Assembly: GCF_009932555.1 (NCBI RefSeq)
Contig: NZ_BLJO01000004.1
Span: 81,073-136,939 of the forward strand
Direction of reading: 5' to 3'
DNA: 55,867 bases
Source: Steroidobacter agaridevorans
GTDB taxonomy: Bacteria > Pseudomonadota > Gammaproteobacteria > Steroidobacterales > Steroidobacteraceae
Shown: positions 1-55,867 of the stretch, in pieces
How positions within the stretch are numbered: the first letter of the stretch is position 1
Layout: every line of letters starts with the position of its first letter
The notes under the pieces: model-generated
Databases searched by the model: none
The model's input: the letters and a program-made list of their open reading frames with translations, nothing else
Told to the model about the DNA's origin: nothing
Position numbers and translations under genes: made by a program

Positions 1-1
1 G

Positions 2-166
2 ATCGACTTTCTTGCGCCCGCGCAGGGCGGCGATGAGCTGACGGCCATTGCGGTCGAGCGTTGGCGATCCAAGCGCAACGGTGTATATGAAGTAACGGTC
101 GCCAATCAGCGTGGCGACACGATCGCGTTGTTCCGCGGCCGCTCGCATCAAGTTCGCGAGCCGTAG
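2..166 (+). CDS. paaI: PaaI/PaaD-type hotdog thioesterase, C-terminal part
   Basis: Only the last 54 residues lie in the window; the gene starts upstream. The reading frame from base 2 to the TAG at 164-166 gives the typical end of the PaaI/PaaD thioesterase family: a strand beginning IDFLAPAQGGDEL, a central RSKRNGVYEVTV strand and the closing FRGRSHQV motif. PaaI hydrolyses ring-hydroxylated or dead-end phenylacetyl-CoA esters in the cytoplasm, which protects the CoA pool during phenylacetate breakdown. It lies 42 bases ahead of paaK on the same strand, the usual order at the end of paa operons, so both are probably cotranscribed. The family call rests on the C-terminal half only. Confidence 0.8.
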   Translation: MDFLAPAQGGDELTAIAVERWRSKRNGVYEVTVANQRGDTIALFRGRSHQVREP

Positions 167-208
167 CTCCGCAGCACACTCTCGAATGCAACCCTGCAGG
201 AGGAGAGC

Positions 209-1513
209 ATGTCGCCAGACAAAGAAACCTACGAGGCCATCGAGCGCACCAGCGTCGATGAGCTCAAGGCGCTGCAACGGAGTCGGTTGCAGTGGTCGCT
301 CAAGCACGCTTACAACAACGTGCCGCATTACAAGAAGGCCTTCGACGCCGTCGGCGCGCATCCGAACGATTTGCGCGAGCTCGAGGATCTGAGTCGCTTC
401 CCGTTCCTGGTGAAGCAGGACTTTCGCGATCAATATCCCTTCGGACTGCTGGCAGTGCCTCGGGAGCAAGCGGTTCGCTTGCACGCGTCGAGCGGCACGA
501 CCGGCAAACCCACCGTCGTCGCGTACACGCGTAGCGACATCGATGTGTGGGCGGAGTTGATGGCGCGATCGATCTTCGCGGGCGGCGGCCGGCCTGGAGA
601 TCTCGTGCATATCGCGTATGGCTATGGCTTGTTCACGGGCGGCCTCGGCGCGCACTACGGCGCTGAACGATTGGGCTGCACCGTAGTGCCCATGTCGGGC
701 GGACAAACCGAGAAACAAGTACAGCTGATTCGCGATCTCGAGCCGCGCGTCATCATGGTGACGCCGTCGTACATGCTGGCGATCGCCGAAGAGTTTGCGC
801 GTCAGGGCGTCGATCCGACGTCATGCGCGCTGCGCATTGGAATCTTCGGCGCCGAGCCGTGGACCAATGCCATGCGCACCGAGATCGAGTCCCGCATGGG
901 CATCGATGCGGTCGATATCTATGGCTTGTCGGAAGTGATGGGGCCGGGTGTCGCGATGGAATGCGTCTCCACCAAGGACGGCCCGGTGATCTGGGAAGAT
1001 CATTTCTATCCCGAGATCATCGATCCGGACACCGGACGCGTGCTGCCCGACGGCGAAGAAGGCGAGCTGGTGCTGACTTCGCTCACCAAGGAAGCGCTGC
1101 CGGTGATTCGTTATCGCACGCGCGATCGAACCCGGCTGCTGCCGCCGACGGCGCGCACGATGCGTCGGATGGCTCGCATCTCCGGTCGCACCGACGACAT
1201 GATGATCATCCGCGGCGTGAACGTGTTTCCCACCCAGATCGAAGAGCTGATCCTGAAACAAGCGCTGCTCGCGCCTCATTATCACTTGGAAATATTTCGC
1301 GACGGTCATCTCGACTCGCTGACTGTGAACGTCGAGCTGCAGGCGGGCGTCGAGGATCATCAAGCGCGGCGTGACGGAGTGGCCGGCGAGCTGGTCCAGT
1401 CGATCAAGTCATACATCGGCGTCACGACCAGTGTGATCGTGCACCCAGCGAGCTCGCTGGAGCGCTCGATGGGCAAGGCAAAACGGGTCAGTGACCGCCG
1501 CCGCCCGTCGTAA
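209..1513 (+). CDS. paaK: Phenylacetate-CoA ligase
   Basis: This 434-residue protein has the normal PaaK length and belongs to the ANL adenylating superfamily. It activates phenylacetate to phenylacetyl-CoA with ATP, the entry step of the paa pathway. The P-loop-like A3 motif is visible as SSGTTGKPTVVAYT near residue 93. The YGLSEVMGPG motif follows near residue 240, and the FAGGG/YGYGLFTGGLG segment near 125-145 is typical of the PaaK branch. The C-terminal lid domain includes GRTDDMMIIRGVNVFP. The ATG at 209 has a strong AGGAGGAG ribosome site just upstream. The preceding PaaI-type gene supports a phenylacetate catabolic operon whose other members lie upstream of the window. Confidence 0.93.
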   Translation: MSPDKETYEAIERTSVDELKALQRSRLQWSLKHAYNNVPHYKKAFDAVGAHPNDLRELEDLSRFPFLVKQDFRDQYPFGLLAVPREQAVRLHASSGTTGKPTVVAYTRSDIDVWAELMARSIFAGGGRPGDLVHIAYGYGLFTGGLGAHYGAERLGCTVVPMSGGQTEKQVQLIRDLEPRVIMVTPSYMLAIAEEFARQGVDPTSCALRIGIFGAEPWTNAMRTEIESRMGIDAVDIYGLSEVMGPGVAMECVSTKDGPVIWEDHFYPEIIDPDTGRVLPDGEEGELVLTSLTKEALPVIRYRTRDRTRLLPPTARTMRRMARISGRTDDMMIIRGVNVFPTQIEELILKQALLAPHYHLEIFRDGHLDSLTVNVELQAGVEDHQARRDGVAGELVQSIKSYIGVTTSVIVHPASSLERSMGKAKRVSDRRRPS

Positions 1514-1621
1514 ACCCCGCTATCCGCGCGCCACGATCCACGAAAAACCTATCGAATCAGTGACCTGCTCTCCCTTCCCCATGTACGTATAGGCGCTGCA
1601 CGGACACTGCTTGTAGGGTCC

Positions 1622-1667
1622 CCTGACACCGGTGTCAGGAAGCGCGCGTATTTTGCCACCGGTGTCA
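1622..1667. promoter_or_regulatory. Paired palindromic operator before the pectate lyase gene
   Basis: A perfect 18-base palindrome (CCTGACACCGGTGTCAGG) lies at 1622-1639. A second, one-base-degenerate copy of its core (TGCCACCGGTGTCA) lies at 1654-1667. The two centres are 30 bases apart, about three helical turns, so dimers would bind on the same face. A palindrome with a central CG is typical of LacI-family operators; that assignment is inference. The only downstream target is the pectate lyase gene starting at 1738. The rest of 1514-1737 shows no convincing gene. Confidence 0.6.
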
Positions 1668-1737
1668 ATTCTCGCCGTCAGTGCTCGAAGTAGAGCATTC
1701 GAAATCATAGGAAACATCCAACGGACAGGAGATAACT

Positions 1738-2940
1738 ATGCTTCGCAAATTGTTGCTAGGGGGATTATTGCTGGCCTCGGCCGCCTCCGCGTGGAGCGCG
1801 ACCAACCGGCCCGAAGGCTACGTGACCATCTGCAGGACTCCCGAGACCTGCTCGGTGAGCACCAGCACCAACGTGGCGTTCGGCGCTTCCGGTCAGTTTG
1901 TTTACAAAGTCTTGAATGGCACGTTCACTTGCACCGTGGCCACGTTCGGCTCAGATCCGATTCCCGAAAAGTCGGTGAAGGAATGTTCGGTGCCGTCGGG
2001 CGGAGGCACGACGCCGCCACCGACGGGATCGACCATCAGCCTCAGCGCATCCGCGGGCAACGGCACGGTGTCGTTGAGCTGGTCGTACTCGAGCGGCTCG
2101 GGCGCGACGCAGGAAGTTTATCGAGATCTCGACGCCGATCCGAACGGTCGGGTGCGCATTGCCAGCGTCAGCTCCAGCACGCGCAGCTACACCGACACCG
2201 GGTTGACCAACGGCACGACCTACTACTACACGATCAAGAACACGGCCAGCGGAGTAGCAACGAACTCCAACGTCGCCTCAGCCACGCCGTCCGGCGGTGG
2301 CACGACACCGCCGCCGACCGGATCGATCACGGGCTCTTCGTGCTCGACCAGCGGCGCGCAAACGACCGTGCATGCAACCATTCGTGTGACCAGTGGCACC
2401 TATGACGGCGGTTGCCAGCGCTTCAATGCGGGCTCGGAGCTGGGCGACGGCAGCCAGTCGGAAGGCCAGGATCCGGTGTTCCGCGTGGAGAACGGCGCGA
2501 CCTTGCGTAACGTGGTCATCGGCACCAACGGCGCCGACGGTATACACACGTACAACGGCGCGAACCTCGATAATATCTACTGGATGAACGTCGGCGAGGA
2601 TGCGATGACCATCAAGTCCTCGGGCACGACCACGGTGAGCAATATCGAAGGCTACGATGCCGACGACAAGTTCTTCCAGGTTAATGCCGCGTCGACGCTG
2701 AACGTGACCAATTGCATCATTCATCGAGCCGGCAAGGCGCTGCGCCAGAACGGCGGCACGACGTTCCGGGTCAACGTCAGCTTCAATCGCTGCGACATCA
2801 ACTCGATGGGGGAGGGCGTGTTCCGCACCGACAGTTCGGTCAGCACGGCGAGCCTGACCAACAGCCGGCTGCACGATGCGGGCACGATCTGCATCGGGCC
2901 ATGGGCGAGCTGCTCGCAATCGGGGAACAGCAGCTATTGA
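1738..2940 (+). CDS. Secreted pectate lyase, family PL3, with Fn3 module
   Basis: A 400-residue exported polysaccharide lyase. Residues 1-21 are a Sec signal peptide ending ASAWSA. A short Cys-containing module (about 22-84) follows. Then come a fibronectin-III-like domain (about 99-182) flanked on both sides by the same SGGGTTPPPTG linker (about 87 and 185), and the catalytic beta-helix. Residues from about 200 carry the PL3 signature: VFRVENGATLRNVVIG, NGADGIHTYNGANLDN and VGEDAMTIKSSG. PL3 enzymes cleave polygalacturonate by calcium-dependent beta-elimination outside the cell. The start has an AGGAGAT ribosome site. Two palindromes upstream suggest substrate-responsive repression. The Fn3 module and linkers are accessory regions; no carbohydrate-binding module was recognised. 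Confidence 0.88.
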   Translation: MLRKLLLGGLLLASAASAWSATNRPEGYVTICRTPETCSVSTSTNVAFGASGQFVYKVLNGTFTCTVATFGSDPIPEKSVKECSVPSGGGTTPPPTGSTISLSASAGNGTVSLSWSYSSGSGATQEVYRDLDADPNGRVRIASVSSSTRSYTDTGLTNGTTYYYTIKNTASGVATNSNVASATPSGGGTTPPPTGSITGSSCSTSGAQTTVHATIRVTSGTYDGGCQRFNAGSELGDGSQSEGQDPVFRVENGATLRNVVIGTNGADGIHTYNGANLDNIYWMNVGEDAMTIKSSGTTTVSNIEGYDADDKFFQVNAASTLNVTNCIIHRAGKALRQNGGTTFRVNVSFNRCDINSMGEGVFRTDSSVSTASLTNSRLHDAGTICIGPWASCSQSGNSSY

Positions 2941-2960
2941 TTGAAATGCAGGGATAGGAC

Positions 2961-2992
2961 CGATGGCCGGGAGCGATTGCTCCCGGCCATCG
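2961..2992 (+). terminator. Hairpin after the pectate lyase gene
   Basis: A perfect 14-bp stem (CGATGGCCGGGAGC and its complement) with loop GATT begins 20 bases after the lyase stop codon. No T-run follows, so it may be a transcript-stabilising 3' hairpin or a weak terminator. It separates the lyase from the gene at 3016. Confidence 0.55.
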
Positions 2993-3015
2993 CCGCCAGC
3001 GAACAGGGATGGAAG

Positions 3016-3783
3016 ATGATCAGACTCATGGATCGACGGGTGGTATCGAGCGTGGTCATGGTGGCCGCGCTCGCGACTGCGGTTACGGTCATCGTGAAAA
3101 ACCACGAGGCGCGAGAGCTCGCGGCTTCGGTCGAGCCGACGAACTTATCAACTGCAGAGAATCGAACGCGTCCGCTGGTTTCGCCATTGGTGCCGGAGCA
3201 GCAGCGCTCGCTCGCGGCAACGGAAGATCCGCCCGACGCCGCGTTTCTTGCGCAGGTCGAGCACAAGTATCGGTTCCTGATTGCCGATGTCGAAGAAGCG
3301 CATGTCGATGAGTTGCGGCGTCGGCTGCTGGAGCGCGAGTCGCAGATGGACATCGGTTCACGCAGCCGCATCGATGCGGGCATCGGCAAGCTCTTGCCGG
3401 CGGAAAGCTTCGCCTATTACCAGACGTTGAAGGATTCCGATCTCGAACAGCATCACCTGGCTGAATACACCGGCGGCATCAGCAATGTCGCGCCGCTGGA
3501 CGAGCGACAGGAACGGATCGTGCTGGAGGCGAAACTGCGCCAGAAGCAACGCTATGCCGCGGTCATGCGGGATGTCGGGCTGGATCGAGAGAGTTTGTCG
3601 AAAGAGGAGCGTGCTTACGCCCACGCGGGAACGGCGGAAGCGCTCAAGCAATACATGAATGATTTCCTGGCGGAGGTGGCGCCGGCGCTCACGCAGGAGC
3701 AATACACGCAGCTCAAGAACTACGAAACGACCGAGTTCGCCCGCGAGCTGAGCCGATTGCAGCAACGGATCAATGCGAAGTAG
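3016..3783 (+). CDS. Membrane-anchored hypothetical protein
   Basis: I do not recognise this 255-residue protein. It begins MIRLMDRRVVSS and continues into one hydrophobic segment (about residues 8-26), so it is probably a single-pass inner-membrane or exported protein with a charged, mostly helical domain outside. The rest is rich in Glu, Arg and Gln, with predicted coiled-coil stretches such as ELSRLQQRINAK at the C-terminus. The frame is open from 2941, but the ATG at 3016 is preferred: GGAAG lies just ahead of it and the frame before it reads through the hairpin at 2961-2992. Its last 14 bases overlap the end of the convergent YCF48-type gene. Confidence 0.7.
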   Translation: MIRLMDRRVVSSVVMVAALATAVTVIVKNHEARELAASVEPTNLSTAENRTRPLVSPLVPEQQRSLAATEDPPDAAFLAQVEHKYRFLIADVEEAHVDELRRRLLERESQMDIGSRSRIDAGIGKLLPAESFAYYQTLKDSDLEQHHLAEYTGGISNVAPLDERQERIVLEAKLRQKQRYAAVMRDVGLDRESLSKEERAYAHAGTAEALKQYMNDFLAEVAPALTQEQYTQLKNYETTEFARELSRLQQRINAK

Positions 3784-5920
3784 CAGATGTCCGCGACAGT
3801 CGTGCTACGCGCTCGCCCACCAGGACGAGATCGCCGCTGCGTGAATTGAAGACGGCGCTGCGAAAGTGACGGCGAGTGTGGCTGGGAATGCGTTCCCAGG
3901 TTTTGCCGGCGTCAGCCGAGCGCAGGATCGTTCCTTGTTGACCGACGATGACCAAAGCTCCGGTGTCCGGCTCGAGCAAGCCCTTGCGCAGCTCCGCTTC
4001 GGTGCCGCTGTCGATGGCTTGCCAGGATTCGCCGTTGTCGGTGGAGCGGACGATGCTGCCATATTCGCCGAATGCCACGAGCGCATTGCTCTTCGGGTCG
4101 TGAAACATGCGCCGGAGCGAACGCTCGGTGCCCGACGCAACGCGACGCCATTTCAGTCCGGCATCGGTCGAACGCAGCAGCGTGCCTTTGCCTCCCAGCA
4201 AGAACATCGTGTTCGATCGTTCGGCCGTGTGGCTGCCAAACAAATCTTCGTCCGTGCCGGTGTCGACGAGTTGCCATTGGCGCCCGCCATCGGTGCTGCG
4301 TGCAGCGACGCCACGTTGACCTGCGATCAGCAGGGTGGATGTGTTTGCCGCCACTGTTCCTTGCCAAAGCTCACGATCGGTTTCGAGCTTCGATCGCTGC
4401 CAGGTCCGGCCGGTATCCCGCGACGAATAGATCGAGCCACGCGCTTCGACGACGGCCAGTGACTGCCGGCGCGGGTCGCTAAGAATCCAGGGAAACGCTT
4501 CTTCCTTCTCCAGCGGCGTCCAATGCGCGATTTGCCATCGGGTTCCGCCATCCTCGGAGCGAACGATGGTTCCTGGCGCGCCGGCCGCGACCAACGCTTT
4601 GTTGGAGGGATCGATCACCAGCGAGCGCAGGTTCGGTGGCGTGTTCATGTTGGGATAAGCGACCTCGATACTTTCCCAGGTTTGTCCGCTGTCCTTGGAG
4701 CGCAAGATGCTGCCAAGCTCGCCGCTCGCGACCATTGCATCGCTCTCGGGCAGAGCGACGATCTCCCGCAAGTTCAAACTCAGCTCGGGCGACACGCGTC
4801 GCCAGCTCTTGCCGGAATCGGCCGAGGTCACGATGTAGCCGCCGTCGCCGTAGCCGACGAAATGTCCTGCGCCGATCTGCGCCAGCGATTCCATGCTGGT
4901 GTTGGACCCGGTCGCGATCTTTTGCCACTGCAGGCCGCCGTCGGTGGATCGAGCCGCGAGTCCATGATGGCCGACCGCTATCAACGACTGGCTGGGCGCG
5001 TCGTAGCGAAGAGCGCTGACAAAGCGCTTCTGCCCGTCGATCAGCAGCTCGATCTTTTCCCAGGAGTCCTCGCCCCGCCCGCGACGAAACAAATCACCCG
5101 TATGGCTCGCGAGCAGTAAGGCGTGGAACTTCGGGTCGCGCGCGGCATCCGTGAAATATGCATTGCCGCCCATGCTCATCAGCCGCCAGGTCTCGCCGCG
5201 GTCGGTCGAGATCAAGAAGCGACCCAGCGCACTCGTCGCAATCAACTCGCTTTCCAGCGCGTGGATTGCAGTGACGGGAGTGACGGGGTCTTGCATCTTC
5301 ACGCGGGTCAGATGCCAACTGACGCCGGCATCCGTGGATCGTCCGATCAAGCCGGCTTCGCCGCCGATCAGAATGGCGCCGCTGCTGGGTTCGACGAACA
5401 ATGTTTCCAATGTGAGATTGAGCTGGTTCGATAGCGGCAACCACGTTTTGCCGCCATCCACGGAGCGAAGAATCGTTCCGCGTGTCCCGGCCGCTATCCA
5501 GGCGCCGCTGAGCGCATGATGAACCACCGCCCGCAGATCGAAATCGGCGGCCCCGAGAGAGAGGGCCTGCCATCGGCGCCCGGCATCTTCCGAGCGAAGC
5601 AGCGTGCCGCGTTCCCCCACGGCGATCAGAACCTTTCCTGATGCATCGGAAGCGACACGTGTGAGATCCGCATCCGCGGAGGTGTCTGCGTAGTGCCAGC
5701 GGCTCGTGTCTGTCGAATACAGGATGGTGCCGTCCGTGCCCCAGAGCAGTAGCGTGCGCGAATTTGGTTCGTACAACGAGCCCGTCAGCTTGGGATTGAT
5801 GATGCGCGCTGAATAAGTGATGGGGGCGGCGCGATCATCCGCCGAGGCGGACACTGTGCCGCAGCCAATGGCGATGAATAGCAGCGTGCGGGCGCAGGCG
5901 AGCAGTTCCTTCGATCTCAT
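3770..5920 (-). CDS. YCF48/BNR-repeat beta-propeller exported protein
   Basis: About 716 residues long. It has a signal peptide (ELLACARTLLFIAIGCGTVSA) and then about fourteen repeats of the form RSxDxGxxW, such as RSEDAGRRWQ, RSVDGGKTWL and RSTDNGESWQ. This is the YCF48/photosystem II assembly factor-like, or sialidase Asp-box, repeat. Fourteen repeats would make two seven-bladed propellers. The start at 5920 is chosen because GGAGGG lies six bases before it; the frame is open back to 5968. Related bacterial proteins often sit next to RND-superfamily exporters, but none is adjacent here. The next gene upstream encodes a TonB-domain protein on the same strand 54 bases away, so the two may form an operon. 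Function is unknown; a periplasmic scaffold or ligand-binding role is inferred. Confidence 0.82.
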   Translation of the reverse strand: MRSKELLACARTLLFIAIGCGTVSASADDRAAPITYSARIINPKLTGSLYEPNSRTLLLWGTDGTILYSTDTSRWHYADTSADADLTRVASDASGKVLIAVGERGTLLRSEDAGRRWQALSLGAADFDLRAVVHHALSGAWIAAGTRGTILRSVDGGKTWLPLSNQLNLTLETLFVEPSSGAILIGGEAGLIGRSTDAGVSWHLTRVKMQDPVTPVTAIHALESELIATSALGRFLISTDRGETWRLMSMGGNAYFTDAARDPKFHALLLASHTGDLFRRGRGEDSWEKIELLIDGQKRFVSALRYDAPSQSLIAVGHHGLAARSTDGGLQWQKIATGSNTSMESLAQIGAGHFVGYGDGGYIVTSADSGKSWRRVSPELSLNLREIVALPESDAMVASGELGSILRSKDSGQTWESIEVAYPNMNTPPNLRSLVIDPSNKALVAAGAPGTIVRSEDGGTRWQIAHWTPLEKEEAFPWILSDPRRQSLAVVEARGSIYSSRDTGRTWQRSKLETDRELWQGTVAANTSTLLIAGQRGVAARSTDGGRQWQLVDTGTDEDLFGSHTAERSNTMFLLGGKGTLLRSTDAGLKWRRVASGTERSLRRMFHDPKSNALVAFGEYGSIVRSTDNGESWQAIDSGTEAELRKGLLEPDTGALVIVGQQGTILRSADAGKTWERIPSHTRRHFRSAVFNSRSGDLVLVGERVARLSRTSATSH

Positions 5921-5974
5921 GCGGATCCCTCCGATCCGCATGCTGCCCATCCTGGGCGGGAGTCGCAAGTAAGA

Positions 5975-7165
5975 TCAATTCGTGCGCTGGAATTTCAAGC
6001 GTACGCGGAGTCGGTCGCTAGTAGCCCCATCGCTACGCGGTTCGTATTTCCACTGTTCGACAGCGGCGAGCGCCGCTTTGTTGAATAGCCGACCACGACT
6101 GCTGTCCTCGACTCGGGGCGCGATTACATCGCCCGACGCAGTGACCTGCAGGCTCACATCGACCCAGCCCTCGATTCCGCGCATCGACGCTTCTTGCGGA
6201 TACTCAGGCTGAACGACCTTGATGAGCTTAGGCTCCACCGCCGCCGGAGCGATGGGAGGAGTTGCCGCAGGCGCAGCGGCGCTTTCTTCGACCACGTTTG
6301 CTCCAGTGTCCGGAGCTGGCTCCACAATGGGTGATGTCGCTGGCTGATTGGCTGCCAGGGCGGTCGCGAGAGCCGCTACGTCGGCGACTTTCTGCAGCGG
6401 CGCTGACTCAACTTTTGCCGGCCTTGCGCTCGGAGCTGGGGCGGGACGTGAAGCAGGCGTTTCTCGAGTCTTCGTGACGGCCGGCTCGTCGAGCGGTTCA
6501 GGAGTCGCGGTCGCGGCGGCAAGGAGCGTTCGCAATTCCGCTCGCCACTGCAAATCCAATACGGTCAGACTTTCATGATCGGGCCGCACCCGCCGCGCCT
6601 TCTCCAGCGCAACCCCTGCTTCGGCGATTCGCTTCTGAGACAGCAGCAGGCGGGCGTTGGTCAAATGACGATCCGCGATGGCGTCGATGCCGGCGATCGC
6701 GTCGGTGTTGGCTGGGTCGAGCGCGAGCACCGTGCTGAAGTAGTGAAAGGCACTGCGCTCCGGCGGGTCGGTGTAGCGGCCGTCGGCCATTGCCGTACGG
6801 GCATCATTGAGATTGCGAGCGATGACATCTCGAGGATCGATGTCCGGCATGCGCTGAGCCATCACCCACCACACCGCGAAGCCCACCGAGAACAGGGCGA
6901 TAGCGAATGCGATCCAGGGAGTGCGGCCTCGCTGCTCGCGGCTGACTTCTGGATTGGCAACGGGCGGTGTCGGCGCTGGCGCCAATGCAGGGGCGAGCGG
7001 CACTTCGATCCTGGTCGGAGCGACGGCATCCGGCGCATCCACCGATGCTGCATCTGGTTCGAGTTGTTGGCGCCGCCTGCGTTGGGCGGTTTGATAGAAC
7101 GGCGCGGTGATTTCGTTTCGTCCGGACGCCAGTTCCAGTTGTACGCGCGCAGTATCGGTGGCCAT
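5975..7165 (-). CDS. TonB C-terminal-domain protein with inner-membrane anchor
   Basis: About 396 residues from the ATG at 7165. A GGGGAG site lies seven bases ahead of this start; in-frame ATGs at 7171, 7180 and further up are less likely. There is a cytoplasmic N-terminus with an RRRRQQ cluster, one membrane span (IAFAIALFSVGFAVWWV), a helical TPR-like region (DPANTDAIAGIDAIADRHL to KARRVRPDHE), a Pro/Ala-rich linker and a final TonB domain. The TonB domain shows YPQEASMRGIEGWVDV and AALAAVEQWKYEP. The TonB/energy-transducer fold usually couples the inner-membrane proton gradient to outer-membrane receptors, but no ExbB/ExbD lies here. The internal helical repeats are unlike classic TonB, so it may have a specialised partner, possibly the propeller protein encoded downstream. 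Confidence 0.85.
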   Translation of the reverse strand: MATDTARVQLELASGRNEITAPFYQTAQRRRRQQLEPDAASVDAPDAVAPTRIEVPLAPALAPAPTPPVANPEVSREQRGRTPWIAFAIALFSVGFAVWWVMAQRMPDIDPRDVIARNLNDARTAMADGRYTDPPERSAFHYFSTVLALDPANTDAIAGIDAIADRHLTNARLLLSQKRIAEAGVALEKARRVRPDHESLTVLDLQWRAELRTLLAAATATPEPLDEPAVTKTRETPASRPAPAPSARPAKVESAPLQKVADVAALATALAANQPATSPIVEPAPDTGANVVEESAAAPAATPPIAPAAVEPKLIKVVQPEYPQEASMRGIEGWVDVSLQVTASGDVIAPRVEDSSRGRLFNKAALAAVEQWKYEPRSDGATSDRLRVRLKFQRTN

Positions 7166-7337
7166 GCGCATGCTCCCCATGGTGGGAATCCTGCTGCGAC
7201 ACAGCGCAAGCGGATTCGCTCTGCAGGCCACGCTAATCCAACCCAAATACGATGTCAGTGGTCGGAAGTCCTAATGTACGGGACATCCGTGGTGATGGCG
7301 GCGAGTGTTGGTTTTCTCGACGTCAGCAAAAGCCGCT

Positions 7338-7925
7338 CTATGTTCTGGCTGCTGCCGCCGCTTGCAGCTGGGGAAAGAACTCGGCGAAGTCGGCGTCGAA
7401 GCCGGCGCGGTGAGCAATCAAATCGACGACGCCTTTCTCCAGGGCGAACTCGCGGTTCCAGCGCGATGAAAGATACGCCGACAAGCGGCGCAGCGAGCGC
7501 TCCACACCTTCGATGCGTCGATACGAACCGAGCAGATCGTGACGAATGATTCGATCGAGCGTCACGCGCGCCGACGCCGGCAGCTCGAGCTTGCTCGACT
7601 CGATGTCGGCATAGAACTTCGCGGTGAACGCATCGAGCACGATGGGCGAGTAGCGATCCCAGCGGGTTGCGAGCAGATGGTCGTAGAAAACATCCACGAG
7701 CACGCCGCTGAAGCGACGGAACTCGGGACTCACGCGCGAGCGACTGCGCTTCACCAGCGGATGCGAGTCGGTGAATGCATCGATTTGTTTATGTTTCTGC
7801 GCGCCGCGCTGGAAGCCCGCGCTCATGCGGCGCAACTCTTCTCCTCTGACGATGTCGGCCAGCAGATTACCGAGGCGAAATTCGACGTCCGGCTCGGACA
7901 GGAACACGTGGGCGAGCCAATTCAA
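7338..7925 (-). CDS. acpH: Acyl carrier protein phosphodiesterase (AcpH family)
   Basis: About 195 residues. AcpH hydrolyses the phosphopantetheine prosthetic group from acyl carrier protein. The family signature opens the protein: LNWLAHVFLSEPDVEFRLGNLLADIV. It is followed by HKQIDAFTDSHP and RRFSGVLVDVFYDH, which carry the metal-binding His and Asp residues of this HD-like fold. I chose the TTG at 7925 as the start because AAGGA lies eight bases before it and homologues begin at this position. The frame remains open to 7955 with an ATG, which would add ten unusual residues. It stands alone between the TonB-type gene and the divergently oriented lipoprotein gene. Confidence 0.85.
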   Translation of the reverse strand: MNWLAHVFLSEPDVEFRLGNLLADIVRGEELRRMSAGFQRGAQKHKQIDAFTDSHPLVKRSRSRVSPEFRRFSGVLVDVFYDHLLATRWDRYSPIVLDAFTAKFYADIESSKLELPASARVTLDRIIRHDLLGSYRRIEGVERSLRRLSAYLSSRWNREFALEKGVVDLIAHRAGFDADFAEFFPQLQAAAAART

Positions 7926-8145
7926 GAGAAAAATCCTTGCTGTCAATTTCGGCAATTTAGCTTAGTGACGTCCACGCGTCGAGGCGGATGTCGCCCACGT
8001 CAGACACTGTAATCCGCGACAATTCTGCATCCGCGTATCGGCGCTTCCCGAATAACGCTGCAGATTCCACCGTGAGCTGAACGTCGCGGGCCGGCATCTG
8101 CGCTCCATCGCAGTGCATGCGATGTCAAACCAAAGGGATGCTCCC

Positions 8146-10179
8146 ATGAGATTGATGAAGTTGGGTTCGGTCGCGATCTTGATCAGTGCGTCCTTGCTGA
8201 CCGCCTGCAGCGATAACGGCGACGACAACCGCCGTCGGCCGGCAATCTCCGCGCCGGATTCGCCGCTGCTTCCGGCAACCGTGGGAACTGCCTTCAGCGC
8301 GACATTCATTTCTGCTGGCGACACCGTGATGTGGAGTGTCGCCTCGGGCACATTGCCGCCCGGCCTGACGCTGAACGCCACGACCGGCATGTACACGGGC
8401 ACACCGACTGTGGCCGGCTCTTATTCATTTACGATCTCCGCCACCAACAACTTCGGCATGGATAGCCGCGCGTATGCGCAGGTGGTCGCCGCGCCGCCGT
8501 TGGATAGCAATGCGCTGCTGTCGAACGGCTCGCTGGTGGCCTTCCCCTCCGTTCTTGCCTCGGGGTTCGATACGCCGGTCACCATTGCGGGCGTGATCGA
8601 CGGCGACACGCTGGTCAGTATCGATCGACGGCCACAGAACGGCTTCTTGTACGGCCTGGGGTACAACGCGGTCGCCGGCTCGGTCCGGCTTTACAACATT
8701 TCTTCGCAGACCGCGACGGCGACACCCATCGGAGTAGTCGGCCAGTTCGTCATGGCTGACGGCACGACGCCGGTGCGCATCGGTGTGGATGCGACCACGG
8801 TGTTCGGCATGGACTTCAATCCGACCGTCGATCGCGTGCGTGTCGTGAACAGCGCCGGTCAGAACTTCCGCATGAATCCCAACAACGGCGCGCTCGTGGA
8901 TTTCGACCCGACGCCTGCCTCGCCGGGCGTGCAGATGGACGGCGGCATCAACGGACCGACGATGGCGCTGCAGGAGACGGCGTACACGAACAGCTCTCCG
9001 AACGTCACCGCCACGACGCAGTACACGATCGATCAGACGATCGATGCGGTCTGTATCCAGAATCCGCCCAACAACGGCACGCAGACAATGTGCATGCCGC
9101 TGTCGGTGCCGGTGGAAACGGTGCAGGGCTTCGATATCCCGTCGTCGGTCACGGTGGCCGCGTCGAACGCGGTGGCCACAGGGCTGGGCACGGCAGTCGT
9201 GCGCGCTTCGGGCCGTGCTCAGGATGAGTTGGTGAACATCAATCTCGCGACGGGCGGTGTGACGACGCTCGGTCCGGTCAATCCGGCCGGCATCATTGGC
9301 GTCGCGCTGCAGTCGCCGGCGATGACTCCGCCGCTGTTCGCGCTCTCCGCCGATGGCACTCAGCTGTTTCGTCTTCTGAGCACGGCATTGAGCACGCCGG
9401 CGATGGTGAGCATCGCGGGTGTCACTGCCGGAGAAACCTTGGTCGGCATCGACTTCCGCCCGCAAACCGGCCAGCTGTTCTCGTTCGGCGTGAATGCGGA
9501 CACCGACACCGGCACCATCTACATCATCGATCCGCAAAACGGGATGGCAATGCCCGTTGGCTCGACCGGCATGGTTTCGTTCGTGACCACCGCGGGCGCG
9601 GTCGTCGACTTCCCGCCGGTCAGCGCGGGCTACGGCTTCGACTTCAATCCCACGGTCGATCGCATTCGCGTCACCACTGGCACCGGCTTGAACTTCCGGC
9701 TCAATCAAAACACCGGTGGACCGGTCGACAACAACGCGAACGACGCCGACGGCAACAATCCCGACGGCTCGATCAACGGTCAGCCGGCGGGCTCCACGGG
9801 TGTGACCGCGGCCGCTTATACGAACAGCTTCGGTCAACCGCTCATGGGCGGCGTGACCACGCAGTACGTGATCGATGCGGCCAGCAATACGCTGTTTATC
9901 CAGAACCCACCGAACAACGGCACGCTGACGGCGCCGCAGACCATCACGTTGAATGGCGCCACGCTGGACTTCACCGAAGCGAATGGCTTCGATATACCCG
10001 CGAACGTAAGAGTGACGGCTTCAGCAACCCCGGCGACGGGCTCGGGCTTTGCGGCACTGACGGTAGGCACGACGACGCGCCTGTATTCTATCGATCTGAG
10101 CAATGGCCGCGCGACGGATCTGGGTCCGCTGCCCGCCGGTGTGAGTGGCCTGACCGTGGGTCAGATCGGCGTCAAATAA
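8146..10179 (+). CDS. DUF4394-repeat lipoprotein with Ig-like domain
   Basis: About 677 residues. The N-terminus is a lipoprotein signal ending SLLTAC, so the protein is probably anchored in the outer membrane. Next comes a cadherin/putative-Ig-like domain (about residues 35-115, with LPPGLTLNATTGMYTGTPT). After that are two long tandem copies of a DUF4394-like unit of roughly 250 residues. Each copy contains a RPQ(N/T)G segment, DFNPTVDRIRV and the phrase FIQNPPNNGT or CIQNPPNNGT. DUF4394 units form propeller-like repeats of unknown role. The start at 8146 is preferred over 8113 because an AAGGGA site precedes it and the signal peptide begins there. No neighbour suggests a pathway. Confidence 0.85.
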   Translation: MRLMKLGSVAILISASLLTACSDNGDDNRRRPAISAPDSPLLPATVGTAFSATFISAGDTVMWSVASGTLPPGLTLNATTGMYTGTPTVAGSYSFTISATNNFGMDSRAYAQVVAAPPLDSNALLSNGSLVAFPSVLASGFDTPVTIAGVIDGDTLVSIDRRPQNGFLYGLGYNAVAGSVRLYNISSQTATATPIGVVGQFVMADGTTPVRIGVDATTVFGMDFNPTVDRVRVVNSAGQNFRMNPNNGALVDFDPTPASPGVQMDGGINGPTMALQETAYTNSSPNVTATTQYTIDQTIDAVCIQNPPNNGTQTMCMPLSVPVETVQGFDIPSSVTVAASNAVATGLGTAVVRASGRAQDELVNINLATGGVTTLGPVNPAGIIGVALQSPAMTPPLFALSADGTQLFRLLSTALSTPAMVSIAGVTAGETLVGIDFRPQTGQLFSFGVNADTDTGTIYIIDPQNGMAMPVGSTGMVSFVTTAGAVVDFPPVSAGYGFDFNPTVDRIRVTTGTGLNFRLNQNTGGPVDNNANDADGNNPDGSINGQPAGSTGVTAAAYTNSFGQPLMGGVTTQYVIDAASNTLFIQNPPNNGTLTAPQTITLNGATLDFTEANGFDIPANVRVTASATPATGSGFAALTVGTTTRLYSIDLSNGRATDLGPLPAGVSGLTVGQIGVK

Positions 10180-10196
10180 AGTTATAACTTCCAACA

Positions 10197-10224
10197 GCGA
10201 CGGCGGTGATTGCACCGCCGTCGC
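10197..10224. terminator. Shared hairpin between convergent genes
   Basis: A perfect 12-bp stem (GCGACGGCGGTG and its complement) with loop ATTG sits between the DUF4394 gene and the convergent Spy-like gene. No long T-run flanks it, so a bidirectional terminator is likely but not certain. Confidence 0.6.
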
Positions 10225-10232
10225 ATCGCTCG

Positions 10233-10673
10233 TTAGTTGCCCGAGCTGTCGGTGGACGATTTGTCCTTGCCGTCCCAACCGCGCTTGCCGAAGCCGCGGC
10301 CAGGGCCCCGGCCATGCTCGCGCAGCGCATCGAACTTCTTCAGCTGGGTCTCGTTCAGCACTGAGCTCAGCTTGGTGTGCAGCTCCTGCTTGGACTGCTC
10401 GCGCTTGGCTTTCATTTCGTCGCGCGATGGGCGGGTGCCCGAGGCGCGAGCGGCGTCGAAATCGGCGCGCATTTGTTCGTGCTGTTCCTTCAGGATCTTC
10501 TCGACTTCGGTCTTCTGATACGCATCCAGGTCGAGCAGCAGCGCCAGGCGGTCCATGTCCGGACCCGGCGCCACCTTCGCGGGCGGGGGGGTGGTGGCCG
10601 TCGTGGTGTCGGCGGCAAAGGCCACGCCGCTGGCAAGCCAGGCAAGCGCAAGCAGGGTGACTTTGGTTTTCAT
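10233..10673 (-). CDS. Spy/CpxP-like periplasmic protein
   Basis: About 146 residues, with a clear Sec signal peptide (LLALAWLASGVAFA) and a mature region of amphipathic helices. The segment LNETQLKKFDALREHG is an LTxxQ-like motif, the hallmark of the Spy/CpxP/ZraP periplasmic chaperone and sensor superfamily. The tail is Gly/Arg-rich and hydrophilic. Proteins of this type bind unfolded proteins or damp an envelope-stress sensor kinase. The next gene on the same strand (start 12216) encodes a sensor kinase with a periplasmic domain, followed by its regulator, which fits a CpxP-CpxA-CpxR-like arrangement. The ATG at 10673 has a GGAGA site. The frame is open to 10745, but that extension lacks a signal peptide. 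Confidence 0.8.
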   Translation of the reverse strand: MKTKVTLLALAWLASGVAFAADTTTATTPPPAKVAPGPDMDRLALLLDLDAYQKTEVEKILKEQHEQMRADFDAARASGTRPSRDEMKAKREQSKQELHTKLSSVLNETQLKKFDALREHGRGPGRGFGKRGWDGKDKSSTDSSGN

Positions 10674-10806
10674 CACAATCTCTCCGTTGGGGTGAAGGTG
10701 TGTTCGGCGGCGAAGAACCTGAGAACACGCTTGCAGAATAGGCACTCGCCGGCGCCAGTGCGGTAATCAATTGTTACCAACTGCATCTCCAGAAATCCCT
10801 GCGAAT

Positions 10807-12216
10807 TCAGGTGCTTATAACTTCTCTTGGCAGCGTCAGCCGAGCCTCCAGCCCGCCGTTCTGACGATTGTGGAGAGAGAGTGAACCTCCATGGGCCTGC
10901 GCGATGTCTCGCGCAATGCTCAGGCCCAGGCCGGTGCCGCCCGTGTCGCGGTTGCGGGAGTGTTCGAGGCGAAAGAACGGTTCGAACACTTTCTCCAGCA
11001 TGTCTTCGGGAATGCCGGGGCCTTCGTCCAGGATGCGCACGATCAACTGGGAGCCGTCCTCGATCTGGATCGTGGCTCTGACTCCATGGCGGATCGCATT
11101 CTGAACCAGGTTGCCGAGACAGCGTTTCAACGCGAGCGGTTTGGCGACGTAAGGAGCGCGAGCCGAGCCGACGATACTGACTTCACCGCCGAGCTCCGCG
11201 TGTTGTCGTTGCAGCTCGAGTGCGAGCGCGTCGATGTCGACGGGCACAGCCGCTTCATCGTCGTTCAGGCCGCGGAATACGCCGAGCGCGCCACGAATCA
11301 TGCTCGACATCTCATCCAGGTCTTCGACCAGGCGTTGACGCAGTTGATCGTCGTCGATCGACTCGACGCGCAAGCGCAGTCGAGTCAGCGGCGTACGCAG
11401 ATCGTGCGACATCGCCGCCAGCACTTGAGTGCGGCTGTCGAGATAGCGTCGCAAACGTTCCTGCATGGAGTTGAACGCCCGCGTTGCGCGCCGGATTTCT
11501 CGCGCACCCGTTTCTTTCAATGGCGTGCCGCTCGCGCCGCGGCCCACCGCGTCGGCGGCTCGGGCGAGATCGCCGAGGGGACGCGTGATCGTACGGGTCA
11601 TGGCATAGAGAACGACGCCCAAGGCGATCGCGAGAAACCCCAGCTCCAAAAAAATCTGCCTTGGCAGGCGCGGCCCCGAGCGGGGCGCAAACGTGCGGAA
11701 GATGGCTTTGTCGCCATCGGGGAAGGTCACTGTGACATCGAACACGCGATCACGCCGGATGATGCCCGGCGGCGGCGGACCATCGGGCGGCGGCAAATCC
11801 CGACGCAAGGCATGCAAAGGAATGACTTCGGAGCGGCGTGCCCGCGGCGGTCCCGTTGAAACCTTGTACTCCGAGCCGAGATGACGTTGCAGATGAGCGG
11901 CGAACGCGCGCTCCAGTGCAGCCCGTTCTTCGTCTTGAATGCGGGGCGGCGGCGGACGAACGTCGTCCGGTGTGAGACGTTGTTCGCGCAGTTTCATGCG
12001 TGCGTCGTCGCGTTCTTCGCGCGACAGCCCCGCCAGATACTGGCTCGTTTCGGCAATGGTATTCGCCGAGCTGCCGGCGCCGCTGTCGAGCAAAGCCAGC
12101 TCGCGACGCTCGCGCACGATCAGCAGAATGAACACCAGCAGCATGGCGCCGATCACGCCTACCGTGGCGACGAACAGGCGCCCGAACAGTGTGTCCGGCA
12201 GCAACCGGCGCGCCAT
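10807..12216 (-). CDS. EnvZ/RstB-type sensor histidine kinase
   Basis: About 469 residues. It has two membrane spans (about residues 10-34 and 188-207) and between them a periplasmic domain with several proline clusters. HAMP follows (TRTITRPLGDLARAADAVG). The dimerisation domain carries the phospho-accepting His in AMSHDLRTPLTRLRLR. The ATP domain shows NAIRHG, DEGPGIPEDMLEKVFEPF and GGTGLGLSIA. The true start is the ATG at 12216: it overlaps the regulator stop codon as TAATG, with AGGA just ahead, so translation is coupled. It presumably senses an envelope signal and phosphorylates the neighbouring OmpR-type regulator. The Spy-like protein gene downstream may feed back on it. Confidence 0.92.
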   Translation of the reverse strand: MARRLLPDTLFGRLFVATVGVIGAMLLVFILLIVRERRELALLDSGAGSSANTIAETSQYLAGLSREERDDARMKLREQRLTPDDVRPPPPRIQDEERAALERAFAAHLQRHLGSEYKVSTGPPRARRSEVIPLHALRRDLPPPDGPPPPGIIRRDRVFDVTVTFPDGDKAIFRTFAPRSGPRLPRQIFLELGFLAIALGVVLYAMTRTITRPLGDLARAADAVGRGASGTPLKETGAREIRRATRAFNSMQERLRRYLDSRTQVLAAMSHDLRTPLTRLRLRVESIDDDQLRQRLVEDLDEMSSMIRGALGVFRGLNDDEAAVPVDIDALALELQRQHAELGGEVSIVGSARAPYVAKPLALKRCLGNLVQNAIRHGVRATIQIEDGSQLIVRILDEGPGIPEDMLEKVFEPFFRLEHSRNRDTGGTGLGLSIARDIAQAHGGSLSLHNRQNGGLEARLTLPREVIST

Positions 12217-12935
12217 TATTCCTGCTCGACGGGCACGCCCATCACATAGCCTTCGCCATAAATCGTCTTGATGATTTTCGGAGAGCGCGCGTCGTCGCGC
12301 AGAACCTGGCGCAACCGGCTGATGCGAACATCGACGCTGCGGTCGAAGGGATCGATGTCGCGGCCGCGCAGCAGCTCCATCAATTGCGAGCGCGACAACA
12401 CTCTCGTCGGATGCGACAGCAGGATGGAGAGCAGCCGAAACTCGGCGCCGCTCAGCGCATGTTGAGAGCCATCGGCATGGGTGAGCGAGCGTGCGGTGAC
12501 ATCGAGCTGCCAATCGCCGAAGCGATACGCGTTCACGGCGGTCTGTGCGGGATCGCGAGGCATGTGTACGGTCCGCCGCAGGATCGCTTTGATTCTTCCC
12601 ACGAGCTCGCGCGGGCTGAACGGCTTCGACAGATAGTCGTCGGCGCCGACTTCCAACCCGACGACGCGATCGATCTCTTCGCCCAGCGCAGTCAGCATGA
12701 GGATCGGAATCTGCGAATGAGCGCGCAGCTCGCGTGTGAGCTTCAGGCCGTCCTCGCCGGGGAGCATCAGGTCGAGCACGATCAAGTCGACATGCGACTG
12801 TTCGAGCGCGCGGCGCATGGCCTTGCCATCGGCGACCGCGGTGGTGCGGTAACCGTTCTTCTGCAGGTAATCGCCCAGCAGCGTACGAATTTCGCGATCG
12901 TCATCGACGATCAGGATGTGGCGAGAGTCGGTCAT
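12216..12935 (-). CDS. OmpR-family response regulator
   Basis: A 239-residue regulator with a receiver domain (HILIVDDDREIRTLLGDYL, phosphorylation Asp in LIVLDLMLPGEDG, switch Thr in PILMLTALG, Lys in LSKPFSPREL). It ends in a winged-helix OmpR/PhoB DNA-binding domain (FRLLSILLSHPTRVLSRSQL, IRTIYGEGYVMG-like end). It is the first gene of a two-gene unit with the histidine kinase downstream, joined by a one-base overlap. A 15-bp imperfect inverted repeat lies 64-106 bases upstream of its start and could be its own binding site. A shared GTAAC-type motif is also seen ahead of the Spy-like gene. Confidence 0.94.
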   Translation of the reverse strand: MTDSRHILIVDDDREIRTLLGDYLQKNGYRTTAVADGKAMRRALEQSHVDLIVLDLMLPGEDGLKLTRELRAHSQIPILMLTALGEEIDRVVGLEVGADDYLSKPFSPRELVGRIKAILRRTVHMPRDPAQTAVNAYRFGDWQLDVTARSLTHADGSQHALSGAEFRLLSILLSHPTRVLSRSQLMELLRGRDIDPFDRSVDVRISRLRQVLRDDARSPKIIKTIYGEGYVMGVPVEQE

Positions 12936-12998
12936 GGAATCACGTCAGGGGCCCGTTCGCATCATGACCAATGACGGCGGAACGCGCCCGCCGACATT

Positions 12999-13041
12999 GT
13001 AACTAACTGTTGCCCCCATGCGAGCCGCAACAGTAAGTAAC
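12999..13041. promoter_or_regulatory. Imperfect inverted repeat before the OmpR-type gene
   Basis: Arms GTAACTAACTGTTGC (12999-13013) and GCAACAGTAAGTAAC (13027-13041) pair at 13 of 15 positions around a 13-base centre. The repeat lies between the diguanylate cyclase stop codon and the response-regulator start. It may be an autoregulatory operator, a terminator for the upstream gene, or both. A related GGTAA-N7-TTACC repeat occurs upstream of the Spy-like gene near 10760-10780. Confidence 0.5.
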
Positions 13042-13046
13042 GATTC

Positions 13047-14900
13047 CTAGGCGTGGCCGACGTTACGCAGCTCGTCGTCGATCGGATCCGGCCGCTCGGC
13101 GTCGACCGTCTCGCCATCGTAGGGCATCACACGATCGCGGCCGGCAGCTTTGGCTCGATACAGGGCAGCGTCCGCGTGCGCGAGCAGCTGACGCAGCTCA
13201 TAGCCGGACTCTTCGGTCGACGTGACGCCGAAGCTGCCGGACACCGAGCAACGCACCCCGTCGTATTGGGGCTCGATGGCGCTCAGCGCGACTCGCAGGC
13301 GCTCGGCGCGTTGCTTCGCGTCCTCCAGACCGCAGCCCGGCAGCACGATGCCGAATTCTTCGCCGCCGACGCGTCCGAAAATATCACTGACCCGCAGATG
13401 GCCCTGGCAGGCGATGACAGCCTGGCGCAGCACGTGATCGCCCGCGGCGTGGCCGAAGCGATCGTTGATGGCTTTGAAATGATCCAGGTCGCACAGAACC
13501 ACGCTGGCCTGCTGTTGCGACTTGCGCGCCGCTTCGAGCACGGTTTCGGCAAGTTGAATGAAACGCGGACGGTTGGCGATGCCGGTCAGGCTGTCCTCTT
13601 GCGACAGTTTCATGAAGTGCAGCTGCGAGCGCTTGGTGCGATAGGCCCACAGCGCGATGAATACCAGGACCAGCAGCAACAGCGCGATATACAAGCGGCT
13701 GGTCTCGGCAGCCTTGCCGTCCAGCTCGCGCTGCAGCTGCAACAGTTTGTTTTCCTGGTTGAGCGCTTCCAGCTGCGACTTGGTGGTCAGGGTGTTCGAT
13801 TTGACGCGCTCGTAAGCCAGCTGGCGTGCGGTGACGTCATCGAGATAAGCCTTGTCGGCGGCGGCGGATTTCTTCAAGTAGCCGATGGCGCTGCCGATGT
13901 CGCCTTGTTTCTCGGACTCTTCGAAGAGCACGCGATAGGCGCCGACCAACGGCTGGGTAAATTGATCCTTGACGCTGTGCTCGACGGCTCGCAACGCCAT
14001 GCGCTGTGCGTTCACTCCGGCGCCGCGCTGCTGATATGCCTGAGCCAGCAACGATTCCCACTCCGAGACGCCGCGCGGATAGCGCGTTTGCTCCATCTCA
14101 CCATAGTGCCGCTCGAGCAGGCTGATCGCCTCATCGATGCGATGCTCACGCAACAACAAGCGGGCATGGGTCATGCGGATGCCGTTCGCGGCCAGCGATT
14201 CACCCTGTTGCAGGCAGGCGTCGATGGCGGCGGGGATGGCGGGAGCGTCAGCCTTGATCCGCTTGGTCTTGCATAGGGTGTCGAGGCGGATCTGCTCGCC
14301 TCGGCACACGCCGCGGCCACGAGCGTTCTCTTTGACGACCTGCTCGGCGTAGTGAATGCCGAGGTCGTATTCGCCGACCAGGACGTAAAGATCGGCCGCG
14401 ACGGACATGCCCTGCAGTCGGGCGTCCTTATCGGTGACCTCGGGCAGCTTGTTCAACAGTTTGTTGAGTTGCAGGAACGCGCCTTCGTATCGCGTCGCCA
14501 ATACCTGGACGTTCGTGGCGGTCACGCTGGCGCGGAATTGGAGCGTCGGGTCGCTGGCCTGATCGGCGAGCGACTCCAGCATGGGAATCGCGGCGGCGTA
14601 CTCACCCGTGTACACCAGACGCCAGGCGTGTAGATATTGGAGATGCTCGCGTTGCTGGCCCGACAGAGCATCGGGCTGGGCCTGCAGTTGATCGATCAGT
14701 CGGGCGAATTCGGCGGGGTCGACGCTCTTGACGGCGTCAGCCCGCTGTAACATGTCGGCGAAGTCCTCGCGGTCCGCCGCCGGCAGCGGTCCGCCGGCGA
14801 ACAGGCACAAGCAAGCTACTCCGCCCAGCAGCCGGTGCCGGACGGAATGCTTGCTGACATTGGTTTGCTCAGCCGGCGCGGGCGACACGGCGCTCGCCAC
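13047..14900 (-). CDS. TPR-containing membrane diguanylate cyclase (GGDEF)
   Basis: About 617 residues. After an N-terminal signal or anchor (RHRLLGGVACLCLFAGG), a long alpha-helical TPR-type region runs to about residue 350. A coiled coil leads to one membrane span (LYIALLLLVLVFIALWAYR, about 400-418). The cytoplasmic C-terminal GGDEF domain carries the active-site GGEEF near 512-516, preceded by an RVSD inhibitory site. It therefore should make cyclic-di-GMP and be product-inhibited. The GTG at 14900 overlaps the end of the small precursor-like gene by 32 bases; another GTG lies at 14888. That overlap suggests translational coupling with the putative borosin genes upstream. No EAL domain is present. 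Confidence 0.9.
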   Translation of the reverse strand: MASAVSPAPAEQTNVSKHSVRHRLLGGVACLCLFAGGPLPAADREDFADMLQRADAVKSVDPAEFARLIDQLQAQPDALSGQQREHLQYLHAWRLVYTGEYAAAIPMLESLADQASDPTLQFRASVTATNVQVLATRYEGAFLQLNKLLNKLPEVTDKDARLQGMSVAADLYVLVGEYDLGIHYAEQVVKENARGRGVCRGEQIRLDTLCKTKRIKADAPAIPAAIDACLQQGESLAANGIRMTHARLLLREHRIDEAISLLERHYGEMEQTRYPRGVSEWESLLAQAYQQRGAGVNAQRMALRAVEHSVKDQFTQPLVGAYRVLFEESEKQGDIGSAIGYLKKSAAADKAYLDDVTARQLAYERVKSNTLTTKSQLEALNQENKLLQLQRELDGKAAETSRLYIALLLLVLVFIALWAYRTKRSQLHFMKLSQEDSLTGIANRPRFIQLAETVLEAARKSQQQASVVLCDLDHFKAINDRFGHAAGDHVLRQAVIACQGHLRVSDIFGRVGGEEFGIVLPGCGLEDAKQRAERLRVALSAIEPQYDGVRCSVSGSFGVTSTEESGYELRQLLAHADAALYRAKAAGRDRVMPYDGETVDAERPDPIDDELRNVGHA

Positions 14901-15138
14901 CGTCTTCGGGCTGCTGCTCTTCGGGCTCTTCGTCTTGCGGAGCGTGGACCATGCAGCAGACGTTTTTGCTGGCGCCGATCAACTCCTCGAGCTGACCAGG
15001 CTGCTGCTGCACGATGGCGGCCTGCACGGCCGGCGCGACGCCCGCCTGCGCCAGCTCCCGGGCCAGTTGCTCGCCGGTCAGCGCTTGCAGCCGCGAGCTG
15101 CGACCTATTCTTTCCAACAGATCCACGACATTCGACAC
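14869..15138 (-). CDS. Putative borosin precursor peptide (split type)
   Basis: An 89-residue peptide starting at a GTG with GAGGAGG eight bases ahead. Residues 1-57 form a small helical leader-like domain: MSNVVDLLERIGRSSRL, then alternating Ala/Leu-rich helices ending QLEELIGAS. This pattern (LG/IG at about 11-12, a hydrophobic ladder, a terminal EL-IG) resembles, as I remember them, the borosin-binding domains of split borosin precursors such as Shewanella SonA. A short hydrophobic segment, KNVCCMVHAP (58-67), would be the core, followed by an acidic tail DEEPEEQQPED. The methyltransferase and a GNAT gene lie just upstream on the same strand. A Nif11-type leader is the main alternative, but no GG cleavage site is seen. 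The function is inferred from sequence pattern and context. Confidence 0.65.
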   Translation of the reverse strand: MSNVVDLLERIGRSSRLQALTGEQLARELAQAGVAPAVQAAIVQQQPGQLEELIGASKNVCCMVHAPQDEEPEEQQPEDGGERRVARAG

Positions 15139-15353
15139 GATGCGCTCCTCCTCTCCCCAAAATTGTTGTTGAACGACGGGCTGCCTCGTGCAGCTTGGGT
15201 TGTGACAAGCCTAGGACAATCGCGACCGACCGGCTCTCGAACGCTCCACAGAAAAGTCAAACGGCGCCGGCTTCGGGCCACGCTCCCGACTTAACAGAAT
15301 GAATTATGCCTGTTTCGAAGGCGAAGGGATGAGTCGGGATTCGTCGGGCGTGC

Positions 15354-15932
15354 CTAGCGCACGTTCCGGAAGGCGGGCGGGGGCGACCACGAGTCACGAC
15401 GAACCGACCAGGCATTTCCTTGCCCATCCTCTTGCCCATTCCTTTGACAAGCTCCGTCCGCCGCAGCTTCGCTGCCACGGCGTGCGAAGCCTAAACCAAG
15501 CACAGTCCGATGCACAGCTACATGGTCGATCGCGAACTGCACCCACAGCTCATCGACTGGCAGATGTGTGAACACATGGTGGACGAGCCCGCCGAAACCT
15601 TCCTTGCAATAACCCTGGGCGCGCGCCGACTGGATGAACATGATCCCGCCCTGAACGCTGCGGTTCACGGTGTCGAAATCCTGCAGACTGCAGATGCCGA
15701 CATCGGTTTGCGACGACTTCTCGATCACGGTCAGAAACAGCCGCTCGATGGGCTCACGCTGCATGCCGGCGAGCGCGATTCGAAAACTTCTGGCGGCACG
15801 CTCGGGGGCGAGGGGCGCACCGATAAAGCGCATGGTCTCGGCGTCCGTATACAGATGTTCATAGAGTGCCGCGTCAGCCGCGGCCATGGGACGCATGCGC
15901 AGCCTGTCCGTCTCGACTGGAAACACGTGCAC
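15354..15932 (-). CDS. GNAT-family acetyltransferase, possibly frameshifted at the C-terminus
   Basis: 192 residues in one frame. The N-terminal half is a normal RimJ/RimL-like GNAT: VETDRLRMRPMAAADAALYEHLY, then the beta-strand IGICSLQ-like segment and the acetyl-CoA loop region SARAQGYCKEGFGGLVHHVF. It acetylates an amino group of an unknown acceptor. The start is a GTG six bases beyond the methyltransferase stop codon, so the two are cotranslated. After LGLGFARR (about residue 143) the sequence turns odd (Gly/Asn/Gln-rich). The +1 frame there gives a more plausible basic tail, KLRRTELVKGMGKRMGKEM, ending near 15257. A one-base indel near 15460 is therefore possible. Confidence 0.72.
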   Translation of the reverse strand: MHVFPVETDRLRMRPMAAADAALYEHLYTDAETMRFIGAPLAPERAARSFRIALAGMQREPIERLFLTVIEKSSQTDVGICSLQDFDTVNRSVQGGIMFIQSARAQGYCKEGFGGLVHHVFTHLPVDELWVQFAIDHVAVHRTVLGLGFARRGSEAAADGACQRNGQEDGQGNAWSVRRDSWSPPPAFRNVR

Positions 15933-15937
15933 GGAGT

Positions 15938-16738
15938 TCAGCCTTGGGTCGCCAGCTCGCGGTCGAGCGCCGACAGGCGCTCTCGGATGTGATGATCGGG
16001 TTGCAGCGGTTGTGCCGGCGGAATCACCAGCGTGAAGTGCATATCCGCCTCGGCCGTGGGCAGTTCCGCCAGCGGCACGCGGATGATCTTCGGGCGGAAG
16101 GTGGGCAGCGTCGCGGCCCGATACAAGATCACTTCATGATCGAGCGGATAGTCGCGGCTCAAGACATCGACCAGCACCTGCCGGTAAGCGGCGCCGGTGG
16201 CAAAGCGCGTGAACGACTGGTCGCCCGACAGGCCCACCTGCCACAGGATCAGGTAGGCGGCCGTGTCCAGGCGCCGCTGGTTGAACATGAACTGGCTGGC
16301 TTCGTAATGCTGGCAGCCATATTTGCCGGGATCGAAGCCCAGATCGGCATACATGCAATCCGCCGCCGATACGCCCGGCTCCATATGCGCTGCATAACCT
16401 TCGCTGCGCGCGGTCTCGATGGCTTTGTGAGTGGGCCAGGCGAATACGCCGGGATGGCCGTAGAAGGCGGCACAGACGCGTTTGCCCGCGCGCACCTCGG
16501 TCAGCATCGTCTCTACCATTTCACGGTAGGTCTGCATGCGTGACTTACCTTCGCGATACAACGACTGCAGGCTGCGCACGTCGCGGTTCATTCGGGCAAC
16601 CCACATTTCGATGATGCCATCCGACAGCCCGGTGAACACGACATCGGCGTTCTGGATGTGATCGCGCGCCAACGGCGTGAGGTGCGCTCCCAGGGTCATC
16701 CCGATCCCGACGCACACCAAACTTCCCGCTGGTTTCAT
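15938..16738 (-). CDS. Borosin-type peptide alpha-N-methyltransferase
   Basis: A 266-residue tetrapyrrole-methylase-fold enzyme that resembles the catalytic domain of the fungal omphalotin enzyme OphMA and bacterial split borosin enzymes, not cobalamin-pathway enzymes. Matches include LYREGKSRMQTYREM (61-74), YGHPGVFAWPTHKA (93-106), ARSEGYAAHMEPGVSAADC (110-128), ADLGFDP and GCQHYEASQF (141-150). Tyr61, Arg67 and Tyr71 align with the OphMA catalytic Tyr66, Arg72 and Tyr76 as I recall them. The enzyme uses SAM to methylate backbone amides of a precursor peptide. It lacks the C-terminal clasp and core found in OphMA, so it should act in trans. The ATG at 16738 is preferred to the upstream extension (to 16948), which overlaps the GST gene. 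Confidence 0.85.
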   Translation of the reverse strand: MKPAGSLVCVGIGMTLGAHLTPLARDHIQNADVVFTGLSDGIIEMWVARMNRDVRSLQSLYREGKSRMQTYREMVETMLTEVRAGKRVCAAFYGHPGVFAWPTHKAIETARSEGYAAHMEPGVSAADCMYADLGFDPGKYGCQHYEASQFMFNQRRLDTAAYLILWQVGLSGDQSFTRFATGAAYRQVLVDVLSRDYPLDHEVILYRAATLPTFRPKIIRVPLAELPTAEADMHFTLVIPPAQPLQPDHHIRERLSALDRELATQG

Positions 16739-16770
16739 GGTTGGCTCGCTTGCTCGTTTTCTGTTCTGTC

Positions 16771-17406
16771 TTAGCGGGCGTCGGGCTGGACTTCCGGTCG
16801 TGCCGCGTCGAACGCTGGCAATGTTTCCAGATGCGTGCTGACGGCGACCAGCGTCGGGAACGGCGTGAGATCGCAGTCGAAGCGGCGCGCGTTGTACATC
16901 TGCGGCGCCAGGCACACATCGGCCAGCGACAGGCTGTCGCCGAAGCAATAGCGGCGCGCGCTGGAATGTTTCGCGACTTGCTGCTCCAGGCCCCGGAAAC
17001 CCTCGCTGACCCAGTGCCGGTACCAGGCGTTCACGCCATCGTCGTTCTGGCCGAGCCGGCGCACATGGTTCAGCACCCGCAGATTGTTCAAGGGATGAAT
17101 GTCACAGGCAATCGCGAGCGCCATCGATCGAACCTGCGCGCGCGCCAGCGGGTCGGCGGGCAACAGCGGCGGCTGCGGATGCACTTCGTCCAGATATTCA
17201 ACGATGGCGAGGGACTGTGTGATCACGGTGTCATCGACCGCGAGCGCCGGGATCAGCCCTTCCGGGTTGAGCGCGAGATAGTCGGCGGCGCGATGTTCGT
17301 TCTTGAGCAGGGCTTTGGAGACGTACTCGTATTCCAGCCCCTTGAGGTTCAGAGCAATGCGCACCCGGAACGCCGCCGAGCTGCGGAAATAGTTGTACAG
17401 CTTCAT
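16771..17406 (-). CDS. maiA: Zeta-class glutathione S-transferase, maleylacetoacetate/maleylpyruvate isomerase
   Basis: A 211-residue zeta-class GST. The active-site motif SSAAFRVRIALNLKGL (about 9-24) carries the zeta-specific SSxxxxRVRIAL pattern. The rest has the two-domain GST layout, with PEGLIPAL near 47 and QSLAIVEYLDE near 64. Enzymes of this class isomerise cis double bonds using glutathione, converting maleylacetoacetate or maleylpyruvate to the fumaryl form. The gene overlaps the FAH-family hydrolase by four bases (ATGA), the order expected for sequential isomerise-then-hydrolyse steps. No dioxygenase (homogentisate or gentisate) is nearby, so the substrate cannot be fixed from here. 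Confidence 0.88.
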   Translation of the reverse strand: MKLYNYFRSSAAFRVRIALNLKGLEYEYVSKALLKNEHRAADYLALNPEGLIPALAVDDTVITQSLAIVEYLDEVHPQPPLLPADPLARAQVRSMALAIACDIHPLNNLRVLNHVRRLGQNDDGVNAWYRHWVSEGFRGLEQQVAKHSSARRYCFGDSLSLADVCLAPQMYNARRFDCDLTPFPTLVAVSTHLETLPAFDAARPEVQPDAR

Positions 17407-18086
17407 ACCAGCGTCACTCGCAGCGCTTCCAGCCCGTCGACACCGCCTTCCAGCACATCCTTCGATTTGATCGCCGCGACACCCGCGGGCGTGCCGGTAT
17501 AGATGAGATCGCCGGGCGCCAGCTCGAACAGCGTGGACAGCTCGGCAATGATTTCCGGCACGCTCCAGATCATGTCGGCGAGTGCGCCTTGCTGGCGCAA
17601 CGCGCCGTTGACCTTGAGCCAGATCTTGCTGTCGTCGAGCCGGGCCGCCGCGGCAGGCGTGATGGCGCTGATCGGCGCCGAGCGATCGAACCCTTTGGCG
17701 GTGTCCCAGGGCCGGCCTTTGTCCTTGGCCTCCGCCTGCAGATCCCGACGCGTCAGGTCGATGCCGACGGCGTAGCCGAATACGTGCGAGAGCGCTTCGG
17801 AGATGCCGATGTTCGCGCCGCCCGTGCCGATGGCGACCACCAGCTCGATCTCGTGATGCAAGTCGGAGGTGCGCGACGGAAACGGCAGCTGCGTGCCGTT
17901 GGCGACGATGGCGTCGGCGGGCTTGGTGAAAAAGAACGGTGCTTCGCGCTCGGGATCTTTGCCCATCTCACGCGCGTGCGCCGCGTAATTGCGGCCGACG
18001 CAATAAATTCGATGGACGGGAAAGCGCTCGGTGCGCCCGACGATGGCGACGGCGGCGGGCGCCGGCGGCGGGAAAACGAAGGACAT
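17403..18086 (-). CDS. Fumarylacetoacetate hydrolase-family protein (likely fumarylpyruvate hydrolase)
   Basis: 227 residues, the short-form FAH fold typical of fumarylpyruvate/acylpyruvate hydrolases such as YcgM and NagK, not the roughly 420-residue FAH. It shows RIYCVGRNYAAHA at the start and the metal-binding HEIELVVAIG. Further on are FDRSAPISAIT and the terminal TGTPAGVAA loop. It cleaves a C-C bond in a beta-diketone such as fumarylpyruvate to give fumarate and pyruvate. The stop overlaps the start of the GST gene (ATGA), and the gene lies 26 bases after bufC. The ribosome site is weak. The pair may be a short aromatic-degradation module placed inside the RiPP-rich run. Confidence 0.88.
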   Translation of the reverse strand: MSFVFPPPAPAAVAIVGRTERFPVHRIYCVGRNYAAHAREMGKDPEREAPFFFTKPADAIVANGTQLPFPSRTSDLHHEIELVVAIGTGGANIGISEALSHVFGYAVGIDLTRRDLQAEAKDKGRPWDTAKGFDRSAPISAITPAAAARLDDSKIWLKVNGALRQQGALADMIWSVPEIIAELSTLFELAPGDLIYTGTPAGVAAIKSKDVLEGGVDGLEALRVTLV

Positions 18087-18112
18087 AGGCCTGGCCGAAA
18101 AGTTTCGGGCCG

Positions 18113-18901
18113 CTAGGATACTCCGACGATCATTTGCTCCACCACCCAGCGCTTGAGCAGTCCCGCCGCCTGCACCGGCACGGCATCGGCGTCATGCCAG
18201 GCGCACAGCGTGTCACAGAGCATTTCGAACGAGCCGCCGCCGCGCATGACTTCCAATGCCGCGACTTCATCCGCTCCGAGCGAGCGGTACTGAGTTTTCA
18301 GTCCCTCGCGCCAGATCAGCCAGGACTGCGCTTCATCGAGTTCGACGCACTCGGGCGGCGAGTCATCCGCCGACAGCGCCTTGAATATCACCGGCGCATT
18401 GGTGCGCATCGCCAGGATCTGCACCGTCGGATGAAACTGAAACGTCAGAGTGGGCCATTGCTCGGGCGCGATCGCGGCCAAGGCATCGATGCCGACCGGT
18501 TCGGCATCGGCGCCGTCGAAGGCGGCCGCGACCGACCATTCCCATGTCGCCAGTTCGGCGAGCCAGGGTTGGTCCGGGAACGACTGGCGCAGGAGTTGCG
18601 GCATCCGATCGCCGAACCAGCGAATCGATGGATAGCTCGACGGGCACAGCTCGATATATTCGCGGGCTACCTCTGCGAACTGTTCTTTGCCCAACAACGC
18701 TTGCAGACGAGGCAGCGTGCTGGCGAGCGCTTCGGTCAAACGCAGCCGATAGGCTTCCGAATAAATCGCCAGCCGCAGGCTCGCAGGGACCTCTGGCGAG
18801 CCTTCGACCGCAGTAACGATGCGCTCGTGGCCATGCATGACGAGACGTTGAAAGTCCCGCTGCAACTCGGCCAGCTCGGCCGTGTCGAGTTGGGCGCTCA
18901 T
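18113..18901 (-). CDS. bufC: BufC/HvfC-type RiPP partner protein
   Basis: A 262-residue protein of the DUF2063/HvfC family: [20 protein letters not shown], then the Tyr- and Arg-rich core [15 protein letters not shown] and W-rich segment [17 protein letters not shown]. Members of this family contain the RiPP recognition element that carries the peptide substrate to an MNIO (DUF692) enzyme. It overlaps the BufB gene by four bases (ATGA), so the two proteins should form a complex. The partner peptide is encoded just upstream by the bufA-like gene. The family was once annotated as a putative DNA-binding domain; that label is not supported by this context. Confidence 0.88.
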
Positions 18902-19749
18902 GCGGCGGACTTCGCTCGTTGCGCGGACGTAGTGATATCGCGCGCTCGGTCCAGTTCGGCGAGCAGCTCATCCAGCTCGGGAATATTGTCGTCGCGCTCG
19001 ATCATGGTCGAGAGCGCCCCGAAGCGTTCGACCGCTGCGTGAAACAGTTGCCACACCGCTTCGCAGACCGGTTCGTCATGCGTGTCGATGAGGTAGTTGC
19101 CCATGTTCCGATGGCCGGCGAGATGGAACTGTTGAACCCGCTCCACCGGGATGCCGCGCAGATAGGCCAGCGGATCGAAACCATGATTCACGCTGCTGAC
19201 GTACACGTTGTTCACGTCGAGCAGCAGGTGACAGTCGGCGCGCTCGGCGATTTCGCGCAGGAATTCCCATTCGGTCATGTCGCAACGGCTGAAACTCACA
19301 TAGCTCGATACGTTTTCCAGCACCAGCCGGCGGCCGAGCCGCTCCTGAACGGCGGCGATGCGCGACACGACATGTCTCAACGCGGTTTCGGTAAACGGCA
19401 TCGGCATCAGGTCGTGCAGGTTCACGCCGTCGACGCCGGTCCAGCACAAATGATCGGAGACCCACGCCGGCTCGACACGGTCAGCGAGCGCTTTGACCTC
19501 GCGCAGATACGTTTCATTCAATGGGTCGGTGCTGCCGATGGACAGCGACACTCCATGCAGCACGATCGGATAGTCGGCGCGCAGCCGTTCCAGGTAATGC
19601 AGCGGCTTGCCGCCAGGGAGCAGGTAGTTCTCGGTCAGCGCTTCCAGCCAGCTGACGCTGCCGCGGCGCTCGCCGAGCAGGGCGTCGTAATGAGTCGGGC
19701 GGACGCCGAGCCCGAAGCCTAATGAGGGGTGAGGGGACGATGTGGGCAC
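18898..19749 (-). CDS. bufB: BufB, MNIO (DUF692/UPF0276) multinuclear iron oxidase
   Basis: 283 residues, the UPF0276/DUF692 TIM-barrel family. It has the pattern [66 protein letters not shown] and FHLAGHRN, with the many His/Asp/Glu residues that bind two or three irons. MNIO enzymes modify cysteine residues of peptide substrates, in bufferin systems converting core cysteines to thiooxazole-type rings that bind copper. Start is a GTG with a poor ribosome site, so translation may depend on readthrough from the upstream bufA transcript. The stop overlaps bufC. Confidence 0.92.
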
Positions 19750-19775
19750 TGAACACTCGTGGACTGATCAGGAAA

Positions 19776-19805
19776 CGGCGCGGTCGCTGACGGAAGACCG
19801 CGCCG
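19776..19805 (-). terminator. Intercistronic hairpin between bufA and bufB
   Basis: A perfect 10-bp stem (CGGCGCGGTC and its complement) with a ten-base loop lies between bufA and bufB. There is no clear T-run on the minus strand. A partial terminator or RNA-processing hairpin that raises the precursor-to-enzyme ratio would fit a RiPP operon; this is inference. Confidence 0.5.
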
Positions 19806-19838
19806 CCCTGACCCTATCAGACCGGGCCTCGAGCTGAA

Positions 19839-20096
19839 TTATTTCTTCAGCTTGGCCTTGGCGGCGTCGCACTCAGCCTTGCTCAGCATCAGGAAGCCCT
19901 GACCTTTGCAGGCGTTCTTGCCGGCGCAGGCATTGGCCGCCGTGCCGCAGGCGCTGGTGCCTTTGCACGCGTTCACGCCTTCGCATTTCACCTTGGCTTC
20001 ATCGGCCGCATTGGCAGCGGTCAACGGCGCGCTGCTGAACATCACCGCGGCCGCAGTGGCCAGAGCGAGGGTAGAAAGTTTCTTGCCGTGGGTCAT
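19839..20096 (-). CDS. bufA: BufA2-type bufferin precursor peptide
   Basis: 85 residues from the ATG at 20096. The GAGGA site is nine bases upstream; an earlier ATG at 20105 is too close to that site. There is a Sec signal peptide (about 1-30, ending APLTAANA), then a compact Cys-rich region with six cysteines in patterns such as CKGTSACGTAANAC and CAGKNACKGQGF. Repeats of C(K/A)G are typical of bufferin precursors that are modified on Cys by BufB/BufC. The product is then exported and binds copper in the periplasm. It is transcribed as the first gene of the bufA-bufB-bufC set. A terminator for the BON gene sits just upstream, so bufA probably has its own promoter in 20100-20175. Confidence 0.87.
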   Translation of the reverse strand: MTHGKKLSTLALATAAAVMFSSAPLTAANAADEAKVKCEGVNACKGTSACGTAANACAGKNACKGQGFLMLSKAECDAAKAKLKK

Positions 20097-20177
20097 CGAT
20101 GCCATTCCTCATGGAAAGTGCGCTTCGAAGGCGAAGCGCAGGTTTATACGCAGCCTGGCATCAATCGGATTCACATA

Positions 20178-20212
20178 AAAAGGGGGCGGGTGATCGCTCA
20201 CTCGCCCCCTTT
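20178..20212 (-). terminator. Rho-independent terminator after the BON lipoprotein gene
   Basis: A 15-bp stem beginning AAAGGGGGCG with one G-U pair and loop TCGC lies at 20179-20212. On the minus strand it is followed by a T-rich run (TTTTTATG). It lies immediately after the BON gene stop at 20235, so it should end that transcript before bufA. Confidence 0.8.
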
Positions 20213-20234
20213 GCTTCCGCTCTGCGGATTGCTG

Positions 20235-20555
20235 CTAGCCGCCCTTGCGGATCTCCAGCGCATCCTTGACGCTCTTGACGCCGTCGGTGTCGCGGGCCAG
20301 TTGCAGTGCCCGGGTGCGAGCCTGATCGGTCTCCACGAAGCCGCTCAGCTGCACCGCGCCCTTGAAGGTCTCGACGTTGATCTGATGCGCCTTGGTCACC
20401 GGATCCTCGATCAGCTTGGCCTTCACCTTGGCGGTGACCACGCCGTCGTCGATCGCCTGGCCGGTCGATTGCTGCGTCGGGGTCGACGAGCAGGCGACCA
20501 CGGTCGAGGCCATGATTGCGGCCAACAACAATGCCGCCGTGTTTTCCCGTGCCAT
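20235..20555 (-). CDS. BON-domain lipoprotein (OsmY-like)
   Basis: 106 residues with a lipoprotein signal (AIMASTVVAC) and a single BON domain: VVTAKVKAKLIEDP, then VETFKGAVQLSGFV, and GVKSVKDALEIRKG. BON domains occur in periplasmic or outer-membrane stress proteins such as OsmY and DolP and are thought to bind phospholipid. The start at 20555 has a GAGGG site. It lies 48 bases downstream of the coiled-coil lipoprotein gene on the same strand, so the two may be cotranscribed as a small envelope-stress pair. A strong terminator follows. Confidence 0.88.
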   Translation of the reverse strand: MARENTAALLLAAIMASTVVACSSTPTQQSTGQAIDDGVVTAKVKAKLIEDPVTKAHQINVETFKGAVQLSGFVETDQARTRALQLARDTDGVKSVKDALEIRKGG

Positions 20556-20603
20556 ATCCCTCGCTCCTGAACTACTGAAGTTCTGGTTGGTGAACTCTAC
20601 TCA

Positions 20604-21032
20604 TTAACCCGCGCCGTCGCGACGGGCTTCAGCAGCGCGCTTGGCATTTTCCAGGTCTGCATCGGCGCGGGCCTTGCAGTCTTCCTGGGCATTGTCTTGC
20701 AGCGCTTCGCACTTCTCGATGGCGATCTTGTGCGTGGCTTCGGCGCGGGCTACCGCGACTTTGAAGTCACCCTGTGCCGCCGTCTCGCTCGCGTCGCGGG
20801 CCTGATCGGCCACATCGTCCGCGTCGTTGTCAGCCTGTGCATCGGCCACATCCTTCTGAGCATCGGCCATCGACTCGCGCGCGTCGGACTGCGCGTCTGT
20901 CACGTCCCTTTGCGCTTCGGCTTGTGCGTTCGTCACGTCGTGCTGAACTTCCGAAGGAGACTCGGCCTTGTTGCAGCCCACCAGCGCCAGGCCGGCGGCA
21001 GCGAGAATCAGATAAATATTGCCCTTCGTCAT
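20604..21032 (-). CDS. Coiled-coil lipoprotein
   Basis: 142 residues starting at the ATG at 21032, which has GAGGG ahead. The lipobox is LALVGC. The remainder is highly hydrophilic and alpha-helical, with tandem Ala/Asp/Gln-rich repeats (EAQRDVTDAQSDARESMADA) that look like a long coiled coil, then two cysteines (KCEALQDNAQEDC). A periplasmic lipoprotein of the LEA/apolipoprotein-like kind is a reasonable guess but no function is established. The gene is divergent from the CHASE3 kinase gene and 48 bases before the BON gene, so all three may respond to envelope or osmotic stress. Confidence 0.75.
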   Translation of the reverse strand: MTKGNIYLILAAAGLALVGCNKAESPSEVQHDVTNAQAEAQRDVTDAQSDARESMADAQKDVADAQADNDADDVADQARDASETAAQGDFKVAVARAEATHKIAIEKCEALQDNAQEDCKARADADLENAKRAAEARRDGAG

Positions 21033-21340
21033 TGCAGTACCCTCGTCTGTGACCTGTACGGTCTGTTGACTAAGTAACCACTCGCTTGCCGGACCGAATC
21101 CTCCTGCGGAACGGCCGGTTCCTATCGGTGTGCAACCCGCCAGGAAGCGTGTGGAATTCGCGTCGATAACGTGCCGATCTAATGCAAGGTTCCTCGTACA
21201 ACTTGCACGCCGGCAGCGCCGGACATTTCTACACGTGCATGCTTCGCTGGCGGCAATGTGAGCAAGGGCAGGGAGAATGTCCGTCGGCCACGACTGACGA
21301 AGGAACCAAAAAATGTACACAGTCGTTGCTGAGCACAGCC

Positions 21341-22771
21341 ATGGGCGAAGCTCCTCACAGCATGCGTTCAGCGAATGCAGCCTCGAACACACCGTCAGCA
21401 ACCGCTGGCGGCGTGCCGCTGCACGTGCGCATCGTGATCGTGATTTCGATCGCGCTGCTGGTGGTCAATGCCACGTTGCTGATCATCAACGTCGGCGCGA
21501 CCATCGACTCGCATGCGCAATACGCGCGCTCTTATGAGATCAAGCGTTCGCTCAGCACGTTCCAGTCGGTGATCACGGCGGCCGAATCCGGCCAGCGCGG
21601 TTATTTGCTCACCGGTCAGACCGGATATCTCGAGCCGTATTACGTGGCGATGCGCAGCTGGCGCAGCGAGCTGGAGCGGCTGCGCACCCTGACCGCCGAC
21701 AATGCGGCCCGGCAAAAAGATATTGCCGACCTGGAGAGCTTCACCGCCGCCGCCATCAGTCGCTTGAAGGCGACGATCAGCCGCAGCCCGCAGCCTGGAC
21801 CGAACGGCACCGCCGATGTGGCCGGCACCGAGCAGGCGACGGCGACGATGGATCGGGTGCGAGGCATCGTCGATCGCATGATGGCCGAGGAGGATGCGCG
21901 CATCGAAGCGCAGCGTCGCGAGGTCTTGCGAGACTTGCTCGTGGCCGGCGGATTGGCATTGCTCACGACCGTCGTGACCGTTGCCGTGCTGATCGGCCTG
22001 AACAAGCTGTTGCGCAAATATGTGCGCGATCGGGAAACGGCCGAAAACGCCATGCTCCAGGCCAATCAGGCGCTGAACGAGCAGGTCGAGCAGCGCACCG
22101 CCGAGCTGACCGAGCTCTCTCAGCACCTGATCCGCGTCTCCGAGGAGGAGAAGGCCAGGCTCGCGCGCGAGCTGCATGACACGCTGGGCAGCAATCTCAC
22201 CGCAATCAACATGGACTTGAACTGGATTCAACGCCGCCTGCCCGAAGGCGCGCGCGAGGTGAAGGAACGGCTGCAACGGGCGCTGAAGATGCTGGGCGAA
22301 ACGGTCGAGCTCAAGCACGAGGTGATCGAAGGGCTGCGGCCCAGTCACCTGGACAATCTCGGGCTGGCGTTCGCCATGCGCTCGCATTGTCGCGAGTTCA
22401 CGCGTCGCACCGGCTTGCCTTGCGAGCTGGACGTGCAGGAGGACTTCGACGATCTGGATCCGGCCTGGTCGATCGCGTTCTACCGGATCGCGCAGGAGTC
22501 GTTGACCAACATCGCCAAGCACGCGCAGGCAAGCAAGGTGCGCATCGTCCTGGCACGCGAAGACGGCGGCGTCCGGCTGCGGATCATCGATGACGGCGTC
22601 GGCGTTGCCGAGGAGGCACTGAGCAAACCGAAGTCGCATGGCGTCGTCGGCATGCGCGAGCGAATGCGCCAGATGGGCGGCCGCTTCCAGATCCGGAAAC
22701 CGGAGGAAGGCACCGGCACCATCGTCGAAGCCTTCATTCCGGCCACCAATACGGCGGCCCTGTCGGCCTGA
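21341..22771 (+). CDS. CHASE3-domain sensor histidine kinase (NarL/HisKA_3 class)
   Basis: About 477 residues from the ATG at 21341; the frame is open to 21182, but its first 53 codons look non-coding. A first membrane span (RIVIVISIALLVVNATLLIINV) is followed by a CHASE3 periplasmic domain (RSYEIKRSLSTFQSVITAAESGQRG-type start). Then comes a second span near VAGGLALLTTVVTVAVLIG. A coiled coil leads to a HisKA_3 domain with the phospho-accepting His in ARELHDTLGSNLTAIN, and a HATPase with AQESLTNIAKHA and GVVGMRERMRQMGG. Kinases of this class signal to LuxR-type regulators. The likely partner is the NarL-type regulator encoded at 23315. No PAS domain is seen. Confidence 0.88.
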   Translation: MGEAPHSMRSANAASNTPSATAGGVPLHVRIVIVISIALLVVNATLLIINVGATIDSHAQYARSYEIKRSLSTFQSVITAAESGQRGYLLTGQTGYLEPYYVAMRSWRSELERLRTLTADNAARQKDIADLESFTAAAISRLKATISRSPQPGPNGTADVAGTEQATATMDRVRGIVDRMMAEEDARIEAQRREVLRDLLVAGGLALLTTVVTVAVLIGLNKLLRKYVRDRETAENAMLQANQALNEQVEQRTAELTELSQHLIRVSEEEKARLARELHDTLGSNLTAINMDLNWIQRRLPEGAREVKERLQRALKMLGETVELKHEVIEGLRPSHLDNLGLAFAMRSHCREFTRRTGLPCELDVQEDFDDLDPAWSIAFYRIAQESLTNIAKHAQASKVRIVLAREDGGVRLRIIDDGVGVAEEALSKPKSHGVVGMRERMRQMGGRFQIRKPEEGTGTIVEAFIPATNTAALSA

Positions 22772-22858
22772 GCAAGCGGTTTTGCGCCAAAGCGGTGCTA
22801 TTTAGGGTGCGGGGTCAATACGTAGGAAACGTCTGACGGTACGAACTTCACTTTGTGG

Positions 22859-22885
22859 GGAACTTTTCCTCGCCCTGACGCCGTT
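22859..22885 (+). promoter_or_regulatory. Candidate GGAAC-type promoter element before the orphan HTH gene
   Basis: GGAAC at 22859-22863 is followed 18 bases later by CGTT (22882-22885), resembling an ECF-type sigma promoter but with a slightly long spacer. CTGACGGT and ACCGTCAG form an 8-bp inverted repeat around it (near 22832 and 22916). This is weak evidence; the start codon of the HTH gene is at 22935. Confidence 0.25.
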
Positions 22886-22934
22886 GTGATCCATCGGGCC
22901 ACTAAGTGTAAAGCTGACCGTCAGGAGCGAGCGC

Positions 22935-23321
22935 ATGGAGAATCACGTCGAGAGAGCAACCCACAACGATCATCGGGCCTATTCGGACGATGGCCAGGAT
23001 TCGGGCGAGGAATCGACGGTGGGCGGCGAGCGCAACCTAGCGCCGGCGCCCGTGGCATTACGCATTCCGGTCGGCACCAATCTGGCCGACGTGGAGCGCT
23101 GGATGATCTTCGCGACGCTGCAGAAGTGCGGGGGAAACAAGACCCGCGCGGCGGCGTTGCTGGGGGTGAGTCTGAAGACTCTCTACAACCGCCTCAACGC
23201 ATACCGTGCGCAGGGGCTGGCCATGGACTATGGCCTCAACGACGGTGAGACCGTGGCCATCACCACCCTGCAGGGGGGCGACCTCCGTGAAGCAATGACC
23301 GAGGTACCACAGCGATGTTGA
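22935..23321 (+). CDS. Fis-type helix-turn-helix protein without receiver or AAA+ domain
   Basis: 128 residues. The C-terminal 60 residues are a Fis/NtrC-type DNA-binding domain: VGTNLADVERWMIFATLQ, then CGGNKTRAAALLGVSLKTL and YNRLNAY. The N-terminal half is a short acidic, flexible region (DDGQDSGEEST) with no AAA+ sigma-54 activator domain. It is therefore an orphan DNA-binding module, perhaps an accessory to a sigma-54 activator or a DNA architectural protein. The end overlaps the start of the NarL-type gene by seven bases, so both proteins are coexpressed. The sensor kinase gene lies upstream. Confidence 0.85.
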   Translation: MENHVERATHNDHRAYSDDGQDSGEESTVGGERNLAPAPVALRIPVGTNLADVERWMIFATLQKCGGNKTRAAALLGVSLKTLYNRLNAYRAQGLAMDYGLNDGETVAITTLQGGDLREAMTEVPQRC

Positions 23322-24019
23322 ATCCAACCGAATTAGGCTCTCGGGAGAATGAGGCCAGGGACGCGTTTCAGGCCGTGCATACGCCGATTCGCGTGTTGAT
23401 CGTCGATGACCACGCCATCCTCCGCGCCGGCGTGCGCGAGATGCTGGCGGAAGAACAGGATCTGCAGGTCGTCGCCGAAGCGGGCTCCGCCGAGGACGCC
23501 CTTCAACAGCTGCGCAACGGCTTGCAAGTCGACGTCGTCGTGCTCGACATCACGTTGCCGGGCCAGAGCGGCATCGACTTGCTGAAACAGTTGAAGCGCG
23601 ACCAGCCGGAGCTGGCGATCCTGGTGCTGAGCATGCACCCGGAGCGCAGCTTCGCAGTCCGCTTGATGCGCGCCGGCGCGAACGGCTATGTGCCGAAGAT
23701 GATCGTGCCCGAAGAGCTGGTGAAGGCCGTGCGTGCGGTCGGCACCGGGCGCCGTTACATCACTCCGCTGGTGGCCGAGCTGCTGGCTTCCGAGTGTGCG
23801 GCGGATGAAGAAGGCCCGATGCACAACCGGCTGTCCGAGCGCGAGCTGCAAGTGTTCACGCGCATCGCGCGCGGCGTTTCGCCGGCGGTGATGGCCAACG
23901 AGCTTGGCCTGAGCGTGAAGACCGTCAGCACGTATCGGGCGCGCATCCTGGAGAAGATGGGCATGCGCAGTAATGCCGAGATCGCCGCCTACGCCGTACG
24001 CAACCAGCTGGTGGAGTGA
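23315..24019 (+). CDS. NarL/FixJ-family response regulator
   Basis: 234 residues: receiver domain (RVLIVDDHAILRAGVREML, Asp in VVVLDITLPGQSGIDL, switch Ser/Lys in LVLSMHPER and GYVPKMIVPEELV) and a LuxR-type HTH (LSERELQVFTRIARGVSP, GLSVKTVSTYRARILEKMG). It is the likely target of the CHASE3 kinase encoded upstream, since HisKA_3 kinases usually pair with NarL-type regulators. The gene starts inside the end of the Fis-type gene and is followed directly by a stand-alone receiver gene, so three regulators are coexpressed. Confidence 0.93.
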   Translation: MLNPTELGSRENEARDAFQAVHTPIRVLIVDDHAILRAGVREMLAEEQDLQVVAEAGSAEDALQQLRNGLQVDVVVLDITLPGQSGIDLLKQLKRDQPELAILVLSMHPERSFAVRLMRAGANGYVPKMIVPEELVKAVRAVGTGRRYITPLVAELLASECAADEEGPMHNRLSERELQVFTRIARGVSPAVMANELGLSVKTVSTYRARILEKMGMRSNAEIAAYAVRNQLVE

Positions 24020-24057
24020 GACAGCAGGAGTCGCTGGAGACGGACGGGAATGCGCCG

Positions 24058-24441
24058 ATGGCTGCTGGATCCGAATTGACGATCTACATCGTCGAGGATT
24101 CGCCGGCGGTCATGGAGCGCCTGGTCGAAGCCGTGGGCGACATTCCCAATGCCAAAGTCGTGGGCAGCGCCGATGCGGTTGCTGCCGCGATCGAAGGCAT
24201 GCGCCTCTCGCAGCCTCGAGTGCTCATTCTGGATATCCAGCTACGCGGCGGCAGCGGCTTTCAGGTGTTGAAACAATTGCGCGCGAGCGCGAGCCGGCCC
24301 GAAGCAGTCATCGTGGTTACGAATCATCCATCCGATGATTACCGGATTGCGAGCCGCGAGTGCGGCGCCGATCATTTCTTCGACAAAGCTTCCGAGTTTC
24401 ACAAAGTCAGGGAGGTACTGCTGCAGATCGACGCCGCCTGA
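24058..24441 (+). CDS. Stand-alone receiver-domain protein
   Basis: About 127 residues, only a receiver domain: IYIVEDSPAVMERLVEAVG, phosphorylation Asp in VLILDIQLRGGSGFQVLKQL, switch Thr/Lys in VIVVTNHPS and FFDKASEF. No output domain follows, so it may act as a phosphate sink, a connector or a CheY-like effector for the preceding kinase or regulator. The frame is open from a GTG at 24016, overlapping the previous stop, but the ATG at 24058 is preceded by a GGGA-type site and is more typical. Either start is possible. Confidence 0.82.
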   Translation: MAAGSELTIYIVEDSPAVMERLVEAVGDIPNAKVVGSADAVAAAIEGMRLSQPRVLILDIQLRGGSGFQVLKQLRASASRPEAVIVVTNHPSDDYRIASRECGADHFFDKASEFHKVREVLLQIDAA

Positions 24442-24644
24442 ATTGTTGGACCGCGAAAATCCGTAATCGCCGAAGCGATCACGCAGCTGAATCACGGAAC
24501 ATACTCAGGATCCTGCGCGTCTGGTCGTGCGTTCTGACGCAACTGAATTCGAACCCTGCGCAACTCGTTACATGGACCTCCCCAGGACGATGGGGGCACC
24601 CGCTGAGAACCCATCGGACACCATGCTGACGGCTGCGCACTTCA

Positions 24645-24684
24645 AAGGCCGCGCCTCTTCATGAAGCGCGGCCTTCTTTTCTTC
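24645..24684 (+). terminator. Rho-independent terminator after the receiver gene
   Basis: Stem AAGGCCGCGC paired with GCGCGGCCTT (24645-24654 and 24666-24675), loop of 11 bases, followed by CTTTTCTT. The gap from the receiver stop at 24441 is long (204 bases). The stretch 24442-24644 shows no open frame that looks like a gene. Confidence 0.75.
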
Positions 24685-24721
24685 GGGCGACCGATCGGGC
24701 ATCCCTGCCACGACGGGTCGC

Positions 24722-24793
24722 GCTCCTAGGCAAAAAAACGCGGTTTTTTGCCAGGAGCCGCCGCTATGGCGGCGGGGTACATTCCATGTACCC
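24722..24793. repeat. Stack of three adjacent hairpins
   Basis: Three inverted repeats follow each other. 24722-24758: GCTCCT-A-GGCAAAAAA pairs with TTTTTTGCCAGGAGC across a six-base loop. 24758-24775: CCGCCGC pairs with GCGGCGG. 24775-24793: GGGTACAT pairs with ATGTACCC across TCC. The first alone could be a bidirectional terminator. The three in a row suggest a folded RNA or a mobile palindromic element; nothing recognised matches it. Confidence 0.5.
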
Positions 24794-24819
24794 GATGTTC
24801 CCTTTAATCGTGGCGTTGG

Positions 24820-25062
24820 TTAACGGTCGCGGTCTTCGTGGCTGATGTTACGGCTCCACTCCGCCCGGCTGCGGGAGGCGTCGTATTCGACGGCTGACTC
24901 GGAATGAGTGCTGCGACATTCGTCCTGCCAGCGCACCACCACGTAGCGGCCGGTGCGCAATTGCCACACGTCGCCACGCAGATCCACGTCGCTGTCTTTG
25001 AGTCGGACCGGATCTCCGATACGCAGGCTGCTGCGCATCGCTTCGCTCATCTCGCTGCTCAT
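24820..25062 (-). CDS. Small conserved-looking hypothetical protein
   Basis: 80 residues. The start has GGAG six bases ahead (GGAGACATC then ATG), which supports a real gene. The region SLRIGDPVRLKDSDVDLRG and VWQLRTGRYVVVRWQDECRS has the feel of an SH3-like or KOW-type small beta-barrel, used in some DNA- or RNA-binding proteins. The tail is Arg/Ser/Glu-rich (SRSRAEWSRN). I do not recognise the family. It is followed by the hairpin stack at 24722-24793, which may terminate it. Confidence 0.6.
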   Translation of the reverse strand: MSSEMSEAMRSSLRIGDPVRLKDSDVDLRGDVWQLRTGRYVVVRWQDECRSTHSESAVEYDASRSRAEWSRNISHEDRDR

Positions 25063-25257
25063 GATGTCTCCTTACCCGCCGCTATCGGCACGAGCAGTGC
25101 AGTAGGGTAGGGGCATCGATATGGATGTTCGACTAGGGGAAAGCAGCAAGCGCCCGGTTTCTTCGGGGAGTGAGCATTACGTCACGTGGCGGGCGCACCC
25201 CTCGTGTGAGCGGAGTCACAGAATACGAGGCGCGGCTTTTTAACTAAATTCGTTGTC

Positions 25258-25310
25258 GGCCGGTCCTGCGCATCCATGCGCTCCCGGCATTCGGGCATCC
25301 TGCCCAGCAC
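25258..25310. repeat. Dispersed intergenic repeat, copy 1
   Basis: A roughly 50-base element with core CCGGTCCTGCGCATCC and CATTCGGGCATCCTGCCC. Bases 25258-25295 match 31048-31085 (inverted) at 36 of 38 positions. The longer version matches 51391-51440 at 40 of 50 positions. All copies are intergenic. Confidence 0.7.
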
Positions 25311-25318
25311 GCACTGTG

Positions 25319-25573
25319 TCAGCGCGCATCGGTCCACCAGCCCATGAATTCCTCGAAGCTGATCGAGCCGTCGCCATCGGCGTCGGTGAGCTCGAACGCC
25401 AGCAGACATTCATCCTCGGACAGATCCTGATCCAGGGAGTGCAGCAGCGCGCTGAATTCCTGATTGACGATCCAGCCGTCGCCATTGCTGTCGCAGGCGT
25501 CGAAGCTTTGTTTCAGATCGGGCAGGTCGTCCGCGTCCACATCCACGTCCTTGACTTCATCCAGATCTGCCAT
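25319..25573 (-). CDS. Small EF-hand calcium-binding protein
   Basis: 84 residues with two canonical EF-hand loops: DSNGDGWIVNQE (about 28-39) and DADGDGSISFEE (about 64-75). Both have Asp/Asn at loop positions 1, 3 and 5 and Glu at position 12, so both should bind calcium. Between them is a helical linker with a LSEDECLLAFEL segment. There is no signal peptide, so it is probably cytoplasmic. The N-terminal DLDEVKDVDVDADDLPDL is acidic. It resembles small prokaryotic calmodulin-like proteins; its partner is unknown. The ATG at 25573 has an AAGGATG site. A dispersed repeat lies just beyond its stop. Confidence 0.85.
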   Translation of the reverse strand: MADLDEVKDVDVDADDLPDLKQSFDACDSNGDGWIVNQEFSALLHSLDQDLSEDECLLAFELTDADGDGSISFEEFMGWWTDAR

Positions 25574-25699
25574 GGCGCGTTCATCCTTAGTTGCGACAGT
25601 GTCCGCGGCCAGGTAGCCGCGGCGCGCATCTTACACGACTGTCGAAAGCGGCCGAGGCTCTTTCGACGACGCCCATCAAAAGGCGCGACTTTTGCTGGG

Positions 25700-27331
25700 C
25701 TACTTCACCGTGTGAAATTTCTCCGCAAAGAAATCGCCGTTCACCCAACGGGGCGCCGCGGGCGCATTCGCCACCGTCAGCGCGATCCGCAAATCGACGC
25801 GCGCCAGATCGGCAGCCGTCGGGTAATCGATCGGTAACATCAGATCGTCACTGGGCTGGTGATAGTGCGTCGACAGAAACTGCCGGCGCAGCTCGTCCAG
25901 GTCGACGCTGGGGTTTCTCGGTTGATAGCCCGCGCTCAGCACCAGTGCCGGAATGCCGCGACGGATGAATGAGAACTGATCGCTGCGGATGAATTTGACC
26001 TGCTCCGGCGCGGCGTCGGCGCTGAGCCGGTAGCCCTGCGCGGCGACGGCCTGTCGTGCCGCCGCTCCCAGCGTCGAGTGCGGAGCGCCGAGCGCCACGA
26101 AATCGAATACCGGCGCGAACGTCAGCGGCATGTCGACGTTGAGGTTCGCGACCACTTTCTTTTCCTGCTGCTCGGCTTGGCGCGCGAAGAAGTCGGAGCC
26201 GAGCAGGCCTTTTTCTTCGGCGGTCACGGCGACGAAGATGATCGAGCGGCGCGGCTTCGCATTCGATGCATGAAATGCCCGCGCGATCTCCAGCATGACG
26301 CCGACGCCGACGGCATTGTCGTGCGCGCCGTTGTAGACGGCATCGCCATTCACCGCCGTGCCGCGACCGAGATGATCGAGGTGTGCGGAAATAACGAGGT
26401 ACTCGTTCTTCAGCTGCGGATCCGCACCGGGCAGCAGCCCGACGACGTTCGCACTCTCGGTCTTACGCAGGCCGGTGGTCGCCGACAAGGTCATCATGCC
26501 GGGCAGCTCGAAGCCTTGCGGCATGCCTTCCTCGGACGCCGCCAACGCCGCGTGAAAGTTGCTTTGCGCCTTCTCGAATAGCTGCGTGGCGGCGTCGTGA
26601 TTGAAACGAAAGCGCAGCTTCAAGGCGGGGAATGCGTTCTGCGGCTGGCCCGATTCGTCGAGCCAGCGCATCTGCGGGATCCAGCTCATGGCGACCCGAC
26701 GTTCCCAAGGCGTGCGCTTGATGTCCGCGTTCGAATCGATGGTGATCACGCCGACCGCGCCACGCTCGACCAGCGTCGACAGCTTGCGCTCCTCCCACGA
26801 GTAATAGGCGCGCTTCTCGTTGGAAAACTTCGCGGGCGCGCCGCTGAAGATCACGGCGATGCGGCCTTTCACGTCGATGTTTTCGAAGTCGTTGTAACCG
26901 AGCTCGGGAGCATCGATGCCGAAGCCCGCGAACATCATCGGCGCACTCAGGGTGGAGCTGGCCGAAGAGAAATCGGCATTCGGCAGGTAGTGCGTGCCGT
27001 ATTCGAATGTATATGTATCGTCATCGCGCACCAGCTCGGCCGAGGAGCCAGGCAGCACCGGCGTTGCTTCCAGCAAAGGCACTCGTTGCAGATAGCTCTT
27101 GTCGTCGCCGCCGGGCTGCAGACCGGCCTGGCGGAACTGCGACGCTACATACGCAGCAGCGATGTCATGGCCACGCGAAGCGGTGGCGCGGCCTTCCAGC
27201 AAATCGGCTGCAAGAAATTCAACGTGACTGCGAATGGCGTCAGGCTGGACCTCGGTCCACGGGCCGCGCTCGGCCGCTTGCAGCGCGCCGGTGGCGATCA
27301 AAGGCAGCAGAAATACAGGCAATCCGCGCAT
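25700..27331 (-). CDS. Secreted M28-family zinc aminopeptidase with PA domain
   Basis: About 543 residues from the ATG at 27331. It has a signal peptide (LPVFLLPLIATGALQA) and a PA insert domain (AGFGIDAPELGYNDF to VERGAVGVIT). The M28 catalytic domain has ligands visible: HLDHLG (zinc His), GAHDNAVGVG (bridging Asp), AEEKGLLGS (Glu), NLNVDMP (Asp) and HYHQPSDDL (His). The GAHDN variant replaces the usual GADDN but keeps the bridging Asp. It releases N-terminal residues from peptides outside the cytoplasm. The gene stands alone, divergent from the NlpC/P60 lipoprotein gene. No propeptide or C-terminal repeats are seen. Confidence 0.9.
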   Translation of the reverse strand: MRGLPVFLLPLIATGALQAAERGPWTEVQPDAIRSHVEFLAADLLEGRATASRGHDIAAAYVASQFRQAGLQPGGDDKSYLQRVPLLEATPVLPGSSAELVRDDDTYTFEYGTHYLPNADFSSASSTLSAPMMFAGFGIDAPELGYNDFENIDVKGRIAVIFSGAPAKFSNEKRAYYSWEERKLSTLVERGAVGVITIDSNADIKRTPWERRVAMSWIPQMRWLDESGQPQNAFPALKLRFRFNHDAATQLFEKAQSNFHAALAASEEGMPQGFELPGMMTLSATTGLRKTESANVVGLLPGADPQLKNEYLVISAHLDHLGRGTAVNGDAVYNGAHDNAVGVGVMLEIARAFHASNAKPRRSIIFVAVTAEEKGLLGSDFFARQAEQQEKKVVANLNVDMPLTFAPVFDFVALGAPHSTLGAAARQAVAAQGYRLSADAAPEQVKFIRSDQFSFIRRGIPALVLSAGYQPRNPSVDLDELRRQFLSTHYHQPSDDLMLPIDYPTAADLARVDLRIALTVANAPAAPRWVNGDFFAEKFHTVK

Positions 27332-27473
27332 GTTGTCTCGGGTGAGGGCGAACGGGCGCAACAGTATCACTGACGCACGCATTTCGCTGCGCGCCGGCGT
27401 CACGAGCAGTTCATCCGTTGTTCAGTGCTTGGCACTTAGCTTCGAGCTAGGCATTCTTCTGGGCGGTAGCGTT

Positions 27474-28037
27474 ATGAACCGCACGCAAGTCTTCAATTCG
27501 AGCGCCGTCCCGGCTGGCGCGCCATCTCCGGCAAAGCGTGCCGCATGCCCCGCGCTCTGCTTATCGCTGCTCGCAGCGAGCCTGACGCTGCAGGGATGCG
27601 CTGTGCCGCAGCCCTACTCGGCGCCGACCCCGACGAACAGCACAGTTCGACCGCCGGTGGCGCCGGCGGCCACGGTCGGCAATGAAGTTGCAATTCGTGC
27701 GATCTCGCTGCTGGGGGCGCCCTATGAGTGGGGCGGCAACGGGCCGACGACGTTCGATTGCAGCGGGCTGGTGCGCTTCATTCACGACCAGTTGGGAATA
27801 TTCGTGCCGCGCACGGCGGCCGAACAGTACTCGGCCGCGACGCCGGTCAAATTGAACGATCTCGAGCCGGGAGATCTGCTGTTCTTCCGCATCAAAGGCC
27901 GCATTTCACACGTGGCGATCTACACGGGCGAGGGGCGTTTCGTGCACGCTCCGCAGACCGGGCGGCCGGTCGAACTGCGAATGCTCGACGATGACTTCTA
28001 CCGCCCGCGCCTGGCCGGCGCGGGGCGGCTCTTCTAA
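27474..28037 (+). CDS. NlpC/P60 peptidoglycan endopeptidase lipoprotein
   Basis: About 187 residues from the ATG at 27474; the frame is open back to 27234, but this ATG begins the lipoprotein signal peptide. The lipobox is SLTLQGC. The catalytic NlpC/P60 domain has Cys in TTFDCSGLVRFIH and His in GRISHVAIYTGEG, followed by the family's final basic region. These enzymes cut gamma-D-Glu-diaminopimelate crosslinks in peptidoglycan and are typically outer-membrane anchored when lipidated. The size is that of Spr/NlpC-type enzymes. No regulator is nearby. Confidence 0.9.
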   Translation: MNRTQVFNSSAVPAGAPSPAKRAACPALCLSLLAASLTLQGCAVPQPYSAPTPTNSTVRPPVAPAATVGNEVAIRAISLLGAPYEWGGNGPTTFDCSGLVRFIHDQLGIFVPRTAAEQYSAATPVKLNDLEPGDLLFFRIKGRISHVAIYTGEGRFVHAPQTGRPVELRMLDDDFYRPRLAGAGRLF

Positions 28038-28120
28038 CGCCGCCAGGGAAACTGTTTGTTCGCAAGAGCTGCATAACGCAGCCGGCGTTTGGCAGAGCCA
28101 TCGCGCTGTGCTGCGAGCCG

Positions 28121-28141
28121 GCCGCGCCCGGAGGGCGCGGC
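28121..28141. terminator. Hairpin between nlpC-type and acs genes
   Basis: A nine-bp stem (GCCGCGCCC and its complement) with loop GGA lies between the convergent NlpC/P60 and acs genes. No T-run follows, so it may be a weak shared terminator. Confidence 0.45.
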
Positions 28142-28162
28142 GCTCTTACCCGAGTGGGCGAA

Positions 28163-30199
28163 TTACTCCGCCTTCTTTTTCTTTTTCTTAGCCGGCGCTT
28201 TCGCTTCAGCAGCCGGCGCGGCTGCGGCTTGCTGAGCAGCGGCGAGCTCCGCGGCGGGGCGATTCATGCGCTCGCGAACCAGGTTCTCGACGACGCCCGG
28301 ATCGGCCAGCGTGGAGATGTCGCCAAGCTGATCGTGCTCGTTCGCCGCGATCTTGCGCAGGATACGGCGCATGATCTTGCCCGAGCGGGTTTTCGGCAGG
28401 CCGGGCGCCCACTGAATCAGGTCGGGCGTCGCGATCGGACTGATCTCTTTACGCACCCAGTCGCGCAGCTCGGTGCGCAATGCCTCGCTGGGCTGGGCAT
28501 CGGCAATCAAAGTCACATAGACGTAGATGCCCTGGCCCTTGATGTCATGCGGATAGCCCACGGCCGCCGCTTCGGCGACGCTGGGATGCGCGACCATCGC
28601 GCTCTCGATCTCCGCCGTACCCAATCGATGACCGGCGACGTTCAACACGTCATCGACGCGGCCCGTGATCCAGTAATAACCGTCTTCATCTCGCCGCGCC
28701 CCGTCGCCCGTGAAATAACGGCCAGGGAATGTTTTGAAATACGTGTCGATGAAGCGCTGGTGATCGCCGAACACAGTGCGCATCTGCCCGGGCCAGCTAT
28801 CCGTGAGGATGAGATTGCCTTCGCACGCGCCTTCCAGCGTGTTGCCCTCGTTATCGACGATGGCCGGCTTCACGCCGAAGAACGGCAGTGTCGCCGAGCC
28901 GGGCTTCTGATCGATCGCGCCAGGCAGCGGCGAAATCAAAACGCCGCCGGTTTCCGTCTGCCACCACGTATCTACGACCGGGCAACGGCCGTCGCCGACG
29001 ACGCGGTGATACCACTCCCACGCTTCCGGATTGATCGGCTCGCCTACGGTACCGAGCAAACGGATTGAGCTGCGCGACCAGGCCTTCACCGGCTCTTCGC
29101 CCTCACGCATCAACGCACGGATGGCAGTCGGCGCGGTGTAGAACAATGTGACTTTGTGCTTGTCGACGGCCTGCCAGAAGCGGCCGCTGTCCGGATAGTT
29201 CGGCACGCCTTCGAACATCACCGTGGTCGCGCCGTTCGCGAGCGGACCGTACACCACATAGCTGTGGCCAGTGACCCAGCCCACGTCGGCGGTACACCAG
29301 AAGATGTCCTCCTCGCGCAGATCGAACACCAGCTCGTGCGTCATCGAGACGTACACGAGATAGCCGCCGCTGGTGTGCAGGACGCCCTTGGGTTTGCCCG
29401 TCGAGCCGGAGGTGTAAAGAATGAACATCGGGTCTTCCGCGTCCATCGCTTCCGGCGCGCATTCCTTCGGCTGCGGATTGACGACATCGTCGAACCATTG
29501 ATCGCGCGGCGCATACATCGGCACCCGAATACCCGTGCGCCTCACGACCAGCACGTGCTTGACGCAGTCGGTCTTCGGCATGGTCAACGCGAGATCCACG
29601 TTCGTCTTCAAGGGCACGCGCTTGCCACCGCGAATACCTTCGTCCGCCGTGATCACGACGCTGGATTCGCAGTCCGCGATGCGACCGGCAAGCGAGTCGG
29701 CCGAGAAGCCGCCGAACACTACGGAATGAACTGCGCCGATGCGCGTGCACGCGAGCATCGCGACAGCAGCTTCGGGAATCATCGGCATGTAAATGGTGAC
29801 GCGATCGCCCTTCTTCACGCCGAGCGATTTCAGCGCGTTCGCGCACTGACACACGCGCTCGTACAGCTGACGATACGTGATGCGTTCGGACAACTTCGGA
29901 TCGTCGCCTTCCCAAATGATCGCGGTCTTGTCGCCGCGCTTGGTGAGATGACGGTCGAGACAGTTGGCCGAGACGTTGAGCTTGCCGTCGTAGAACCAGC
30001 GAATCCGGAAGTCGTGCTCGTCGAAGCTGGTGTCTTTTACCTTCGCGAACGGCTGGATCCAGTCGAGGCGGCGGCCGATGCGCGACCAGAAGCTGTTCGG
30101 ATCGCGCACCGACTCCTGATACAACCGCTGATAATCCGCCAGCCGCAGATGCGCGAGTGCGGCGAAGTCCTCGGGAACTTTATAGATCTTCTGGCTCAT
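28163..30199 (-). CDS. acs: Acetyl-CoA synthetase
   Basis: 678 residues, the AMP-forming acetate-CoA ligase. Visible are the A3 loop ([11 protein letters not shown]), [17 protein letters not shown], the A5 WWQTETGG and the A8 [15 protein letters not shown]. The acetylation-site Lys lies in [17 protein letters not shown]. It activates acetate to acetyl-CoA through acetyl-AMP. The normal enzyme is about 650 residues; this one carries an extra C-terminal tail, [16 protein letters not shown], which is unusual. It lies 13 bases after a HIT-family gene and is third in a probable DUF4404-HIT-acs operon. Confidence 0.95.
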
Positions 30200-30212
30200 G
30201 TGAACTGCCGCC

Positions 30213-30647
30213 TCAGTGGCGTGGTGGCAAACTGGCTATTGCGGCGCGAACCTTTTCGGCGTGCTGTGCCAGCACTTCCTTGTCGGCCCAGTCGCGGCCG
30301 TGGCCCCGCAGCTTCGCGCCTTCATAGCAGGGAATGATGTGGAAGTGGATGTGGAACACCGTCTGGCCGGCGGCGGGCTCATTGAATTGAATGATGCGCA
30401 TGCCGTCCGGATCGAATGCTTGTTGCACGCCGCGGGCGACGTGTTGTGTCGCCTTGATCAGATCGGCGAGCGCCGCCGGATCGATGTCGAAGAAATTGCG
30501 CGCTTCGACTTTGGGAATCACCAGCGTGTGACCGTCCGACTGAGGCATCGCGTCCATGAAGGACAGCGCCCGGTCGTCTTCATATACCTTGAATGCCGGG
30601 ATCTCCCCGCGCAGGATTTTCGCGAACACATTGCTCTGGTCGTACAT
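30213..30647 (-). CDS. HIT-family nucleotide-binding hydrolase
   Basis: 144 residues. The histidine-triad motif is visible as HIHFHIIP near residue 96, preceded by the conserved start [18 protein letters not shown] and [21 protein letters not shown] (HinT-type) enzymes hydrolyse AMP-lysine or other adenosine 5'-phosphoramidates and related linked nucleotides. The length and motif fit the bacterial HIT group. It lies 13 bases from acs, whose product makes acyl-AMP, so a metabolic link to adenylated by-products is plausible but not shown. Confidence 0.92.
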
Positions 30648-30655
30648 CGCGCCTC

Positions 30656-30925
30656 CTAAATTCCGGCCTTCGCGAGCGCGTCGATCAACTGGCGCACGGC
30701 CGTGCCGACGGCCGGATGCTCGGCTTCGAAACTCACCGCCAGTTGCTCGAGGCGTTCGGTGAGCGGATGATCTTCGTTGTCCAGCGACGCCGCACCGAGC
30801 AGGCGCGTCAAGTCGCTGAGCAGCAGCATGAGCGATTCGCGCGTGCGCGAGTCGACCGAATCCCGATCGAGCCCCTCGAGCCGGGCGTGCAGGGCAAGGA
30901 TGTGCTGTTGAATGTCTTGGCTCAC
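30656..30925 (-). CDS. DUF4404-family small protein
   Basis: 89 residues from a GTG at 30925 with GGAGA just ahead (GGAGAGATCA then GTG). The region SQDIQQHILALHARLEGLDR, LLLSDLTRLLGAASL and ERLEQLAVSFEAEHPAVG is a helical bundle typical of the DUF4404 family, whose role is unknown. The frame is open further up to 31009, but that extension is Gly/Pro-rich and unlike the family. The gene sits eight bases before the HIT gene. Confidence 0.8.
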   Translation of the reverse strand: MSQDIQQHILALHARLEGLDRDSVDSRTRESLMLLLSDLTRLLGAASLDNEDHPLTERLEQLAVSFEAEHPAVGTAVRQLIDALAKAGI

Positions 30926-31047
30926 TGATCTCTCCGTTGTGCGTCCTTTCATTGGTCCGGGATCGGGCATCCTGCCATGACCCTCGTCACCCGAGGCGGC
31001 GGGATCCATGTGCCCCTGAGGTGAGCCGATTCTACCGCTTGCGGCCG

Positions 31048-31085
31048 CCCGAATGTCGGGAGCGCACGGATGCGCAGGACCGGCC
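31048..31085. repeat. Dispersed intergenic repeat, copy 2 (inverted)
   Basis: Matches bases 25258-25295 at 36 of 38 positions in reverse complement. It lies in the gap between the DUF4404 gene and the Kelch lipoprotein gene. A related short motif GGGCATCCTGCC occurs at about 30964-30975. Confidence 0.7.
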
Positions 31086-31154
31086 TTGGCGCGGCCGGGC
31101 GCTGAGACCTGGCGGGAACATTTGGAAGTAATGCGGGTTAACGACTATTACGCA

Positions 31155-33821
31155 TCACCAATACAATTCCGCCGTTGCCGTGAAACTTGGCGGATAGAGG
31201 GCCACGCGCCCGCCGGTCACCAGAACGATTCCCTGCGGCAGTAAGGTCGCAGCATGCTGGTAACGTGGCGTCGAGAGGCTGCCGGTGGCGGACCACGTCC
31301 CGCTGACAGGATCATAAAGCTCGGCACTTGCCTCGGGGTCCTCGTTCACCATCCCGCCGACCACCAGAATCTTTCCGTTCGGGAGCGCTGTTGCCGTGTG
31401 ACTCGTTCTCGGTATCGACAGGCCCGCTGTGATCGACCACGTGCCAGCGACAGGATCATAGATCTCTGCAGTCTCTGCAGTTGTGATGTATCCAGTAATT
31501 GGCGCGACTCTCCCGAGCCCTCCCGCGATGAGCACTCTGCCATCCGGCAGCAGCGTTGCGGTGTGATGGTACCGCAAGCCGGGCGTCGCCAGATTTCCCG
31601 CGAACGACCACGTGCCCGTCGCCGGATCATAGAGTTCGGCAGTCGCCTGGGTCTCGCTGGAATCGTCCGGCCGCGCGACATCTCCACCCACCACCAGGAC
31701 CTTTCCGTTTGCCAAAAGGGTTGCGGTATGGTGGACACGAGTGTTCGACGGCCCTGCTATGGATGACCACGAGTTCGTGGCAGGGTCATAGAGAACGGCA
31801 GGCCGAGAGACACCGCCGGTAATCCGTCCGCCGATCGCAAGAACCCTGCCGTTCGGCAGCAGTGTCGCGGTATCACCGCTACGATGCTCGGGGTTATTGC
31901 TCGTGGGTGACCAGGTACCAGTGTCAGGATCATAGACTTGCGGCGTCGAGCACGATAGCAGCACCTTGCCGCCTGGCAGTAACGTTGCGTTGGCAGATGT
32001 CGTTGTCGAGACATTGCCCGTCGGGGACCAGGTTCCGGTGACGGTGTCGTAGAGCTCGGCGCTTGATCGCAAGCCATTTGTCACAAGAACTTTCCCACTC
32101 AGCAGCAGAGTTGCTGTGTGAGCTCCAAGCGCCTGCTTGAGGCTGTTGCTGGTGGGCGACCATGAGTTCGCGACAATCCTCAGCGATGCCGTTGCAGTCG
32201 CCGCCCCGATCTGCGCTGAAATGTCGGCAGCGCCCAGAGCTACGCCGGTCGTGAGGCCGGTGGTTGGCCCGACTGTCGCAACGGCTGGGGCATCCGAAGT
32301 CCAGGTTACGGCATTCGTGACATCCTGCGACGTCCCGTCCGTATACGTGCCGGTGGCGACCAGTTGTCGAGTCATGCCGACGCCCGAGAATGGAGGATCT
32401 GGGAGGATGGATAGAGACGTCACGACGGCGGGGGTGACGGTCAGAGTCGCATCCGCCGAAACCGATCCGGAGGTAGCCTTGATGATGGCCGAGCCGATTG
32501 CCATCGTGGAGACGAGCCCGGACCCGGCATTCACGGACGCGATGGCCGGCAGGTTCGACTCCCAGGTGACAGTGTTGGTGAGATCGGCGGCACTGCCGTC
32601 GCTGAACGCTCCCGTCGCGGTGAACTGTTGCGTCAATCCCTTCGGGAGACTGTGACTTGCCGGCGTGACCTCGATCGCAACCAGGCCGCTGACGAAAGAT
32701 ACTCTTGCGACCCTCTCGGCGCCGCTCATCAAGTACGCAGTCACGGCGCCGCTCGGAAAGGGGCCGCTGCCTGGTGAGAGCGTAACCACATCGTCCGCCT
32801 GAACGGCGACCGCTGCGCTTGCTGGAGCGCCGTTGATGGAGAGTTGGCCCGCCGTAGCGGAAACGGATGTCCCCGCGGCCCGCGCGACGATGTAAGCGGG
32901 AAACGTGAAAACGGACGACGGACTCGCATCAGGCACTCCAAACTGGTTCCTGCCGATCAATCCATCGCCATCCTGATCGATCCAGTGGCTGATGTTCTCT
33001 GGCGTGAAGGTTACCCCTGCCGAGGAGAAAGCCTGAGTGAGGTTGGCCGCGACGGTTACAGCATTGATCGCTGCCGCGGCATCGGCCAATGTGGACGAGA
33101 TTGCGGCGGAAATCGCGCCGTCATCGGCGAGATCGCTTTGAATGTTCGCGATCAGCGCGTTCAGGGGGGCGGCCGAGTGGCCGTATACGAAAATGCTCGA
33201 GATCGCAGCGAGCATGTGATCTGCGTCCGTGCCGCCGAGCAGGTTCAGGGTCGAGAAGCCAGGGACATCGGCTGCCGGAATTTTCAGCGCGGTCAGCACT
33301 TCGGTTTCGGCCTGATCCCGTGCCGATGCGAACGTCATGCCCGAAATGGTCACGAGATTCCGAATACGGCGATACGCGAGGGTGGTAAGCAGGTTGACGT
33401 TCAGTACGCCCGATGCCGCGAGGTCGCTATAGGCATTGAGCGTTACGGGGCCATCCGACACTCGATTCTGCAACTCGTCGAAGTAGTGCCCGGTGGCAGT
33501 CACCCCGACGTACTGGCTGCCGAATGCGTCGGTTGGGGCAAACGTACCCAGATCGGAGGTGACCTGATAAGTAAATTGTCTGCCCGTGGGAGACAGGTTG
33601 GCGCTCACTTCCTGGACTGTAACGGTAGAGCCCTGGATCAGGGGCCCCTTCTGAGCGACACCGCTCTGTGCCGCGTAGGTGACGGGCGGCGGCGAAGTAC
33701 CTCCAACGCCATCTGCTCCGCTCCCGCCCCCGCCTCCGCCGCATGAGGCGGCCAAAATACAGGTTGAAATCAGACCGATGAGTCGCAGCGAGGACAGCCT
33801 TCGGAGCGATGCAAAATCCAT
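31155..33821 (-). CDS. Kelch-propeller lipoprotein with BIG2 domains
   Basis: 888 residues. The signal peptide ends in a lipobox (CILAASC), followed by a Gly-rich tether (GGGGGGSG). The region to about residue 360 is of unknown fold. Two BIG2-type Ig domains follow (VTPASHSLPKGLTQQFTATG and ILPDPPFSGVGMTRQLVATG). The C-terminus has seven kelch repeats of the form HTATLLPNGKVLVVGG then AELYDPxTGTW. Seven repeats would close one full propeller. It is probably an outer-membrane or surface protein with an adhesive or glycan-binding role; this is inference. An AGGAAA site precedes the ATG at 33821. No operon partner is seen. Confidence 0.88.
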   Translation of the reverse strand: MDFASLRRLSSLRLIGLISTCILAASCGGGGGGSGADGVGGTSPPPVTYAAQSGVAQKGPLIQGSTVTVQEVSANLSPTGRQFTYQVTSDLGTFAPTDAFGSQYVGVTATGHYFDELQNRVSDGPVTLNAYSDLAASGVLNVNLLTTLAYRRIRNLVTISGMTFASARDQAETEVLTALKIPAADVPGFSTLNLLGGTDADHMLAAISSIFVYGHSAAPLNALIANIQSDLADDGAISAAISSTLADAAAAINAVTVAANLTQAFSSAGVTFTPENISHWIDQDGDGLIGRNQFGVPDASPSSVFTFPAYIVARAAGTSVSATAGQLSINGAPASAAVAVQADDVVTLSPGSGPFPSGAVTAYLMSGAERVARVSFVSGLVAIEVTPASHSLPKGLTQQFTATGAFSDGSAADLTNTVTWESNLPAIASVNAGSGLVSTMAIGSAIIKATSGSVSADATLTVTPAVVTSLSILPDPPFSGVGMTRQLVATGTYTDGTSQDVTNAVTWTSDAPAVATVGPTTGLTTGVALGAADISAQIGAATATASLRIVANSWSPTSNSLKQALGAHTATLLLSGKVLVTNGLRSSAELYDTVTGTWSPTGNVSTTTSANATLLPGGKVLLSCSTPQVYDPDTGTWSPTSNNPEHRSGDTATLLPNGRVLAIGGRITGGVSRPAVLYDPATNSWSSIAGPSNTRVHHTATLLANGKVLVVGGDVARPDDSSETQATAELYDPATGTWSFAGNLATPGLRYHHTATLLPDGRVLIAGGLGRVAPITGYITTAETAEIYDPVAGTWSITAGLSIPRTSHTATALPNGKILVVGGMVNEDPEASAELYDPVSGTWSATGSLSTPRYQHAATLLPQGIVLVTGGRVALYPPSFTATAELYW

Positions 33822-33943
33822 AACATTTCCTGGCGGTCGGAGAGATCGCGGAAGTTGTGGTCCGTGACAGGCTCATTCCGGATGGTACGGGTTCGGGAGT
33901 GGGACTGAAAGAAACGAGTCGGCAGGAAAGCGCCCTGGTTCCC

Positions 33944-36487
33944 TTAGCGCGGCCGGGGCTTGGCCCGTGCGGTGGCCTGGGCGGTGAGGGGATCGTCGGG
34001 CCAGTAATGCTTGGGATAGCGCCCCTTGAGCTCCTTCTTTACATCGAGGTAGCCGCGGGCCCAGAAGCTCACCAGGTCGCGGGTGACCTGGACCGGGCGA
34101 TGCGCTGGAGAGAGCAACTGGAGCGTCAGGGGCACGCGGCCCTCCGCGACGGTCGGCGTTTCATGCATGCCGAAAACCTCTTGCAGGCGTACGGCGACCG
34201 TCGGTGACTCTTCGGTGTAATCGATGGGGATGCGCGAGCCGCTCGGCACCGGCAGATGCGTGGGAGCGAATGTTTCCAGGCGCTGTTGCGCATTCCAGTC
34301 GAGCAATGACATGAGAATGCCATGCAGATCCAGCCGCGCCAGATGATCGCGCCGGCTCATGTCGGTCAGCCACGGCGCCAGCCAGTCGTCGAGATGTTCC
34401 ATCAAGGCGGTATCGCTCACATCGGGCCAGGGCGCGGGCGCACGCTCGTCGAAGCGTTTCGCGAAGATCAAGCGAGTCTGCAGCGCGCGGGCCGGCTTGG
34501 TCCACGGCAGAGCGGCGAGCCCCAGCTCGCGCACGCCTGCCAGCATGGCGTCAAGCATGCGTGCGGGATCGGGCTTGTCGATTCGACGTTCGTATAATTT
34601 CAATGCGCCGAACCAGCGCTCATCCTGAGCCGCCACGCTCTGCTCGCGCGAGTCCCATTCGAAACGCTCGCGATGCTCGATATGCGAGGCGAAGTCGGCC
34701 TCGAGCAGCTCGCGAGTGAGCGGAGCGGCGAGCCGGATCATGGCCTCGCGATCGCCCGCATCGAGGTCGGCAACCACGAGGAATGCCGCCTGCGACAGGC
34801 TTTGCGCCGGCGGCAACTGCGCGCCGCGACCGTTCGATAACAAATATCGTCCGCCAGCCCCTCGCGACTGCGCGATGCGATCGGGATAAGCGAGCGCCAG
34901 CAAGCGGCCCACATCGAAGTCGCCGAGTTTCGTATTGTCGTGACGCGGCTGCTCCAACTGTCGCGCAAGCAGATCGATACTCCGCAGCGCTCGTTGCTTC
35001 GCGCCCTGGTCGATGGAGACGCCGGCAGGAAGACTGCGCTCGCCACGCAATGCCTCGACGCGAAAGCGCAGGTCGACGTTTCTATCCTGGCCTTGAGTGC
35101 GCAGCAAGTCGCGCTCGCCGAGCACCGCCGCGATTTGCAGCGATGTGGTCCGCAGTCCCATCTCTGTCCCTCGCACGATCATGTGAGCAAGGCGAGGATG
35201 AGTGGACATCCGCGCCAGCGCGCGGCCATGTTCGGTCACGCGGCCGTCCGCGGCGATGGCATCGAGCGAACGAAGCAGATCGCGCGCTTGTGCGAACGTC
35301 GCCGATGGCGGTGGATCGAGCCAACGCAGCGCGCCGGGATCGGCAATACCCCAATTTGTCAGCTCCAACGCCAACGGCGCGAGATCGGCGCCGACGATCT
35401 CCGGCGCGGTTTGCGCGGGCAGCGACGAATGTTCGACTTCGCTCCACAGTCGATAACACACACCTGCTTGAATGCGGCCGGCACGGCCGCGACGCTGATC
35501 GGCGGAAGCGCGAGAAATGTTGCCGAGCTCCAGGCGGCTCATGCCCGTCACAGGATCGAAACGCGAGCGCCGCTCCTGACCGCTGTCGACAACGATGCGC
35601 ACGCCTTCGATCGTGAGACTGGTTTCGGCAATGTTGGTCGCCAGCACGATCTTCCGTTCGCCGCTGCGGCTGGGCTGGATCGCGGCATCCTGTTCGTGCG
35701 GCGCAAGCTCGCCGAACAGCGGCAGCACTCGCACGCCGGGCGGCAGCGATGTTTCTTCGAGGAAGCGTTGCGCGCGGCGTATCTCTCCTTGACCCGGAAG
35801 GAATGCAAGAACATCTCCCGGCTCATCTTCGATGGCGCGTGAGATGGTGCGAGCAACGATTTGCGCCATGTCTTCGTACTGCGGACGAGCGCTGCGTACG
35901 TCGAGTCGCTCTCGATAATGTGTCGTTACCGGGAACGCGCGACCTTCGGCTGTAACAATCGGAGCATCGCCCAGCAATTTCGCGACCGCCGCGCCGTCGA
36001 GCGTGGCCGACATCACCAACAGACGCAGATCCTCGCGCACTGTTTCCTGAGCATCGAGACAGAGCGCGAGGCCGAGATCGGCATTCAAGCTGCGCTCGTG
36101 GAACTCGTCGAAGATCACCAGCGCGACGCCTTCCAGCGTCGGGTCGCGTTGCAGCCAGCGAGTCAGAATGCCTTCGGTGACGACCTCGATGCGCGTGTCT
36201 TTGGTGACCTTGGTTTCCAGCCGGGTGCGAAAGCCCACGGTGCGACCGACCGGCTCACCGAGCGTCTGCGCCATGCGAGTGGCGACGGCACGGGCCGCGA
36301 GCCGTCGCGGTTCGAGCATCACGATGCGAGCGTCGCCACGCCATCGTTCAGGCAGCAGCGCCAGCGGCACGCCGGTCGATTTGCCCGCGCCAGGCGGGGC
36401 CTGCAGGACGACATTGCGATGTTCGGCCAGGGCGCGCCGCAGGTCGGGCAGCGCGGCTTCGATGGGTAGAGCAACTGATCGGTTCAC
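33944..36487 (-). CDS. hrpB: ATP-dependent helicase HrpB
   Basis: About 847 residues from a GTG at 36487. The upstream ATG at 36517 would add ten residues (MTRAIVDNGG). It has the DEAH-box motifs: Walker A APPGAGKST, DEFHERS (motif II), MSATLDG (motif III), LAFLPGQGEIRRAQ (motif IV), ATNIAETSLT (motif V) and QRRGRAGR (motif VI). HA2 and the HrpB C-terminal domain follow. It is the bacterial HrpB family of DEAH/RHA-type helicases; its cellular role is poorly defined. It stands alone. Confidence 0.93.
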   Translation of the reverse strand: MNRSVALPIEAALPDLRRALAEHRNVVLQAPPGAGKSTGVPLALLPERWRGDARIVMLEPRRLAARAVATRMAQTLGEPVGRTVGFRTRLETKVTKDTRIEVVTEGILTRWLQRDPTLEGVALVIFDEFHERSLNADLGLALCLDAQETVREDLRLLVMSATLDGAAVAKLLGDAPIVTAEGRAFPVTTHYRERLDVRSARPQYEDMAQIVARTISRAIEDEPGDVLAFLPGQGEIRRAQRFLEETSLPPGVRVLPLFGELAPHEQDAAIQPSRSGERKIVLATNIAETSLTIEGVRIVVDSGQERRSRFDPVTGMSRLELGNISRASADQRRGRAGRIQAGVCYRLWSEVEHSSLPAQTAPEIVGADLAPLALELTNWGIADPGALRWLDPPPSATFAQARDLLRSLDAIAADGRVTEHGRALARMSTHPRLAHMIVRGTEMGLRTTSLQIAAVLGERDLLRTQGQDRNVDLRFRVEALRGERSLPAGVSIDQGAKQRALRSIDLLARQLEQPRHDNTKLGDFDVGRLLALAYPDRIAQSRGAGGRYLLSNGRGAQLPPAQSLSQAAFLVVADLDAGDREAMIRLAAPLTRELLEADFASHIEHRERFEWDSREQSVAAQDERWFGALKLYERRIDKPDPARMLDAMLAGVRELGLAALPWTKPARALQTRLIFAKRFDERAPAPWPDVSDTALMEHLDDWLAPWLTDMSRRDHLARLDLHGILMSLLDWNAQQRLETFAPTHLPVPSGSRIPIDYTEESPTVAVRLQEVFGMHETPTVAEGRVPLTLQLLSPAHRPVQVTRDLVSFWARGYLDVKKELKGRYPKHYWPDDPLTAQATARAKPRPR

Positions 36488-36691
36488 CCCGCCATTATCG
36501 ACTATTGCCCGGGTCAATCACGAGAGGCCGGCTCGTACAGCGAAACTGGCGCCTTCCCAGACAGCGCGCGGTTCCTTTCGACGGCTGCGTGTGACTACAC
36601 TGTCGAGGCCAACTCGAACTCATACGGCGGTGCTCGCAGCCTCAGGGAAGCGGCGCGCCGGAACATTACCTGGATCTGTTTTGGGGGACTC

Positions 36692-37945
36692 ATGAAGCTC
36701 GCACGTCGCTTCTTTTGTTCGTTGCTGCTCGCGTTCGCCGTCGGCAGCGCCGGGGCCGCCGATCTCGGCACTGCGCGTCCCGAAGCTGTGGGCATGTCGT
36801 CACAACGACTCAAGCTGCTCACGACCGAGATGAAATCGCTCGCCGAGCGTGGCGAGCTGTCGGGCGTCGTGACGATGGTGGCGAGGAAAGGCAAGGTCGT
36901 GCATCTGGAAGCGGCCGGCAAGCGTGAGCTGGAAAATGGCACGCCGATGCAGAAGGACAGCATCTTCCGCATTTATTCCATGACCAAGCCCATCACCGGC
37001 GTCGCCATGATGATCCTGTTCGAGCAGGGCAAGTGGCAGCTGAACGATCCAGTGTCCAAATATATTCCCGAGTTCGCCGACCTGAAGGTCGCGAAAGTCG
37101 ATCCGGCCAACGGCGCGGTCGCCACCGTGCCGAGCAATCATCCGATGACCATGCGCGAGCTGATGTCACATTCGGGCGGTCTCACCTACGGCTTCTTCGG
37201 CGGCACCGCGGTCGACAAGCAGTACGTGGAAAACAAAGTGTTCGACCAGGGTCAGCCGATGCAGACCTTCATCGAGCGTCTGGGCAAGACGCCGCTGCTG
37301 TTCCAACCCGGCGAGCGCTGGCATTACAGCGTGTCGGTGGATGTGCAGGGTTATCTGGTCGAGAAACTGTCCGGGCAATCGTTTCCTGAATTCCTGCAAG
37401 AGCACGTGTTCGGGCCGCTGAAGATGGTGGACACGGCGTTTTACGTGCCGGCTGCGAAGATGAACCGTTTCGTCGAGTTTTATTACCGCGGCAAGGACGG
37501 CAAGAGCGTCAAGCATCCCGGTGTCGCAGACTATTCCAAACCGCCGGTGTTCCCATCGGGCGGTGGCGGCCTGGTGTCGACGGCCAGCGACTACATGCGT
37601 TTCTGCCAGATGCTGCTCAATGGCGGTGCGCTCGACGGTCAGCGCATCCTGTCGCCGCTCACCGTGAAGCTCATGCGCACCAACATGTTGCCCGAGTCGG
37701 CGCGCACCATGGGGCCGGGCACGGGCTTCGGCCTGGATTTCGCGGTGGTCGAGGATCCGGCGGCGGCCGGCGGGTTCGCAGGCGAAGGCACGTTCTATTG
37801 GGGCGGCTTCGCGGGCACCTGGTTCTGGATCGACCCGGTCTATGAATTGATCGTGATCGGCATGATCCAGCAGCGCGGCGACGACATGCCCGACCTGCGT
37901 GCCCTGTCACGTGCTCTGACTTATCAATCGATTGTCGAAGAGTAG
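36692..37945 (+). CDS. Class C beta-lactamase-like serine hydrolase
   Basis: 417 residues, with a signal peptide (RRFFCSLLLAFAVGSAGA) and the serine-penicillin-recognising fold. The nucleophile motif SxxK is FRIYSMTKPITG (Ser about residue 91). The Tyr motif is YSV in WHYSVSVDVQGYL, in place of the classical YAN/YSN. The third KTG-type motif is replaced by a GGFAGTWFW segment. Members of this group (EstB-like esterases, DD-peptidases) are often esterases rather than antibiotic-hydrolysing enzymes. A GGGGG site precedes the start. A strong hairpin ends the unit. Confidence 0.88.
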   Translation: MKLARRFFCSLLLAFAVGSAGAADLGTARPEAVGMSSQRLKLLTTEMKSLAERGELSGVVTMVARKGKVVHLEAAGKRELENGTPMQKDSIFRIYSMTKPITGVAMMILFEQGKWQLNDPVSKYIPEFADLKVAKVDPANGAVATVPSNHPMTMRELMSHSGGLTYGFFGGTAVDKQYVENKVFDQGQPMQTFIERLGKTPLLFQPGERWHYSVSVDVQGYLVEKLSGQSFPEFLQEHVFGPLKMVDTAFYVPAAKMNRFVEFYYRGKDGKSVKHPGVADYSKPPVFPSGGGGLVSTASDYMRFCQMLLNGGALDGQRILSPLTVKLMRTNMLPESARTMGPGTGFGLDFAVVEDPAAAGGFAGEGTFYWGGFAGTWFWIDPVYELIVIGMIQQRGDDMPDLRALSRALTYQSIVEE

Positions 37946-37972
37946 CCCGGCGCTACGTTTATCCAGGGCAGG

Positions 37973-38005
37973 CATCTTCCCGGGCGAGGTTCGCCCGGGA
38001 AGATG
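37973..38005 (+). terminator. Hairpin after the beta-lactamase-like gene
   Basis: A perfect 15-bp stem (CATCTTCCCGGGCGA and its complement) with loop GGT begins 28 bases past the stop codon. It is followed by TAATTTATT, a weak T-tract. It is likely an intrinsic terminator isolating the RND operon downstream. Confidence 0.75.
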
Positions 38006-38136
38006 TAATTTATTGCCCATTCAGCACTTCCCACCGCGGCGATCCTGACAACTCCGTAAGCTGCTCGTCATGTTCCGGTGCCGGCGGTTGGGCTATGTTG
38101 CAAAGGGCCTCCTTAGAGGCTTGCTCGTCCATCGCC

Positions 38137-39333
38137 ATGTCCATCCGACTCCCTCAATCCCGCGGCGCCCTCCTCGGCGCAGCCGTGTCCATTGCCGTCG
38201 TTTTGCTGATCGCCTATAGGCTGTTATCGAGCTCGCTGGCCGCGGATCCGCCGAGGGGACCGCCGCCCGTGCCGGTGTCGGTCATCACGGTCGAGCAAAA
38301 GGATGTTCCGCAACTGGCTGCCGGCATCGGCACCGTTCAGTCATTGCACAATGTGATTTTGCGTCCGCAGGTCAGCGGCATCGTCACCGAGGTGCTGTTC
38401 GAGGAAGGACAGCAAGTGAAGCGCGGCCAGCTGCTGGCGCGCATCGACGATCGCACCATCCTCGCGAATCTGCGACAGGCCGAAGCGGAAAAGGCGCGCA
38501 ACGAAGCGCAGCTGAAAGCCGCCGAGCTCGACAAGTCACGTTACGACAATCTGCTCGCCGAAGAAGCGATCTCGCGTCAGACCGTCGAGCAACAGCTCGC
38601 GCAGGTCGAACAACTCGAGGCGGCGATTCGCGCTAACGAAGCGACCATCGCGGCTCAGCAGGTCCAACTGTCGTTCACAAAGATCACATCGCCGGTGAAC
38701 GGCCGTGTCGGCCTGCGACGCGTCGATCCGGGCAACCTGGTTCAGGTCGGCGACGCCAATGGGTTGGTGACAGTCACCCAGGTCGATCCGATCTCCGTCA
38801 TTTTCACGCTGCCGCAAGAACTGCTGGGTCGCGTGCAGGGCCTGACGCATGGCGACTCGTCCGCGCACGTCGGAGCGTTCGACCGCGACGGTGGCGTCCT
38901 GCTCGCCGAAGGCAAGCTCACCACGATCGACAATCAAGTCGACGCGAGCACCGGCACGATTCGTTTGCGCGCCGAGTTTGCAAACACGCAGGACAAGCTG
39001 TGGCCCGGGCAGTTCGTGACCGTGCGCTTGCAGACGGGAGTGAGCGGCAACGCGCTCGTCGTGCCAACGCGCAGCGTGCGGCAGGGTTTGGAAGGTCCGT
39101 TCGTGTTCCGCGTGCGCGAGCAGAAAGCTGAAGTCGTGCGGGTGCAAGTGGGCTACAGCAACGATGAGATCACCGTCATCACTGCGGGCCTCGCGAAGGG
39201 CGACAGTGTCGTAACCGACGGTCATTCGCGTCTGACGCCGAACGCGACGGTAAGGCTGGTCGAGGGGCAGGGTCCCACGGCGCTGGTCTCCGATGCGCAG
39301 CGGTCGCGAGCGCAGGGGAGTGCGGGACGATGA
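38137..39333 (+). CDS. RND efflux periplasmic adaptor (MdtA-like)
   Basis: About 398 residues. It has an N-terminal anchor (GALLGAAVSIAVVLLIAYRLL), a lipoyl half-motif (VILRPQVSGIVTEVLFEEGQQVKRGQLL), an alpha-hairpin (EKARNEAQLKAAELDKSRYD to AAIRANEATIAAQQ) and a beta-barrel and membrane-proximal region ending in LVVPTRSVRQG. It bridges the inner-membrane pump to the outer-membrane channel. The frame is open to 38095; the ATG at 38137 is preferred because the anchor follows directly, although neither start has a good ribosome site. First of five genes in a tightly packed plus-strand unit. Confidence 0.92.
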   Translation: MSIRLPQSRGALLGAAVSIAVVLLIAYRLLSSSLAADPPRGPPPVPVSVITVEQKDVPQLAAGIGTVQSLHNVILRPQVSGIVTEVLFEEGQQVKRGQLLARIDDRTILANLRQAEAEKARNEAQLKAAELDKSRYDNLLAEEAISRQTVEQQLAQVEQLEAAIRANEATIAAQQVQLSFTKITSPVNGRVGLRRVDPGNLVQVGDANGLVTVTQVDPISVIFTLPQELLGRVQGLTHGDSSAHVGAFDRDGGVLLAEGKLTTIDNQVDASTGTIRLRAEFANTQDKLWPGQFVTVRLQTGVSGNALVVPTRSVRQGLEGPFVFRVREQKAEVVRVQVGYSNDEITVITAGLAKGDSVVTDGHSRLTPNATVRLVEGQGPTALVSDAQRSRAQGSAGR

Positions 39334-42300
39334 GCGACCACCTGCCCGCGCAGGCCAGTCGCGCGCAAGCCAGTCTCACTCGACCGGGCTTGTCGGATTG
39401 GTTCATCAAACATCCCATCGGCACGACGTTATTGACCATTGGCATCGTGCTGTTGGGCATCGTCGCGTTTCCGTTGCTGCCCGTCGCGCCGATGCCGGAA
39501 GCCGAGCTGCCGACCATGCAGATCAGCGCAAACCTGCCCGGCGCCAGCCCGGAGACGATGGCGTCCGCCGTCGCAACTCCTTTGGAAGTGCAGCTGAGCT
39601 CGGTGCCCGGCATCACTGACATGACTTCCAGCAGCACGCTGGGCAGCACCTCCATCACGCTGCAATTCGTGCTGAACAAGGACATCGACGTGGCCGCGCA
39701 GGAAGTGCAGGCCGCGATCAACGCTGCGTCGGGCCGGCTGCCGGCGGACCTGCCGAATCTGCCGACCTGGCGCAAGGTCAATCCCAACGACGGTCCGATC
39801 CTGGTCGTGCGCATGCAGTCCGACCTGATGCCACTGACCGAGTTGAGCGACATCGCCGAGACGGTCGTCGGCCGTCAGCTGAGCCAGATCGAAGGCGTGG
39901 CGGAGACTCCCATCAACGGTCAACGCAAGCCGGCGATGCGCATTCAAGCGGCGCCCGAAAAGCTCGCCGCGCTCGGTCTGACCTTGGCCGACTTGCGACA
40001 GGCGATTCAGGCCGCTAGCGTCAATCAAGCCAAGGGCGCGCTGTTCGGCGCCGACCGGGTCTCGACGCTGCAGACCAACGATCAGATCTTCACCACGCAG
40101 GATTACGACAATCTGATCGTCGCGTATCGCGCCAACGCGCCGGTGTTCTTGCGCGATGTGGCCACTGTGACGTTCGGCGCGGAAAACGAATACGTGCAGG
40201 CATGGCAGAACGGCAAGCCCGGCATTCATTTCGTGATTCGCCGGCAACCCGGCGCCAACATCGTCGCGACCGCCGATCGCATCCGCGAAGCATTGCCTGA
40301 GTTGCAGAAGCTGTTGCCGGCGAGTGTGGAGCTGGAGGTCATCAACGATCGCACTCGCACGATCCGTGCGTCGCTGCACGAAGTCGAGGTCACACTGGTG
40401 GTGACGGCATTGCTGGTCATCGTGATCATGGGCGTGTTCCTGCGGCAGCTGTCGGCCACGGCCATCGTTGCGGCGGTGCTGGCAGTGGCGTTGCTGACGA
40501 CCGTTGGCGCCATGTATCTGCTCGGCTTCAGTCTCAATAACCTCACGCTGGTGGCGCTGGTCGTCGCCGTCGGGTTCGTGGTCGATGACGCCATTGTCGT
40601 GGTGGAAAACATCCATCGGCATCTCGAAGCGGGCGAGTCGATGCTGAACGCGGCCCGCCAGGGAGCGGCCGAGATCGGCTTCACCGTCGTCTCGATCAGT
40701 TTCTCGCTGATCGCGGCGTTCGTGCCCTTGCTGTTCATGGGCGGTGTCGTTGGACGTTTGTTCCGAGAGTTCGCCGTGACGATGACGGTGGCGATCCTGA
40801 TTTCCGTGGTCGCCTCACTGACGCTCGCGCCAATGCTGGCGTCACGTTTCATGAAGCCGATGAAACATCATGCGGAGCAGGGCCTGGCGCAGCGGCTGAT
40901 CGCACGATATGACCGCGCGTTGCAGTGGGCGCTGGCGCACCAGCGCACCGTGCTGGTCAGTTTCGGCGCGACGGTCGCCGTCGCCGTGCTGGGTTACGTG
41001 TTCATCCCCAAAGGATTCTTTCCGCTGCAGGACACGGCCTTCATCTTCGTGAGCACGCAAGGCGCGGAGGATATCTCCTTCGAGGACATGAAACGGAAGC
41101 AGCAAGTCGCGGCTGGCATTCTCGCTCAGGACCCGGCCGTGCAAGCGATTGCCCACGTCGTGGGCGGCGGCCTCGGCAGCTCGAGCATGGCCAGCGGCCG
41201 CATCTTCGTCGTGCTCAAGGATCGGGGCGATCGCGACGTTTCCGCCGAAGCATTCATCGGCCGGATGCGGCCGAAGCTCATGGGCATTCCCGGTCTGCAA
41301 ATGTTCATGCGTACCTCGCAGGACATCAACCTGGGCGCCGGTGGCGGCCGTGCGCAATATCTCTATGTACTGCGAGGACCGGAGAGCGGCGAGCTCGCCG
41401 AATCGGCGCGACGCCTGGCGGAGAGGCTGCGGGACTACGATCAACTGCGCGATGTTTCCGACGATCTGCAGCTGGGCGCGTCGGTCACTCGGTTGACCAT
41501 AGATCGTGCGGCGGCCGCCCGCTTCGGGCTGCGCACGGTCGATATCGATCAGGTGCTGTACGACGCGTTCGGCCAGCGCCAGATCAGCGAGTACCAGACC
41601 GAGACCAATCAGTACAAAGTCGTCCTGGAGATCGACCCGAGTCAGCGCGGCCGTGCCGAGAGCTTGCAGAACTTCTATTTGCGCTCGCCGTTGACGGGGC
41701 AGATGGTGCCGCTGGCGGCCGTCGCACGCATGGAAGCGCCGGACACCGGGCCGCTGTCGATCACGCACGACGGAATGTTTCCTTCGGTGACCCTCTCGTT
41801 CAATCTTGCGCCGGGGGTGGCGCTGGGCGAGGCGGTTACGTTGATCGAACAGGCGCAAGCCGAGCTCGGCATGCCAGCCACCATCAGCGGCAACTTCCGT
41901 GGCACGGCGCAGGAGTTCCAGAAGTCGCTGGCGACGCAGCCACTGTTGATCCTGGGCGCCTTGATCGCCGTCTACATCATCCTGGGCGTGCTGTACGAAA
42001 GCTTCGTGCATCCGTTGACGATTCTGTCGACGCTGCCCTCGGCGGGTGTTGGCGCGGTGCTGGCGTTGTGGCTGACAAAGACGGACTTTTCCATCATGGC
42101 GCTGATCGGCGTGGTGCTGCTGATCGGTATCGTGAAAAAGAACGGCATCTTGATGGTCGACTTCGCGCTGGAGCGTCAGCGCAAGGATGGCTTGTCGCCG
42201 CTCGATGCGATTCACGAAGCGTGCCTGGTGCGCTTCCGCCCGATCATCATGACGACGCTGGCCGCCATGCTCGGCGCGATCCCGCTGATGCTCGGATTCG

Positions 42301-42488
42301 GCACGGGCTCGGAGTTGCGTCAGCCGCTCGGTGTCGCGATCTTCGGCGGCCTGGTCATCAGCCAGATCCTGACGTTGTTCTCCACGCCGGTGATTTATCT
42401 GGCGCTGGATCGCGTGTTTCATAGGAAACAACGCGAGGCTCAGCCCGCGATCTCGGAACCGCTGCCCCACCCGGAGCCTGCGCGATGA
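39330..42488 (+). CDS. RND multidrug efflux permease (MdtB/MdtC-like)
   Basis: 1052 residues, the normal length of the HAE1/MdtBC family. The proton-relay pair Asp-Asp is in VGFVVDDAIVVVENIHRH and the relay Lys is in GIVKKNGILMVDFAL. Twelve membrane spans and two large periplasmic porter domains are present (for example FRGTAQEF at about 855). The start overlaps the adaptor stop by four bases (ATGA), and the stop overlaps the outer-membrane lipoprotein start. Only one permease is encoded, so it would be a homotrimer, unlike the MdtB/MdtC heterotrimer. Confidence 0.95.
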   Translation: MSDHLPAQASRAQASLTRPGLSDWFIKHPIGTTLLTIGIVLLGIVAFPLLPVAPMPEAELPTMQISANLPGASPETMASAVATPLEVQLSSVPGITDMTSSSTLGSTSITLQFVLNKDIDVAAQEVQAAINAASGRLPADLPNLPTWRKVNPNDGPILVVRMQSDLMPLTELSDIAETVVGRQLSQIEGVAETPINGQRKPAMRIQAAPEKLAALGLTLADLRQAIQAASVNQAKGALFGADRVSTLQTNDQIFTTQDYDNLIVAYRANAPVFLRDVATVTFGAENEYVQAWQNGKPGIHFVIRRQPGANIVATADRIREALPELQKLLPASVELEVINDRTRTIRASLHEVEVTLVVTALLVIVIMGVFLRQLSATAIVAAVLAVALLTTVGAMYLLGFSLNNLTLVALVVAVGFVVDDAIVVVENIHRHLEAGESMLNAARQGAAEIGFTVVSISFSLIAAFVPLLFMGGVVGRLFREFAVTMTVAILISVVASLTLAPMLASRFMKPMKHHAEQGLAQRLIARYDRALQWALAHQRTVLVSFGATVAVAVLGYVFIPKGFFPLQDTAFIFVSTQGAEDISFEDMKRKQQVAAGILAQDPAVQAIAHVVGGGLGSSSMASGRIFVVLKDRGDRDVSAEAFIGRMRPKLMGIPGLQMFMRTSQDINLGAGGGRAQYLYVLRGPESGELAESARRLAERLRDYDQLRDVSDDLQLGASVTRLTIDRAAAARFGLRTVDIDQVLYDAFGQRQISEYQTETNQYKVVLEIDPSQRGRAESLQNFYLRSPLTGQMVPLAAVARMEAPDTGPLSITHDGMFPSVTLSFNLAPGVALGEAVTLIEQAQAELGMPATISGNFRGTAQEFQKSLATQPLLILGALIAVYIILGVLYESFVHPLTILSTLPSAGVGAVLALWLTKTDFSIMALIGVVLLIGIVKKNGILMVDFALERQRKDGLSPLDAIHEACLVRFRPIIMTTLAAMLGAIPLMLGFGTGSELRQPLGVAIFGGLVISQILTLFSTPVIYLALDRVFHRKQREAQPAISEPLPHPEPAR

Positions 42489-43897
42489 GCGGCCGCGTAT
42501 TGTTTCGAGGGACATCTGTTATCGTGTTGGCTGTGCTGACGGCCTGCAGTGCCCCAGTACAGAAGCTGCCCGATGATCTGCAATCGTCGTGGATCGACGA
42601 GCAGCGATCGACGACTGTCGCCGATGCCGCGGCACTGACGTGGTGGAGAGCGTTCGACGATGCGACCATCGATCAGCTGGTCGATCTCGCTCAGCAGCGC
42701 AATCTCGACCTGCGTGTCGCGGAGGCGCGCGTGCGCGAGGTGCGGGCCCAGCGTCGTGCGGCGCTGGCGAATCTGGCGCCCCAGATCGATGCCTCTGTGG
42801 ATGCGCAGCGTTCGCGGGGTCGTCGTATCGGGTCCGATACGTCAGTTATTCAAGAGACGGCTACCGCAGTCGCGGGCGCCAGCTGGGAGATCGACCTGTT
42901 CGGTCGCTTGCGCGCCGAAGCTCGCGCCGCCAATGCCGAGCTGCAAGCGGTGCAGTCCGATCGCGACGGCGTTCGCCTGGCGCTGATTGCGGAAGTCATT
43001 CGCAGCTATCTCGAGTTCCGCCTGTATCAAGTGCAGACCGAGCTGTCGGCGCGAAACGCGCAGGCGCAGGAGGAAACGGTCCGCATCACGCAAGCCCGCT
43101 TCAACCAAGGCATGTCCAGTCGGCTCGATCTGGAGCGCACGGTGTCGGCGCTGCGCACGACCCGATCGCAGATTCCGCAGTCGCGCGAGCTGGCTGAAGC
43201 GGCGCGTTATAGACTGGTGCTGCTGACCGCATCGACGCCGGACGCGTTGACCCCGATGTTGCCGGCCTCGACCAGCGATCCCGGCGCGTTGCCCGACAGC
43301 GATGCCGAGAGGGTGTTGTTGACGCCCGCAGACGTCATCGCCCGCCGACCCGATGTGCAGGCTGCCGAGCGCCGCTTGATCGCGGCGGCGGAGCAGAGGA
43401 ATGTGGCCGCGGCTTTGCGTTACCCTCGCATCACGCTGGCCGGCTTGATCGGTGTGGAGGACAATCGCGTCAGCGACCTGCTCGACAATGGCTCGCGCGC
43501 CTGGTCGGCCAGCGGCGGCTTGCTGGCGCCGTTGATCGATTTCGGCCGCATTCGCGCCGCCATCGACGCCGCCGACGCGCTCCAGGAGCAGGCGTACTTG
43601 ACGTACGAGCAGACCGCCCGCACCGCGCTCCAGGAAACCCAGACCGCGCTGGTGTTGTACACGCAGGGTAAACTTCGACAACAGGAACTGTCGCAAGCCG
43701 CGGAGTCGGCACGACGCGCTGCCCAGCTCGCGCGTCGGCAGTACACTGCCGGTGCGCTGTCGCTGCTCGAAGTGCTGGACGCGGAGCGCAGCGTTTATGC
43801 GGTCGAGTTGAATGCGGCGCAGGCCACCGCGGATGTTTCCATCCGGCTGGTGAATGTTTACCAATCGATGGGCCTGGTGCCGCCGACCGGAGGTTAG
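42485..43897 (+). CDS. NodT/TolC-type outer-membrane efflux lipoprotein
   Basis: 470 residues. It has a lipoprotein signal ([11 protein letters not shown]) and two outer-membrane efflux (OEP) repeats typical of the NodT family: [25 protein letters not shown] at the start, then [17 protein letters not shown] and [19 protein letters not shown]. It forms the trimeric exit channel of the tripartite pump. The start overlaps the permease stop by four bases (ATGA). 29 bases separate it from the regulator gene. Confidence 0.93.
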
Positions 43898-43926
43898 CTA
43901 TTCCTTCTCGCCATAGCGACGATGCC

Positions 43927-44616
43927 ATGAAAGTTCTGATCGTAGAAGATGAGCCGAAGACGGCCGACTATCTCGAGCGAGGTCTGCGTGAGCAGGGCTA
44001 CGTCGTGGACGTCGCGCGCGACGGGCTCGATGGCAAACACATGGCGCTCGAATATGAGTACGACGTGATCGTGCTCGATGTGATGTTGCCGGGTACCGAC
44101 GGGTTCAGCGTCTTGCACGCCTTGCGTGAGCATCGCCAGACGCCGGTGATCATGCTGACGGCTCGCGATCGCGTCGATGATCGTGTCCGTGGCCTGCGCG
44201 AAGGCGCCGACGACTATCTCGTCAAGCCGTTCTCGTTCCTCGAGCTCGTGGCTCGTCTGCAAGCACTGACTCGCCGCAGTCGCGGCCAGGAGGCCATGCA
44301 GCTGCGCATCGCCGATCTGCAGATCGATCTGCTGGCGCGCAAGGCATGGCGCAACGGTCAGCGCCTCGATCTCACCGCCAAGGAATTTGCGCTGCTTGCC
44401 GCGCTCGCGCGTCGCAAGGGTGAGATTCTTTCCAAGACGACCATTGCGGAGCTGGTGTGGGACGTGAATTTCGATAGCGACACCAATGTCGTCGAAGTGG
44501 CCGTGAAACGGCTGCGTAGCAAGCTCGACGATCCTTTCAAGCCGACGTTGCTGCATACGGTGCGTGGCATGGGCTACGTGCTGGAAGTGCGCGACGAGCA
44601 GAGCGAGGACGCATGA
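43927..44616 (+). CDS. CusR/CopR-like OmpR-family response regulator
   Basis: 229 residues. Receiver domain with acidic pocket ([19 protein letters not shown]), Asp in [13 protein letters not shown], Thr in VIMLTARD and Lys in [11 protein letters not shown]. The C-terminal winged-helix domain ends in [15 protein letters not shown]. The heavy-metal-type spacing, and a following kinase with [10 protein letters not shown], fit the Cus/Cop/IrlR group. It overlaps the kinase gene by four bases and follows the RND pump directly, so it probably controls that pump in response to metal or other stress. Metal specificity cannot be seen here. Confidence 0.93.
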
Positions 44617-45974
44617 AGCTGTCGATCAGCAAGCGCCTCGCCGCGATGTTCGCCGTTGCCAGCTTCGTCATGCTGGCGGTGCTGAGCGTCGCCATGCATG
44701 GACTGTTGAAGCGCGAGCTCGAGCGTCATCAAAGCAACGAGCTGCAGGCGCGCTGGACGATGTACAAGCCCATCATCATGCGCAACGACGACGTGGTGCA
44801 TTGGCAGTATGTGCGTACCAAGTTCGACAATTCCATCTCCGAGAACAATCGCGTCAGCCTTTGGGTGCAGAGTAACGATCCCCGCTTTCTCTATGGCGCG
44901 TCGCTGACCGACGAGCAGCGTCACACCATGGGAGCGCATGGCTTCGGACAAGTCATGCTGCCGGGGCACGACGCGCCACTGAAGACTTATTCGGCAGAGG
45001 TCGAAGCTCACGGCGAGCGGCCTGCGGTACTTCTGACGGTGGGTATCGATTCGAAGCCGTTCGTCGAGACGCTGCGTGCGTTCACCGTCGGGCTGATTGC
45101 ATTGACGGTCGTGGGTGCGTTGGGCGCCGCTGGGCTCGGTTACTACATTGCTCGCGTCGGCATGCGTCCGCTCGACCGGCTCTCAGGCGAAGCGCGCGGG
45201 CTGTCGCCGGGCCATTTGTCGCGCCGATTGCAGACCGACACGCTGGCGCCGGAACTTTCCGAGCTTGCCGACTCTTTCAACGGCGCATTGTCTCGGCTCG
45301 AGACTGCATATCAGCAGCTCGAGGCGTTCAACGCCGACGTGGCGCATGAGTTGCGCACGCCGCTGGGCAACTTGATCGGTCAAACGCAGGTCACGTTGTC
45401 GCGCGAGCGCAGTCCCACGGAACTAAAAGAAGCTTTGCACTCTAACCTTGAGGATCTCGAACGGCTGCGTGCCATCGTCAACGACATGCTGTTCCTGGCT
45501 CGTGCGGATCGCGGTGAGCGCGCGCCGAACCGGGTGGAGGTGTCGATCGCGCAGGAAGTGTCGCACGCCGTCGAGTACCTGGAATTCATCTTCGAAGAAG
45601 CTGGCGTGAAGGTGCGCATCGAGGGCGATGCGCAGGCCAGTATCGAGACGTCTCTGTTTCGGCGCGCTGTAACCAATCTGTTACAGAACGCCGTCCAGCA
45701 CGCCCCGCGCGGTGCCGAGATTGTCGTGTTTGTTTTGCAGCAGCCGGGCGCGATTCGCGTCTCGGTGCAGAACACCGGCTCCGGTATCGCGCGGGAGCAC
45801 CTTTCGAGGCTGTTCGACCGCTTCTATCGAGTCGACAGCTCCCGCAGCGGCAGCCGTGAGAATCACGGCCTCGGCCTCGCGATCGTTCGTGCGGTGGCTA
45901 CCATGCATGGTGGCACCGTCTTCGCGGAGAGCGAGAGTGGGGCGACTACTATTGGGTTCACTGTGGCGGCCTGA
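44613..45974 (+). CDS. Sensor histidine kinase of the Cus/Cop type
   Basis: 453 residues. A short N-terminal membrane span ([16 protein letters not shown]), a periplasmic sensor region of about 140 residues and a second span ([21 protein letters not shown]) are visible. HAMP follows ([16 protein letters not shown]). The dimerisation His is in [18 protein letters not shown] and the ATP-binding N-box in [11 protein letters not shown]. The remaining ATPase motifs are [18 protein letters not shown] and [12 protein letters not shown]. It is translationally coupled to the regulator gene by an ATGA overlap. It ends 15 bases before the convergent OmpA/SBP gene. It should phosphorylate the adjacent regulator. 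Confidence 0.92.
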
Positions 45975-45989
45975 AGACCCGCCCCCTGA

Positions 45990-47693
45990 TTACTCCAGCG
46001 TAAACCACTGCACTTCGACGCGGCGGTTCAGCTCGCTGTCCGCACCGGCGGGCTCTTCCCAGCCGCGGCCCACGACTTCGATGCGCGATGCAGCGATGTC
46101 CTTGTGACGTGCGCGTAACGCTTCGCTGACGGCCATCGCGCGTTGACGGGACAGCTCGATGGCTTTGAGCGCCATGCTTTTCACCAGCTGCTCGCCGCCC
46201 TGATCGCGGAATTCGCTCACGCGTGCGTTATCGACGTGGCCTTTCAGCAGCACCGTCGAGCCGGGGCTGACTTGCAGGAAGCGCTTGATGGTGTCCAGAT
46301 AGTCCTGGTTCTGCGGCGCGTTCTTGTCGAGCACGGCGGAGTTCGCTTCGAAGAAGAAACGGATGTCCTTGCTCAGCAGCGGATCGCCTTCGAGCGTGGC
46401 CTGCGTGTTGCTGCGGATCGGCGCGATGGCGATCTTCTGATCCGCGAACAGGCCCTTCTTCGCCAATTCATCGAGTGCGGTGACATCGGCGAAGCGCGAG
46501 GCGTCCGTCGGATTGCGGATCACGCTGCCGTACGCCAACACCGACGATTGGAAGATGCCGCCGAACGAACCGGCGGAGTCGATCGTGCCGGAGAAGAACG
46601 CGCGGTTCTCGGGCAGGTTCGCGAGATGCACGCGTGAGAGTTCGTCCCGAGCATCCACGTCTCTCCAGCCGAAAGCCTTGGCAACGATGCCGATGTTCGC
46701 GGCCTGCTGATCCCGCAAACGGCGGTTGCCTTCGAGAATGCCGTGCACGAGGCCGCGGACCATGTCCGGATTCGCGCGAGCGAAGCCGCCGTTGACGGCG
46801 AGCACGTCGGCGATCACGAGCAGGTTGCGGTTGGAGACGAGCACCTTCGCGGCGCCGTTCGACTTCTCGACGACTTCATCCGTGAACGGCGTCCAGCCGA
46901 CGCAGCCGTTCAAGCGCTGCGAACCGCTTAGCTCGTGCTCGTAGGCTTTGCAGGCGATGGAGGCGTCGTCATAGAACACGAGGCCGAGCTCGCTGGAGGA
47001 GGGCTTCGAGTCCAGGTCGCGCAGCACTGTGACAGGCACGCCGGCTTCCTGCGCGAGATAACGAATGAAGAATTCACTTTCGTTGAATTGAGAAGCGGCG
47101 AGGACTTTGCCCGCGAGCTGGTTGACGGAGGTGATGCCGCGATCGACGACGACCATGTCGGCGCCCCGCGAGTAGCCGATCTGCAGAGGAACGACGGCGT
47201 CGAATTGACGGCCGAGCACGGCGAGGGCGTCCGTGGTTGTGGCGGTAGCGGCGAGGCGACCGTTGTTCAGCGCCGACCAGGTTTCGCTCTCGCTCTTGGT
47301 GATCTTCACCTTGAAGCCGTATTCCTTGGCGAAGAACGAGTCGGGATTCGGCTCCATGCCGCCGTTCGCGACGATCAGGCCGCCGTAGCCGGCGTACTCG
47401 CTGATATCGATTTGCAGGACGCCGTCCTTGGGGACGTATGTGGCTGCGGCTTCCAGAGTCGGTGAGCCGGTCACGGGTTCAATAGGCGTAGGCGCATCGC
47501 CGTCGCCGCCGGCCTTGCCGGTGCTTTGAGACGTCGGCGCGCCGGAATCGTTCGCCGTCTCCGCGCCGTCGCCCCCTTTCTTGCCGAGCCACAAATAAGC
47601 GCCCAGGCCAATGATGCCGACCAACAGCAGCAACGTGATGATGTTGCCCGCGGCGGAACCGCGTTGGGTTGGCTTTAGCTTGAGGTTGCTCAT
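45990..47693 (-). CDS. OmpA-domain/periplasmic substrate-binding fusion protein
   Basis: 567 residues: N-terminal cytoplasmic start, one membrane span (IITLLLLVGIIGLGAYLWLG, about 18-37) and a low-complexity Gly/Asp/Ala/Thr linker. Next is a large NMT1/TauA-like substrate-binding domain of type II periplasmic-binding fold (GVLQIDISEYAGYGGLIVAN, VVPLQIGYSRGADMVVVDRG, NRNLLVIADVLAVNGGFA). Last is a C-terminal OmpA-type peptidoglycan-binding domain (FEANSAVLDKNAPQNQDYLD and LSRQRAMAVSEALRARH). An ABC-binding fold tethered to the cell wall but with no ABC permease nearby suggests a sensor or scaffold role. It is last in the PspA-AAA+ minus-strand cluster but is separated from the next gene by about 300 bases holding a long inverted repeat. 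Confidence 0.85.
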   Translation of the reverse strand: MSNLKLKPTQRGSAAGNIITLLLLVGIIGLGAYLWLGKKGGDGAETANDSGAPTSQSTGKAGGDGDAPTPIEPVTGSPTLEAAATYVPKDGVLQIDISEYAGYGGLIVANGGMEPNPDSFFAKEYGFKVKITKSESETWSALNNGRLAATATTTDALAVLGRQFDAVVPLQIGYSRGADMVVVDRGITSVNQLAGKVLAASQFNESEFFIRYLAQEAGVPVTVLRDLDSKPSSSELGLVFYDDASIACKAYEHELSGSQRLNGCVGWTPFTDEVVEKSNGAAKVLVSNRNLLVIADVLAVNGGFARANPDMVRGLVHGILEGNRRLRDQQAANIGIVAKAFGWRDVDARDELSRVHLANLPENRAFFSGTIDSAGSFGGIFQSSVLAYGSVIRNPTDASRFADVTALDELAKKGLFADQKIAIAPIRSNTQATLEGDPLLSKDIRFFFEANSAVLDKNAPQNQDYLDTIKRFLQVSPGSTVLLKGHVDNARVSEFRDQGGEQLVKSMALKAIELSRQRAMAVSEALRARHKDIAASRIEVVGRGWEEPAGADSELNRRVEVQWFTLE

Positions 47694-47774
47694 AGTTCAG
47701 AGTGTCCTTGCTGAGAGCTCTGCTGGATTTGTTAGGTGTTCAAGAGAAGAGGGCGTCGGTGGCTCGCGAAGGCT

Positions 47775-47909
47775 GGTGGGTCCCAGGTCCTTCCGGCACC
47801 GGGCGCCGGCCGGAGCGCACTGCGCTCCTCTCCGCACGTCCATGGTGAGCCCTGCTGTTGCGGCCCCATCCCTGTGCCGCAAAGCTGCCGGAAGAACCTG
47901 GGACCCACC
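47775..47909. repeat. 24-bp inverted repeat in the leader of the OmpA/SBP gene
   Basis: Left arm 47775-47798 (GGTGGGTCCCAGGT...) pairs with right arm 47886-47909 over 24 positions with one mismatch, enclosing 87 bases. Inside are further short hairpins such as GGAGCGCACTGCGCTCC near 47811. It lies in the 300-base gap between the membrane coiled-coil gene and the OmpA/SBP gene. It could be a structured leader RNA, an attenuator or a relic of a miniature element. The gap 47694-47993 shows no protein gene. Confidence 0.6.
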
Positions 47910-47993
47910 ATCCTCCGCCGATAGCGCAGCCGCAGCTTTCCAGAGACGGCAGCGGGCTCATCTCTGCTTCTCTCCCGTGCAAAACCTTCTTAC

Positions 47994-48848
47994 TCATTGC
48001 GCGATCCGTTCGCCGCGGCGTCTCGTGCTCGCGCGGGGCCGGAGCAAATCTTCCGGCGGCGGCTCATCGGTCAGCCCGTCCAGGCCAGAGAACAGTTCGC
48101 GTTGGTCCTTGAGCCAACGGTTCGCTTCGTTCAACGATGCCGACAACGCATCCAACGACGACGCGACACTATGTTCATCCGTGGCGAGCAACGCCTGCTC
48201 ACGCACCAACGAAACCTGCTGACGCAACCGTTCCAGTTCAGCTTCGATCAGCTCACGGCGATGCTGAGCGTCCGCATGGCCCGCGCGGCGGGAGCGGAGG
48301 ACTTCGAGTTGTTGTTCCAGGCTGCGCTTCAGTTCGTCGCCGATGGCGTCTTCCGACAGCCGGTCGATGACCCGACGTTCCTGCTCTTCGAGCGCGCGTT
48401 TTTCCCGCTCTGCCGAATTGATCACTTGAAGCACGGAAGCCCGGGCGGCGAGCAGCTTCAGATGCAGCCACGCCATCTGCCGCACATCGCTTTTTTGCAT
48501 TTCCGTCGCGCCAGTGCGTGACAAGAGATCGACGATCTCCCGCGCCTGAAACTCGATCGACTCCTGGCGGCGGCGAGCGTCTTCGTCGAGGTGATAGCTG
48601 AGCGCGTTGTAACGCGCGACCCAATCGTCGCCTTTGCCGCCCGCGTCGACGGTGGCTCGGAAGCGTTCATTGCGGGACACAACCCAGAGATACAAACCTT
48701 CCAACCCCGCGCCAATCAACCACAGGCCGGGATTCACGAACGCGCCGAGCAAGGCAAACGCGGCGATACCGAACCAGTTCGGCGGCACGGGCATGCCGAA
48801 AGGGCGGGCGTTGAAGGCGGCGGCGAGATAAGAGCGTGAGCCGCTCAT
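47994..48848 (-). CDS. Membrane-anchored coiled-coil protein of the PspA cluster
   Basis: 284 residues from the ATG at 48848, which overlaps the AAA+ stop codon (ATGA). A short N-terminus leads into two closely spaced hydrophobic segments (PNWFGIAAFALLGAFVN and GLWLIGAGLEGLYLWVVS, about 22-56). A long, highly charged coiled coil follows to the C-terminus (RREQESIEFQAREIVDLL-like, QRRVIDRLSEDAIGD, LKRSLEQQLEVLRSRRAGH). It has no recognised enzymatic motif. It resembles a membrane tether or assembly factor. The frame continues upstream to 48983, but that part overlaps the AAA+ gene and looks like noise. Function is inferred only from its cluster: PspA, AAA+ and a wall-bound sensor. Confidence 0.75.
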   Translation of the reverse strand: MSGSRSYLAAAFNARPFGMPVPPNWFGIAAFALLGAFVNPGLWLIGAGLEGLYLWVVSRNERFRATVDAGGKGDDWVARYNALSYHLDEDARRRQESIEFQAREIVDLLSRTGATEMQKSDVRQMAWLHLKLLAARASVLQVINSAEREKRALEEQERRVIDRLSEDAIGDELKRSLEQQLEVLRSRRAGHADAQHRRELIEAELERLRQQVSLVREQALLATDEHSVASSLDALSASLNEANRWLKDQRELFSGLDGLTDEPPPEDLLRPRASTRRRGERIAQ

Positions 48849-50500
48849 GGCGCAGCAGTGGGCTCGGCGTACTTGTGGAACGCCGGCGGCACGAAGGCGA
48901 GATCGGTGGCTTCGCGAATCGAGATTCGCATCTGGAATTCCAGCACATCGGCCGGCACCGGGTTTTGATAACCGACCAGGCACGCATCCAACGCGGCGCG
49001 CGGCTCCAGACTTTCCGTGCGAACGCGACGGTAAGCTTTGACGACGAGCGCTTCAGCCGCGCCCGGCGTCAGCAACAACGGCATGCGCGATTGAAGCGCA
49101 GCGAGGTCGGCATCGTTCAACTGCAGCCCGTAGCGCTTCGCGAGCGCGCCGATCAGCGCGGCGCTTTCGGTGTGCGTGCTGGTCGGCAGCAGCGGCACTT
49201 TCACGTCGACGCGGCCGGGACGTTTCAAATCGACCTCGATCAAATCAGGCCGCGACGACGCCAGGATCCACAACACGCGGCCGCGATTCGACGAATCCGA
49301 CATTTCTTGCGCAATCATCGAATACAGACGGCCCGACAGGCCACTGTCACCGCTGCCCGAATCGCGACGGCCGAGCGTTTGGTCGGCTTCATCGATGAAC
49401 ACCATGCAGCGGCCAAGCGCGCGGATCAAACGGAAGATCTTTTCCAGGTTGCCTTCGCTCGAGCCCACCCAGCGATCGCGGAAGTTCTTGAGCTTGACGA
49501 CCGGCACGCCCGCCTCGCCCGCGAGACATTCGACCAGAAACGTTTTGCCGGTGCCGACCGGGCCGCACAGCAGATAGCCCATGGGCAGCGCTTTGAGATC
49601 GCCGGTCTGCCAGAGCTTGATGTCCTGACGCAGCCAGCGCTTCAACGCTTCCTGGCCGTGATACGCATCGAGGGTGCGAGCCGACTCGATGAATTCGACC
49701 AGCCCGGCGGAGTCGCGCTCCACCAGCTCTTTCTTGATGCGAGTGAGATCCGCGCTGCTCAGCGCTTGACCGGAGTGGTCGCGGATTTTGACCAGGCTTT
49801 CCAAAGCCGAGATCGTCACACCGACCAACGCCGCCCCGATCTGCGCGAGATTCGCCTCCGGCGGAAAAGCCTTCGGTTCATGCGTGCGCAAAAGCGTCAG
49901 CGCGCGTTCGATCTCTGCCGAATCCGGCAGCGGCACGCGAATGCGTGAGGCATGCGTGCTGAACGCGACCAACGGCTCAACGTCATTGAGGTTGTCGGCG
50001 ATCAGAATGCTGGTGAAAGACAGATCGGCGAACGGCGCTTCGGATGACCAGTCGCGCAGCACACTCGTGAGGCTGCCGTGTTCGAAGCCGGCGCCATCGG
50101 CGGGCACGATGTGATCGACGCCTCGCAAGATGACTGCGACGTTTTCTTTCACTTCGCGGCCGAGCGCGCGCAGGTTGCCGAGATAGCGCAGGTATCGGCT
50201 GATCCAATGCAGCGCCGGCTGCGGCTCGCGCGGCATGGCCTTCAGGTTCGCGCCGGCCCATTTCTCTACCAGCTCGCCACCGCGCTCGATGGTGATGCCG
50301 TTGCCCAGATCGTAAGAGAGCACGACCTGGAAGCTGGAGAGCAGGTGACTTTCGAGATAACCGGCCAAGCCGACCAGCTGCGCGCCGACGGCAATCCGAT
50401 CGTGCACGTTGCCGTACAGAATGAATTGCCCGTGCGCGCCGCTTTCATAGGCAAGCGCTAGCTCGTTGGCCCAGGCCGGTGCTCCATGCGGTGCAGGCAT
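48845..50500 (-). CDS. AAA+ ATPase with long N-terminal domain
   Basis: 551 residues. The N-terminal ~290 residues form a separate, less conserved domain (QFILYGNVHDRIAVGAQLV; VILRGVDHIVPADG) that looks like a degenerate AAA-type fold. The C-terminal AAA+ module is intact: Walker A CGPVGTGKTFL (near 310), Walker B MVFIDEADQTL, sensor region WILASSRPDLIEVDLKRPGR and the second region of homology. The pattern is of the FtsH/CDC48/Vps4 class, which remodels protein assemblies. It begins 18 bases after the PspA gene. A GAGAAGG site precedes the ATG. An interaction with the ESCRT-III-like PspA filament is a plausible inference. Confidence 0.88.
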   Translation of the reverse strand: MPAPHGAPAWANELALAYESGAHGQFILYGNVHDRIAVGAQLVGLAGYLESHLLSSFQVVLSYDLGNGITIERGGELVEKWAGANLKAMPREPQPALHWISRYLRYLGNLRALGREVKENVAVILRGVDHIVPADGAGFEHGSLTSVLRDWSSEAPFADLSFTSILIADNLNDVEPLVAFSTHASRIRVPLPDSAEIERALTLLRTHEPKAFPPEANLAQIGAALVGVTISALESLVKIRDHSGQALSSADLTRIKKELVERDSAGLVEFIESARTLDAYHGQEALKRWLRQDIKLWQTGDLKALPMGYLLCGPVGTGKTFLVECLAGEAGVPVVKLKNFRDRWVGSSEGNLEKIFRLIRALGRCMVFIDEADQTLGRRDSGSGDSGLSGRLYSMIAQEMSDSSNRGRVLWILASSRPDLIEVDLKRPGRVDVKVPLLPTSTHTESAALIGALAKRYGLQLNDADLAALQSRMPLLLTPGAAEALVVKAYRRVRTESLEPRAALDACLVGYQNPVPADVLEFQMRISIREATDLAFVPPAFHKYAEPTAAP

Positions 50501-50518
50501 CGCCTTCTCGTCCGCTTG

Positions 50519-51256
50519 TTACGATTCGGACTGCGTACCCATCGTGCGCGTAGCCGGCGTGGCCGGCGCGGTGCCTTCGATGGAAATGCCCTCGCGCGCG
50601 GCGAAGTCGGCGAGGGCCTGGTCGGCCAGCGCATTCATCTCGGCTTCCTGCACGTTGACGTCGGTCATGTCGATCGAGTCCTTGGCGACGCGGGCGCGGC
50701 CGGCAGCCTTGGTGCGCTCTTCCTCGACCATTTCGTGCAGGCGATTGAGCGTGTCGCCCGAGCCGCCGATGCTGGTGATCATGCCCGAGGCCATCTCGTG
50801 GATCTCGGCCATGGCCTGATTCATCTTCATGTCGTTGATGGCGCCCTTCAAGCTTTCGATCTTGGCGCGGGCGGTCTGCACCGCCACGTCGCGGGCCTTG
50901 ACCAGATTCTTGTAAGTGCCTTCGGCCGCTTCGAGCTGCTTGCGGTTCTCTTCGAGCTGCGACTCGATGGTCTGCAGGCGCAGGGCGTACTGACCGGCAG
51001 CCGACTTATTACCGGCGCGCAGATGGGCAGCCGTCTTGGCGCGCAGGTCTTTCTGTTCGGCTTCGAGCTTGCGCACCTGGCCCATGATCCGTTCGCACAG
51101 ACCGGCGTGAGTGGCGAGGCCCTGATTGAAATTGGCGATCTGCTTGCGCAGGTTCTCCTGCTCCAGCTCGAGCAGGGCCTCGGGGTTGCGTTTTTCGATG
51201 CCCGAGATGAAGAGGGAGAAGAAGCCTTTGATCAGGTTTCCAAGACGGCTGAACAT
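50519..51256 (-). CDS. pspA: PspA/IM30 family membrane-remodelling protein
   Basis: 245 residues, almost wholly alpha-helical, with the PspA/Vipp1 pattern: N-terminal amphipathic helix (SRLGNLIKGFFSLF), long coiled-coil helices (ELEQENLRKQIANFNQGLA; EQKDLRAKTAAHLRAGNK), and C-terminal ENRKQLEAAEGTYKNLV and INDMKMNQAMAEIHEM. PspA proteins are bacterial relatives of ESCRT-III that form rods and rings and stabilise damaged inner membrane. The start has a CGGAGG site. It is the first gene of a four-gene minus-strand cluster and has no pspB/pspC/pspF neighbours. The usual phage-shock operon layout is therefore absent. Confidence 0.9.
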   Translation of the reverse strand: MFSRLGNLIKGFFSLFISGIEKRNPEALLELEQENLRKQIANFNQGLATHAGLCERIMGQVRKLEAEQKDLRAKTAAHLRAGNKSAAGQYALRLQTIESQLEENRKQLEAAEGTYKNLVKARDVAVQTARAKIESLKGAINDMKMNQAMAEIHEMASGMITSIGGSGDTLNRLHEMVEEERTKAAGRARVAKDSIDMTDVNVQEAEMNALADQALADFAAREGISIEGTAPATPATRTMGTQSES

Positions 51257-51390
51257 GCACCCTCCGAGGTTCCGTTACCGGTCAAGGCCGTAAAAATTGC
51301 GCAAAGCCTAACCAAATTAGCAGACTCCGAGTAGGGCTCGAGGGTCGGCGGCCGCTCACCGCCGGTGAGTGGCCCGCCGCCACCGGTGGC

Positions 51391-51440
51391 AGCTCCTGCA
51401 CGTCCATGTGCCCGCTGCATTCGGACATCCTGCCCAGCAG
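51391..51440. repeat. Dispersed intergenic repeat, copy 3
   Basis: Matches copy 1 (25261-25310) at about 40 of 50 positions (TCCTGCACGTCCATG and CATTCGGACATCCTGCCCAGCA). It lies 29 bases before the tesB start codon, which may place the element in the tesB promoter region. Confidence 0.6.
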
Positions 51441-51469
51441 GCCCATGCCCGGATGCTACACTCGCCGGC

Positions 51470-52366
51470 ATGGCCACCCCGATTTCGCCGCCCCCGGCTC
51501 CGAAGTGTCTGCGTGAAGTGCTGGAACTCGAGCAGCTCGACACCAATCTGTTCCGCAGCCAGGTCAATCAGATCAACGTCAATCGCACGCTGTTCGGCGG
51601 GCAGATCCTGGGCCAGGGCCTGAAAGCCGCCCAGCACACGGTGGCGGCGGACCGCATCTGTCACTCGCTGCACGGCTATTTCCTGCTCGCCGGCGCCAGC
51701 GACATTCCCGTCATCTACGACGTGGAATTGACGCGCGATGGCGGCAGTTTCTCGACCCGCCGCGTCGTGGCCCGGCAGCGATCGCGGCCGATTTTCCATA
51801 TGGAGCTGTCCTTCCACCGGCAGGAGGAAGGTCTGCAGCACGAAGTGACGGTCAGCGGCGATGTGCCCGATCCGGAAGATCTGATGGACGTGCAACAGCT
51901 GGTGGAGAAGTTCGGCGACCGCCTGCCGCAAGGGGCCGTCGCGCTGCTTTCGCAACAGCGCATCATCGAATTGAAGCCGGTGAATCCGGAGATGTTCATG
52001 CTCCGCAAGCAGTCGTTGCAGCGGGCCCAGTATTGGATTCGCTCCGCCTCGCCGCTGCCGCAGGATCCGCTCACCCAGCTGGCGGGCCTGGCGTATCTCT
52101 CGGATTACTTCCTGGTGTCGACCGCCTTGCTGAAACATCCGACGGCGATGCAGAACAAGGATGTGATGATGGCCAGCCTCGACCACGCCATGTGGTTCCA
52201 TAGTCCGCCGCGAGCGGATGAGTGGATTCTGGTCGAGGCGGTGAGTCCGTTCGCCGGCGGCGCTCGCGGGCTGACGCGAGCGGAGATGTTCAGCCGCGAC
52301 CGCAAACTCGTCGCGTCGGTCGCGCAGGAAGGATTGATTCGACTGCTCGACAAGCAGCCTCGCTAA
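51470..52366 (+). CDS. tesB: Acyl-CoA thioesterase II
   Basis: 298 residues from the ATG at 51470, the normal TesB length. The double-hotdog fold shows LFRSQVNQINVNRTLFGGQILGQGL, LHGYFLLAGASDIPVIYDVE and, in the second half, MMASLDHAMWFHSPPRADEW and LTRAEMFSRDRKLV. The Asp of the active-site triad is in SLDHAMWFH. It hydrolyses medium- and long-chain acyl-CoAs. The start codon lies only eight bases after a TACACT-like -10 element (51456-51461), so the mRNA may be leaderless. Its stop is two bases from the convergent pseudouridine synthase stop. Confidence 0.93.
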   Translation: MATPISPPPAPKCLREVLELEQLDTNLFRSQVNQINVNRTLFGGQILGQGLKAAQHTVAADRICHSLHGYFLLAGASDIPVIYDVELTRDGGSFSTRRVVARQRSRPIFHMELSFHRQEEGLQHEVTVSGDVPDPEDLMDVQQLVEKFGDRLPQGAVALLSQQRIIELKPVNPEMFMLRKQSLQRAQYWIRSASPLPQDPLTQLAGLAYLSDYFLVSTALLKHPTAMQNKDVMMASLDHAMWFHSPPRADEWILVEAVSPFAGGARGLTRAEMFSRDRKLVASVAQEGLIRLLDKQPR

Positions 52367-52368
52367 AT

Positions 52369-53229
52369 TCAGTCGCTGCTCAGCGTCGCGGCTCGCAGCT
52401 TCTCCACATCTTTCTTGCCGAGCAGCTTCGCCTGGCCAGGCTTGAGATCGCCCGCGCGTAGTGGGCCAATCGCCACTCGTTCCAATTCGCGCACTTTTAA
52501 TCCGACACGCGCGAGCATGCGGCGGATCTCTCGATTCTGACCTTCGCGCAATGTCACGCTGAGCATCGTCCGATCGCCGCGCGCTCGATCGACGAAACGT
52601 TTGATGATGCGCACGGACTCCATCGAAGCGCGCTTCGATGTCTTCGTTCCATCGCCCGTCGGATTGACCAGATACATGCCGGCGCGAAGTTTCTGCAGCT
52701 GCTCGTCGCTGGCGAGGCCGGAGGTCAGCACGCGATATTCCTTGGCGACGCCGAACTTCGGATGCGTGAGCTGATACGCCAGGTCGCCATCGTTCGTGAT
52801 CAGCAGCAATCCGGTGGAATCGCCGTCCAGCCGGCCGACAGGAAACAATCGCTCGTCCTGACGCAACGAGTGCGGCACCAGGTCGAGAACGTTGCGGCGG
52901 CCTTCGGGGTCGCTCGTGGTCGTGATAACGCCCTTCGGCTTGTTGATCAAAACATAAATGAAGGTGCGCGCCTTCGAGGCCGTCTTGCCAGTATCGCCCG
53001 CATCGGCGCTGCCTTCCGGAATCGGCAGCTCGATGACTTCGCCGTCGAGCTCGACCACGTCGCTTGCAGGCTCAACGAAACAGGGCAGGGTTGTCACGAC
53101 GCGTCCATTCACCTGTACGCGTCCGGCGACAATCATTTCTTCGCAATCGCGCCGCGCACCCAGGCCGGCATCGGCCATGGCTTTTTGCAGTCTGACGCCT
53201 TTAGCGGCGGTCTCGGAAGTTCGGGGCAT
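52369..53229 (-). CDS. Pseudouridine synthase, RsuA/RluB/RluE family
   Basis: 286 residues. An S4 RNA-binding domain is at the start (VRLQKAMADAGLGARRDCEEMIVAG), followed by a catalytic domain with the essential Asp in VGRLDGDSTGLLLITNDG. The family C-terminal signature REGQNREIRRMLARVG is present. The enzyme isomerises a uridine in 16S or 23S rRNA; members such as RluB are close to this size. The start is ATG with a weak ribosome site, which is common in this family. It ends two bases from tesB in convergent orientation and is divergent from the GMC gene. Confidence 0.92.
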   Translation of the reverse strand: MPRTSETAAKGVRLQKAMADAGLGARRDCEEMIVAGRVQVNGRVVTTLPCFVEPASDVVELDGEVIELPIPEGSADAGDTGKTASKARTFIYVLINKPKGVITTTSDPEGRRNVLDLVPHSLRQDERLFPVGRLDGDSTGLLLITNDGDLAYQLTHPKFGVAKEYRVLTSGLASDEQLQKLRAGMYLVNPTGDGTKTSKRASMESVRIIKRFVDRARGDRTMLSVTLREGQNREIRRMLARVGLKVRELERVAIGPLRAGDLKPGQAKLLGKKDVEKLRAATLSSD

Positions 53230-53373
53230 GAAATAGTTTCAACGTGTTGCTTGATGGGGACAAGCTTACACGGAAACCCGCAGTGTGCTCTCAGGCATGC
53301 ACGCAAAATCTACGTGTACGCGGAACCAACTGGTCCCGCGTCGGTTTAAATCCGATGCGCGTTCGGAGGACGG

Positions 53374-54795
53374 ATGGTTCAAGAGCATTTCGATGTCGTC
53401 GTGGTCGGCTCGGGGTTCGGTTCGTTGTTCTTTGTCGAGGGATACCTGAGCCGGCGGCCGGCGGCGAAGATCCTGATGCTCGAACGCGGCACGTTCAATT
53501 CGCACGCCTGGCAGCTCGAGCAAAACAGGAACTCGCCGATCGTGCCCAGCTCGACGTTCCGGACCGATGCGGCGAAGAAGGTCTGGAACTTCACGATCGG
53601 AGTCGGCGGCGGCACCAACTGTTGGTACGCGCAGACACCGCGCTTTCATCCCAGCGATTTCCGGATGCGCAGCCAATATGGCGTGGCGCAGGACTGGCCG
53701 CTCGATTACGACGAGCTGGAGCCGTACTACTTCGCGGCTGAAACCAAGATGTCGGTGGCCGGCTCGCCGGAAATGGGCGAGATCCTGCCGCGCTCGGGGC
53801 CGTTTCCTCAGCCGCCGCACAAGCAGACGGCGGTCGACGCGATCATGCGCAAGGCTCAGCCGCAGTTTCATTTCCCTATCGCCACGGCGCGCGCCAGTGT
53901 CGCAGATGCTGGACGCCCGCCATGCTGTGCGTCGGCACAATGCAACTTGTGTCCGGTGAATGCGAAGTTCACATTCGAGAATGGGTTCACGAATCTGCGC
54001 CAGCATCCCAACGTCGAGATCCGCACCGACTGCGAAGTGACGCACTTCGATCATGCCGGCGGCACGGTGAGCGCCGCTATCTATAAGAGAGACGGGGCCG
54101 AGCATCGAGTCACCGGCGATCTGTTCGTGCTGGGTGCGAACGCCATTCATAGCCCCGCCATCCTGTTGCGTTCCGGGATCGATCATCCATTGACCGGTGT
54201 GGGCATTCACGAACAAGTCGGCTACCAGCTGGAAGTATTGCTCGACGGCGTGGACAGCCTCGACGGCGGCACGATCACGACCGCGCTGAATTATTCGCTG
54301 TACGACGGCCCGTTCCGCAAGGACTACGCGGGCGCGTTGATCTATTTCGACAACCGCTGGCCGCATGGCTTGCGCAAGGAATATGGCCGCTGGCGGCAGT
54401 TCGCGCCGCTGGTGGTCGTCGTGGAAGATCTGCCGCAGGACTCGAACCGTGTGGTGCTCGATGACGACGGCATGCCGAAGGTGCTGCACGCAGACGTTTC
54501 GGACTATGCCAAGCGCGGCCTGCAAGAGTCGCTGACGAACATCAAGAAGGTGCTCGAGCCGCTGCCGGTCGAACGCATCGACTTCAAGGGCATGCGCGAT
54601 ACCGAATCTCACATCCAGGGTTCGCTGCGCATGGGCAACGACCGGGCGTCGTCGGTGATCGACGCCAAGCAGATCCACCACGACGTGCGCAATCTCGTGG
54701 TCGTCGGCTCGTCGGTGTTTCCGTCCGGCCCGAACTCGAATCCCAGCTTGAGTGTGGCCGCGCTGTCCCTGCGCAGTGCTGCCTTGATCGCGTGA
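53374..54795 (+). CDS. GMC-family FAD oxidoreductase
   Basis: 473 residues, shorter than the usual 530-600-residue GMC flavoproteins. It has an FAD dinucleotide motif at the N-terminus (FDVVVVGSGFGSLFFVEGYL), GMC motif 1-like region VGGGTNCWYAQTPRF and the C-terminal motif HIQGSLRMGNDRASSVIDAK. NLVVVGSSVFPSGPNSNPS ends the FAD and catalytic region. A cysteine-containing segment (GRPPCCASAQCNLCP) near residue 190 is unusual. The start has a strong GGAGG site. It is followed eight bases later by a Tat-exported small protein gene, which suggests a two-component membrane-bound dehydrogenase. Confidence 0.87.
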   Translation: MVQEHFDVVVVGSGFGSLFFVEGYLSRRPAAKILMLERGTFNSHAWQLEQNRNSPIVPSSTFRTDAAKKVWNFTIGVGGGTNCWYAQTPRFHPSDFRMRSQYGVAQDWPLDYDELEPYYFAAETKMSVAGSPEMGEILPRSGPFPQPPHKQTAVDAIMRKAQPQFHFPIATARASVADAGRPPCCASAQCNLCPVNAKFTFENGFTNLRQHPNVEIRTDCEVTHFDHAGGTVSAAIYKRDGAEHRVTGDLFVLGANAIHSPAILLRSGIDHPLTGVGIHEQVGYQLEVLLDGVDSLDGGTITTALNYSLYDGPFRKDYAGALIYFDNRWPHGLRKEYGRWRQFAPLVVVVEDLPQDSNRVVLDDDGMPKVLHADVSDYAKRGLQESLTNIKKVLEPLPVERIDFKGMRDTESHIQGSLRMGNDRASSVIDAKQIHHDVRNLVVVGSSVFPSGPNSNPSLSVAALSLRSAALIA

Positions 54796-54802
54796 GATCG
54801 CA

Positions 54803-55273
54803 ATGAAACAAACGAGCACATTCTCGCCCGGCCGACGCAAGCTGCTCATCGGTGGCGCCAGCGCCGCTGTCGCGCTCGGGGTCTTCGGTGCTGCCTCGTG
54901 GGAGCAGCTGACCAACTACCGCGCGACCTGGATCGAACGGGTCGTCAGAGAGAACTTGCCGGGCATCGATCTCGATGCCGCCTCGCTGCAAGCATTCATC
55001 AAGGAGATGCTGGCGAGCGAGCGTATGCAGCGCACGGAAGTGAAGGTGACCGTGTTCGCCGATCGCTTCGGGCCGTGGTTGCCGGCGCACATTTCCAAAG
55101 CGCGCGACGGTTTGGAAGGTCTCGAACGACATGTGCTGACGGAGTATCTGATCGGCAGCAACTTCTTCCGCGTGCCCGATCCGAAGCGCGAACAGATTGT
55201 CTATAGCGGGACGATCCCGGCTTGCCGGAATCCATTCGTGTACAGCAACCCGTCCACGTTCAGCAAGGCATGA
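54803..55273 (+). CDS. Tat-exported small subunit of a GMC dehydrogenase
   Basis: 156 residues. The signal is of Tat type: SPGRRKLLIGGASAAVALG, with the twin-Arg in GRRKLL. The mature part is a small helical domain (TWIERVVRENLPGIDLDAASL, LERHVLTEYLIGSNFF) ending in CRNPFVYSNP. This resembles the small accessory subunits of GMC-type dehydrogenases such as fructose, sorbitol and gluconate 2-dehydrogenase (gluconate_2-dh3-like). The cofactor-free small subunit is exported together with the GMC partner, which has no signal of its own. The pair therefore probably oxidises a sugar or alcohol in the periplasm; substrate is unknown. No cytochrome c subunit is in the window. Confidence 0.78.
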   Translation: MKQTSTFSPGRRKLLIGGASAAVALGVFGAASWEQLTNYRATWIERVVRENLPGIDLDAASLQAFIKEMLASERMQRTEVKVTVFADRFGPWLPAHISKARDGLEGLERHVLTEYLIGSNFFRVPDPKREQIVYSGTIPACRNPFVYSNPSTFSKA

Positions 55274-55323
55274 ATTCGACCGTCGACTGCCGAAGGTGAT
55301 AAAGGTCTGGCCGCGCGGCTTGA

Positions 55324-55867
55324 TCAGGCGCGCTGTTTCTTCGCGAATTCGTGATTGAGCAGGGCGCGCAGGCGCACGGCTTTCAGCGGCTTGTGCATCA
55401 TCGTCAGGCCGGCAGCGCTGACCTTCCGGAGTTGTTCCGTCGCCGTATCGCCTGAGATCAGCACTGCGGGAATTTCGCCCAGTTTTGCACGCAGCTCGCG
55501 AATGGCGTCGATGCCATTGCGATCGCCGCGCAGGCGCAGGTCCGCGATGATGAAGTCCGGCACGCGACCGTTGATGCTGGCCAATGCCTGGTCCGAATCC
55601 ATGGCGGTGATGCATTTGCAGCCCCAGCTCTCCAGCAGGCTCTGCATGCCGAGGCGCACCGACTCTTCGTCGTCGATGACCATGATGAGCTTGCCGCCGA
55701 TCAGGTTCGGCACCTTCTGCTCGATGGTCGCGGCGCCCGAATGAATCTTGTTCGGATCGGCGAGCGGCACTTCGATGCTGAAACGCGAGCCGCGGCCCAG
55801 CGTCGAGCGGACGTTCAACGGATGCTCGAGCAGGCTGACGATACGACGCACGGTGGCCAGCCCCAAT
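55324..55867 (-). CDS. Hybrid histidine kinase, C-terminal part (HATPase end and receiver)
   Basis: The gene continues past the window edge; the last 180 residues are seen. They begin with the end of a histidine-kinase ATPase domain (LGLATVRRIVSLLEHPLNV, then STLGRGSRFSIEVPL) and continue into a receiver domain (IMVIDDEESVRLGMQSLLESWG, Asp in FIIADLRLRGDRNGIDAIREL, Lys in TMMHKPLKAVRL). A receiver fused to the kinase makes it a hybrid sensor that probably passes phosphate on through a phosphotransfer protein. The sensor part lies outside the window. Confidence 0.85.
   Translation of the reverse strand, partial: LGLATVRRIVSLLEHPLNVRSTLGRGSRFSIEVPLADPNKIHSGAATIEQKVPNLIGGKLIMVIDDEESVRLGMQSLLESWGCKCITAMDSDQALASINGRVPDFIIADLRLRGDRNGIDAIRELRAKLGEIPAVLISGDTATEQLRKVSAAGLTMMHKPLKAVRLRALLNHEFAKKQRA

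Follow-up and report, generated by a model that had tools for sequence, protein, structure and literature searches.

Does a short run of minus-strand genes in Steroidobacter agaridevorans encode the two halves of a split borosin pathway, and what would the genes beside it do with the product? The locus lies within a 55,867-nucleotide stretch of contig NZ_BLJO01000004.1 (the window, by whose positions the features below are numbered).

13047 to 14900, minus strand: TPR-sensor diguanylate cyclase, 617 aa (GGDEF E 1.9e-41, structure model, hydropathy)
14869 to 15138, minus strand: borosin precursor peptide (A), 89 aa, GTG start (homologues, SonA profile match, dN/dS)
14872 to 14937, minus strand: acidic tail and C-terminal RVARAG of the precursor, residues 68-89 (low pLDDT, alignment)
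14938 to 14967, minus strand: predicted core KNVCCMVHAP of the precursor, residues 58-67 (position after the binding domain, conservation)
14974 to 15138, minus strand: borosin-binding domain (BBD) of the precursor, residues 1-55, five predicted helices (AlphaFold2, Foldseek)
15354 to 15932, minus strand: GNAT N-acetyltransferase (Acetyltransf_3), 192 aa, GTG start (Pfam PF13302, E 1e-18)
15938 to 16738, minus strand: borosin-type alpha-N-methyltransferase (M), 266 aa, ATG start (homology to SonM)

A preliminary description had read a candidate split borosin cluster here, and the positions and shared strand that it gave for the enzyme, GNAT and peptide genes proved correct. By homology, the 266-aa enzyme is a peptide N-methyltransferase of the SonM/OphMA type. 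A search of the PDB revealed SonM as the top match (E 2.8e-74) and borosin enzymes as the 25 best of 34 matches (E 2.8e-74 to 1.2e-45), the methyltransferase domains of the fungal proteins OphMA, dbOphM and MroMA among them at about 1e-45 to 1e-49, and the next match was a precorrin-2 methylase, the best cobalamin enzyme, at E 0.01. The studied active-site residues of SonM, namely Y58, R67, Y71 and Y93, align with Y61, R67, Y71 and Y93, while F99 and E146 are matched at the same numbers, and the four OphMA-type motifs claimed for the enzyme are all present in its translation. Counting against a borosin reading, SonM Q178, a reported core contact, is replaced by R178. The Pfam family found in the enzyme (TP_methylase, PF00590, E 7.1e-21) spans both tetrapyrrole methylases and borosin enzymes, which would also suit an ordinary cobalamin or siroheme methylase beside a chance open reading frame; however, the enzyme fell far below the cut-off of each of the 9 matching NCBIfam models for cobalamin, siroheme and YabN proteins (22.1 bits versus 246 for CobJ/CbiH and 47.6 versus 525 for YabN). 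Neither these scores nor the PDB matches thus showed the clustering with tetrapyrrole methylases that the preliminary description had named as evidence against its reading. Comparisons with loci L001-L004 gave the enzyme a dN/dS of 0.05-0.08.

The peptide contradicts the chance-frame part of that alternative, since it is conserved. Its residues 1-72 have a dN/dS of 0.11-0.27 against L001-L004, where 13-15 of the 15 positions at residues 58-72 (KNVCCMVHAPQDEEP) are identical and the predicted core is nearly constant apart from its variable lysine, which is His in L002. Among 81 loci (80 relatives of the enzyme locus plus our own), an iterated HMM found precursor homologues in 77, the four without one being L022 and L048, which stop at the enzyme, together with L075 and L078; in 76 of the 80 relatives the homologue lies on the same strand within 3.3 kb of M. 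This conservation marks the 89-aa peptide as the product of a genuine gene under purifying selection, kept near the enzyme in relatives as the preliminary reading required. Of a second sample of 60 hand-picked loci from one other order, only 42 had a peptide near M that the precursor HMM could find, which counts against the reading.

Comparison of the peptide with SonA, which had been proposed as a check, bore out the suspected relationship. SonM and SonA form the type IV split borosin of Shewanella oneidensis, in which SonA possesses a five-helix BBD, is methylated at L63 and I65 and ends a few residues later (PMC8429565, in the part available). SonA was absent from a single-sequence PDB search with the precursor, its homology being visible with profiles only: a precursor-family profile built without SonA-type rows matched SonA at E 2.1e-5, with the next match at 0.26. 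The AlphaFold2 model of the precursor (mean pLDDT 67, moderate) places helices at residues 2-13, 15-19, 22-31, 36-43 and 47-54, and Foldseek with this model returned SonA chains at ranks 1, 3, 5 and 34 (E 2.7-8.1, TMt 0.64-0.78), a weaker support than the profile match. On the profile evidence, the BBD of the precursor is homologous to that of SonA, and the predicted core follows it directly, in the same place as in SonA. Unlike SonA, which in the text available is short after its core, the precursor continues from a Cys-Cys core into an acidic tail; residues 71-83 and 87-89 have pLDDT below 50, and an acidic run C-terminal of the core occurs in most rows of the precursor alignment. The Cys-Cys core had been called unusual; Cys-containing cores are frequent in the subfamily. 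With the PDB and NCBIfam results, the conservation of the precursor and its SonA profile match all against it, we rejected the tetrapyrrole methylase with a chance frame as highly implausible.

The borosin reading is thus well supported, and the enzyme and precursor very likely carry out split borosin biosynthesis. Like SonM and SonA, so far as the SonM/SonA text is available, they are a separate alpha-N-methyltransferase and a short precursor with a BBD of five helices (here predicted), and with 266 aa and 89 aa against about 263 aa for a type IV enzyme the cassette is, by sequence, a type IV split borosin in a GNAT-bearing variant. This is contrary to the fungal fused borosins OphMA, dbOphM and MroMA, whose methyltransferase domain is homologous to our enzyme but whose precursor lies within the enzyme chain rather than in a gene of its own. 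Types V-X and 0 were reportedly defined in Imani 2022, Cho 2022 and Lee 2024. In the scheme running from 0 to X/XI, as given in the available part of PMC11395268, the cassette fits class 3, where BBD and core share one protein and the methyltransferase is separate.

Evaluating the acetyltransferase further, we found a gene that looks intact, its C-terminus aligning with those of L001-L004, and that marks a difference from SonM/SonA. The adjacency to the enzyme gene noted in the preliminary description stands, although the spacing is 5 bases instead of six, and the suggested enzyme-GNAT coupling is real but optional: 21 of 80 relatives and 25 of 60 loci of the second sample have a GNAT no more than 600 bases from M, and the other 59 and 35 lack one there. 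This scarcity would suit a neighbour with another substrate, or an enzyme by which the producer protects itself through acetylation of the mature peptide, either of which we consider unlikely; against a neighbour with another substrate, GNAT adjoins M upstream or downstream, in L161 and L163 on the opposite strand, and in the genomes of two congeners (L117 and L118) the two are fused in a single open frame. We favor a GNAT that probably acts on the precursor peptide. PMC11395268 was not among the papers found to mention both borosins and an acetyltransferase. Core windows with Cys were found in 19/19 GNAT loci versus 10/57 others in the first sample and in 18/23 versus 5/19 in the second, the window being crude and some rows, such as L155, miscounted. 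On a quick tree with long branches, which served only to count changes in GNAT, the label changed 7 times, and independent pairs came to 7 over all branches and to 1 over the well supported ones. The link between GNAT and Cys cores, strong by simple counts, was dropped because independent pairs were too few.

A TPR-GGDEF gene, overlapping the 3' end of the precursor gene by 32 bases, is a more constant neighbour than GNAT. Such a gene adjoins M in 73 of the 80 relatives, with 6 of the 7 misses at contig ends, and the second sample held 41 loci with TPR-GGDEF, 8 with a TPR-histidine kinase and 6 with TPR alone. The earlier reading from sequence alone had overlooked this gene, the most constant neighbour of all. 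Its product has a hydrophobic N-terminal segment (a predicted signal), helical repeats at about 47-397, a transmembrane segment at about 401-420 by hydropathy and model, and a GGDEF domain bearing GGEEF and an RVSD motif that resembles an I-site, such that the TPR sensor is predicted to be periplasmic (model pLDDT 87.7). Pfam gave no TPR match in the cyclase itself, with such matches occurring in the homologues of relatives; the sensor sequence had a single weak PDB match, to an engineered repeat protein (0.099), and a fold search with the cyclase model, whose best 50 of 1463 rows were GGDEF proteins, was uninformative for the sensor half. Of 36 GGDEF matches in the genome of S. agaridevorans, 1 spans the whole sensor model and 1 more its last part. 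The same association occurs in L186, where an enzyme nearly identical to SonM, a peptide close to SonA and a TPR-GGDEF gene stand in a row. A link between borosins and GGDEF is not new, because the Figure 1 legend of PMC11395268, in the part available, explains a GGDEF symbol.

Is this protein the reader of the peptide? The sensor gene comes next on the same strand after 122 of 133 precursors of the loci compared (median gap 9 nt). Loci differ in what the TPR part is joined to (GGDEF, histidine kinase, hybrid kinase or no output domain); L056, L070 and L156 each have two precursor-sensor pairs with one M; and M sits at differing positions relative to that pair. These last three observations speak against a cyclase that senses some other cue timing the use of a borosin cassette, or that is merely co-transcribed, an account to which we give somewhat less than an even chance and which has evidence of its own. 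No secretion signal is visible by eye in the precursor, and among the 8 TPR-histidine kinase loci the precursor HMM found a peptide in L208 only. Partial Mantel correlations across 108 loci, a hint only since the permutations are blind to phylogeny and linkage, were 0.41 for BBD versus M, 0.008 (p 0.45) for core versus M and 0.21 for core versus sensor, yet the core tracks GGDEF as well (0.22) and the BBD tracks the sensor equally (0.21), with no sign of a specific core-sensor contact. Reading of the peptide by the TPR protein is a tentative proposal.

In RRNPP-type cassettes, Rap-Phr for example, a peptide precursor gene adjoins the gene of a TPR protein, and the receptor is a cytosolic TPR protein bound by the imported peptide. 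Our locus shares this adjacency; unlike in RRNPP systems, its TPR part is predicted outside the cytoplasm, between a hydrophobic segment and a transmembrane segment, and is joined to GGDEF (a kinase in relatives), and the peptide is probably modified. The TPR-GGDEF protein may nevertheless work like an RRNPP receptor despite its predicted location.

From homology, gene order, conservation and predicted folds, we infer the following course from methylation to sensing. The precursor would dock on the methyltransferase via its N-terminal five-helix BBD, the flexible hydrophobic KNVCCMVHAP would enter the active site, and its backbone amides would receive alpha-N-methyl groups from SAM, presumably in the N-to-C direction, so that the cassette very probably makes a small backbone-methylated peptide. 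Leader removal would free the core amine, the likeliest site at which GNAT would act on the same peptide because the core lysine is not conserved. No protease or exporter for the cassette was identified, which we counted against the borosin reading; a search of the genome for pepsin-like proteases, prompted by shewasin A, which is reported to cut a borosin precursor, gave 0 matches and carries no weight, its control having matched nowhere either. Around the cassette, no sigma-70-like promoter was found in 12900-17500, where terminator-like sites were no more frequent than in shuffles, and the FAH, MAAI and bufferin-like neighbours were left outside it since their arrangement recurs only in L001-L004 among the 80 relatives. 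The TPR-GGDEF membrane protein would be a functional partner, most likely linking the cassette to cyclic-di-GMP.

The borosin literature surveyed, in the parts available, gives no biological role for bacterial split borosins. The constant membrane signalling gene nearby hints at a signalling role for the peptide, and the constancy of its TPR sensor, with varying output domain and gene order, points to cyclic-di-GMP or phosphorelay signalling. It is conceivable, if not quite probable, that the methylated core, also acetylated in the GNAT branch, leaves the cytoplasm and is sensed there by the TPR domain encoded just after it, whose outputs are exchangeable (diguanylate cyclase, histidine kinase, hybrid kinase). 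If so, the cassette would centre on the precursor-TPR pair, with methyltransferase and GNAT as its tailoring enzymes, and the methyltransferase-GNAT fusion suggests acetylation as a second tailoring besides backbone N-methylation of one ribosomal peptide. Shewanella oneidensis, with its established SonM/SonA chemistry, offers a direct test of the signal idea.

The locus comprises four genes on the minus strand, given here in order of transcription:

16738-15938, minus strand: borosin-type alpha-N-methyltransferase M (266 residues), first
15932-15354, minus strand: GNAT gene, second
15138-14869, minus strand: precursor peptide A (89 residues), third
14900-13047, minus strand: GGDEF protein of 617 residues, fourth, its open frame starting within the peptide gene

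The preliminary description had read the first three as a split borosin cluster and overlooked the GGDEF gene 3' of the peptide. Its assignment of M to the OphMA-type borosin enzymes held, as a PDB search gave 34 matches whose top 25 were borosin methyltransferases, with SonM, the type IV split enzyme of Shewanella oneidensis, best (E 2.8e-74) and the fungal fused enzymes dbOphM, OphMA and MroMA following, whereas the first non-borosin match was a precorrin-2 methylase at E 0.01. Counterparts of SonM Y58, R67, Y71, Y93, F99 and E146 are conserved in M, the first four being residues examined in the kinetics section of PMC8429565, and the position of Q178 holds Arg. The 8.0-Mb host genome carries a single full borosin-type enzyme, the sole other match being partial (residues 2-132, 30%, E 5.8e-4) and within a 480-residue frame. 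Among the named genomes searched, which possibly do not cover the host's own record, the nearest homologue of M is from Peristeroidobacter agariperforans (96% identity).

Peptide A matched nothing in Pfam or NCBIfam up to E 1 and, as a single sequence, did not recover the Shewanella precursor SonA. A 31-relative profile free of SonA-type rows recovered SonA in the PDB at E 2.1e-5 (next entry 0.26), and an 84-row profile including two SonA-like rows did so at E 3.3e-8. The predicted model of A has five helices across residues 2-54 and is otherwise flexible, matching the SonA anatomy given in PMC8429565; a fold search with it placed SonA chains at ranks 1, 3, 5 and 34 among the best 50 rows, at E-values (2.7-8.1) that are non-significant taken alone. 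Profile and model thus bear out the proposed precursor with a SonA-like borosin-binding domain. Its conservation beside the enzyme was likewise borne out by an iterated HMM on the ORFs of the own locus and of the 80 best among 95 M relatives (our sample 1), which found homologues in 77 of these 81 loci, the exceptions being L022 and L048 (both end at M), L075 and L078; in 76/80 relatives the homologue lies ≤3.3 kb from M on the same strand. Nei-Gojobori dN/dS over residues 1-72 was 0.11-0.27 against four relatives. In alignment A1 the core is hydrophobic; most rows have one or two Cys in it, and most have an acidic run after it.

The GNAT is present in 23/81 loci and lies ≤600 bases from M in 21/80 loci of sample 1 and 25/60 of sample 2. 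In two genomes of the host's genus it shares one open frame with M, both Pfam domains being present, and the adjoining precursors finish in a long C-terminal stretch rich in Lys:

L117:5934-7391, plus strand: M-GNAT fusion of 485 residues, single open frame
L118:5453-6811, minus strand: M-GNAT fusion of 452 residues, single open frame

An apparent tie between GNAT and a Cys core is not claimed, as kinship confounds the association.

The window also holds a second RiPP-type cluster (18113-20105, minus strand), with an MbnB/TglH/ChrH-family protein (PF05114, E 1.6e-110), a DUF2063 protein and an 88-residue Cys-containing peptide with a signal-like N-terminus. It recurs in the same arrangement in L001-L004 and presumably resembles a bufferin locus.

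Model and hydropathy order the GGDEF protein, from the N-terminus, as a hydrophobic segment, helical repeats, a single TM helix flanked C-terminally by Arg and Lys, and a GGDEF domain bearing GGEEF and an RVSD motif. Pfam detected GGDEF alone in this protein and TPR as well in relatives. GGDEF matches number 36 in the own genome; one covers the full sensor model and one more just its last part. In the sensor half of the cyclase (13047-14900, minus strand), C199 and C229 are invariant in 38/38 aligned cyclases, perhaps as a disulfide outside the cytoplasm.

An HMM of the sensor half, applied to the same strand up to 1.8 kb from M, revealed a TPR-GGDEF gene in 73/80 sample 1 loci. For six of the seven misses (L013, L018, L022, L028, L048, L064) the contig ends 0 to 2.1 kb past M; L065 is without a match despite 6 kb of sequence. 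As a control, a GGDEF gene lay ≤3 kb away on the opposite flank of M in 8/73 loci, at least five of these genes belonging to a cassette themselves. Sample 2 came from the order of genome G348, where 94/394 genomes carry M; its 60 loci were hand-selected across the full score range from ~143 matches listed and overlap sample 1 (L157 is apparently the L074 locus, with an identical peptide on a contig of equal length). Here we found TPR-GGDEF in 41, TPR-HK in 8, TPR without output in 6, kinases without a sensor match in 2 (L202, L203) and none in 3: L170, whose contig stops soon after the precursor, L207, and L212, where by eye a secreted repeat protein adjoins M. With the precursor HMM a peptide was recovered in 42/60 of these loci, and among the eight TPR-HK loci in L208 only; outside both samples, TPR hybrid kinases adjoin SonA-like peptides in L109 and L111. 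Several relatives at greater distance (L110, L112-L116, L120-L122) yielded no precursor and no TPR-GGDEF match, so the link between M and its partner is confined to part of the enzyme family.

Across both samples the sensor gene comes next after the precursor for 122/133 precursors (median gap 9 nt, with mechanical ORF starts), and M stands before or after this pair. Rheinheimera has the order precursor, cyclase, GNAT, methyltransferase, and L076:2015-3594 (plus strand) shows three tandem precursor-like genes and then one TPR-GGDEF gene. Two partners, L195:6300-8060 (minus strand; E 2.3e-22) and L201:3815-5563 (plus strand; E 3.7e-19), have clearly lower GGDEF scores and are possibly degenerate cyclases.

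Locus L186 pairs an enzyme nearly identical to SonM (E 2.4e-177) with a peptide close to SonA (E 1.4e-37), and a TPR-GGDEF gene of like kind lies 3' of its precursor, as in the window. PMC11395268 has a GGDEF symbol explained in its Figure 1 legend, so a GGDEF-borosin link has been drawn before. Within the open-licence literature searched, we found no paper on borosin with diguanylate, c-di-GMP or tetratricopeptide, just PMC11395268 with GGDEF, and three with acetyltransferase; the TPR and GNAT links may already be published.

Because of the homology to SonM/SonA, the precursor would dock on M through its borosin-binding domain and have its backbone methylated there, and the GNAT, judging by its adjacency to and fusion with M, would acetylate the peptide. 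Against the TPR protein being a reader of this peptide, no export route or protease for the peptide was identified, and a co-variation test did not single out the sensor. Such a reader role, which we put forward tentatively and hold somewhat short of probable, is nevertheless favoured because the sensor recurs while the output changes, and because precursor and sensor occur twice beside a single M in L056, L070 and L156.
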